From: a virus
Reading direction: 5' to 3' (one strand)
IMG/VR virus record: IMGVR_UViG_3300008448_000224
Span: 1 to 40,331 of that record
Length of the DNA stretch: 40,331 nucleotides
Below, in pieces: positions 1-40,331 of the stretch (positions within the stretch are counted from its first letter, which is position 1; each line of letters starts with the position of its first letter). Both the position numbers and the translations under genes were made by a program. A model generated the notes under the pieces. The model made no database searches. It saw nothing but the letters and a program-made list of their open reading frames with translations, and had not been told where the DNA came from.

Positions 1-533
1 CTATTTTTTCCAAGATAATTGAAAATATAACTTTTTATTTCTTTTTTATTTGGAGTAATTGTTGTGGTGAATTGTATTGTTGGTAATTGATCAAAGAATT
101 CTTTATCATATCTGGTTATTTTTGATGAATATGAATTTATTGATACAACTTCAACGAAAACAATTTTATCCACAATTTTAATAAATTTATATGTGCCATT
201 CAAATCAAACGTGGTCTTGTCTATGGTTGGGTTTACCCATGTAGCATTTGATACTGTAAAATTTAATCCATTGATCAATAAATCGAAAAATGGTTTTACA
301 TCAGAAACTTCTGGATTATTCAAATAATCAGAAAAATCTATAAATGCTTTTGTATAATTGTCATAAAAAGTAATATTTGGTATTACAGTTATTTTTCTTT
401 CTGTATTAGTTTTCTGAACATCAAATTGTTTTGTCTGAATCCCGTAGAAGACATTGCTTCTAACAGGGACGAGTTCAACATCTTCGCCTCTTGATTTAGT
501 TTTGCTTTTTAAATATGACGATCTTGATGCCAT
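1..533 (-). CDS. Unrecognised probable virion protein, C-terminus cut by window edge
   Basis: An open reading frame starts at the ATG at 533 (MASRSSYLKSK...) and stays open for 177 codons to the left edge, so the C-terminus is missing. The first 25 residues are basic and polar; the rest is rich in Ile, Phe, Asn and Thr in a pattern that suggests beta-structure. I see no signal peptide, membrane segment or catalytic motif. It begins one base after the TAA of the upstream gene on the same strand (stop at 537-535), so the two are almost certainly co-transcribed and probably translationally coupled. Since that neighbour looks like a virion surface protein, a structural role is the best inference. 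I do not recognise the family. Confidence 0.7.
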   Translation of the reverse strand, partial: MASRSSYLKSKTKSRGEDVELVPVRSNVFYGIQTKQFDVQKTNTERKITVIPNITFYDNYTKAFIDFSDYLNNPEVSDVKPFFDLLINGLNFTVSNATWVNPTIDKTTFDLNGTYKFIKIVDKIVFVEVVSINSYSSKITRYDKEFFDQLPTIQFTTTITPNKKEIKSYIFNYLGKN

Positions 534-534
534 A

Positions 535-1812
535 TTATGATGCCAAGTATGTTACTTTCTGTCCAGTAGATGCTGATCTAGCGTAAATCTTATTTGGATT
601 ATCTATTTCAATGAAGATTGATTCACCTGGTTCTAATGGGAATCCATCAGATGGTGTTGTTGCTAAAGTATTTGATCCAATGTAAATGGTATCTGTGTTT
701 GTTAGTGGTGCTTTAACATGGACACCAATCTTAATTGCAACTGATGCAGATATAGTTGCTGCGGTTGTTGTCAAATCTTTCTTACCATTTACAAACTTTG
801 TAGGCTTAACAATTTCAGTTACTTTAGATTGTACTATACCAGTATTTAATTTTTCATTAATTGTAGAAAGTATAGCAGTATTTGTTTTGATACTGACCAG
901 ATTTGTAATTAGTGGTTTATTTGTTGATTCCAGAGAATCAATAATATCTGTATCATCAATTACTACTGTACCAGTAACGCCTACAGGGACCGCTGTGACG
1001 GCTCCAATCTCAAGAGCACCACCAGCAAGTCTTCCTTGCACAATGACCGCAGAATCAAGCGTAGAGCCACTACCACAGACCTTGAGTGGAAGACCATATC
1101 CATTAGTGATACCAACTACAGGATTTATAGAGACAGTAGCCGTAATTCCAGCACCAACAATATTGACATTGAGGGCATCCCCTGAGTATCCTAATGTAGT
1201 TCCATCGCTGGCATAAATTCTAGAAAGAACTTTAGTGCCGTTATCAGAACCCCAAACAGAAATGGAGTTGGAACCAGCAGTCAATGCAAGACCACCAGAA
1301 ATTCCTACATTACCAAACACAGTTACGCTGTCAGTATTTTTATTTAAAATTCTACCACCAGTAACACCAACTAAAACTCCATTAGTGATACCTTGAACAC
1401 TTAGATTTTGATTTAGTTTGACTGTTCCGGTAATACCAAGTAGAATACCATTGGTGATGCCTTGAACGTAACCATTAATTTGTAATGGATTATAACCAAA
1501 GGTAAAGCCAGCGGTTGGGCCACCAACCACCAAAAATCCATTTCTGGTATTGGTTACAGGAAAAATACCACCAGTACCAGTTACAGTTCCAGTGATTCCT
1601 ATTGCAGCAGAGCCAGTTGTACCATATAAATAAACAGGAAGCGGAAATGATTCACTTACTCTTTTAGTGATTGATTCAGATCCCCAAGCCAACTTAGCGA
1701 GTTGAATATGTGCAGCGGTGACACCAGTGCCACTAGTCCCATAATCGGTCGCTAGAATAGCATTTCCATCATATGTTGTGATATTAATGTTACTAGTGAT
1801 GTCTTCTGCCAT
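535..1812 (-). CDS. Repeat-containing virion structural protein (decoration or fibre-like)
   Basis: 425 residues starting at ATG 1812, with an AAGGA ribosome-binding sequence about 5 bases upstream. The protein is built of glycine-rich beta repeats: GITGTV-type units recur through residues 70-280, and a VQGITNG unit occurs twice, near residues 115 and 142, with the repeat also visible in the DNA. The last 90 residues (NGKKDLTTTAATISA... DGFPLEPGESIFIEIDNPNKIYA...) match a compact beta module often found at the end of phage head-decoration and structural proteins. The role as an exposed virion protein is inferred from this composition. The exact position in the particle (head fibre, tail or baseplate) cannot be told. 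It heads a minus-strand unit with the gene that follows it. Confidence 0.75.
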   Translation of the reverse strand: MAEDITSNINITTYDGNAILATDYGTSGTGVTAAHIQLAKLAWGSESITKRVSESFPLPVYLYGTTGSAAIGITGTVTGTGGIFPVTNTRNGFLVVGGPTAGFTFGYNPLQINGYVQGITNGILLGITGTVKLNQNLSVQGITNGVLVGVTGGRILNKNTDSVTVFGNVGISGGLALTAGSNSISVWGSDNGTKVLSRIYASDGTTLGYSGDALNVNIVGAGITATVSINPVVGITNGYGLPLKVCGSGSTLDSAVIVQGRLAGGALEIGAVTAVPVGVTGTVVIDDTDIIDSLESTNKPLITNLVSIKTNTAILSTINEKLNTGIVQSKVTEIVKPTKFVNGKKDLTTTAATISASVAIKIGVHVKAPLTNTDTIYIGSNTLATTPSDGFPLEPGESIFIEIDNPNKIYARSASTGQKVTYLAS

Positions 1813-1859
1813 ATTAATCCTTTATTTTTATATATAATTAATCTTTTAACAGGTGAAAA

Positions 1860-2087
1860 ATGCTTACAAATATAACAAAAGAAGAGTTTTCTAAAAAAGT
1901 TGAAAATCGTGTAGCGAATAAAAAAACAACTTATTTGGAAACTATTATTGACTTACAAGAAGAATATGGTTTAGATTATTCTCTAATTGCTAAACTATTA
2001 TCTCAACCATTGATTGAAAAACTAGAATGTGAAGGAAGAAATATTAATTTGATTAAACGATCAAAAAATACTTTACCATTCGCTTGA
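1860..2087 (+). CDS. 33: Late-promoter transcription coactivator, gp33-like
   Basis: A 75-residue protein with AGGTG about 5 bases before the ATG. It has the pattern of the phage late-transcription coactivator family (T4 gp33): an acidic/basic N-terminal helix, a YLETIIDLQEEYGLDYSLIAKLLSQP core, and a short C-terminal tail ending in LPFA. In T4, gp33 bridges RNA polymerase (beta flap) and the sliding clamp so that late promoters fire on replicating DNA; the hydrophobic C-terminus is the clamp-binding part. T4 gp33 is longer (112 residues), but marine relatives are shorter. It lies directly before gp32, in keeping with the gene 33/59/32 neighbourhood of T4. The TATAAATA element before gp13 in this window is the type of promoter it would serve. 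Assigned by family pattern and context. Confidence 0.78.
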   Translation: MLTNITKEEFSKKVENRVANKKTTYLETIIDLQEEYGLDYSLIAKLLSQPLIEKLECEGRNINLIKRSKNTLPFA

Positions 2088-2112
2088 CATTAGCATAATA
2101 ACAAACTATAAT
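2084..2112 (+). promoter_or_regulatory. Consensus sigma70-type promoter for gp32
   Basis: TTGACA at 2084-2089 and TATAAT at 2107-2112 are both perfect matches to the bacterial housekeeping consensus, with the optimal 17-bp spacer. The -35 box overlaps the TGA stop of the gp33 gene (2085-2087). Transcription would start near 2119 and give gp32 its own early or middle transcript, independent of gp33. Confidence 0.88.
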
Positions 2113-2118
2113 CAACAC

Positions 2119-2165
2119 GCGGGGAGTTCCCGCAGTCAGAAGAACCGGAGGAGATCTCCAGGAGA
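2119..2165 (+). promoter_or_regulatory. Structured gp32 mRNA leader with Shine-Dalgarno
   Basis: A hairpin can form with stem GCGGG (2119-2123), loop GAGTT and CCCGC (2129-2133). It is followed by the palindrome GGAGATCTCC (2150-2159), whose CTCC could also pair with the GGAG at 2147-2150. The Shine-Dalgarno AGGAG (2160-2164) comes next, six bases before the ATG at 2171. T4 gp32 represses its own translation by binding its leader, nucleated at a pseudoknot; a similar operator role is inferred here from position and structure. I could not find a convincing second pseudoknot stem. Confidence 0.55.
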
Positions 2166-2170
2166 ATAAT

Positions 2171-3061
2171 ATGAGTTTCAAGGATTTTAAGAATCGTTCA
2201 AAGAATAGTATCTCAGACCTCATGAAGAAGCTTGAGGATGGGACCAAGAAGGATTATAAGGATGATCGTTTTTGGCGACCAGAGCAAGATAAGATGGGAA
2301 ATGGATTTGCAGTAATTCGTTTCCTTCCAGAAATTAACGGTGAAGATTGCCCATGGGTTAAGCTTTTTTCACACGCATTTCAAGGGCCAGGTGGATGGTA
2401 TATTGAGAATTCTCTCACTACCATGAACCAAAAGGATCCAGTAAGTGAACTTAATAGTGAACTCTGGAATACTGGTTCCGAAGAGGATAAGAATATTGCT
2501 CGTTCACGAAAGCGTAAGACTACTTACATTTCAAATATTCTTGTTCTTAAGGATGAGGCAAATCCTCAGAATGAAGGTAAGGTATTCCTTTACAAGTATG
2601 GCACGAAGATTTTTGATAAGATTCAGGAAAAGATGAAGCCTGAATTCAAGGATGAAGAACCAATTAATCCATTTGATTTTTGGGGTGGATGCAATTTCAA
2701 GCTAAAGATTCGTAAGATTGGTGGTTATACGAATTATGATAAGTCTGAATTTGACAGTCCTGCTGCTCTTTATGGTGGAGATGACAATAAGATTGAAAAG
2801 CTTTGGAATCAACAACACCCATTGAATGAGTTTGTTGCTCCTAGTAATTTTAAGTCTTATGATGATCTCAAGACTCGTTTACACGAAGTTCTTGGTGGTG
2901 ATATTCGCGGAACTGCCCCAGCAGTTTCTCGTAATGCAGAGGATATGGATGAGAGTGACTTTCAAGAGAAGCACTCTTCAATGAAGCAAAAGCGTCAGAA
3001 GATTGAAGATACGGTGGAAGATGAAGTCGATCCGATGAAGCTTTTCGAACAAATGGATTAA
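2171..3061 (+). CDS. 32: Single-stranded DNA-binding protein gp32
   Basis: 296 residues, close to T4 gp32 (301). It coats single-stranded DNA during phage replication, recombination and repair. A basic N-terminal region for cooperative binding is followed by the OB-fold core, including the LAST-type motif KRKTT at 114-118 and the segments NILVLKDEANPQNEGKVF and KIRKIGGYTNYD typical of the family, then an acidic C-terminal tail (EDTVEDEVDPMKLFEQMD) that recruits partner proteins. The zinc knuckle of T4 gp32 (CPVC) is replaced by D89-P-V-S92, so this version has no zinc site; the same loss occurs in marine relatives. Codon use is unlike its neighbours: all 35 lysines are AAG and arginine is nearly all CGT/CGA, with no AGA. 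It has its own consensus promoter and terminator. Confidence 0.97.
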   Translation: MSFKDFKNRSKNSISDLMKKLEDGTKKDYKDDRFWRPEQDKMGNGFAVIRFLPEINGEDCPWVKLFSHAFQGPGGWYIENSLTTMNQKDPVSELNSELWNTGSEEDKNIARSRKRKTTYISNILVLKDEANPQNEGKVFLYKYGTKIFDKIQEKMKPEFKDEEPINPFDFWGGCNFKLKIRKIGGYTNYDKSEFDSPAALYGGDDNKIEKLWNQQHPLNEFVAPSNFKSYDDLKTRLHEVLGGDIRGTAPAVSRNAEDMDESDFQEKHSSMKQKRQKIEDTVEDEVDPMKLFEQMD

Positions 3062-3065
3062 AAAG

Positions 3066-3090
3066 AAACCCCCTCAAACGAGGGGGTTTT
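3066..3090. terminator. Strong bidirectional intrinsic terminator
   Basis: Stem CCCCCTC (3069-3075) pairs with GAGGGGG (3080-3086) around an AAAC loop, extended by A-T pairs and flanked by T runs on both strands. It lies between the convergent ends of gp32 (3061) and the minus-strand gene ending at 3094, so it can stop transcription from both sides. Confidence 0.93.
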
Positions 3091-3093
3091 CAT

Positions 3094-4032
3094 TTATCCC
3101 AGACTTGTTCTCCATTTAGGAGTTCTTACAGTAGATTTTATAAAATCCATTTTAGATGGTGATCCTGCATAAACTACTGGTATTGTTGGTCCTTTTGATT
3201 CCTCTCTAGAATTTATTTGTTGTGAAAGAGAAATAGGAGCATCTAGAGATATTTGTTGTTGCTGTTTTGTTTCTTTCTTAGAATTATCGATATTATTTTT
3301 TTGTGTTGTAGAATTGAATGTATTTGTTGTTTTCATACCATTAATATTTTTTAATGTTTCATTTTTTACAGATCCACCTAAAACCGTATTCATTGTATTT
3401 TGAATAAAATTAGAAAATTCATTCGAATCTTTTAGTGGTATAACGGCTTCATTTTCGTGCAAATAAGCAACTGTTGGTTCTTTTACAACACCACCCTTTT
3501 GTAATCCAGGAATTAAATTATTATTTTTTGTAATATTTTTTAAATTTATATTTTTATTGGAATTTTTATAAAATTCATTTGTTATATTTTTTTCTGTATT
3601 TTCGGATGGAGAAAAAAATGTTTTATAATCAATATTTAAAACTTTTTTATTTTCTTGAGTTGGTGAAAAAATACTATTTTCTGATATTTTTTTAAGCGTA
3701 GTGCTATTTGGCGAAAAATTTCTGTAATTCGTATATTGAATATTATTTACATTAGTGTTTTTATTAATATTTTTTGTATTTACTAAGGATAATTTACTAA
3801 AATTATTGTTTATAATAGACTCTAATGGTTTTAGTAATTCTTTTTTTAATGATTTTAGATTAAGTTGTGGTGTTTTTTGCTCTAATATCATTTCCTTTTC
3901 AGGAATTTTAAAACTTTCAGCATTTATATCTGTTTTGTGTATATTTTTTTCAATATTTAAAGTATCAAAAAGATTATTTAATCTATTTTTTAATTCTTCT
4001 GGTGTTTTTTTCTTAGATTTTTGTAATTTCAT
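3094..4032 (-). CDS. Asn/Lys-rich tail protein with tape-measure-type C-terminal motif
   Basis: 312 residues from ATG 4032, whose ATGA overlaps the stop of the preceding frameshifted frame. Residues 1-175 are low in complexity and rich in Asn, Lys, Ser and Thr, probably disordered or coiled (a KTPEELKNRLNNLFDTL helix near the start). Residues about 178-205 carry LQKGGVVKEPTVAYLHENEAVIPL, the GG-V-P-T...GEAVIPL motif seen near the C-terminus of many tape-measure proteins, followed by a helix. The gene sits directly after the tail-assembly-type frameshift gene, the position a tape measure holds in most long-tailed phages, yet it is short and lacks the long helical and hydrophobic segments of a full tape measure (T4 gp29 is about 590 residues). 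It could be a short tape measure, a second component of one, or a hub protein that kept the motif. Confidence 0.6.
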   Translation of the reverse strand: MKLQKSKKKTPEELKNRLNNLFDTLNIEKNIHKTDINAESFKIPEKEMILEQKTPQLNLKSLKKELLKPLESIINNNFSKLSLVNTKNINKNTNVNNIQYTNYRNFSPNSTTLKKISENSIFSPTQENKKVLNIDYKTFFSPSENTEKNITNEFYKNSNKNINLKNITKNNNLIPGLQKGGVVKEPTVAYLHENEAVIPLKDSNEFSNFIQNTMNTVLGGSVKNETLKNINGMKTTNTFNSTTQKNNIDNSKKETKQQQQISLDAPISLSQQINSREESKGPTIPVVYAGSPSKMDFIKSTVRTPKWRTSLG

Positions 4033-4199
4033 TTTCTACTCTTTTCTTGTTCTACATCAACCCTCAGTTGTTCCACATATATGTCTCTTTCCCATGGCAA
4101 CATTGTTTCCAGGTCTGTTAAATTGAATCCATAATTCTTAGTCATTATATACATTAATTCAAAATAACTTTTAAGAGATATGTGACTGAGGGTTATGTA
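4029..4199 (-). CDS. -1 frameshift extension of the gp26-like protein (GT-type)
   Basis: After a -1 slip on the T7 run (4205-4199) the reading frame is open for 56 codons to a TGA at 4031-4029. The added peptide begins YITLSHISLKSYFELMY and contains LETMLPWERDIYVEQL, a well-formed helical segment with conserved-looking aromatic and charged residues. No ATG precedes the first 15 codons of this frame. The internal ATGs at 4154 and 4145 have no Shine-Dalgarno, so the intact domain could only be made by frameshifting. The predicted fusion is 283 residues (227 shared plus 56). It resembles the G/GT arrangement of tail-assembly chaperones upstream of a tape measure. If translated alone from 4154 it would be a 41-residue peptide. 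Confidence 0.72.
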   Translation of the reverse strand, partial: YITLSHISLKSYFELMYIMTKNYGFNLTDLETMLPWERDIYVEQLRVDVEQEKSRK

Positions 4200-4205
4200 A
4201 AAAAA
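4059..4205 (-). promoter_or_regulatory. Programmed -1 frameshift signal: slippery T7 plus long-range stem
   Basis: The slippery run TTTTTTT (4205-4199) reads GAT TTT TTT ACA TAA in frame 0, so tandem Phe codons allow a -1 slip. Four bases after the run, AACCCTCAGT (4194-4185) is perfectly complementary to ACTGAGGGTT (4068-4059), a 10-bp stem closing a loop of about 116 nt. The stem starts within the frame-0 stop codon. Position and complementarity suggest a stimulatory structure; the function is inferred. Confidence 0.65.
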
Positions 4206-4879
4206 TCTTTAAGATTCTTTAAAGTTATTGATCTATTTACTCCATCTGTTGTTTGGTAAAAAATTTCTATCGGTGCTGTTGGCATATTTTCAAAGAAATT
4301 TAATATATTTTCATAGTATTTTACGGTTAAGTGATCTAAAAAGTCTACTATTTCTTCTTTTGAAAAATTAGATGCTTCTGCTTTTTCTTCTGAGCTTTCG
4401 AAGTACACGACGCAATTTGCGATTAGATCATTTACATTTCCAGTATCCTCTGGGATATCATTAACTGTTGGGTATTTTAATTTAATTTTTAAATTTTTAC
4501 CAACATCAATAATATTATTTTGTTCTTTAATTTTCAGATCTAAATTATTTAAATTTACCTCGACTATATGATTTTCTTTAGTAACCGGACATGTTATCTT
4601 TGGCGTTATAATTTCACCAACAGATTTTGCTCTTAATTTTAAAAAGCAGTACTCTACTTCAAATATTGGTATTTTTGTAAAATCGATATCAGAATAGCAA
4701 GAATTTAAAACCTCAATTATGCCATTGTAAATTTCTTTTTTATTTGAGGTTTCCTCTAATATGAGCAATTTTTTTTCTTCTTTAACCAGAAATGGTCTAA
4801 ACTTTGTTTTTATTTTACTATATGGTAAAGTTGTGATATATGTCGGTAAGGATTCTTCTAAAAGATTTTTTAAATTCAT
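4193..4879 (-). CDS. 26: Baseplate hub / tail assembly protein, gp26-like (T4_baseplate family)
   Basis: 228 residues in the unshifted frame, starting at ATG 4879 (MNLKNLLEESLPTYITTLPYSKIKTKFRPFLVKEEKKLL). This N-terminus and the block EVEYCFLKLRAKSVGEIITPKITCPVT are hallmarks of the T4 gp26-type baseplate family, proteins of about 200-250 residues needed to build the baseplate hub. The C-terminal half (LTVKYYENILNFFENMPTAPIEIFY) is helical. The gene ends KDFFT at a TAA directly after a slippery T7, where a -1 shift would give a 283-residue form; on that basis it may work like the short member of a tail-assembly-chaperone pair. It follows the tube-fold gene with a gap of three bases. The family call is firm, the assembly-chaperone role is inference. 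Confidence 0.87.
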   Translation of the reverse strand: MNLKNLLEESLPTYITTLPYSKIKTKFRPFLVKEEKKLLILEETSNKKEIYNGIIEVLNSCYSDIDFTKIPIFEVEYCFLKLRAKSVGEIITPKITCPVTKENHIVEVNLNNLDLKIKEQNNIIDVGKNLKIKLKYPTVNDIPEDTGNVNDLIANCVVYFESSEEKAEASNFSKEEIVDFLDHLTVKYYENILNFFENMPTAPIEIFYQTTDGVNRSITLKNLKDFFT

Positions 4880-4882
4880 ATT

Positions 4883-5473
4883 TTATCCATTCAATAAATT
4901 ATAAGAATGTCGAAATGCCAGTGTCAGAACAAAAGTAGTATATCCAGTATTTTCTGATGTCAATGAAATTGGTAGTAAGTTTAAAGGATACGCTTCATCC
5001 AAAAGAGTTTTTGATGTTATTGATGCGTTGTTTAATTCAGTTGCTTGTCCACCTGAAGCAAATGTTGTTATATAAACTTTACCAACATATGTAAAATATG
5101 GGGAAGCATTTTCTGTTACTGGCCTACTTGCTGTACCTCTTTGAATAATTTGATCCATCCACCCATCAAAGAAATTTTTCTCAGCAAAATCTTGATATAA
5201 AACAAATGACATTGTTATTTCATCGAATTCGTGTTGAAGTGGAACTTTTCTTTTAGTTCCCCATAAAGATACAGGTAATCCAGTATTGTAAGTTACCAAA
5301 GCTCTTTGTGGGACATTAACTTCTGATGGATATGTGGTAAAAGATCCAAATGGTGTGATAAAATCAACAACATATCTATTGGCAAACTGAACACCACCTC
5401 TATTGACAACACTATTTCTAAATTGATTTATAGATCCTGCAATAAAATCGTTAGGTATTTCTACATCAGCCAT
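4883..5473 (-). CDS. Tail tube-fold protein, gp19/gp54 family
   Basis: 196 residues from ATG 5473, overlapping the gp4 stop (TAATG). The pattern is that of T4-type tube proteins: an N-terminal segment FRNSVVNRGGVQFANRYVVDF, then NVPQRALVTYNTG, the turn WGTKRKVPLQHEFDEITMSFVLYQDFAEKNFFDGWMDQI, and a C-terminal strand pair ending in LAFRHSYNL. This beta-barrel fold forms the hexameric tail tube (gp19) and, in gp54, the first tube-like ring on the baseplate. Length fits gp19 (163 in T4, near 200 in marine relatives) better than gp54 (320), but its place among hub genes, away from a sheath gene, could suit a gp54-like tube initiator. The fold is well supported; the exact paralogue is open. Confidence 0.8.
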   Translation of the reverse strand: MADVEIPNDFIAGSINQFRNSVVNRGGVQFANRYVVDFITPFGSFTTYPSEVNVPQRALVTYNTGLPVSLWGTKRKVPLQHEFDEITMSFVLYQDFAEKNFFDGWMDQIIQRGTASRPVTENASPYFTYVGKVYITTFASGGQATELNNASITSKTLLDEAYPLNLLPISLTSENTGYTTFVLTLAFRHSYNLLNG

Positions 5474-5907
5474 TATAGTAATTCCTTTTCTGTGATAACC
5501 ACAAACTCTATTGAATTCTTTTCACAAAAAATTTTAGTGGCATCCCATTTTGCCTGATTTACTAAAAATGTCTCCATGTTCTTAGAATATGTCTTTTTTG
5601 AAATATTTTCTGTCATTACTGGTTGTTTTGTTTGTTTATATGGTTTGATTTCAACGATTAGGGTTGAAATTGATCCATCTTTGTTTTTCTTTTCAACCAA
5701 AAAATCTGGTATGTAATGGTGTAGTTGATTATCTATAGGTGATTTATATGGAATTTTGATATTTTCAAATGACCAGCGTAAAATATTCTTATTTTCATCT
5801 AAATATTTACAGAACTTCCTTTCCCATAAGGATCTACATAATATTTTCGTAGAATCGCCTATATATTTTGATACATTTTTAGGAAAAAATTTATTCTTAT
5901 AAGCCAT
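5473..5907 (-). CDS. 4: Head completion nuclease-fold protein gp4
   Basis: 144 residues from ATG 5907; a TTG three bases earlier is a less likely start. It shows the gp4 head-completion pattern: FFPKNVSKYIGDSTKILCRSLWERKFCKYLDENKNILRW, then IPYKSPIDNQLHHYIPDFLVEK and LIVEIKPYKQTKQP. The residues fit a PD-(D/E)xK nuclease: E29 in the LWER helix, P67-D68, and E86-x-K88. In T4 gp4 acts after DNA packaging, preparing the filled head for tail attachment. T4 gp4 is 150 residues. It is divergent from gp48, with only 20 bp between the start codons, and is followed on its own strand by the tube-fold gene. No Shine-Dalgarno is visible, but a TCTAAATA element lies five bases before the ATG. Confidence 0.92.
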   Translation of the reverse strand: MAYKNKFFPKNVSKYIGDSTKILCRSLWERKFCKYLDENKNILRWSFENIKIPYKSPIDNQLHHYIPDFLVEKKNKDGSISTLIVEIKPYKQTKQPVMTENISKKTYSKNMETFLVNQAKWDATKIFCEKNSIEFVVITEKELL

Positions 5908-5912
5908 CAAAT

Positions 5913-5920
5913 TATTTAGA
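5913..5920 (-). promoter_or_regulatory. Late-promoter-like element before gp4
   Basis: On the minus strand TCTAAATA lies exactly five bases before the gp4 ATG, a near match to the T4 late promoter TATAAATA. The same element-to-ATG spacing is seen before gp25 and before the 1703-residue adhesin gene. Promoter activity is inferred. Confidence 0.4.
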
Positions 5921-5927
5921 CGTAAAA

Positions 5928-6779
5928 ATGCTCATACAACAAATATACCCAGCAAATCCAAAACTACAGTCAGAGATCCCTCTCTGGCTTAAGTTTAATT
6001 GTTTTGAATATCAAGGGTTCGTTGGAAGACAAACCGGATCTTTTTCTGGAGTTTTACCCACACCCCCAAATCAATTGGGTAGAATTTATGTACCAGCACC
6101 CAAAGAGTTGGTAAGTGGTACTAATACTACTTATAGAGATGTTGGTCTTGCTCAAATTTTTAATGCTGTTGTAGCACCGTTAAGTATGATGACACCAACA
6201 CTCAAAGTACCGGGTGGTGATAAAAGTATAAATCCTGTAGCTGCAATCAGTGAATTCATAAAAACTATAACAGAATCAGCTATTACATTATCTTCTTATT
6301 TTGGTGGAATTTCACCTCCAGATTTTAACGATAATATTTATGCTGGATCGAATAAAAGAACATATAGTTTTAATTTAGTATTTCCTTGTCTCACAAGTGA
6401 AGACAGTTTTGCTGCTTTTGCCGTGGGTAGAGCATTTGAAGCACTAAGTGCTCCTTATGCATCACCAATACCATTTATATTCAATCATCCCCCAATGTGG
6501 CTTTTTGGTGTTGGTCCTGGTACTGGACCTGATATTGATTTTACATGGCTCACAGATCCTCAATTATCAGTATTAACTAATGTTCTTGTAAATAGATCCG
6601 CTCCAGATAGCGGATCATATGCTGTTTTAACAAGATATGGATTGAAGCCATCGGTTACTACTGTCAGTCTTAATTTTACTGAAATAGAACCATTCTATAG
6701 AGATAATTTAAGTCTGATATCAAGATCACAAGCACTTCAGCAAACAACTGGAATTTCTAATTTATTTCAGGGACCATAA
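5928..6779 (+). CDS. 48: Baseplate tail-tube cap protein gp48
   Basis: 283 residues from ATG 5928; T4 gp48 is 364. The C-terminal half is diagnostic: NKRTYSFNLVFPCLTSEDSFAAF (about 140-165), HPPMWLFGVG, then WLTDPQLSVLTNVLVNRSAPDS and YAVLTRYGLKPSVTTVSLNFTEIEPFYRD. This is the tube-like beta domain of the gp48/gp54 class. gp48 caps the baseplate hub and gives the platform on which the tail tube polymerises. The middle (INPVAAISEFIKTITESAITLSSYFGG) looks helical. The stop abuts the start of gp53 with no gap, so the two are translationally coupled. It is the first gene of the long plus-strand tail operon. Confidence 0.85.
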   Translation: MLIQQIYPANPKLQSEIPLWLKFNCFEYQGFVGRQTGSFSGVLPTPPNQLGRIYVPAPKELVSGTNTTYRDVGLAQIFNAVVAPLSMMTPTLKVPGGDKSINPVAAISEFIKTITESAITLSSYFGGISPPDFNDNIYAGSNKRTYSFNLVFPCLTSEDSFAAFAVGRAFEALSAPYASPIPFIFNHPPMWLFGVGPGTGPDIDFTWLTDPQLSVLTNVLVNRSAPDSGSYAVLTRYGLKPSVTTVSLNFTEIEPFYRDNLSLISRSQALQQTTGISNLFQGP

Positions 6780-7769
6780 ATGTATTTTAATCCATTCCCA
6801 AAAACAGAATATAGCCTCGGAAGTAAAACTGAAACCGTTGTGGATATTTTCAGAAAAGTAGCTATTTCTCAAAATAACACAGATTCTATATTTACAGAAG
6901 AATTAGTTGGTGATTCCGATAATGTCGAATCACTAGCAGAAAAATATTATGGTGATGCTTCTCTATCTTGGATTATTTTATTAACTAATAATATTATAGA
7001 TCCAATGTCTGAATTTGTATTATCGACAAAGAATTTTGATTCTTTGATTAATACGAAATACTCTGGATCTATTTTTTATTTTGAAGAGAATGTTCACTTA
7101 CAACAAGGTGATATTTTAATTTTTATCAATCCAGTAAATGCATTTACACCATATGATCCTAATAAATTACCAAGCGAATTACAATCAACAGACCTTGATT
7201 TAAATCAATATTGTTTTGTAAATTCATATAACAATGAATTTAGATATGCTAGAGTTACTAATATAGTTGGGTCTTTTGATACCACAACAAAAGTTGCTGC
7301 TTATAGAAAAATTAATAATAAATTAGAATTAATTACATTTACTAAAAAACTAACAACTGGTGGGGCGGAACAAGATGCATTTGTTTTACCAATTAAATTA
7401 GTAAATGATTATTACAAAGCACCACTTTATATTTACAACGCAACAAATCAAATTATATCTCCATATAGAAGATATTTTTCAAGTACAGTACAAGATGATT
7501 ACATTTTATTGGAAGCAAATGGATTATATACAAACGCAAGTGATATAAATGCATTTAGATCTTCTTTATTATATCAAATGATAATATCAAATACATCTAT
7601 ATCAGGATTATCTGTAAAAACAATATTGCAAGATTTAACAGAAAAAAATGAAAAGTATAGAACAATTAAAATATTAAATAAAGAATTTATTACACCATTT
7701 ATTCAAACATTTAATGAAATGATATCAAGCGATAATGTTCGTTTTAGAGTTATAGCAAAAGAGAGTTAA
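6780..7769 (+). CDS. 53: Baseplate wedge subunit gp53
   Basis: 329 residues; T4 gp53 is 196, so this one is longer. The N-terminal 110 residues hold the family signature: YFNPFPKTEYSLGS, VVDIFRKV, then DSDNVESLAEKYYGDASLSWIILLTNNIIDPMSEF and a KYSG segment. The DSDNVESLAEKYYGD part resembles a LysM-like fold. In T4 gp53 joins neighbouring baseplate wedges around the hub. The remaining residues (HLQQGDILIF... to the helical TEKNEKYRTIKILNKEFI end) form an extra domain of unclear role. It begins directly after the gp48 stop, and one base separates its stop from the next ATG. Confidence 0.92.
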   Translation: MYFNPFPKTEYSLGSKTETVVDIFRKVAISQNNTDSIFTEELVGDSDNVESLAEKYYGDASLSWIILLTNNIIDPMSEFVLSTKNFDSLINTKYSGSIFYFEENVHLQQGDILIFINPVNAFTPYDPNKLPSELQSTDLDLNQYCFVNSYNNEFRYARVTNIVGSFDTTTKVAAYRKINNKLELITFTKKLTTGGAEQDAFVLPIKLVNDYYKAPLYIYNATNQIISPYRRYFSSTVQDDYILLEANGLYTNASDINAFRSSLLYQMIISNTSISGLSVKTILQDLTEKNEKYRTIKILNKEFITPFIQTFNEMISSDNVRFRVIAKES

Positions 7770-7770
7770 T

Positions 7771-10700
7771 ATGTCTGGAAAATTTCCATTTGCGATTGAA
7801 TCGTTAACATCTTTAAAAATAGTTAAAAAATCAGGTGAAAGTTTATCTATTGTTCCATGGATTTCTGGCGGAACAAACCCTCTTATTTCTTTTGCTTTAA
7901 ATGAAAGTATGTTCAATCCACTTATGACTGGTACTCTTGTCATGAGAGATACTGGAGATTGGCTAAGAACTTATACTGTTAAACCAAATGATGAAATACA
8001 ATTTACTTTAAATACTAAAAGTATATCTGGTGTATTAAATAGAGATAGAAATGATTCAACAATCAAAAATTATGAATTAATTTTTGAAGTAACAAATGTC
8101 AAGAATACAATAACTGTATCATCGGATGATTTTCAAACATCTACCGAAACTATAAAAGCGTTAACAATAGAATTTATTTCTAAAAGTATTTTAAATAAAG
8201 AATTTTTAACCTCAATTCTTGGTGAAGAAAATTTTATAGGACCAATATTTTCGGAAACTTCTGATAATTTTACCTTACTTGGATCAGAATCTCCGTCTGT
8301 AAAATTAAATGGATTTAACTCTTATATTAAAGATAAATTTAAAATAGAAATAGATGGTGATAAAACATGGAATTATTGTTATTTAAAGAAAAATAACATT
8401 TCATATCCATGGGGTAAAGTGCAAGGTCAGCCGACTATTTTACAAACTTTGCAATATCTTGCGGAAAATGCTGTAAATTATGAAAATAATGCAGCAGTTA
8501 ATTATGCATTTTGGCAAGATTTGAATGGATATCACTTTAAATGTATTGATAAACTCATTAAAGAAGATGAAAATTCTGATGAAAAAGTATTTACTATAGG
8601 CGATAATCAATTTTCACCCAGTGCAATACATGCGTTTGAGACAGTCAGTGAGTTTGATAATCTTGCTTTATTAAATTCAAATATTTACTATTCTTGGTAC
8701 GAGAGAATATTACCAAACTACGCAGATCCATATCTTGACTTTATTGATACATCATTAGGTTTGACAAGACAGAATATAGTATTTGATATTAAACAAGAAT
8801 ATAATAAAATCTCTCATATAGAACAAGAATCTTTAATTCCAGAAACATTTTTCATCGATTCTGGTTTATCTTTATCACAGAGTCAACGTATTGATGATGA
8901 TGTTTATGGATTTTATTCTAAAAACAGATACAATACACCATTCCCTCAATCATGGGAATATCTTGGATTATCTGCTGATACAAGATTATCAAATGTTGTG
9001 TGGCAAAATCAATTTGATATAGATGATGAAGTTTATCCAGAAATATTATATGGATATGATAAGTTAGTTAAAAATAAACAAATTAAAAATAGAGAAAAAT
9101 ATACTAAATTAAAAAATGCTAAACGTAAATGGGAAGTATATCGTTGTTCTATTTGCTGCACCGATCAAATCGGCGGGACTGCTGATCAAGCAATTTTAAA
9201 AAATTTATCATCAGATAATCCAGATTATGTTTACTATTTTGGACCTACTGGTACATTTAAAGATTTTTCTAGTGACTATTCTATAGTTGCTGCTGGTTCT
9301 TTTTCTGATGTTGTAAATTATGATAAAGGTATTACTAATGGTAATGGATTAACTTTGTCATATGATATGAATTCATATCCATATAATCAAACAATAAGTG
9401 AATTTTTTAATCTAAAAACAGATACAGAAGATATAGATCAGACTATTAATAATACTTTGAGTAAATATGTTAATGAGTTAGATGAAATTCAAACTCTTAT
9501 ACCAAAAATAGAAGAATTTTTATCAAATGTAGATTCTTGGATTTTATCTGCTACAGAATTAGCTTATCAGAATTTAACACCCGATTTTAAGAAAACTTGT
9601 AGTAAGACACCCGATACTTATCAGGGTCCAGGTACAGGTTCTTTATGTTGTAATCGTCCTTTAAATGGATATTGTTCTATACCATTTTATGGCTATCCAG
9701 TAGCTGGCGCGACTGAGTTATATTATAAAAATGCTCCTTTTGGGTCGGGTACTTTATTGTGGAATTTTGGAACTACGACATGTGGTGTTGCTAGATTACC
9801 TTTATATGTGAATTTGCGATATGACTTGGATACTAGACCATTAGATTTTTCTGGTCACTGGGAAGTAATAATAAATCCAGAATTTTATTTCAATAATTCT
9901 GATTATTATCCATATTATGTGACGGCATTGGGTCAAAATTTAGACTGTCCAAGTTTAGTTGATGGTCCATTAGCATATGAATTACCATTTATCAAACCAG
10001 AATTTTTATATTCATGTACAAAAACAAAATTATTACGTGGCAGACATGTAACAACTTTTGAACATGGTGAGATTAAGGAATTTGATACTGTTGATTGGCT
10101 GAATGATGAGTTACGACTTGGTGTGGAAAACGGTACTATTTGGTGTGAAACATGTTTAGATCCATTAGCATTACAATTTGCTAAATTAGAATATGTGAAA
10201 GTTTTAAAAGAATTAAAATTACGAAAATTTGTTATTGATGAGCTTATAGCAAAAATAACAATATTACAAACAAAATATCGACAACTATATCAAGAATACT
10301 TAAATAGAAAAGCGTTCTTTATATCAAAGAATCCTTTTGATCCAGAAATACCAGGTAATATTTTAAATAAAAAGTCAGATTTATCTTTATTGAATATAAA
10401 ATCTATAAAGAGAAAACCTATCAGGGGTAGTAGATATGAGGTTCTTGGTAAGAGATTGGGAATTACAAGTGGTGTTTCTACTTACATCTATAATATTTAT
10501 TTTGATGATAATACATCAAGAAATATTGGTATTACTGGAAATCATCCATACTACGATCAAAAATTTAAAGGATTTACATTTGGTGCATATGCATCAAAAG
10601 CTGGATTTAATAGTTTTAAATTAGATTTTGCAGATTTAGTTTATTACGATAATGATTTAACTGTAAGAAGTATATTACCAGCAGAAATGGGGCTAGATCC

Positions 10701-12672
10701 AGTACCATCTCAGATTCCTGGATATTTAATATATGATTCTAGAACATTTACTTATCCTACAGGATCTCTGCCGGATCCAGATGGATCTATTTCTGATTAT
10801 ATCTCACCACAAACATTATCTTCCATAACTAATCAATTGAATGTATTTAAAGATGATGCCTCTAAGATACCATCTATTGAGAAAGAAAAAATAAGTTCTT
10901 ATGTCAGAATAGAATTTATAAATCCGATAGGACTTGATCGACTTGCTGATTTTCCATCTGGGTTTGTTCGTGATGCTGGTTCTGAATATTTTTTACCATA
11001 TCTAGTACAGCTGACATCCGGGCCGAATGGAAGACAAACTATACAAAATAATATTGCTATAATTGGTATGGATCCATATGGATTTGATGTTGCTATTAAG
11101 AAGAACAAAACAAAAAATAATTATTCTGATTACAAGGAATGGGGAAATTATTGGTGGTATACACCATTTAATAAATTAAAACTTTCGGCAAAAACAAAAG
11201 ATATAGATGATATGTCTCTTTGGGCAGAGACATCATTTGAAAATGAAAAAACCTACTATGAAAATAATGGCGAGTATCTTTACAATGTTGGGGAAGATTT
11301 CACGGAATTTGATAATTTTGCTGGAGCGGTGAGTCCTGTATTTATTGGACCGTCAAGAAATTATGAATATGGTGCTTTTTATCCAGTTTATTATGGAAAT
11401 GATTATTTTACATCACTAAACAAAGCAGTTGATAACATCAACAATAATTCTAAATATTATATTCCATCTGGATCTGAAGTTGTCGAGATTGATAAAATTT
11501 CAGATACAAAAACTATAAATTATTCAAAATATGGTTCTTATAATTTATTAGGATCACATTTACATTATAATATTAGAAGAAGTTGGTATGATTTTGCTTA
11601 TCCATCTAAATTATATTTTGATACTTTACTGAGTAATATAGCAAATATTAATAATTTATCAGATAGATTTAATTATATCCCAACACCAACTATAATTAAT
11701 AGTAATGATGTTATTTCTTTTTCTGGAAATGATTTTATACAAAGTTTAGAAAATAGTATATCATTAAAAGACAGTACAGCATTAAGAACATTCTTAACTA
11801 CAAATACAATTGATAATTTACATTTAAATAATATTTTTGATATAGAACAAATGACCCAAATTAAGGGGTTATCTAATTCTTCTAGTATATTTTCTGATGA
11901 TATTGAAAGATATCTGAGTGGAGATTTGTTTATATATCGACCAGGATTAGTGACATCTCAGGTTTGGAAATATGATATATTTGGTGAATCAGAATATGGT
12001 CTAACATCTCCACCAACTTTACCACCAGAATATGATCTTTTTGATAATAATTTTGCTGCTCAATTTATAGTTTTTGGTAAATCTTCTATTACAAATATAT
12101 GTAAAGAATTAGGATTGAAATGTTTAAATCCAAAAGGAAAGACTGATAATTCTAATTGCGAGCCAAATGATCCATATTGTAACTGCCCTGGTAAAAATCT
12201 AATACCAAAAGAACCAGAACCTTCTTACAAAGAACTGGCCATTGCATTTGAAGCGACCAAAGAATGTACTTTAATAGAAAAATCTCTAGGATCCGATTAT
12301 CTTGGATGTATGTTATCAGATCCAGATAATGTTGTGTCTTGCAATTGCCCAGAACAAGGTAGATATTATCCAACTTTCCTGAATACAATTCGATCAAATG
12401 CTACTTTCTACGTGACCCCACCAAAAACTCCATTGAGAAGACAAGCTCAAATGACTCTGTTCAATGCTCAACAAGCAATAATGACAGTTTTCCCAAATGA
12501 TTCTCTGAAAATTGGTGATATTATAACCGTTCTTAGAGGAACTGCTGTTGATGGAAAAGATACAGTGAATGGTAAGTGGATGATTACTGGTATCAGTAGA
12601 GTGTTCAAATCATTCAATGTTGAGATGATGGTTATAAACTTATCAAGGGATTCCATAAAAAAGAATAATTAG
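7771..12672 (+). CDS. Giant baseplate hub protein, gp27/gpD-like with large insertions
   Basis: 1633 residues, about four times T4 gp27 (391). Residues 1-270 read as a hub N-terminal domain: FALNESMFNPLMTGTLVMRDTGDWL, then ILQTLQYLAENAV and YAFWQDLNGYHFKCIDKL, as in phage hub and late-control (gpD) proteins. The last 110 residues match a hub C-terminus: FYVTPPKTPLRRQAQMTLFNAQQAI, FPNDSLKIGDIITVLRG and NGKWMITGISRVFKSFNVEMMVINLSRDS. Between them lie more than 1100 residues I cannot assign, Tyr- and Asn-rich and apparently beta-structured, with cysteine clusters near 459 (CSICC), 610-675 and 1463 (NCEPNDPYCNCPG), and a helical stretch near 800-850 (LQFAKLEYVKVLKEL). The hub would form the trimeric base of the tube; the insertions may reach the baseplate periphery or carry enzymatic or adhesive domains. 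No lysozyme motif was recognised. Confidence 0.78.
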   Translation: MSGKFPFAIESLTSLKIVKKSGESLSIVPWISGGTNPLISFALNESMFNPLMTGTLVMRDTGDWLRTYTVKPNDEIQFTLNTKSISGVLNRDRNDSTIKNYELIFEVTNVKNTITVSSDDFQTSTETIKALTIEFISKSILNKEFLTSILGEENFIGPIFSETSDNFTLLGSESPSVKLNGFNSYIKDKFKIEIDGDKTWNYCYLKKNNISYPWGKVQGQPTILQTLQYLAENAVNYENNAAVNYAFWQDLNGYHFKCIDKLIKEDENSDEKVFTIGDNQFSPSAIHAFETVSEFDNLALLNSNIYYSWYERILPNYADPYLDFIDTSLGLTRQNIVFDIKQEYNKISHIEQESLIPETFFIDSGLSLSQSQRIDDDVYGFYSKNRYNTPFPQSWEYLGLSADTRLSNVVWQNQFDIDDEVYPEILYGYDKLVKNKQIKNREKYTKLKNAKRKWEVYRCSICCTDQIGGTADQAILKNLSSDNPDYVYYFGPTGTFKDFSSDYSIVAAGSFSDVVNYDKGITNGNGLTLSYDMNSYPYNQTISEFFNLKTDTEDIDQTINNTLSKYVNELDEIQTLIPKIEEFLSNVDSWILSATELAYQNLTPDFKKTCSKTPDTYQGPGTGSLCCNRPLNGYCSIPFYGYPVAGATELYYKNAPFGSGTLLWNFGTTTCGVARLPLYVNLRYDLDTRPLDFSGHWEVIINPEFYFNNSDYYPYYVTALGQNLDCPSLVDGPLAYELPFIKPEFLYSCTKTKLLRGRHVTTFEHGEIKEFDTVDWLNDELRLGVENGTIWCETCLDPLALQFAKLEYVKVLKELKLRKFVIDELIAKITILQTKYRQLYQEYLNRKAFFISKNPFDPEIPGNILNKKSDLSLLNIKSIKRKPIRGSRYEVLGKRLGITSGVSTYIYNIYFDDNTSRNIGITGNHPYYDQKFKGFTFGAYASKAGFNSFKLDFADLVYYDNDLTVRSILPAEMGLDPVPSQIPGYLIYDSRTFTYPTGSLPDPDGSISDYISPQTLSSITNQLNVFKDDASKIPSIEKEKISSYVRIEFINPIGLDRLADFPSGFVRDAGSEYFLPYLVQLTSGPNGRQTIQNNIAIIGMDPYGFDVAIKKNKTKNNYSDYKEWGNYWWYTPFNKLKLSAKTKDIDDMSLWAETSFENEKTYYENNGEYLYNVGEDFTEFDNFAGAVSPVFIGPSRNYEYGAFYPVYYGNDYFTSLNKAVDNINNNSKYYIPSGSEVVEIDKISDTKTINYSKYGSYNLLGSHLHYNIRRSWYDFAYPSKLYFDTLLSNIANINNLSDRFNYIPTPTIINSNDVISFSGNDFIQSLENSISLKDSTALRTFLTTNTIDNLHLNNIFDIEQMTQIKGLSNSSSIFSDDIERYLSGDLFIYRPGLVTSQVWKYDIFGESEYGLTSPPTLPPEYDLFDNNFAAQFIVFGKSSITNICKELGLKCLNPKGKTDNSNCEPNDPYCNCPGKNLIPKEPEPSYKELAIAFEATKECTLIEKSLGSDYLGCMLSDPDNVVSCNCPEQGRYYPTFLNTIRSNATFYVTPPKTPLRRQAQMTLFNAQQAIMTVFPNDSLKIGDIITVLRGTAVDGKDTVNGKWMITGISRVFKSFNVEMMVINLSRDSIKKNN

Positions 12673-12673
12673 A

Positions 12674-12681
12674 GATAAATA
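12674..12681 (+). promoter_or_regulatory. Late-promoter-like element before gp25
   Basis: GATAAATA sits in the 14-bp gap between the hub stop and the gp25 ATG (12687), leaving five bases to the ATG. It differs from the T4 late consensus TATAAATA only at the first base. There is no Shine-Dalgarno between it and the start codon, so a transcript from it would be almost leaderless. Confidence 0.5.
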
Positions 12682-12686
12682 AAAAT

Positions 12687-13073
12687 ATGAAATTGTTTAA
12701 AAACGTCTATTCCGATATACCGATGTTTTTTAGTAAAAATAGTTTTACTGGTGATGTAAATTTAAAAAAAGACTCAAATGCTATTAAGGAATCTATTAAG
12801 AATTTAATACTCACAATTAATTATGAGCGACCATTTGATGCTGAATTCGGAACCCCAGCAGCAAATGGTTTATTTGAAAATCAATATGATTTTAGCTTTT
12901 ATGTAGAGAATGCTATTGCTGCTGTGATAACAAGATATGAATCAAGAGTTGATCTTAATAAAATCACATCAACTTTCAATACCGATAAAACAGTTTCTGT
13001 GGATATTCGATACACAATACGAGAATTTCAGTTACAAGACAGCATGAAACTCATAGTAGAAAGAGCCAGATAA
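12687..13073 (+). CDS. 25: Baseplate wedge subunit gp25
   Basis: 128 residues, the same size class as T4 gp25 (132). It has the GPW/gp25 family layout: an N-terminal segment with DIPMFFSKNSFTGDVNLKKDSNAIKESIKNLILT, then the conserved E47-R-P-F50 ... EFGT loop (residues 47-56), LFE, and a C-terminal sheet VDLNKITSTFNTDKTVSVDIRYTI. gp25 is the wedge core piece around the hub that triggers sheath assembly, and it is conserved in all contractile systems. It overlaps the gp6 start by one base (TAATG). The ATG was chosen because the family N-terminus begins here. Confidence 0.95.
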   Translation: MKLFKNVYSDIPMFFSKNSFTGDVNLKKDSNAIKESIKNLILTINYERPFDAEFGTPAANGLFENQYDFSFYVENAIAAVITRYESRVDLNKITSTFNTDKTVSVDIRYTIREFQLQDSMKLIVERAR

Positions 13074-14836
13074 TGCCATCATACCCAAATTTAACACCAG
13101 ATTTAGGTAAAATAAATTTTAGTGATATTAAAACAAGTATCACTAATTATTTAAAGAACCAAGATTCACTCAAAGATTTCAATTTTGAGGGTTCTGTGAT
13201 GCAGACTCTTATTAATACTCTGGCATATAACACATATTATTATGCATTTTATGCTAATATGGTAGCAAACGAGTCTTTTCTTGATTCAGCACAAAGATTA
13301 GATTCTTTAATATCACTCACAAAGCCCCTCGGGTATTTTGTTCCACTTCGAACATCTGCAAAGGCAGTAATTAATATTTCTGGATTGGTTGCCGATATTC
13401 CAGAATTTTGCTCTTTTAGAGGATTAAATTCTGATGGAATCGTGTATAATTTTTATACAATTAAATCATATGATGGTGCTTCTGGACAAGTTTTGAATGT
13501 AGAATTATATGAAGGTAATTTAGTTCAAAACTTAGAAGTTACAAATTTATTTGATAATATTAAACAAAGATTCTTTATAAATGATGCAAATATAGATGCG
13601 TCTACAATTAAAGTTAGAATAGCAAAAAATGGACAAAATACAACGACAGCAACCGCTACACCATGGACTTTAATTGATATTTTTGGATCTGTTCCAGCAG
13701 CAAATCAAAATGTCTTTTATCTAGAAAGAGCAAATAATGGTGTTTATGTTCTTTTTGGAAAAACAAATAGTTTAGGAAATAGTGTTGATGGAAATGCTGA
13801 TGAAATTTTTATAGACTATTTAAGTTCTAGTGGTGCAGCAGCTAATAATATATCTGCATTCTCATTAACACAATCTAACATAGCAGAAAATGTTGGTATT
13901 GGCTTAGTGCAAAGTTCTCAGGGTGGTAGAAACGAACCTGATATTGATCTAGTAAAATTTGCAGCACCAAAAGCATTTGCCGCTCAAAATAGAGGTGTTA
14001 CGAAAGATGATATCAAGGCATTAATTGCTCCATTTTTTGATTCAGCAAATGATTTTAATGTTTTTGGTGGGGATGAAATATTTCCGCAAAGATTTGGTAG
14101 AGTTTTCTTTACAGCAAATTTAAATCCAAATAACGATGAGGATGCTTTAAAGATACAAAATATTTACGATATTTTGTTGGACAAGTGTGTTGTTACTGTT
14201 TTACCTGAATTTACTCTTCCAAAAAATCTTACAATTTTAAATGATGTAACTTTTAAATTTACATCCACTCGCTCTACGGCTTCAACAGTTGTTGATCAAA
14301 ATGTAAAAAATGGTATCAAAAATATATTATTAACAAATTATAATTCTTCGGGTAAATATAATTTTGAATTCAAAGCAACTGATGCCATTGTTGATATTGA
14401 AGCAGAATATCCTGAAGTTTTAATTGAACCTAGTGATTTTAGAATTTATTACACAGAGACATTTAATACAAATGGTCTTATTACTATAAATTTAGAAAAT
14501 GAATTAGATATACCATTTTTTATAGACTATGAAATTACTGGAGAATTTAAAAATAAATTTAATCAAACCGTGAAATTGGCAGTATATTACACCCCAGCAC
14601 AAAATAAATTTGCCTTTTTCAATCTTAAAACTTTAAAGAAAAATTCAGATGGTACATTTAGTCCTTCTACGGAAGTTTTGGGTAGAATAAATGTTAAGAA
14701 AGGTATAATTGAGATTTATGATAAACGTCTTTCTGGAACTTCAGTGACCGTAGAAGTTGATTTTAAAAATAGTTACTTTAAGTCAAATACAAATAGTTTA
14801 GTCTCATTCATAACAAATTCAGTAGAAATTAACTAA
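13073..14836 (+). CDS. 6: Baseplate wedge subunit gp6
   Basis: 587 residues (T4 gp6 is 660). The N-terminal third is characteristic: FSDIKTSITNYLKNQDSLKDFNFEGSVMQTLINTLAYNTYYYAFYANMVANESFLDSAQRLDSLISLTKPLGYFVPLRTSAKA, the gp6/gpJ wedge helix bundle. Next come beta domains with QSSQGGRNEPDIDLVKFAAPKAFAAQNRGVTKDDIKALI near 285-325, another signature of the family. gp6 dimers form the continuous inner ring that holds the wedges together and moves during contraction. The C-terminal 150 residues are beta-rich. One-base overlaps with gp25 upstream and with the gp7-like gene downstream show tight coupling. Confidence 0.94.
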   Translation: MPSYPNLTPDLGKINFSDIKTSITNYLKNQDSLKDFNFEGSVMQTLINTLAYNTYYYAFYANMVANESFLDSAQRLDSLISLTKPLGYFVPLRTSAKAVINISGLVADIPEFCSFRGLNSDGIVYNFYTIKSYDGASGQVLNVELYEGNLVQNLEVTNLFDNIKQRFFINDANIDASTIKVRIAKNGQNTTTATATPWTLIDIFGSVPAANQNVFYLERANNGVYVLFGKTNSLGNSVDGNADEIFIDYLSSSGAAANNISAFSLTQSNIAENVGIGLVQSSQGGRNEPDIDLVKFAAPKAFAAQNRGVTKDDIKALIAPFFDSANDFNVFGGDEIFPQRFGRVFFTANLNPNNDEDALKIQNIYDILLDKCVVTVLPEFTLPKNLTILNDVTFKFTSTRSTASTVVDQNVKNGIKNILLTNYNSSGKYNFEFKATDAIVDIEAEYPEVLIEPSDFRIYYTETFNTNGLITINLENELDIPFFIDYEITGEFKNKFNQTVKLAVYYTPAQNKFAFFNLKTLKKNSDGTFSPSTEVLGRINVKKGIIEIYDKRLSGTSVTVEVDFKNSYFKSNTNSLVSFITNSVEIN

Positions 14837-16041
14837 TGATTTCCGGTTTTAGCAACAATGCCATAAAAAATATAAATCATACTCTTGATGGGTTTCTTGA
14901 TTCTATTTTATCTGATTATGATGATAAATTTGCTCAAAATATTCAGGAAGCAATAACAGAAAGATCTGCTACGAATAGTGACGTTGATATTGATTCTATT
15001 ACAGGGACTTCGTGTACAACTAACTTTGATATTAGTAGATTGATTCCTCTCTGGGTTGTTAGAGAGAAAAATGCACTTGTTGCTGCTGGAGAAACAAATG
15101 CAATTTCTGTATTTGATTTTTTACAGAAATATTATGATTGGCTTTACTGTGATGGTGAAGACGGAGCACAATATTCTTTATCAAATAGTCTTTTAGATGT
15201 TATTGATGTTCAGAAAACAAGAGAAGAATTCTTACGCAGAATTTACTCTGTTTATTTTAATTCTTTTCCATACGATGATGTAAAGAATAATAAAAATATT
15301 GTATTTGATTTGCAGAATGCAAGAGATTTTATTGTAAATATAAAAAATTCTCTTCATAAAAGAAAAACTAATAAAGAAGCAATTCGCTATTTCTTTAATA
15401 AATTATTTTCTATATCTGAGGAAGATATAGAAGTTTATTTCCCAAAGAAAGATATTTTACGTCTTAACGGCGGAATGTTTGAAAATAATCAATTTGCTTT
15501 TATATCTGCGACTGGCGATTATGAAAAAACAAATACCTTGGGATCTGCATTAAATATATCAAGATTTCAGGATAATGATTGGTTCCATGATTGGTCTTAT
15601 TTAGTCTTTTTGGGTCATACTCAAGATACTAAAGATTTGAAAGATGCCTATGTAAAATCACTCCATCCAGCTGGATTAAGATTAGTATTTGGTAAACAAA
15701 TAACAGATTATCAAGGACCAGGAGTTCCAGATGAAGATTCTAGAATCTGTGAATATCCAATGCTTAAAAATTATGCTCCTTATCAAATGGGGTCTACATA
15801 TCCTTTTATAGGAAATGCTTTTGGTTTTAGTTTATTTGGTATATCTGGCTGTTCCGGTTGCCTCGGTACATTCGTTACACCAACCGCTACACTTGGATTT
15901 ACTGGACCAACACACGTTATGCCAACTTGGGCTGGTTTAAATCAACCATTCTTCGACATAAATATTTTAAGTTTCATTTATATGTGTTATGCCTCCGGTG
16001 TTACTAGTCCAAATGAATTTAAGACTTGCGAGAATTGCTAA
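14836..16041 (+). CDS. Baseplate wedge protein, gp7/gpI-like
   Basis: 401 residues (T4 gp7 is 1032). The segment FDISRLIPLWVVREKNALVAAGETNAISVFDFLQKYYDWLY, followed by LLDVIDVQKTREEFLRRIYSVYFNSFP, NARDFIVNIKNSLHKRKTNKEAIRYFFNKLFSISEEDIEVYFPKKDILRLNGG, is the wedge domain that binds gp6 in gp7 and gpI-type proteins. It would form the heterotrimer with the gp6 dimer that makes each wedge. The C-terminal 110 residues include CSGC and CENC pairs and a Gly/Thr-rich stretch, possibly a link to fibres. It lies between gp6 and gp8, as in T4. It is much shorter than T4 gp7, so the distal T4 gp7 domains are absent or supplied by other genes. Confidence 0.75.
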   Translation: MISGFSNNAIKNINHTLDGFLDSILSDYDDKFAQNIQEAITERSATNSDVDIDSITGTSCTTNFDISRLIPLWVVREKNALVAAGETNAISVFDFLQKYYDWLYCDGEDGAQYSLSNSLLDVIDVQKTREEFLRRIYSVYFNSFPYDDVKNNKNIVFDLQNARDFIVNIKNSLHKRKTNKEAIRYFFNKLFSISEEDIEVYFPKKDILRLNGGMFENNQFAFISATGDYEKTNTLGSALNISRFQDNDWFHDWSYLVFLGHTQDTKDLKDAYVKSLHPAGLRLVFGKQITDYQGPGVPDEDSRICEYPMLKNYAPYQMGSTYPFIGNAFGFSLFGISGCSGCLGTFVTPTATLGFTGPTHVMPTWAGLNQPFFDINILSFIYMCYASGVTSPNEFKTCENC

Positions 16042-17753
16042 TGGCAAATAAATCAAATATATTAAAGAACTATTTACAGGATATTGGAACAAAAACTCAA
16101 TTGTTCTTTATGTTTGGGCAGACACCAAATACAATATCAAGTAATACTGATGATGCTGCTATTGACGTTTGGAAAAATGCTGATTTATCATTTAAAGTAG
16201 CCAAAAAAGATTCTGTAGCTGTTATACCGAATATTACATGGACTTCTGGTAATGTTTATAAGGCTTGGTCTGCTAAGTCTGTAAACACTGGTGCTTTTTA
16301 TGCATGGAATAAAGTAAATGGTATTGTATACTTATGCGTTTCTAATAATTCTTTAAATAGAAAAGATTTATTTTTAACGAATGCATCTACACAAATACCA
16401 AGTCATTCTTATGGATTAGCAACGTATTCAGACGGATATACATGGCTTCCTTTATATAAAATAACTGCCGATTTGCTAAGATTTGTTAGTTCAACATGGA
16501 TTCCAGTTATTTCTTTTGATGATTATAGAACAAATGATACATCACGTTATTCTACAGCACAAAAATTTTGCTCAAATGATCAAAGTACAAAAGGTAACTG
16601 TGGATTTTATTTTAAGAAAACAACACAAATCCCAGCAACATCATCTACATTTACAACAAATACACAGGGAACAAAATACATAGAATTCGCAGATGTTGAT
16701 TGTGGTACTTGCTATTATTTAACAGAAAATAGTGATGCATATAGCAGTTCTTTTTCTGTAGAAACATTACCAACTACATTAACTATTAAAGATCGTTTCG
16801 ATGAAATCAAAGATCTTGTAGATAATAAAGTCATATCACCATCATCTCCATATTATTCCCTATATCAAATTTCAGAAAATGGTCTTGATGATGGCGCAAT
16901 AGTATCTGCATTCTTAGATCTTTCATCATTTGATCAAAGCACTTTAATTGTCGGTGAAGAAAATCCAGAAATAACTGTATCTAGTGCAACTGGTTCTGGT
17001 GCAAGAATAAGATTTTCAACATATAAAAATGCTAATGGTTATAATATAATTCAGGGTGTGGAAGTTATTAGCACTGGATATGGTTATAGAGATATACAAT
17101 TAAATTCATTGCTAGCTGTTATTTTTGATATGAGCGAATTATTAGCTGCTATTGAAATAAATCTAGACACAATTGATGGGTTAAATTTCGATCCAGTATC
17201 CGCACTTGGTGCAGAAAATATAATGTTTGATATTCGTCTTGAAACAAACGCCATGGTCCAAAATGGTGTTCTTGTACCAGATCAAATAAATTTTTATGGA
17301 TTAGTTGAAAATCCTATAGAAAATCTTGGTTCTGGCTTGGAAATAGTCGCTGGATCTCAGTATGGTAAGGATTTATCTTATATAGAATCAACAACAACAA
17401 AAGTTACTTTATTCTCTGGTAGTCCAAATAAAAATTATGGTGGTACTTCACTCTCTACAACTACTGGAAGAACCATAACAAATGCAAGCATTCTTAAAAC
17501 AGGTACTTCTGGTGGATACACTACTGTAGATTTAGCTGGTATAAATTATGATGATGCTACAAAATTAAGCACAATGACTGTTAATTCAGTAGTTTATAAC
17601 GTAAAAGAAGTTTTAGACGTTCCAGTACTAAAACAATATACAGGTAAAGTAGCACAAAGTAAAAAGTTAAGTTCACCGTTAATTCTTGGAAATGATGATA
17701 ACGATAATCAAAATACTAAAATATTCCGTATAAATATCGTAAAAGGATTTTAA
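16041..17753 (+). CDS. 8: Baseplate wedge subunit gp8-like
   Basis: 570 residues from the ATG at 16041, which overlaps the previous stop (TAATG); an ATG 15 bases upstream lies inside the previous gene and is unlikely. T4 gp8 is 334, and marine relatives are longer. Near 384-403 the sequence reads DPVSALGAENIMFDIRLETN, the characteristic gp8 block, and the N-terminus has DVWKNADLSFKVAKKDSVAVIPNITWTSGNVYKAW, also typical. gp8 is a wedge component that clamps gp7 and the fibre-bearing periphery. Four or five cysteines (CSND, GNCGF, CGTCY) lie near 170-220. The next ATG follows the stop directly. Confidence 0.8.
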   Translation: MANKSNILKNYLQDIGTKTQLFFMFGQTPNTISSNTDDAAIDVWKNADLSFKVAKKDSVAVIPNITWTSGNVYKAWSAKSVNTGAFYAWNKVNGIVYLCVSNNSLNRKDLFLTNASTQIPSHSYGLATYSDGYTWLPLYKITADLLRFVSSTWIPVISFDDYRTNDTSRYSTAQKFCSNDQSTKGNCGFYFKKTTQIPATSSTFTTNTQGTKYIEFADVDCGTCYYLTENSDAYSSSFSVETLPTTLTIKDRFDEIKDLVDNKVISPSSPYYSLYQISENGLDDGAIVSAFLDLSSFDQSTLIVGEENPEITVSSATGSGARIRFSTYKNANGYNIIQGVEVISTGYGYRDIQLNSLLAVIFDMSELLAAIEINLDTIDGLNFDPVSALGAENIMFDIRLETNAMVQNGVLVPDQINFYGLVENPIENLGSGLEIVAGSQYGKDLSYIESTTTKVTLFSGSPNKNYGGTSLSTTTGRTITNASILKTGTSGGYTTVDLAGINYDDATKLSTMTVNSVVYNVKEVLDVPVLKQYTGKVAQSKKLSSPLILGNDDNDNQNTKIFRINIVKGF

Positions 17754-18464
17754 ATGGCATTAGCACCTTTTGGTGATCAATTCCCGCTAGGAGATGACTC
17801 TGGAACTTATAATTCCAGAATTTCTGAATTTTTATCCAGACCAGTAAATTATATTTTTACTGGATATAAACCTGGCTATGCTCTACAAGCTTCTGAGTTA
17901 AATGAACTTCAGGAGCAATTTTTCTTACAACAAACATTAACAAATCGTTGTATATTTAATTGGTTGACTAGCTCTGGAACATCAAAACCATTTTGGATTG
18001 GATGTACTCCATTATTTCCTTCTTATATTTCAGCTTCTAATGCAGGCTCCGATATTCTAATTACTTTATCAGCTGGTTGGTATTATCTTGTTGATAAATC
18101 TTATTCTTCTGGTGGTGTTTCTTTAAATTCTGGGCTTGGTTTTTGGGTTTATATAAACTCATTGACTCTAAATACACCAAAATCTAGTATTTCAACTAGT
18201 TCAACAGCACCTTCGAAAATTGGTGTAGTTTACTCATTTAATTCGGTGAATACTACTCAAGATGAAACTTTGAATGATAATTCGAATTCAACTAACGTAA
18301 TTATGGAAGTTCCGGGTGCGGATAGAATTTTAGTAGAAGATTTTGGATTAGAGAAATATGTGGCGCAAACAGTATTTTCTGATATTCTAACGATAGTAAA
18401 TACTTCTGGATCTTATGCAGTTAAATATCTAGATGGTACAACAGTAGCAACAATTACCGGATAA
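17754..18464 (+). CDS. Baseplate-to-fibre adaptor-like protein
   Basis: 236 residues. The first 65 read RISEFLSRPVNYIFTGYKPGYALQASELNELQEQFFLQQTL; this PG-ALQASELNELQE pattern occurs at the N-terminus of T4-type baseplate-periphery and fibre-connector proteins in environmental myophages. The rest is beta-rich (SAGWYYLVDKSY, GFWVYINSLTLN, KIGVVYSFNSV). The gene lies between gp8 and the first fibre gene, where T4 has gp9 and gp10, which attach long and short fibres. A connector role is inferred from position and pattern. It starts right after the gp8 stop. Confidence 0.55.
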   Translation: MALAPFGDQFPLGDDSGTYNSRISEFLSRPVNYIFTGYKPGYALQASELNELQEQFFLQQTLTNRCIFNWLTSSGTSKPFWIGCTPLFPSYISASNAGSDILITLSAGWYYLVDKSYSSGGVSLNSGLGFWVYINSLTLNTPKSSISTSSTAPSKIGVVYSFNSVNTTQDETLNDNSNSTNVIMEVPGADRILVEDFGLEKYVAQTVFSDILTIVNTSGSYAVKYLDGTTVATITG

Positions 18465-18468
18465 TAAA

Positions 18469-20799
18469 ATGACTATAGACAAAGACTATATCATAAATGA
18501 TTTAAACTCGACTAGTACTTTCTACGATTGGTTTATCAAAGAAAATACTGAAATTATTGAAAAACTCAATATGTTGAAGGTTTTCGATATACAGGGTGTC
18601 AATGGTATCACTGCTCCTGTTGCTACAAATGGTGTTGCTTCTATTGGGTTGAGTGGTAAAGTAGATGATGGTATATCATTCAATGGTCCTGCTTATTTCA
18701 ATGGATTTGCTGCCATACCAAATATTGCAGTAAAAGTTCCACAGATTAATTCAACTGTAGGTGGGTTTACATTCGGTACACCTGTTCGTGTTTATTATGA
18801 TACTGATACAAGCACAGTTAAGTACGAAGGTGCTAGAGCAAATGATCAAGATCAAGCAGAAGTTATGGGTGTTGTTTCTGAAATAACTCCATCATATGGA
18901 TACGTTACTTTGCTTGGTAAAATTGATGGTGATTTTAGTGCTGTAAATACAAGAGGAATTGGTCTAACTGCTGGTTGGGTTTATTTTCTTGATCCAGGAA
19001 TTACTGGAAATATAACAGACATAGAACCAATTTTAGTCGGACAAACATCAAAACCAGTTATAATGGGATTGACTGGAAATTCTGGATTAGTTTTACAAAT
19101 GCGTGGTAGCTATAATGCAGGAATATCTGGAAATAATTACGCAACATTTGCTACATTAACTTCAAATGCCTCATTTAATGGAAATGATCCCGAAGTTTCT
19201 TTATTCACTAATAAAATTATATCAGTTATAACTATTTCTTCAACGCAAAATGCAGCTTTTTTAGCTGAAGCAGACCAAAGATCTATTTTACGTTTAACTA
19301 ATTCAAATACATCACAAAGAACTTACGCATATGCTTCTACTGTAAATGATCCAGATAGTGTATTCTTTAATACAGCTGAAAATGATATTCTAGGTCTAGT
19401 TGTTGATATAAAATTGCTTTCTGGTAAGATAGTTTTGACAGTATTAACAAATGGTTTTACTGAAGCTACAGCATATCTTCCAGAAAATGGAATATATTAT
19501 TTAAATCCAGATTATCCAGGGTATGATGGCTTTTTTGAACAGTATAATACAAATTATTGTTCTAGTGGTATTCTTCTTTTCAATAAATTCGATAATTTCT
19601 CTATATTCTATAATTATAGAGTCCCACCATGCACATCTAATAGATCAACAAGTTTATCATCATCGTCATCATCTTCAACAGAATCTATTAATTATCTAAT
19701 AAATGGCAATTATAATATATGGCAAAGAAATACTGGTAAAAATACTGCGTATACTTCAACCGGGAATATTCAGTTTGCAGACATGTGGAGAAGACATGAT
19801 GGAATAACTGGTGGTGATAGCACAAAAAATTATTATATAATCAGAAGAGAGTTTGATGAATATCAAACTGAGATTGAAGGAAATCCGCAGTATTATGTTG
19901 ATATAAAAGCTCTGGGGGCTTCTGCTCTGGGTCTTTCTGGTACTTCTGGTGGATATACAGCATATGACCATTTAATGGTGGGGCATGTTATACCTGGTGC
20001 TAAAAAATTTGATTCTACAGATTTAAATGTTTCATTCTATGGAAAAATTTCATCTGGCGTATCTGGCGGATATCCAATTGATGTCTATTTAAGTAGATAT
20101 TCCAATACAAATTTATTGGATTATAAAAAATTAGGAATAGCATATCTTTCAACAACATGGACAAAATATGATTTTTCTTCATTCATAGATCCATTGGAAA
20201 ATACTGGAATACCATTAACTATTGGTCAAGATTATTCAGAAATAGGAATAGATTTTATCCCACTAATAGAAAGAGCAAATCTAAATGGTATACCATTAGG
20301 ACAAGATGTATATGTTAGTATAGCTTCTTTTGCCGCATCAACAAATGGTTATGCTGCTACAGTTTATCCTGAGTATTCAGAACAATTAGAGTATTGTCAA
20401 AAATTCTATCTTAGTACATATGGTAAAGATCAACTAATTGGTTCTATTACCATGACTGATGTATTAACACCATCACAAAATACACCAAGTATTTTTATAT
20501 TACCAAATAAATCATGTGTATTTTATAAATGGCCAAAGGAGATGAGAAATACTCCAACAATATCAGTATATTCACCAATGTCTGGTATATCATCAAGAGC
20601 ATATAATAAAACAGCAAGTTCTACTAGTGTTCAATTGGATACAATTAATACTTCTGGTGTTGGTGGAAGAAATGGTTCTGGTGCTACTATAACAGCAACT
20701 CCATCAATATACGGAACAGATATTTGTATTAATAATGGTATTATAAATTATGATGATGTATATTTTCATATAATAGCAGACGCAGATTTCCCAATATGA
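18469..20799 (+). CDS. Tail fibre with WQR-type carbohydrate-binding module
   Basis: 776 residues. A helical start (DYIINDLNSTSTFYDWFIKENTEIIEKLNMLKVF) probably docks on the baseplate. Residues about 103-213 (GTPVRVYYD... EVMGVVSE... AGWVYFLDPG... KPVIMGL) form a small beta domain that recurs in the next two genes. A hinge of seven serines lies at about 394-402. After it comes INGNYNIWQRNTG...FADMWRRHD, matching the NG-FdiWQRG...tADRW start of a jelly-roll-like module common at phage fibre tips, ending with YCQKFYLSTYG and an NGSGATITA segment. The tip module probably binds host glycans. The role is inferred from module content. Confidence 0.78.
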   Translation: MTIDKDYIINDLNSTSTFYDWFIKENTEIIEKLNMLKVFDIQGVNGITAPVATNGVASIGLSGKVDDGISFNGPAYFNGFAAIPNIAVKVPQINSTVGGFTFGTPVRVYYDTDTSTVKYEGARANDQDQAEVMGVVSEITPSYGYVTLLGKIDGDFSAVNTRGIGLTAGWVYFLDPGITGNITDIEPILVGQTSKPVIMGLTGNSGLVLQMRGSYNAGISGNNYATFATLTSNASFNGNDPEVSLFTNKIISVITISSTQNAAFLAEADQRSILRLTNSNTSQRTYAYASTVNDPDSVFFNTAENDILGLVVDIKLLSGKIVLTVLTNGFTEATAYLPENGIYYLNPDYPGYDGFFEQYNTNYCSSGILLFNKFDNFSIFYNYRVPPCTSNRSTSLSSSSSSSTESINYLINGNYNIWQRNTGKNTAYTSTGNIQFADMWRRHDGITGGDSTKNYYIIRREFDEYQTEIEGNPQYYVDIKALGASALGLSGTSGGYTAYDHLMVGHVIPGAKKFDSTDLNVSFYGKISSGVSGGYPIDVYLSRYSNTNLLDYKKLGIAYLSTTWTKYDFSSFIDPLENTGIPLTIGQDYSEIGIDFIPLIERANLNGIPLGQDVYVSIASFAASTNGYAATVYPEYSEQLEYCQKFYLSTYGKDQLIGSITMTDVLTPSQNTPSIFILPNKSCVFYKWPKEMRNTPTISVYSPMSGISSRAYNKTASSTSVQLDTINTSGVGGRNGSGATITATPSIYGTDICINNGIINYDDVYFHIIADADFPI

Positions 20800-20807
20800 G
20801 GTAAAAT

Positions 20808-21302
20808 ATGCCATCAGCAAGCAATACAAGTAATAGTTCCAATATAAATCAAAATTTATTAAATTTTAATGTTCAAAGTGAATTGGGTTCTAGATTAATT
20901 GTTAATGTAACTCCAGAAAATATATCTGATTTTACCGCTGGTGATGTTATTAGATATGATATAGAAACTTCTGGTTATACTAAATCGTGTGCGAATACAG
21001 CACCAAATTCTGAAGTTTTTGGTGTAATTGAAACAATTGAAGATTTTACTCTAAACGTCGTAATATACGGTTCTATAAATTATCCATCAGAAAAATTAGT
21101 AAATTCAACCGGAACTAATTTTGGTGGAAATGATATTTACTTTTTAAGCTCATCTACACCAGGTAAATTAGAAAATCTACCACCAACAACTGTTGGTCAT
21201 ATAATAAAACCAGTATACCAAGTAGGACCACATACAAGTATTACAAATAAAAATGCTACTGGAATAATTGTTAATTACTTAGGATATTTTATTCAGGAAT
21301 AG
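20808..21302 (+). CDS. Small fibre-domain protein, paralogue of neighbouring fibre domains
   Basis: 164 residues, with GAGGT before the ATG at 20808. Almost the whole protein is a single beta domain: SRLIVNVTPENISDFTAGDVIRYD, NSEVFGVIETI, LNVVIYGSINYPSEKLVN, GGNDIYFLSSSTPGKLENLPPTT, HIIKPVYQVGP, IVNYLGYF. The next gene opens with the same domain at clear residue identity, and the previous fibre holds a more distant copy. It may be a stand-alone fibre segment or trimeric knob left by duplication. No catalytic residues are apparent. It is five bases or fewer from its neighbours, so one operon. Confidence 0.65.
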   Translation: MPSASNTSNSSNINQNLLNFNVQSELGSRLIVNVTPENISDFTAGDVIRYDIETSGYTKSCANTAPNSEVFGVIETIEDFTLNVVIYGSINYPSEKLVNSTGTNFGGNDIYFLSSSTPGKLENLPPTTVGHIIKPVYQVGPHTSITNKNATGIIVNYLGYFIQE

Positions 21303-21304
21303 TA

Positions 21305-23551
21305 ATGTCATCAATATCTATATTTCCATCATTTCAAAAAGGTTTTAATGAAATACCATCATCAAGGCTTTTAATTAAAATACCTTCTGAAAAAATTGAT
21401 TTTGGTATAACTGGTGGTGATGTTGTTAGATATGACACAATTGGTTTAAAATATAAAAAAGCAATAGCAGATAATTCATTTAATTCTGAAATTTTTGGAA
21501 TTGCTGAAAGTGTAAATTCTGATGGTTCTTTGAATGTTGTTATAAATGGTTCTATAATTTATCCAGAAAATAAATTAGTTAATTTGTCGGTTTCTGGTGA
21601 TGATGTAAATTTGGGATCAAATGACATTTACTTTCTTAGTGGCAATACGGCTGGGTTGCTTGAAAATATAGTAACATCCGATAAAATTGTGATAAAACCA
21701 ATATTTCAGAAAGCACCTCATGGCTCTTATACAGGTATAGTTAGAAATTATTTGGGCTATAAACAAGGCAATCTTAGTACTGTTGTGGTTGAGGAAAATG
21801 AATTTTTTCTATCTTTTTCTGATGATTTGACTAAACTAATAACAATTTCAGAAGAATTAAATAAATTATTTGTTTATAGTATTTCATATAGTAGTTTGAC
21901 ATTTACAGCTACTTTATTAGATTCTATTAATTTTTCTAATTTAACTGGTGATGCGATTGAATTTGATTTGGAAACATCAGATGCAAAAGTATCTAATAAT
22001 GGTTATGACATATTGATTTTTACAAAACAAAACAATAAAATATTCCATATAAATCGCCAATCCACAATTCAACTGAAAGCTCAAATTGATGCTGATTTGA
22101 CTGGAAATGCTGTTGATAAATTATGGGCTGTTGATGATGAACTATCTTCAATGGCTTTATCAACTATGGCTATGAGTCAAAATTTTAATAATGATATATT
22201 TAGTTCTGATAGTATGGTAAATTCTTCTAAAATTAAATATTTTTATAGATCTTTAAGTGGTAAAAATAAATTTAATTGGAAAATTGTGAATGAAGGAAAA
22301 GCTCCTGGTTTTGTTACTACCAGCCCGTTTATGAGTCCACTGCTAGCAGGAGAAAGCGATGCGTTAGCACAATTTTTGGGATCAAGTAGAACAAATAAAA
22401 TAACTTGTAAAAAAGATTATTATGTTTTATCCACAAAAACATTAATACAAGATCAAATCGATTATAAGACTTTTGTTAATGGATATTCTTCTGAAAGATA
22501 TAATAATACATTATTTGATTTTTTAACATTAATTAATGATAACATTGAATATCAACAAGTTCAAAGTGTAGTTGGTGATGATATTCAATATCAAACAATA
22601 AGGTCAAATACGTCGGGATTATTATTTTTTAATATAAATCAAATTAATACTCTGTCCTATCCCACTATTAATCAGATGATCTCTGCTGGTATATTACCAT
22701 CAGATTTTTATAATTCACCGCAAAATAAAATATATAAATGTAGTTTTGGTGTTAGAAATTTTAAAATAAAAGATAAAATTGGCCAAAAATATATAACTGA
22801 TTTTTCTTGCTTAAATAATTCTAGTTTCACATATTACCATCCATTTCATATTATTGAACGACACTATTTAAATGATTTTAGTACCATATATCCATCTGGA
22901 TTAACTTATCTAAATAAATTAATGATTGAGGAAAATGTAGCTAGTATATACCCCAATCCAGTATTAAATCAGGATGCTATATGGTCTTCATGTGCGTGTT
23001 CAGATAATTTTTTTATTTTAGCTTTTTTATATAATTGGTATAATGATACTATTAATGATAAAAATTTACTAATATTAAAATTTCCTTTATATGGTTATGA
23101 AAATGATTCTATTTTTAGTTATTTTGAATTTAGTACAAAATATAATTCAGTAATTCCAGATCCGAGTGGATATGGTTTAATTAGTTCATTTAAATCTACT
23201 TCACCAATAGAACAGATTAATAAATCAGTTGCGCGTCTAGACACTTTGCATTCACCAGTATATGAAAATCCAATATTTTTTAACGATTCTATACCAACTT
23301 TATTTAATGTTAATCAATTAAATTCATTTGAATTACATACATCAAATGATAGATATTTTTTGTGTACATCAACGTATACATTAATATGGACTTATTCCAG
23401 TGGAACATATATTATTAAAAATATTGATAATCTTGACTCATATAAATTTTCTTATAGCGCAGATGGTGAATTTTTTATAAAAAATAATAAAATTTTAAGA
23501 TATAATTCTTCCACGGAAGAATTTGAAGATATAACTGTAACACAGGTTTAA
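21305..23551 (+). CDS. Fibre protein with duplicated N-terminal domain and propeller-like body
   Basis: 748 residues. Residues 15-150 repeat the domain of the preceding 164-residue protein (SRLLIKIPSEKIDF, GGDVVRYD, NSEIFGIAESV, LNVVINGSIIYPENKLVN, GSNDIYFLSGNTAGLLENI, IKPIFQKAPHG). The remainder has recurrent strand patterns such as FFLSFSDDLTKLITISEELNKLFVYSI near 170 and FSYSADGEFFIKNNKILRYNSSTEEF at the C-terminus, which suggest a beta-propeller-like or other beta-repeat fold. I do not recognise this body. The place among fibre genes suggests a receptor-binding or structural fibre role. Confidence 0.65.
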   Translation: MSSISIFPSFQKGFNEIPSSRLLIKIPSEKIDFGITGGDVVRYDTIGLKYKKAIADNSFNSEIFGIAESVNSDGSLNVVINGSIIYPENKLVNLSVSGDDVNLGSNDIYFLSGNTAGLLENIVTSDKIVIKPIFQKAPHGSYTGIVRNYLGYKQGNLSTVVVEENEFFLSFSDDLTKLITISEELNKLFVYSISYSSLTFTATLLDSINFSNLTGDAIEFDLETSDAKVSNNGYDILIFTKQNNKIFHINRQSTIQLKAQIDADLTGNAVDKLWAVDDELSSMALSTMAMSQNFNNDIFSSDSMVNSSKIKYFYRSLSGKNKFNWKIVNEGKAPGFVTTSPFMSPLLAGESDALAQFLGSSRTNKITCKKDYYVLSTKTLIQDQIDYKTFVNGYSSERYNNTLFDFLTLINDNIEYQQVQSVVGDDIQYQTIRSNTSGLLFFNINQINTLSYPTINQMISAGILPSDFYNSPQNKIYKCSFGVRNFKIKDKIGQKYITDFSCLNNSSFTYYHPFHIIERHYLNDFSTIYPSGLTYLNKLMIEENVASIYPNPVLNQDAIWSSCACSDNFFILAFLYNWYNDTINDKNLLILKFPLYGYENDSIFSYFEFSTKYNSVIPDPSGYGLISSFKSTSPIEQINKSVARLDTLHSPVYENPIFFNDSIPTLFNVNQLNSFELHTSNDRYFLCTSTYTLIWTYSSGTYIIKNIDNLDSYKFSYSADGEFFIKNNKILRYNSSTEEFEDITVTQV

Positions 23552-23552
23552 A

Positions 23553-25943
23553 ATGATTAATATTACATTAACAGGTATAACACACAATACTTATACAACA
23601 ACTACAGATATACCTTTTGCAATAAATGATACATTTTATTGCGATAGTAATATTTCTTTTGTTTGCACGGCAAGTGGAATTTTAGATATTTTATCAAAAA
23701 CTATAAATTCTGGTAATATTACAAATTTTGCTCTATATTATAGATTGATAGATAATACAACATCAAATACTATAATTTTATCAGATACTATTGATTTAAC
23801 AGCAGCTATGTTTGTTAACAATTCTATAATAGTATCTTTAGATGATTTAAACAATACAATAACTCATGATTATGTTCTTGATGATATGAGTGAAGATGAA
23901 TTTTATCAATTTTATAAAAAATATATTTTAATAATTAGAATATATGAAAAATCTACAGCCGAAGAAACTGCACATTTAGCAAATTTAAATACTATTCTTG
24001 CGACTGATATAGTTCAGGATTTAAATTATGCGTTAAATGGTATTTATCAAGGACCATATGATGTTGGTTTTGATTTAATAGATTTACTACATAAAAATGA
24101 TTTTACATTAGAAGAAATTAAAGAAATATATAACGCATTTCCAACACTATTTGGTTTTGAAAAAATATTTTGTTGGTATCCAAAAAATATATCAAACAAT
24201 AAAAGTCCAGTTTTATTTTTCCAACATGGAGCTGGTCAAATACCTGTGGATTATAGTTATTTATTTTCAACATTAGCATCTTATGGATATGTGTGTTTTG
24301 GAATATGTTATCCACCATACGATACTCCGGCTGGGAGTACTGATACATGTAATCATGCACTTTTATTAATTAATCATATAAAAAATAATACAGATAAAAT
24401 TTTATCTGGTTTTTTTGATAATATAATTGATTTTAATAAAATTAATGTTATTGGTCATAGTAGAGGTGGGGGAATAATGAATAAAATTCCAGAGTATGTA
24501 AAAAGTAAAAATTATTTATCATTTCCATATAATTCAATTAATATTGAATACGATGATATTAAAAGCATGATATCGATAGCAGCTGCTGGACTCGGCCATA
24601 TTTTAAATAATGGTCTACTTTTTGGTATGCCGATACCAGCTGTAAATTATCAGCAACTTAATTCCGATTTCCTTGATCAAAATTTTACTTTTAATTATAT
24701 ACCAAAATTGATACTAAATCCAGCTAGAGATTCAGATGTTGGATTGGGTGAAGATATAACATCTTCATACCAACAAGGTTTTTGTTTTGATACTAAAAGA
24801 AATATAACTGAAACTATAACACTTAATATCGAAAATATTGATCATGATGATTTTGGTATTTCTTTACATTTAAATGAAAATAGTGGAGCACTTATTAGAT
24901 ATTATGCAACTCCAGCTAATGAAATTTCTCTGAACTCGGATATGTATCCAAAATTTGCTAAAAGAAATGAAGAAACTTATTATTATAATTCTAGATTTAT
25001 GAAATTAAAATATTTAAAAAGAGATATTTTAAACTTTTTAAATATTCATAATTTTAATTGTAATAAATTAAAAAAAATAAGATTTTTTAATAGAACTGAA
25101 TTACATAATTATGATCCTAAATTTAGTAAAAATATTTTATATAATGCTATAAAATATCCAGAATCTAATATTGATTTTTATATTGATGATTATCAATCAT
25201 TAGTATCTTCTTTAGCTGGAAGTACAGGAGCGACATTAATAAATGCTAATTCTATAACATATAATTATTGTCAAGATTATAAATCTCTTGATCTTGACCA
25301 CATAGGTTGGAATATTGGTTCAAATTTTCTTAATAAAATTTTAAATAAAGAGATACCAAATTTCACTTTAGACTATCGAAGTTTGCAGGGTTTTCATCCA
25401 ACAAACAAAAGTTTTAATCAATTTCATACTACAACATACAAAGGACTTGAATTTGAAATTGATAATCAAAATGTTTTTTTGGGGTATAGTTTTACAAATC
25501 CTATAGAACTTAATAATGACTCATATATTTTATTAAAAGGTGGACTTACGGATCAGGCTAAATATGAACTTTCCGGTGGTATAAGTTATTTTTGTCAGCT
25601 TACAAATTTAGGATCAACTTCTGGAAATACTTTTGATTGTAGTTTCACGATGTCTTTATATGATATAAACAATAATATTTCTTCTTTATCATCGAATTTA
25701 TATAATTATGGATTCAGAAAAAATCGCACATCCACGACTGATGAAAATTTTAAATTTAATGATACAGATCATTTAAGATGTATTATTGAACAAAATTATT
25801 TCAGAGCGGGGGATTTTTATCTTAAAAATCCAAATTTAGATTTAGCTAATATTAATCAAATATTATTAAGTTTTGGTCCCAGCTATGGATCAACACATTG
25901 TACAGTTGGATTAGATGAATTTTTTGTTCTTCAAAATTTTTAA
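23553..25943 (+). CDS. Tail-associated alpha/beta-hydrolase (putative esterase or deacylase)
   Basis: 796 residues. Residues 1-200 are a beta-rich and helical N-terminal part that may anchor the protein to the tail. A hydrolase domain follows at about 205-590: PVLFFQHGAGQIPVDYSYLFSTLASYGYVCFGICYP contains the oxyanion loop H225-G-A-G, and NVIGHSRGGGIMNKI is a nucleophile elbow with Ser303 in G-H-S-R-G. The acid is probably Asp393 or Asp395 (NPARDSDVG), and the base His431 (IDHDDFG) or His583 (LDHIGW). The arrangement recalls chlorophyllase, dienelactone or cutinase-like enzymes. The last 200 residues (GLEFEIDNQ... HCTVGLDEFFVL) look like a jelly-roll carbohydrate-binding or lectin-like module. 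Placed among fibres, it may remove ester groups from host surface glycans or lipids. The substrate is unknown. Confidence 0.8.
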   Translation: MINITLTGITHNTYTTTTDIPFAINDTFYCDSNISFVCTASGILDILSKTINSGNITNFALYYRLIDNTTSNTIILSDTIDLTAAMFVNNSIIVSLDDLNNTITHDYVLDDMSEDEFYQFYKKYILIIRIYEKSTAEETAHLANLNTILATDIVQDLNYALNGIYQGPYDVGFDLIDLLHKNDFTLEEIKEIYNAFPTLFGFEKIFCWYPKNISNNKSPVLFFQHGAGQIPVDYSYLFSTLASYGYVCFGICYPPYDTPAGSTDTCNHALLLINHIKNNTDKILSGFFDNIIDFNKINVIGHSRGGGIMNKIPEYVKSKNYLSFPYNSINIEYDDIKSMISIAAAGLGHILNNGLLFGMPIPAVNYQQLNSDFLDQNFTFNYIPKLILNPARDSDVGLGEDITSSYQQGFCFDTKRNITETITLNIENIDHDDFGISLHLNENSGALIRYYATPANEISLNSDMYPKFAKRNEETYYYNSRFMKLKYLKRDILNFLNIHNFNCNKLKKIRFFNRTELHNYDPKFSKNILYNAIKYPESNIDFYIDDYQSLVSSLAGSTGATLINANSITYNYCQDYKSLDLDHIGWNIGSNFLNKILNKEIPNFTLDYRSLQGFHPTNKSFNQFHTTTYKGLEFEIDNQNVFLGYSFTNPIELNNDSYILLKGGLTDQAKYELSGGISYFCQLTNLGSTSGNTFDCSFTMSLYDINNNISSLSSNLYNYGFRKNRTSTTDENFKFNDTDHLRCIIEQNYFRAGDFYLKNPNLDLANINQILLSFGPSYGSTHCTVGLDEFFVLQNF

Positions 25944-25949
25944 TAAATA
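25943..25949 (+). promoter_or_regulatory. Late-promoter-like ATAAATA before the first collagen-like adhesin
   Basis: ATAAATA overlaps the stop of the hydrolase gene and lies six bases before the ATG at 25956, in a 12-bp gap with no Shine-Dalgarno. It resembles the T4 late core TATAAATA, with A in place of the first T. Activity is inferred. Confidence 0.35.
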
Positions 25950-25955
25950 ATATAA

Positions 25956-28838
25956 ATGCCAATAAATGTAGGTTCAAGTCCGTATTATATTTCTGGTCTA
26001 ACCTTTTCTGCTCAAAGAGGTAATCAAGGTCCAGATGGTCCACGTGGTCTTACAGGACCAACTGGTAATCCTGGATATGGCCCAACTGGTCCGACAGGTC
26101 CAGGTATTACTTTCATTAATTTTATTAATAATATTGTAAATACAATATACACAGATGGTCGAGTTCGATCATCTAATAATATTGAAAGACAATTAGGTAA
26201 TTATTATATTGATATTACTGGAACTACTTCCGGTAATTTCTCACCATTAGCCTCAACTGGATTTACTTATAACATAGAAAAACAAGTACAAGGTGAAATT
26301 TTAACTTTTCCTGTTGTAAGACAGTTGAAATTTAAGAATTTAAGTACAAATACATCAGATTTTATTAAATTTGAATATACACGACCCGACACAAATCCTT
26401 CTGGTGGTCCAGAACCTGGCCAGACGATTAAAATATCATATAATGTATTTAATTTAAGCATTGCTGGTATTTCTGGTGGCCCCGTCAATAGTCTTTTATA
26501 TAATGCTCCTGGTAATTTCCAATACGGATTGACCGGAACTACTCATAGTGCATCGAATAGTGTTTCTAACTTTGGTATATTAAATGCAGCAGAGCAATTA
26601 GCTGTTATATCTCCGCAAAAATTTGATTCTAATAAAGTAAATGTTTGGAAATTAGATCCAACAGAAGCTTCTGTGTTTTATCTTACAGGATTTAGTACTA
26701 TTGCGTTAACAAGTACTACACATGTGTATGGTAATCATATTTGTATCAAAAAGGACACAACTACAAACTCTACCAAGGGTTTTACAATTATTTTACCAAA
26801 AGAATTCTATGCATCAAATGAAATAAATAGAATTTTTTATTCCACATACGATGAAGATTCTGATATTATAGCATCAAACTTTACACTAACAAACTTTAAG
26901 AATACATTTGAACCAAATATAATTTGGCAATCTGATTCTTACTTCTGTCCATCAAATAACAAGTACGACGTTATCAATTTTATAAGTATTGGTTCTCGTT
27001 ATGTTGGTATACCAGTTCAATACGATTCAGTAACAAATACAAGACCAACAGAATTAAGTTCAATACCAGAAACATTTATATGCAAACCAACGAATGTTGA
27101 AAATTTCTATAGAGCAACATTTAATCCTGTGTATGGATTATGCTGCAATACTGATTGCACATGTAATCCTGGATACAACTTTGAATGTTCTGGTTACTTT
27201 TATGAAGGCGTGACATGTGGTGGTGCTACTGGAATTTGCACGAATCTAGGAGCATGTTGCTTATATTCAGAGCAAAATAATATTGTTGTTCCGTGCCAAG
27301 AACTTCGATTCTGTGATTGCTATAAGATTGCAAATGAAAGTAATTTTTCTTACAAGTGGAGTCCATTCACAAAAATAAAGAAAACTTGTGCTGATTTTAA
27401 TTGTTTTAATGCAAAAAATAATATTGGTGCTTGTTGTGATGGTAATGGTGTTTGCGTGGAAGTAGCAGAATCGTCATGTCAGCATTTTTATCAGGGTGAT
27501 GGTGTAAATTGCACCACATCCGAAAATTTAAATGTCTGTACGAGTGGATATGGTGCATGTTGTGATTCTGGAATTACCTGTTCACCAGGTATTACCGGAG
27601 AAACATGTTTATCTGAATTTAAGAGTTATTTTGGTGATGGTACTACATGCGGTGATTTTGTTTGCTCTGCATCCGATTTACCATGCTATTCTATAATTCA
27701 GAATCAATTATTAGCACCAGGAACAGAATACGATGATGCTATTGTTGTTGGTATATTCAATCCTAAAAATACTAAAGTTCTTGGTGCTAAACTATTTGAT
27801 GGTTCTGTAAAAGGCTTTACTGCATTATCTGGAACAACTTTGGATAATGTAAACGAATACTTGACTGCGTATGATTACTCTGGCTACGGATTCGATCAAA
27901 CAACTACGTGTGATGATGAATCGGATTCTTATCTGTTATTGGTATCAAAGCATCCAATTAGTCTTGATGCATCTAAGAATGTTTATGATGGGAATGCGTA
28001 TACAAATAAATTTATATGGTCAAATAATTCTGTTGCGTGGGGTCCGCTTGTAAATATAGGGGCAAATGTAGTTGACGAATTCACAGTAAATAATCTTTCA
28101 TATAAAGAAGGTTATGTTTACTCGACAATAAATCAAGAATCAAGTAAATTAAGCCTATATGAGAATAGTTTCTTGACCTGTTCATCCGCTAGATTTGATA
28201 CTAATTCATCTACGCATCTAGAAAATAGACCAATTCAATCATTTATTGGAAATTGGACTAGAAATTATGGTTTGTATAATACGATTCGCATGGTTAGCGG
28301 TGAATATTTTTACTATAATATTGGTTCCTCGCAAAGTGGTGCTACTCTCTCAAACTATACACCAACCACAACAAATATTACCGCAGCCAGAGCATTGTCT
28401 GTTTATAACTTAGAAAAACCATCATCCGAATCATATATTTCTAGTTGGTATATTCCAAGTATAGATGAACTTGGTTTTATTGCATCTGCTTGTTCATCTA
28501 CAACTGAATTTAATTTAAATGCTAGATTGATTGAATCTGGATACACCCCTTTGGATGGTTATCATTGGAGTTCTACTGGTGCATTGAATACTTCAAATAA
28601 TGAAGGTATTCTTACACCAGCAGGAGTAACCCATGGGACAGAAGCGTGGGTAATAAAATTTGATATCGATGGTAATGTGGATAATATGGAAGTTTCCAGA
28701 AAAACACGATCCACTGAGTATTTTGTAAGACCTGTTAAAATGATACGCTGTGATAAGCAATTTTATTCAATAAATGAAAATAATTTTAAACTTTGGTATG
28801 TTCCAATATTATCAGAAACTATTATAGATAATTCATAA
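25956..28838 (+). CDS. Modular adhesin: collagen-like, Cys-rich and Lcl_C/C-type-lectin-like
   Basis: 960 residues. Residues 22-50 are Gly-X-Y triplets (GNQGPDGPRGLTGPTGN...) of collagen type, likely to trimerise. Residues 50-390 are beta-rich fibre shaft. Residues about 394-578 are cysteine-rich modules: GLCCNTDC, GACCLYSEQ, GACCDGNGVC, GACCDSGITC, each followed by spaced cysteines ending in a C-x-C pair. The C-terminus has the two halves of an Lcl_C/DUF1566-type C-type-lectin-like fold: a DDAIVVGIFNP start near 590, then SWYIPSIDELGFI, YHWSSTGAL, EAWVIKFDIDGNV and YFVRPVKMI. The protein is probably a trimeric host-binding fibre. The next gene has the same layout and overlaps its stop (TAATG). 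The modules are known adhesive types; the receptor is unknown. Confidence 0.78.
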   Translation: MPINVGSSPYYISGLTFSAQRGNQGPDGPRGLTGPTGNPGYGPTGPTGPGITFINFINNIVNTIYTDGRVRSSNNIERQLGNYYIDITGTTSGNFSPLASTGFTYNIEKQVQGEILTFPVVRQLKFKNLSTNTSDFIKFEYTRPDTNPSGGPEPGQTIKISYNVFNLSIAGISGGPVNSLLYNAPGNFQYGLTGTTHSASNSVSNFGILNAAEQLAVISPQKFDSNKVNVWKLDPTEASVFYLTGFSTIALTSTTHVYGNHICIKKDTTTNSTKGFTIILPKEFYASNEINRIFYSTYDEDSDIIASNFTLTNFKNTFEPNIIWQSDSYFCPSNNKYDVINFISIGSRYVGIPVQYDSVTNTRPTELSSIPETFICKPTNVENFYRATFNPVYGLCCNTDCTCNPGYNFECSGYFYEGVTCGGATGICTNLGACCLYSEQNNIVVPCQELRFCDCYKIANESNFSYKWSPFTKIKKTCADFNCFNAKNNIGACCDGNGVCVEVAESSCQHFYQGDGVNCTTSENLNVCTSGYGACCDSGITCSPGITGETCLSEFKSYFGDGTTCGDFVCSASDLPCYSIIQNQLLAPGTEYDDAIVVGIFNPKNTKVLGAKLFDGSVKGFTALSGTTLDNVNEYLTAYDYSGYGFDQTTTCDDESDSYLLLVSKHPISLDASKNVYDGNAYTNKFIWSNNSVAWGPLVNIGANVVDEFTVNNLSYKEGYVYSTINQESSKLSLYENSFLTCSSARFDTNSSTHLENRPIQSFIGNWTRNYGLYNTIRMVSGEYFYYNIGSSQSGATLSNYTPTTTNITAARALSVYNLEKPSSESYISSWYIPSIDELGFIASACSSTTEFNLNARLIESGYTPLDGYHWSSTGALNTSNNEGILTPAGVTHGTEAWVIKFDIDGNVDNMEVSRKTRSTEYFVRPVKMIRCDKQFYSINENNFKLWYVPILSETIIDNS

Positions 28839-31800
28839 TGTCTGCATTTCCCGGAAGCTCAGTAATCCCCGTCAGTGCCATTGTAACAGAAGGTCCGAGA
28901 GGATTTACTGGTATAACTGGTCCTACTGGCAACAGAGGACCAACAGGCGAATCGCTTAGGGGGTTTTCTGGACCAACCGGAATCGGTATTGTTGGTGCTA
29001 CCTTTGTTATTGGTGGTGGAATATCTTTCACCAACTACCAAGGTAATACGTTATATGCAAGTTTTGCAGGGATTGCCGGAACTTCATATGATGGCGAAAC
29101 TCCACGTGGAATTTTATTAGCCACTGGACTTACAACAAATGGATATTCTGTCATATATTCATATGTTGATTCTTATGTAATTACAAACGAAGCAATCATA
29201 GAACCAAATTCACCAGATATCAATCCGATTTCTGGACAAACTGCGATTTATGTTCGCACTTTAGAATTTTCTGGTGGTGCTTTAAAGGGCAAAAGCGCGG
29301 ATTCAAGTTACATTTACATGGAAGGCAGAACATATAGTGCTGCATTCCCAATAGGAAATACTGGTGAAATTTTATATGTCTCTGGTGCAAATGCATTTAA
29401 ATCCGTAGATGCTTCACAATACACAGAAGCAACAAATCTTTTGAGTGTTGCTTTGGGGTCAGATAGACATCCAATTCATAATAATCAAAATGTTCAATCT
29501 GGTGATTTTGTTTTTGGGCAAAATATATCTGGATTTTCTGGTGCTACCGGATATGCATTTTTCCAAAATGATTTCGGTCAATTTTCAATTAACAACAATA
29601 AGTATCAATTAACCGAAACACAGAAAAAATCAGATATTACTCTACAAATTGGTGCAACTGGTTCTGATTCTCTAACATTTAAATTCTTTGGGGTGACTTA
29701 TGATGAAAATAATAAGTTCACACCACAAATCCAAACGAATTCTAATTTTGGTTCATGTTGTTTCTGTCAAAGTGACACAACAGAAATTAAATGTTTAGAT
29801 TACGTAAGTTCGGCGTACTGCACAGAAGTCGGTGGTAGTTTCTCAACTACTAGTTGTTTAAATAGAATTTCTTCTGGAGATTGCTATGCCGAAGGTGCTT
29901 GTTGTGTAAATGGTAAATGTGTAAATACTTCTCTTGAAAAATGTGTTCAATATAAGGGAACATTCTTTCCTGGTGAAGTTTGTGCAGCAAATGGAAATGA
30001 TTCCTCATATTTCACATGCCCAAATACATGTGAAGTCATAGATCCGACACAAGGTAAATGTTGTTTCCGTGGTTTCTGTTTTGATCTAACTGAATTTGAA
30101 TGCGATTCTTTACCGGGAGCGGTATTTAATAGTGGTACATGTGAAAGTCCTGTAGATTCTGTTTGTTGTGCTGAATTAATTGGTGCTTGTTGTGAAAAAT
30201 TAGGTGAACAATACACTTGTTCACAAAAACATCCATCTGTATGTACAGGTATATTCCACGGCGCAAATACTTTATGTGAAGAAGTTGAGTGTTGTGGTAA
30301 AAATTTCATAGAAACTTATTTCAATGATGCTGTTGATTGTAGAGTAACTAGTAATCAACCATGCTTACCAATCGGAACTAAAGTTGGTGGTGGATATCTA
30401 GTAGGTGTTATTGGTATGCCTTCTCCATGTTCTTCCTATGGAAATCCTTTGATTGCTTATGGGCAACCATTAGCATGTAGAGTTCATCCAAAAGGGACAG
30501 TTACAGGAAATAATGGTTTATATTGGAACTTTAAGAATTGTGGTGGTGCAAATGGATCTTCACTTGGATCTTTTGGTGCTTATGCATCTGATGTAAATTT
30601 TGAATATTTCTTAAGAACAAAATCATCAATAACAGTCAATTTAAATTATCAAGATAATGCACTAAACAAATGTTTATTAAAATATGGTGCTCCTTATATA
30701 CAGCAGACATATAAAGACACTACAACTGTTCAGGGAGTACCAACCACTGTTCAATGGTTGGATAATATTCAATATGTTGGATCTATTGAATATAATTTAA
30801 CAAATGGATTTTTTGCATATCCTGTTGGTGGATCTGAAGTTTCATTGAATTATATTATTCCAGAAAAACATTCAAACGAATCACCACAATACAAGTATCT
30901 GGCAGAAAAATATTACGGTGCAAATAATATTCAAATGTTATGGGCATTAATAGTTGCCCCTGATGATGCATATTCTTCAAATAATTTGATATGGGGTATG
31001 GAAGAAGGAAGAGCCAGACTTGAGGGATTCAATGAAGAAGCAATAACTTCATTTGCAGTTGATGGTTTATTGATGACAAGAATTTTTGATGAGTCATCTA
31101 AAGAAAATCCAAGTCTATGGTTCAGAGATCCACAAGGAGCTGGTAAGGATTTAAAAGCCTACGATAGATTTGCTTTCTATAATCCAACAAATATAACAAA
31201 GAGAACGAATTGGAATCTTTCTGTTGTAGAAAATGCAATTGAAACAAATATCAATGTATTCAAACAAAATTATTCTGAGATGTGGGATGTTAATAATCCA
31301 GAAAATTCTTGCACTAAACAAGTTTCTATTTTGAATCAAACGAGTTATGAAGGATACAACGATTGGTATATCCCATCAATTACAGAACTAAATTATATTT
31401 ACGAAAATGTAGATGCTATAAATGCTGGTATTTTGGTAAATAATGATCAGCTAATAAGTACATCTAGTGAGTATTGGAGTTGCACCACAGTTCCTTACCT
31501 AAAGAGTTGGAATTCCGCAGATCACTTAAACTATTCGGCGTATCAAATTCAAGAATCACCATCTTCACAGAATAAAAATTCTAAGTATAGATTTGTAGCA
31601 TCTGATTTTTCTGGTCTTAATGATAAGAAGGCATATGAATTAACATTGAATGTTGCTGCTGGTGAAAATATGCTAACACAAAGTTTTGAGCAAAATAACA
31701 ATAATGCTGGTTTAGTTTCTTCGAAAAATAGAAAATTTGAAGGCGCAAAACTTAGACCAGTAAGAAGAATTCCTATCATTATTGGATCTTCTTCAGTAAC

Positions 31801-31858
31801 TATAGAAAGTGTATTAGATAATTTTGAATTTAGTAACTGTAATTCATGTCCTGGTTAA
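28838..31858 (+). CDS. Modular adhesin paralogue: collagen-like, Cys-rich and Lcl_C-like
   Basis: 1006 residues, start overlapping the previous stop. Residues 19-47 are collagen-like (GPRGFTGITGPTGNRGPTG). A beta shaft follows. Residues about 305-488 hold CC modules (GSCCFCQSD, GACCVNGKC, GKCCFRGFC, GACCEKLGEQ), with regular spacing to later cysteines and a closing CC pair. The C-terminal module has a start GTKVGGGYLVGVIGMP near 510 and an end DWYIPSITELNYI, YWSCTTVPYL, KLRPVRRIPI near residues 840-985, as in Lcl_C/DUF1566 lectin-like domains, with a long insertion between. It shares architecture with the genes on both sides and probably arose by duplication. It would be an extracellular tip protein; disulphides are expected to form after lysis. 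Confidence 0.77.
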   Translation: MSAFPGSSVIPVSAIVTEGPRGFTGITGPTGNRGPTGESLRGFSGPTGIGIVGATFVIGGGISFTNYQGNTLYASFAGIAGTSYDGETPRGILLATGLTTNGYSVIYSYVDSYVITNEAIIEPNSPDINPISGQTAIYVRTLEFSGGALKGKSADSSYIYMEGRTYSAAFPIGNTGEILYVSGANAFKSVDASQYTEATNLLSVALGSDRHPIHNNQNVQSGDFVFGQNISGFSGATGYAFFQNDFGQFSINNNKYQLTETQKKSDITLQIGATGSDSLTFKFFGVTYDENNKFTPQIQTNSNFGSCCFCQSDTTEIKCLDYVSSAYCTEVGGSFSTTSCLNRISSGDCYAEGACCVNGKCVNTSLEKCVQYKGTFFPGEVCAANGNDSSYFTCPNTCEVIDPTQGKCCFRGFCFDLTEFECDSLPGAVFNSGTCESPVDSVCCAELIGACCEKLGEQYTCSQKHPSVCTGIFHGANTLCEEVECCGKNFIETYFNDAVDCRVTSNQPCLPIGTKVGGGYLVGVIGMPSPCSSYGNPLIAYGQPLACRVHPKGTVTGNNGLYWNFKNCGGANGSSLGSFGAYASDVNFEYFLRTKSSITVNLNYQDNALNKCLLKYGAPYIQQTYKDTTTVQGVPTTVQWLDNIQYVGSIEYNLTNGFFAYPVGGSEVSLNYIIPEKHSNESPQYKYLAEKYYGANNIQMLWALIVAPDDAYSSNNLIWGMEEGRARLEGFNEEAITSFAVDGLLMTRIFDESSKENPSLWFRDPQGAGKDLKAYDRFAFYNPTNITKRTNWNLSVVENAIETNINVFKQNYSEMWDVNNPENSCTKQVSILNQTSYEGYNDWYIPSITELNYIYENVDAINAGILVNNDQLISTSSEYWSCTTVPYLKSWNSADHLNYSAYQIQESPSSQNKNSKYRFVASDFSGLNDKKAYELTLNVAAGENMLTQSFEQNNNNAGLVSSKNRKFEGAKLRPVRRIPIIIGSSSVTIESVLDNFEFSNCNSCPG

Positions 31859-31864
31859 ATAGCG

Positions 31865-31872
31865 GATAAATA
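31865..31872 (+). promoter_or_regulatory. Late-promoter-like element before the 1703-residue adhesin
   Basis: GATAAATA in the 19-bp gap leaves exactly five bases to the ATG at 31878, the same element and spacing as before gp25. No Shine-Dalgarno is present in the gap. If it is a T4-type late promoter, transcription would begin at or near the start codon. Confidence 0.5.
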
Positions 31873-31877
31873 TTATT

Positions 31878-34800
31878 ATGTCAAGTAGCGCAATTGGTTT
31901 TCAAACTCTAAATAAAGGTCTGACAGGAGCAACTGGAGCACAGGGAGCACAGGGTCCGATAGGACCAACTGGTGGTCTAGGCGGTCCTACAGGAGCTACT
32001 GGTAATCTTGCTCCATATATTTTAAATGTCTTTTTAACAGGCCAGACCGCTACAGTAGAATTATCAGATGGGACTGAATATCTTGTTTCTGGTAATTTCT
32101 TAGGTGCTACTGGTTCTGATACTACAATTATTAGTATTAAAGATCCGTTAGATCCTGGTAGTGATGCCATAACTGCTAGTTTATTAGCATCTGGTAATAA
32201 TACTAATTCATTTGTAATGAGAGGTCTTTGTGGGTTTGGATCTCTTGTTGTTAGCGAAAATGCAACAACTATTTTTATAGATTCAATCTATACACCAAGC
32301 AGTGGTAGTCTTGATTCATTTGGTCTAACAAATAATACTTTAGTTTATCTAAAACAAAATAATCAACTCTCAAGCACAACAATCGGAGTTACTTCTGGTA
32401 ATTTCTATGACGGTGTTCTAAATTTTGAAAAATCTGGATCGACTCCAGCATCACCAAGTTTCTCTAAACTTTTACCACGATCTAAAGTAAAATACATAAC
32501 ACCAACGTATAAAACATCAACACCACAGCCAGTTGTATTAAATGTTGATGATGCTGGTGTGTTTTATGTAAGAACACCAAATGGTATTTCAGCATTCAAT
32601 GGTAATTTTAAATCAAGCGAAATCGTATCATTTACATTAATAACAGAAAGTGATGATATTTGGAATTTCCCCTCAAATGTTTATTTTGAAAATGGTGAGA
32701 ATTATCTTACCTGTGGTAAATCAATTTTAAATTTAACATCATTCGATCAAGGTACTTCTTGGTACGCCACAGTAGCGGCAAGAGGTATTGATGCATCAAT
32801 AACAAATTGTCAAATTCGTGGTGTTCTTGGGTCTTGTTGTTATAGAGGAGTCACAGGAACACAGTGTGTTGATTATGTGACAAAGAATCAATGTGATATT
32901 CTAAGTGGTACATTTAACCCATTACAGCCATGCGAGACATCATGTGGTTCTACCTTTGGTGTTTGCTGTTCTAATGGACAATGTATCGAAGATGCAAACT
33001 ACGCCGAATGTTTAGCATTTGGTGGTAAGTTCTTATTTGGTGTGACGTGTGGTTCTTTTGGAGCAAGTCAAGATCCAGCCGCTACAAATCAATTTAGATT
33101 ATGTTATGATAAATGTCAAAATCAAAAAGTAGCTTGTTGTAAAGATGGCGTGTGTCTTGGTGATGAATTTACTAAAATAGAATGTGAAAATATTTTAGAG
33201 GGTGTAGCTTTTGTAGGAAAAGCTTGTTCAGAAGTTGATTGTTGTGAGCAAAATGTGAAGGTCGGTGCTTGTTGTAAAAATCAACAATGCTCACAAAAAA
33301 CCTTAAATGAATGCAAAGCTGATGGCGGTGTGTTCATGGGTGAAGGTGAGTTGTGTGAAAATATCAACTGTAAATGTATCGGTTCCCCAGATTATGGGTA
33401 CTGTTGTAAATGTGTAAATAATACTAGAGAATGTTCAGTTACAGTACAAGAAAATTGTAGTGGTGGTGTCTGGACAGCTGATATTTCTTTAAATGAAAAT
33501 AGTCAATGCCCTACTAATATTTGTTTAGATACTTTACCTAATTGCTCACCAACATCAATTAATGGATCTTGTTGTTATTGTGAATCTGGTAAACAACAAA
33601 CAATTTGTGAGGATTTATCAGAAACGATATGTGATCTATTAGGAGGAAATTTTACTAGTGGTGCTTCCTGTACATCTATAACTTGTAATAACTGCACCTC
33701 CGATGATGGTGGTCCGTGTGCAGATTGTGCAATACCTGTTCCTGGTGTTTGTTGTAATTGTGCTGATACTAATCAGCCATGTATTGAGGTTGATGATATT
33801 AAGACAGGATGCCCAGCTGGCTACACAGGCAGAGCAACAGATTCAACATGCACCGATAATCCATGTAAATGTAATTCTGGAGTAGATTGTGATATACGTA
33901 ACGATTTTTTTACTATAGATGGATGTCCAGCACTAGATTCAACTTTTACAATAAATAATGAACATACAATAAATGATTCATCATCAACATTTGGTAAAAA
34001 AATTACATTTAAAAATTATGCCGAAGTGTCTACAGGAAATGAGTACATAGTTAATTCTGGTGTATTAGTTAAAGATTTTTATGTTGATATAACTGGACCT
34101 GGTTTCCATGTTATTAATGAAGGAAAAGATTTAAAATTTTGTTTTACAGTAGATCTTTCTAAATTTAAATTTTTAATCGACGGAAATTATACTAATGATT
34201 CATTAAGAATTTATATTCTAAGAACTTGGTATCCAAAATTCTATGCACAAAATTATGCAAATTTTAGAAATTTTAGTTTTGTTGGAGATGAAAATAACTT
34301 TGGACAGGCTGGAGTTTTAACAAGAATTCCAGCTAGAACAGATTTTAACGAAAATAGTTCAGATGAGGATGGTAGATATTGGGGATATTTAGCCGAATTA
34401 GATTCTGATGCTGGAAGCACGGCGATAGCTATAGAGCAAGATTTATTAAATGGTTATATTAATAAAAATCAATATTATTCATATAAACATTACACAGATT
34501 CTTATGGGATTTCTCCTAGTTTTACAACAGATGATTTACGAAAAGAATTAAATTGTCCTCTTTATGGTTTGAATACACGGGGTAAAGGAATAAATGATAT
34601 AACATCTAAAAGTACCGTTGGTGCTGAAATCGAACAAACTTTTTTACAAGCATTAAATTTCAGTGCAAATACAAATTCTAACGGAAACATATATCCATCA
34701 CCTGAATCTGTTGATTCACCAAGATATTATCATTCAACTGATATAGGAATTAGATACGGTGGATCTATATCAGGAAGTTTATCAAATTTACCTGATACGA

Positions 34801-36989
34801 TGAAGTATTCAGAAAATTATGGTTTTATCTATAATACCAATAGTTTAGCATTAGGTCTAACTTATATTTCTAATGGACCTACTACAGTTCGTGGTTCTCT
34901 GTTTTCATTATATAATAAATCAGTTGTTACCAATTATACAATATCTGATACTTTTAAATTATATAGATTTGCTGGATATAATGATTTTGGTATTATTAAT
35001 ACAGTTCCTGTGTCTGAGGGTGTAGCTGTAAGTAAGTTTGGTAATATTTCCGATATTGGATATTATCAATATCATGCTATATTAAATAATTTTTCTAATT
35101 TGGGTGGCAATCTTTCTGGAGATACCCCATTTAATGCTTATAATATTGGACATCCATTAACAATGGATTATGAAGGAGATTTTATAGAATCGTGTTTCGG
35201 TGGTAATTGCACTAGAGTCGCACAATATAGTGATTTTTCTATTCAAGAATCGCCAATAAGATATACGAAAGATTCAGCTATTATTTTTGATTCTGATGTA
35301 TTAACCAGAGAAGGTAATAGTATTTTTACAATAAAACAACCAGAATCTATAACACCAGATGGAACAACACCAGCTTCGTTTACTCATTTTTATGATTCTT
35401 ATGGCACTAAAGTTTATCTTGGAGCAATAAATAATCCCGCTGATGTTCCAAATGGAAGATTACAAGCACAAACTGTGGGTAAATATCTTGTAAAATCAGG
35501 AGCATCAGAACCATCATATTCATATAATTTCTGTGTTACTTTACCAAATTATAAAGATTATATTTTTACCGACGAAAATGAATCAGATAAAACAGAAGAA
35601 TTAATAAATGGTAGTTTAAGTGATTTTACTAAAGGTAGGTTTACTAATTTTAAAAATAAATTAAGATTTATTGTTTATGCAAATGCACATGAACCAACAA
35701 TGGTCGGTAATAATTACAATAAATCAGATTTATTCAATAGTTCTGATAGCGATCCAAAAAATATAAAAAATATAGCAGTAGATTATGCAAATAGAACTTC
35801 ATTTCAGGAAAGCACAACAGCTGACGGTTTTTATACTATAAAATTCAATGATCCTGATTTATGCCAAGACCAAACAGAAAATTGTGAATTATGTTCTTCA
35901 TATGTAAATACTGATTATGAATCAAATTTTTATTGTGCAATTGCCGGGGCTGGGCCTTATGAATTGGGAGGAAATGTACTTTGTTATAAAAGAACTTTTG
36001 ATCCAGCAACTGGTTTAGGTTCTCTTGAACCACCTTGTTGTGGTGGAGATCCTGGTTTTGGATCAGCCGCAATTATTTCTAGTTGTGGTAATAATACAGA
36101 TTGTGATTGTAAAGGTGAACTCCGCAGTCGATATACATTCGGTTGCTGTGGTGTTCCGAATTGTACCGACAGTCAAATATGTGATTATAATTTTAATTGG
36201 TACAGTAACGGACAGTACATATATAATGCTCTTTTAAATTCTGGTTTTACCTTTATAAATTTCCCAACAAATAGTTACGAAGCAAATTATATAAGACCAC
36301 CCACTATTGATGGTAGACGACCACAATATGATGTATTTTTCCCATCAGGATTTCTAATAAAATTAAAACCATATAGTATTAATGACAAGACTTATTATTG
36401 CAATGGATGGGAACTTTTTAACAAAGACTCCTTTTGCAATCGTGCTCCTTCTGGTGAATGTACGAGAGATGATAGCAAAAATCAATCCGCGTCTATAAGT
36501 GGTAAATATTTGCCATGTGTTGGAACTGATCCTAGTAATTATAGGCCAATAACACCAGATGGTTATGATACAATAAATGAACCCTATAGGGAACTCAGAT
36601 CTTCTAATAGGTGTCTTTCACCAAACAAATCATGCAATCATGGGTCAGATTCAAGAGATTTAGATCTACAAACTGTTGCTAATAATTTTTTCCAAGGTTT
36701 CTCTGATTTGGATGAAGTCTATAAAAGATTTTTTGGATTTCCAGACAATTATTACACATACAAAAACATAGAAGGTCAAGGTGTTGTTGATTGTGAAGGC
36801 AGACAAGTTATAGTCCCAGAAGCATTATATGAATATCCAACAGAAGTTATTCAAGGAACTTGTCCATCGGCATTCGCATCTCAGTTTATAAATAAATTGA
36901 TACCCACACCAGATGGTGAATCAATATGTGTTCCGTTGGAATGTTCAGTAATAAATTGTTCAGAATATGAAGATTGTAATCCATCATGA
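31878..36989 (+). CDS. Giant modular adhesin with ten or so Cys-rich modules
   Basis: 1703 residues. Residues 14-43 are collagen-like (GLTGATGAQGAQGPIGPTG). A shaft-like beta region follows to about 315. Residues 318-671 are a tandem array of CC modules (GSCCYRG, GVCCSNGQC, VACCKDGVC, GACCKNQQC, GYCCKCVNN, GSCCYCESG, GVCCNCADT and others). Residues about 680-1325 form a large Tyr- and Asn-rich domain that I do not recognise. Near 1328-1437 a second cysteine cluster occurs (CELCSS, PPCCGGDPG, CDCKGELRS, GCCGVPNCTDSQIC). The last 250 residues hold scattered cysteines and end EYEDCNPS. Unlike its neighbours it lacks a clear Lcl_C-type end. The next gene starts within its stop (ATGA) and supplies one. 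A virion adhesin is the best inference. Confidence 0.75.
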   Translation: MSSSAIGFQTLNKGLTGATGAQGAQGPIGPTGGLGGPTGATGNLAPYILNVFLTGQTATVELSDGTEYLVSGNFLGATGSDTTIISIKDPLDPGSDAITASLLASGNNTNSFVMRGLCGFGSLVVSENATTIFIDSIYTPSSGSLDSFGLTNNTLVYLKQNNQLSSTTIGVTSGNFYDGVLNFEKSGSTPASPSFSKLLPRSKVKYITPTYKTSTPQPVVLNVDDAGVFYVRTPNGISAFNGNFKSSEIVSFTLITESDDIWNFPSNVYFENGENYLTCGKSILNLTSFDQGTSWYATVAARGIDASITNCQIRGVLGSCCYRGVTGTQCVDYVTKNQCDILSGTFNPLQPCETSCGSTFGVCCSNGQCIEDANYAECLAFGGKFLFGVTCGSFGASQDPAATNQFRLCYDKCQNQKVACCKDGVCLGDEFTKIECENILEGVAFVGKACSEVDCCEQNVKVGACCKNQQCSQKTLNECKADGGVFMGEGELCENINCKCIGSPDYGYCCKCVNNTRECSVTVQENCSGGVWTADISLNENSQCPTNICLDTLPNCSPTSINGSCCYCESGKQQTICEDLSETICDLLGGNFTSGASCTSITCNNCTSDDGGPCADCAIPVPGVCCNCADTNQPCIEVDDIKTGCPAGYTGRATDSTCTDNPCKCNSGVDCDIRNDFFTIDGCPALDSTFTINNEHTINDSSSTFGKKITFKNYAEVSTGNEYIVNSGVLVKDFYVDITGPGFHVINEGKDLKFCFTVDLSKFKFLIDGNYTNDSLRIYILRTWYPKFYAQNYANFRNFSFVGDENNFGQAGVLTRIPARTDFNENSSDEDGRYWGYLAELDSDAGSTAIAIEQDLLNGYINKNQYYSYKHYTDSYGISPSFTTDDLRKELNCPLYGLNTRGKGINDITSKSTVGAEIEQTFLQALNFSANTNSNGNIYPSPESVDSPRYYHSTDIGIRYGGSISGSLSNLPDTMKYSENYGFIYNTNSLALGLTYISNGPTTVRGSLFSLYNKSVVTNYTISDTFKLYRFAGYNDFGIINTVPVSEGVAVSKFGNISDIGYYQYHAILNNFSNLGGNLSGDTPFNAYNIGHPLTMDYEGDFIESCFGGNCTRVAQYSDFSIQESPIRYTKDSAIIFDSDVLTREGNSIFTIKQPESITPDGTTPASFTHFYDSYGTKVYLGAINNPADVPNGRLQAQTVGKYLVKSGASEPSYSYNFCVTLPNYKDYIFTDENESDKTEELINGSLSDFTKGRFTNFKNKLRFIVYANAHEPTMVGNNYNKSDLFNSSDSDPKNIKNIAVDYANRTSFQESTTADGFYTIKFNDPDLCQDQTENCELCSSYVNTDYESNFYCAIAGAGPYELGGNVLCYKRTFDPATGLGSLEPPCCGGDPGFGSAAIISSCGNNTDCDCKGELRSRYTFGCCGVPNCTDSQICDYNFNWYSNGQYIYNALLNSGFTFINFPTNSYEANYIRPPTIDGRRPQYDVFFPSGFLIKLKPYSINDKTYYCNGWELFNKDSFCNRAPSGECTRDDSKNQSASISGKYLPCVGTDPSNYRPITPDGYDTINEPYRELRSSNRCLSPNKSCNHGSDSRDLDLQTVANNFFQGFSDLDEVYKRFFGFPDNYYTYKNIEGQGVVDCEGRQVIVPEALYEYPTEVIQGTCPSAFASQFINKLIPTPDGESICVPLECSVINCSEYEDCNPS
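32829..33890 (+). repeat. Tandem CC-type cysteine-rich modules (protein-level repeat)
   Basis: About nine to ten modules of 30-45 residues. Each begins G-x-C-C, then has G-x-C, a later E-C, a glycine-aromatic G-x-F, and closes with C and C-x-C or CC. They are diverged at the DNA level, so this is an old array and not a recent tandem duplication. Shorter arrays of the same module occur at about 27138-27690, 29752-30300 and 37050-37770. Confidence 0.8.
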
Positions 36990-38506
36990 GTATTCAATTT
37001 AGATCCAGAATAAGAAGTACTTTTGATTATGGTAAAGAACTGAAGCAATCAGGTAAATGTTGTTTTGCTGATGGTACTTCGGAATCTATAACATTTTATG
37101 AATGTTTTTCTAGATCTGGAACATTTTTAACAGATCCAGACGCTCCATGCCCGACATCAGCAACAAAAGGTTATTGTTGTGCATGTGCATATCTTTCAGA
37201 TTCACAAAGACAAGCAGTTGTATCAAATTTACCATACGATAGAAATGCAACTTTTTGGAATGGTACATTTGGTATACAATCAGATATAACCGAATGTGAA
37301 TGTAATCGTATAGGTGGTATTTGGAGTGAGACAAATTTAAATCCATCTTTATGTCACAAAAGAGCAACTATTGATGATGTAGAATATGATATAGACGCAA
37401 GAATACCAAACGCTTGCTGTTCTTTTATTATACAGGATGGTTCTCCAAATGGAGTAACATGTCAAAATGTATGTTCCGAAAGAGCATGTGCTAATTTAGC
37501 AATAGTAGAATCTGGACCAGATGATCCATTCGCAGATACTGTTTTTATTCCAAATAAAGTTTGTGGGAAATCAATTGTCGCTGGGGTAGATCCAGCATCC
37601 TGTGGAACCACGACAGTTACATCTAGACTTATATCAACTACAGACGCATTTGCGGAAGATCCGCTGGGGCCATGTTACGTTTTAGATGAAGAAACTTTAG
37701 AATATTCATGTTCTGTTCAACCAGAATATAGATGCTCTGGATATTGGGTAAATCCATCAACAATTGATGCTGATGTTGCTTATTGTGATCATGCATATAC
37801 ACCAAAATCATTTACTAAAAATAATAGTTATCTGAATCCTATTACTTATTCTGAAGCTGAGTTTAATTCTCTTGGTCTTTCTGTCGGTGATGAATTCCAG
37901 GGTGGTATCTATATTGGTAAATTCTCACCAAAGAAACCAAATGCCACGACGTTATCAACAGTATATGGTGCATTGAATTTCTCAACCCCATCACCAACAT
38001 ATGTTGATGTTTCTGCTGAATCAGAATATTCTAAATGGGCAATTATTGTTAATAAAAATTTCTTAACAGCACCATTAGTTTATTCATCAGATCCAATTAA
38101 TAATTTTACAAATTCATATTATGATGGTTATATGAATTGTTATGGTGATAGATATCAGAATAATCGAATAGAATCATCAACAATTAATACAATTCGTGGT
38201 AAATTACGAAATGGATTTATTGATTATTATGTTCCATCAATTGTAGAAATGATGTTCCTAGCCCAACAATATAGAACAAATACTGCGCTACAGACTGAAT
38301 TACAACTTGATAAAACATTCTGCTCTTCGACTTTTGTTACAGACAAATACCTAAAGGCTTTCCCAACAGGAGCCAATATGTTTGGTAATATGAATTTATT
38401 ATATGGTCAAATTTTAGGTTCGGGTGAAAGTTTTGGAAAGAATATAACATTTGTTATAAATAGAACAGTGAACTTCTTCTTGTTTAGAAGAATAGTATTA
38501 ACATGA
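36986..38506 (+). CDS. Cys-rich adhesin with Lcl_C/C-type-lectin-like end
   Basis: 506 residues, translationally coupled to the giant adhesin through ATGA. It has no collagen-like start; residues 23-260 are CC modules (GKCCFADGT, GYCCACAYL, ACCSFIIQDG and further cysteines). The C-terminal 225 residues look like an Lcl_C/DUF1566-type module: a start GDEFQGGIYIGKFSP near 308, KWAIIVN, then DYYVPSIVEMMFLAQQ near 412 and FLFRRIVLT at the end. The usual YWSST is replaced by FCSSTF, so the module is divergent. It could complete the previous protein as a partner subunit, since that one ends without such a module. The role in host binding is inferred. Confidence 0.73.
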   Translation: MSIQFRSRIRSTFDYGKELKQSGKCCFADGTSESITFYECFSRSGTFLTDPDAPCPTSATKGYCCACAYLSDSQRQAVVSNLPYDRNATFWNGTFGIQSDITECECNRIGGIWSETNLNPSLCHKRATIDDVEYDIDARIPNACCSFIIQDGSPNGVTCQNVCSERACANLAIVESGPDDPFADTVFIPNKVCGKSIVAGVDPASCGTTTVTSRLISTTDAFAEDPLGPCYVLDEETLEYSCSVQPEYRCSGYWVNPSTIDADVAYCDHAYTPKSFTKNNSYLNPITYSEAEFNSLGLSVGDEFQGGIYIGKFSPKKPNATTLSTVYGALNFSTPSPTYVDVSAESEYSKWAIIVNKNFLTAPLVYSSDPINNFTNSYYDGYMNCYGDRYQNNRIESSTINTIRGKLRNGFIDYYVPSIVEMMFLAQQYRTNTALQTELQLDKTFCSSTFVTDKYLKAFPTGANMFGNMNLLYGQILGSGESFGKNITFVINRTVNFFLFRRIVLT

Positions 38507-38514
38507 GGTCTACT

Positions 38515-39051
38515 ATGGGATGTAATTGCAATAAAAATAAAAACAACCAACCCGCAGAAAACAAACAACAATTTAGAAAACAAGAGATTCAAGAGCAGAG
38601 TCTAATAAAAAAAAAGATGTCAATGCTCCAAAGTTTCGCAACAGCAGTGGCATCAAGAGGACTCCAAGACAATAAAGTAAATATTCCTCTTAAGCAATTG
38701 AGAGTTGTATCTTGTTTTGGTACAGAAAAGTACGGTGGTGTTCTACCACCATGTGAGCATCTTAAGGAATCCACTACCCCCGGTAAACACTACTGTGGTG
38801 GCTGTGGGTGTGGGGATAAAGAAGGCACTTGGCTTATGTCAGAGGCCGAGAAATATTCTAAACTAGATTATCCTAAATTAAATTGTCCATTGGCGATGCC
38901 TGGATTTTCCAACTATCAACATTCAAAAGAAGATGAGGGTGTTGAGCCAGTTACTAGACGATGGTTTATAGAAAATAAAGTATCTTACAACGAAATTCAA
39001 CAAATTCCAGTAACGATACATGAGTCTAAACAGACACAACCACCTAAATGA
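38515..39051 (+). CDS. Small cysteine-rich, possibly zinc-binding protein of unknown function
   Basis: 178 residues from the ATG at 38515, chosen because GAGG (38505-38508) lies six bases upstream and MGCNCNKNKN is a common phage-type start; an ATG at 38503 inside the upstream stop would add four residues. It has CNC at the N-terminus, a basic helical segment (EIQEQSLIKKKMSMLQSFATAVASRG), then CxG...CEHL..., HYCGGCGCGD, and NCPLAMPGFSNY. The clustered C/H pattern suggests a metal-binding knuckle. I do not know its function. Neighbouring genes suggest a late or structural role. A terminator-like hairpin follows directly. Confidence 0.65.
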   Translation: MGCNCNKNKNNQPAENKQQFRKQEIQEQSLIKKKMSMLQSFATAVASRGLQDNKVNIPLKQLRVVSCFGTEKYGGVLPPCEHLKESTTPGKHYCGGCGCGDKEGTWLMSEAEKYSKLDYPKLNCPLAMPGFSNYQHSKEDEGVEPVTRRWFIENKVSYNEIQQIPVTIHESKQTQPPK

Positions 39052-39057
39052 AAATAG

Positions 39058-39087
39058 AAACTCCTTATAAATAAATAAGGAGTTTTT
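39058..39087 (+). terminator. Intrinsic terminator that also carries late promoter and gp13 RBS
   Basis: AAACTCCTTAT (39058-39068) pairs perfectly with ATAAGGAGTTT (39075-39085) over a six-base loop and runs into TTTTT (39083-39087), a classic terminator for the fibre operon. The downstream arm contains AAGGAG (39077-39082), the Shine-Dalgarno of gp13 six bases before its ATG, so a read-through transcript would hide that site in the stem. Confidence 0.85.
39066..39073 (+). promoter_or_regulatory. Perfect T4-type late promoter TATAAATA for gp13
   Basis: TATAAATA matches the T4 late consensus exactly. It lies in the stem-loop between the fibre operon and gp13. A start six bases downstream would place the 5' end at the AAGGAG, leaving a leader of about ten bases that escapes the hairpin. 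Late transcription would need gp33, which is encoded in this window, and a gp55-type sigma factor, not seen here. Confidence 0.75.
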
Positions 39088-39088
39088 A

Positions 39089-39892
39089 ATGGCTGGACCA
39101 AATTCAAGAGAAAGTATCATCGAATATGCTCTCAGAGCACTAGGCCATCCCGTTATAACAATTAACGTGGATGATTCCCAATGTCAAGACAGATTAGATG
39201 AAGCTTTACAATTTTTTGCTGAATACCACTTTGATGGTGCTGAAAAAGCATTCTTCAGATATCAGATAACTGCACAGGATATAGCCAATAAGTATATTGA
39301 TGTTGCAAATATAGGCCCAACAAATGGACCTGGTGGTGATGGTCCTGATGGTAATGATATTTTATCGGTGGTTAAGTTATTCCAGTTCGGAAACTTTGCC
39401 AATGTTGATATGTTTGATCTTAAATATCAATTGGCTCTAGTAGATTACTTTGGCGTAAATACTTCTGTTGGTAATGGTCATGCAATGGGTCTAGCTGCAT
39501 ACGATTCTACCAAAAGATATATTAAACTCATAGAAGATTTCTTTCAACCAGAAAAAGCACTCAGTTTTAGCAAGGTTACTGGAAGAATTCATATACACGG
39601 AGATTTATCTGTTATAAATCCGGGAGATTATATAATTCTTCAGACTTATGTAATAATAGATCCAGAACAATATAATAAAATTTATAATGATAGAATTCTT
39701 AAAAAATATGTTACTGCTCTCATAAAAAGACAATGGGGAGCGAATATGGCAAAATATGATGGAGTCCAATTACCAGGTGGTATAAGTATGAAGGGTGGGC
39801 AAATATATTCAGAAGCTTCTGGTGAAATTGCCCAAATAGAAAACGAATTAATTCAATCTCACGAATATCCACCAGAATTTTTTGTAGGTTAA
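39089..39892 (+). CDS. 13: Neck protein gp13
   Basis: 267 residues (T4 gp13 is 309). It begins AGPNSRESIIEYALRALGHPVITINVDDSQCQDRLDEALQFFAEYHFDGAEKAFFRYQIT, the typical gp13 start, and continues with DLKYQLALVDYF, FFQPEKALSFSKVTGRIHIHGDL, IIDPEQYNKIYNDRILKKYVTALIKRQWGANMAKYDGVQLPGGISMKGGQIY, all hallmarks of the family. gp13 forms part of the neck ring that closes the filled head and accepts the tail. AAGGAG precedes the ATG by six bases. gp14, its usual partner, follows one base after the stop. Production is likely late, from the TATAAATA at 39066. Confidence 0.95.
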   Translation: MAGPNSRESIIEYALRALGHPVITINVDDSQCQDRLDEALQFFAEYHFDGAEKAFFRYQITAQDIANKYIDVANIGPTNGPGGDGPDGNDILSVVKLFQFGNFANVDMFDLKYQLALVDYFGVNTSVGNGHAMGLAAYDSTKRYIKLIEDFFQPEKALSFSKVTGRIHIHGDLSVINPGDYIILQTYVIIDPEQYNKIYNDRILKKYVTALIKRQWGANMAKYDGVQLPGGISMKGGQIYSEASGEIAQIENELIQSHEYPPEFFVG

Positions 39893-39893
39893 T

Positions 39894-40331
39894 ATGGCAA
39901 TAAATCCATACTTTGGAGATTTTAGAAACGAACAAAGACTGTTGGATGATCTAACAGTTGAGACAATCAAGGCCACTGGTCGTGATGTTTATTATATCCC
40001 TAGAGAATATGTTAAATTGGATAGAATATTTGGAGAAGATATTTTATCTCAGTTTAAACAGGCTTATTTGATTGAAATGTATGTCATGGATGTTATTAAA
40101 TTCCAAGGTCAAAAAGATGTTGCTACAAAATTTGGACTTGATATTACTGATAAATTAGACTTACAAGTTTCAATCACTAGATTTAGACAAGAAGTATATA
40201 CAAAAAATTCTGATATATTTAAACCAAGAGAAGGTGATTTGATCTATTTTCCTCTTTCAAAACATCTTTTTGAAATTAATCTTGTTGAGGATGAGATTCC
40301 TTTTTATCAATTTGGAGCATTAACAACATTT
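39894..40331 (+). CDS. 14: Neck protein gp14, C-terminus cut by window edge
   Basis: The first 146 codons are present and the frame is open to the right edge; T4 gp14 is 256 residues. The sequence reads NPYFGDFRNEQRLLDDLTVETIKATGRDVYYIPREYVKLDRIFGEDILSQFKQAYLIEMYV, then LQVSITRFRQEVYT and KPREGDLIYFPLSKHLFEINLVEDEIPFYQFG, all diagnostic of gp14. With gp13 it forms the neck complex between head and tail. The ATG lies one base after the gp13 stop. Confidence 0.95.
   Translation, partial: MAINPYFGDFRNEQRLLDDLTVETIKATGRDVYYIPREYVKLDRIFGEDILSQFKQAYLIEMYVMDVIKFQGQKDVATKFGLDITDKLDLQVSITRFRQEVYTKNSDIFKPREGDLIYFPLSKHLFEINLVEDEIPFYQFGALTTF

Follow-up and report, generated by a model that had tools for sequence, protein, structure and literature searches.

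The gp26-like gene in the stretch of viral DNA analysed here (the window; 40,331 nucleotides, positions 1 to 40,331 of IMG/VR virus record IMGVR_UViG_3300008448_000224) appears to be a tail assembly chaperone (TAC) locus of the T4-like type, at which a -1 ribosomal slip would give a 228-aa short form and a 283-aa long form, with a predicted RNA helix downstream of the slip site probably stimulating the slip. Judging from sequence comparisons, we put the probability of this reading at roughly 0.93. Two features go beyond the first-pass annotation of this DNA: the relationship to gp51 of phage T4 and, as the strongest addition, the helix that immediately follows the slip site on its 3' side.

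The slip site and the reading frames

The gp26-like gene, which would encode the short tail assembly chaperone (TAC-N), or baseplate hub protein, occupies positions 4193 to 4879 of the minus strand (228 aa) and has the 3' end ...CTT AAA GAT TTT TTT ACA TAA, with the stop codon at 4195-4193. The run of seven T residues constitutes a slippery heptamer, T_TTT_TTT, with two Phe codons (4205-4199, minus strand). A slip into the -1 frame on this run would lead to an extension (TAC-C, 'gp51' of cyanophages; 4029 to 4198, minus strand) consisting of 56 codons after the Phe-Phe pair and a stop, which reads FF-YITLSHISLKSYFELM...SRK; the full continuation after the slip is ..FF-YITLSHISLKSYFELMYIMTKNYGFNLTDLETMLPWERDIYVEQLRVDVEQEKSRK, with the stop at 4031-4029. 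This stop overlaps the ATG (4032-4030, in the context ATGA) of a 312-aa open reading frame. The predicted long frameshift product (TAC-NC, 283 aa, 4029 to 4879, minus strand) would be the equivalent of T4 gp51. In the window, the extension has no ATG, GTG or TTG ahead of codon 16 and no Shine-Dalgarno sequence ahead of its first ATG, which is codon 16 after the Phe-Phe pair. The first-pass annotation had described the end of the gp26-like frame, the slip on the T7 run into a frame open for 56 codons and overlapping the next ATG, and the beginning of the extension before any usable ATG and without a Shine-Dalgarno sequence, and all of this is found in the sequence.

Conservation of the slip site and selection on the extension

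Related loci were retrieved through the gp26 or the extension protein, that is, independently of the slip site. A heptamer in the gp26 frame is present at the junction in 179 of 186 loci, a count that includes overlapping fetches of some contigs and does not equal the number of independent genomes; the forms are T_TTT_TTC (130 loci), T_TTT_TTT (38) and T_TTT_TTA (11). Among the seven loci missed by the filter, two (L140 and L031) have the slip site on inspection and four (L017, L026, L027 and L186) are cut off. The gp26 stop codon lies 6-8 codons farther downstream in some loci, where the slip site and the -1 frame are unmoved and still in frame. A conserved zero-frame heptamer of the X_XXY_YYZ form followed by an open -1 frame is what is expected of programmed -1 frameshifting. 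Conservation of the slip site in homologues, which the first-pass annotation had put forward as a check on its proposal, is thus borne out by T_TTT_TT(C/T/A), and its central idea, a -1 frameshift producing a pair resembling the G and GT proteins, gains strong comparative support as to mechanism.

One relative differs at the junction. In Pseudomonas phage Cygsa01 (L193), a gp51-like frame follows and overlaps the gp26-like gene (752-1662), and the junction, AGC ATT TTC ACC TAA, is devoid of the T-run heptamer, which implies a different shift site or mechanism in this phage.

In 11 close relatives of the window, codons 2-18 of the extension show a pN/pS of 0.13 and no stops in the -1 frame; the other two frames over the same codons show values of 4.5 and 1.3 and contain stops. 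Almost all of these codons are located upstream of the first ATG. This bears on the possibility that the extension is a separate small protein, made from its own start codon or by re-initiation after the gp26 stop, as suggested by GenBank records that list a separate 'gp51' in S-PM2, P-SSM2, phiM9 and HTVC008M and by the presence in many cyanophages of an ATG a few codons past the gp26 stop (codon index 2-3 in 25 of 87 clusters of related loci). The position of the first ATG, however, varies widely among lineages, from codon index 2 to 53, and T4 gp51 bears the same segment fused to a gp26-like domain. Since purifying selection acts ahead of any start codon in the window's clade, it argues strongly against an independently started extension there, and such a gene was rejected for this clade; as a general account of the extension, separate translation is highly improbable.

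Relationship to T4 gp26 and gp51

The assignment of the locus to the T4-like TACs is supported by profile searches. The 228-aa protein contains PF12322 (T4_baseplate, E=1.5e-47), the N-terminal domain of this family, and matches phrog_150, baseplate hub (E=2.7e-49). The fused 283-aa product covers positions 5-278 of the 282 positions of phrog_150 (E=1.8e-55), and the gp26-like protein alone covers 5-233. The extension by itself matches phrog_634, 'baseplate hub assembly catalyst' (E=1.2e-16). When the extension profile was compared with 86 T4 ORFs, gp51 came first (E=5e-6; the next had 0.08), so the homologue search with the extension that had also been proposed in the first-pass annotation identifies it as homologous to the C-terminus of T4 gp51. 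The AlphaFold model of the gp26-like protein alone has a pLDDT of 91.9 and resembles models of viral baseplate hub proteins. As to the TAC-N fold, a Foldseek search of the PDB with this model returned the HK97 chaperone structures 2ob9 and 3fgx among a few plausible matches, with weak scores (E about 1, probability 0.35-0.75).

T4 gp26 (208 aa) and gp51 (249 aa) are transcribed divergently. Since both contain PF12322, and the extension is present in T4 on gp51 only, fused to the gp26-like domain, T4 has separate short and long genes. The window and the cyanophage, pelagiphage and Schizotequatrovirus records that were inspected have one gene followed by a -1 frame. The T4 gene 26 (L034, 5803-6429) ends in GAG TTC TTT GAG, where the Phe-Phe codons are kept and the slippery run is broken, as would be expected after a split into two genes.

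A predicted RNA helix downstream of the slip site

The 149 nucleotides that follow the slip site in the window fold with a predicted minimum free energy of -42.3 kcal/mol, which corresponds to z-scores of -4.9 against dinucleotide shuffles and -5.2 against synonymous-codon shuffles. The predicted fold is an interrupted helix of 26 bp in which +1 to +26 pairs with +110 to +145, enclosing about 83 nucleotides. Its segments, all on the minus strand, are, in order, a basal helix 0, ACAU (4195-4198) with AUGU (4054-4057); helix 1, AACCCUCAGU (4185-4194), which begins 4 nucleotides past the slip site, with ACUGAGGGUU (4059-4068), about 116 nucleotides downstream; helix 2, CACAUA (4179-4184) with UAUGUG (4074-4079); and helix 3, UCUCUU (4173-4178) with AAGAGA (4084-4089). 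The basal helix is predicted from the fold and is probably melted while the ribosome sits on the slip site; helices 1 to 3 are predicted from the fold together with covariation, and helix 1 contains a compensatory G-C/C-G change at offsets 6-137. A search of Rfam with the region around the slip site gave no match. In the window's clade the predicted 3' stimulator lies at a spacer of 5-9 nucleotides, which is not so in every lineage.

The covariation was scored in 17 sequences picked on kinship and independently of pairing. In these sequences, 79% of alignment cells are paired in the window structure, compared to 31-48% when the structure is slid by 1-3 columns, and the covariation score exceeds those of all 500 shuffles and of the slid controls. 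Not all members of the window's clade retain this helix: L010, L011 and L015 have an altered 3' arm and a potential alternative pairing of CUUAGUCA with UGACUAAG at +61, and L008 has a local hairpin instead.

For comparison across lineages, the related loci were grouped at 80% nucleotide identity into 87 clusters. A stem starting at +3 to +10 beats synonymous-codon shuffles at p<0.05 in 45 of them, and the combined excess has a Fisher p of 3e-31 if clusters are treated as independent, a value that is too small because the clusters are related. A position control gave significant stems in 48% of clusters when the 5' arm started at +3 to +10 and in 1-12% when it started farther downstream. The remaining 42 clusters, L021 and S-B68 among them, have no significant stem in the synonymous-shuffle test, and the helix is therefore not universal. 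In the window's clade the 3' arm is found at about +137-140; another clade has it at about +112-114, and in further phages, the P-SSM2-like and S-PM2-like ones among them, it lies at +24-45 and forms a local hairpin. The two groups with a long-range helix are separate on the gp26 tree and differ in their pairings and in the Ser codon family used.

A second instance of covariation is found in the group with the 3' arm at about +113, for which the protein and the Ser codon family were the sole selection criteria. All 12 clusters that have Leu CTT have Glu GAA, and of the 18 that have CTC, 11 have GAG (12:0 against 7:11; Fisher p=0.0006), the covarying positions being synonymous third positions approximately 99 nucleotides apart. 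A tree-corrected test of one covarying pair, in which about 4 independent pairs are concordant and none is discordant (p=0.125), agrees in direction but has too few independent changes to reach significance. It could be argued that the stem arises secondarily from constraints on the protein sequence and codon use of the extension, as the arms of the stem encode the conserved residues LSHIS, PWER and EQLR. Yet the strong excess of stems persists against synonymous shuffles in which the protein and codon usage are held fixed, the covariation involves two synonymous third positions, and the two clades achieve their helices through different pairings and a different Ser codon family, which makes a by-product very unlikely.

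A conserved helix may also serve another purpose, such as limiting translation of the downstream gene or affecting mRNA stability, with the slip site alone being sufficient for frameshifting. Around half of the clusters keep the slip site without a significant stem, and the 3' arm lies inside the extension, near the next gene, as this possibility would have it. However, it is the 5' arm that is fixed, at +3 to +10, whereas the 3' arm moves among +24-45, about +113 and +137-140, and this suggests that the functional end of the helix is the one next to the slip site. We consider another role for the helix unlikely, and favour the reading in which this covarying, lineage-shifting element is probably a stimulator of the slip, as far as can be judged from its pattern of conservation.

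About 25 of the 87 clusters (e.g., L036, L037 and L029) have a Shine-Dalgarno-like element, UGGAGGG, 9-15 nucleotides ahead of the slip site; it is absent from the window, whose version of the LEGL motif is LKNL. The element exceeds synonymous shuffles only weakly (Fisher p=0.003) and anticorrelates with stem strength (rho -0.23, p=0.03, with relatedness ignored); it is possible that UGGAGGG is a second stimulator of the dnaX type. The upstream element and the conserved helix at a canonical spacer of 5-8 nucleotides fit slipping by ribosomes better than transcriptional slippage, in which the polymerase would add or drop a U at the poly-T run and the long form would be translated from altered mRNA. 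Homopolymer runs, such as the seven T residues of the window, can make a polymerase slip, but the commonest form of the site is T6C (130 of 179 loci), a short run, and transcriptional slippage is scarcely credible as the source of the long form.

Proposed mechanism

The sequences show the slip site, the open frame, the selection on the extension, the homology of the extension to gp51 of T4, and a helix that is conserved and covaries; from these we infer that slipping takes place, its rate, what the helix does and that the products are chaperones. The majority of ribosomes would stop at TAA and produce the 228-aa short form. A minority would slip back by one nucleotide on T_TTT_TTT, the two tRNA-Phe pairing anew with UUU, and would translate 56 further codons to produce the 283-aa long form equivalent to T4 gp51. 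The RNA helix, which starts 4-6 nucleotides past the slip site and pairs about 130 nucleotides downstream, probably stimulates the slip, and the rate of slipping would set the ratio of the short to the long form. By analogy with lambda gpG/gpGT, the two forms together may coat the tape measure and bring tail-tube subunits to it, the short form presumably providing the coat and the added domain of the long form recruiting the tube protein.

We lean, by a small degree, towards a broader proposal for T4-like phages outside the T4 group, in which the short-to-long ratio would be controlled by an evolving RNA element. This element would be anchored 3-10 nucleotides past the poly-T site, with its distal arm re-sited several times among lineages (local hairpin, about +113 or about +138), would sometimes be replaced by an element of the UGGAGGG type, and would have disappeared completely when the ancestors of T4 divided the two forms between two genes.

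Comparison with known systems

The abstract of the 2022 study of T4-like TACs by Vladimirov and colleagues reportedly describes frameshifting as a conserved trait of several groups of T4-like phages and names T4 genes 26 and 51. A 2016 review describes G-T frameshifting as widely conserved, with T4 as the exception (PMC5009743). The T4-like TACs were identified as the gp26/gp51 genes by Vladimirov, Gautam and Davidson (2022, Virology 566:9-15), a study known here through the papers that cite it: the PRFect paper (PMC10885494) refers to it for those T4-like phages that carry a short gene and a separate long one, and the 2025 paper on phage Adele (PMC12846349) gives it as the source for poly-T -1 signals in the TAC-N genes of T4-like phages. 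According to these two papers, the core finding is already known, and the suggestion of the first-pass annotation that frameshifting in T4-like gp26 genes might be undescribed does not stand. The window's locus belongs to the same gene family and, by the citing papers, has the same poly-T -1 signal; the uncultivated lineage and the long-range helix seem to be additions. We found no description of a 3' helix at a T4-like TAC slip site in the literature searched, which includes the 2022 study as represented in its citations, and to that extent the long-range 3' RNA helix appears to be undescribed.

In lambda (gpG/gpGT; Xu, Hendrix and Duda 2004; PMC5009743), low-level -1 slipping lets one gene, directly upstream of the tape measure gene, yield chaperones of two lengths. 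The window's locus would work in the same way, ahead of a gene that is a putative tape measure; the proteins belong to different families. BYDV, red clover necrotic mosaic virus and the IS3411 ALIL pseudoknot likewise have a slip site followed by an RNA element that is completed by distant pairing (PMC5009743). Those elements are apical-loop/internal-loop pseudoknots with the distal partner kilobases away, or 44-104 nucleotides away in IS elements, whereas the window's helix is a plain nested interrupted helix that closes about 80-145 nucleotides within coding sequence and whose arm relocates between lineages. A dnaX-type site comprises an upstream Shine-Dalgarno-like element, a slip site and a 3' stem, and the UGGAGGG-bearing clusters together with the significant 3' stems of about half of all clusters recall this arrangement; the window's lineage differs in being without the upstream element and in having a poly-T heptamer rather than A_AAA_AAG.

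Annotation of the long form and neighbouring genes

None of the public records inspected joins the gp26 frame and the extension. Cyanophage, pelagiphage and vibriophage records list the extension as a 'gp51' gene of its own or leave it out; in the records of L029, L032, L189 and L192 and of Synechococcus phage ACG-2014i (L188), it is given as a separate 'gp51/baseplate hub assembly catalyst' or, in ACG-2014i, omitted. As a result, the long chaperone is missing from predicted proteomes. Because the frameshift itself is a known strategy, the value of the present observations lies in this annotation gap and in the many natural variants of the predicted stimulator that accompany the slip site, among them long-range helices in which compensatory changes are seen. 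This large series offers a way to test how the shape of a stimulator sets the rate of bacterial frameshifting, and also why T4 gave up frameshifting for two genes.

The gene that begins at the stop of the extension (3094 to 4032, minus strand, 312 aa) is tape-measure-like, with weak PHROG tape-measure matches (E=2.4e-5 and 5e-4). In the loci from which lengths were drawn (the window, L010, L011, L018 and L116), the ORF after the extension is shortest in the window's close clade (298-344 aa), longer in sister lineages (444-482 aa) and longest in L010 and L011 (at least 939 aa), a range that might be expected of a tape measure tracking tail length. L010 and L011 have also lost the long-range helix. 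Immediately upstream of the gp26-like gene is a tail tube (gp19-like) gene (4883 to 5473, minus strand; phrog_45, E=2.1e-12), and positions 5473-5910 of the minus strand encode a gp4-like head completion protein with a TnsA-like endonuclease domain (PF08722, 1.5e-19). On the plus strand, a 1633-aa ORF (7771-12672), for which a partial match to the tail protein family phrog_350 is the only one, is flanked by a gp53-like gene on one side and the next tail genes on the other.
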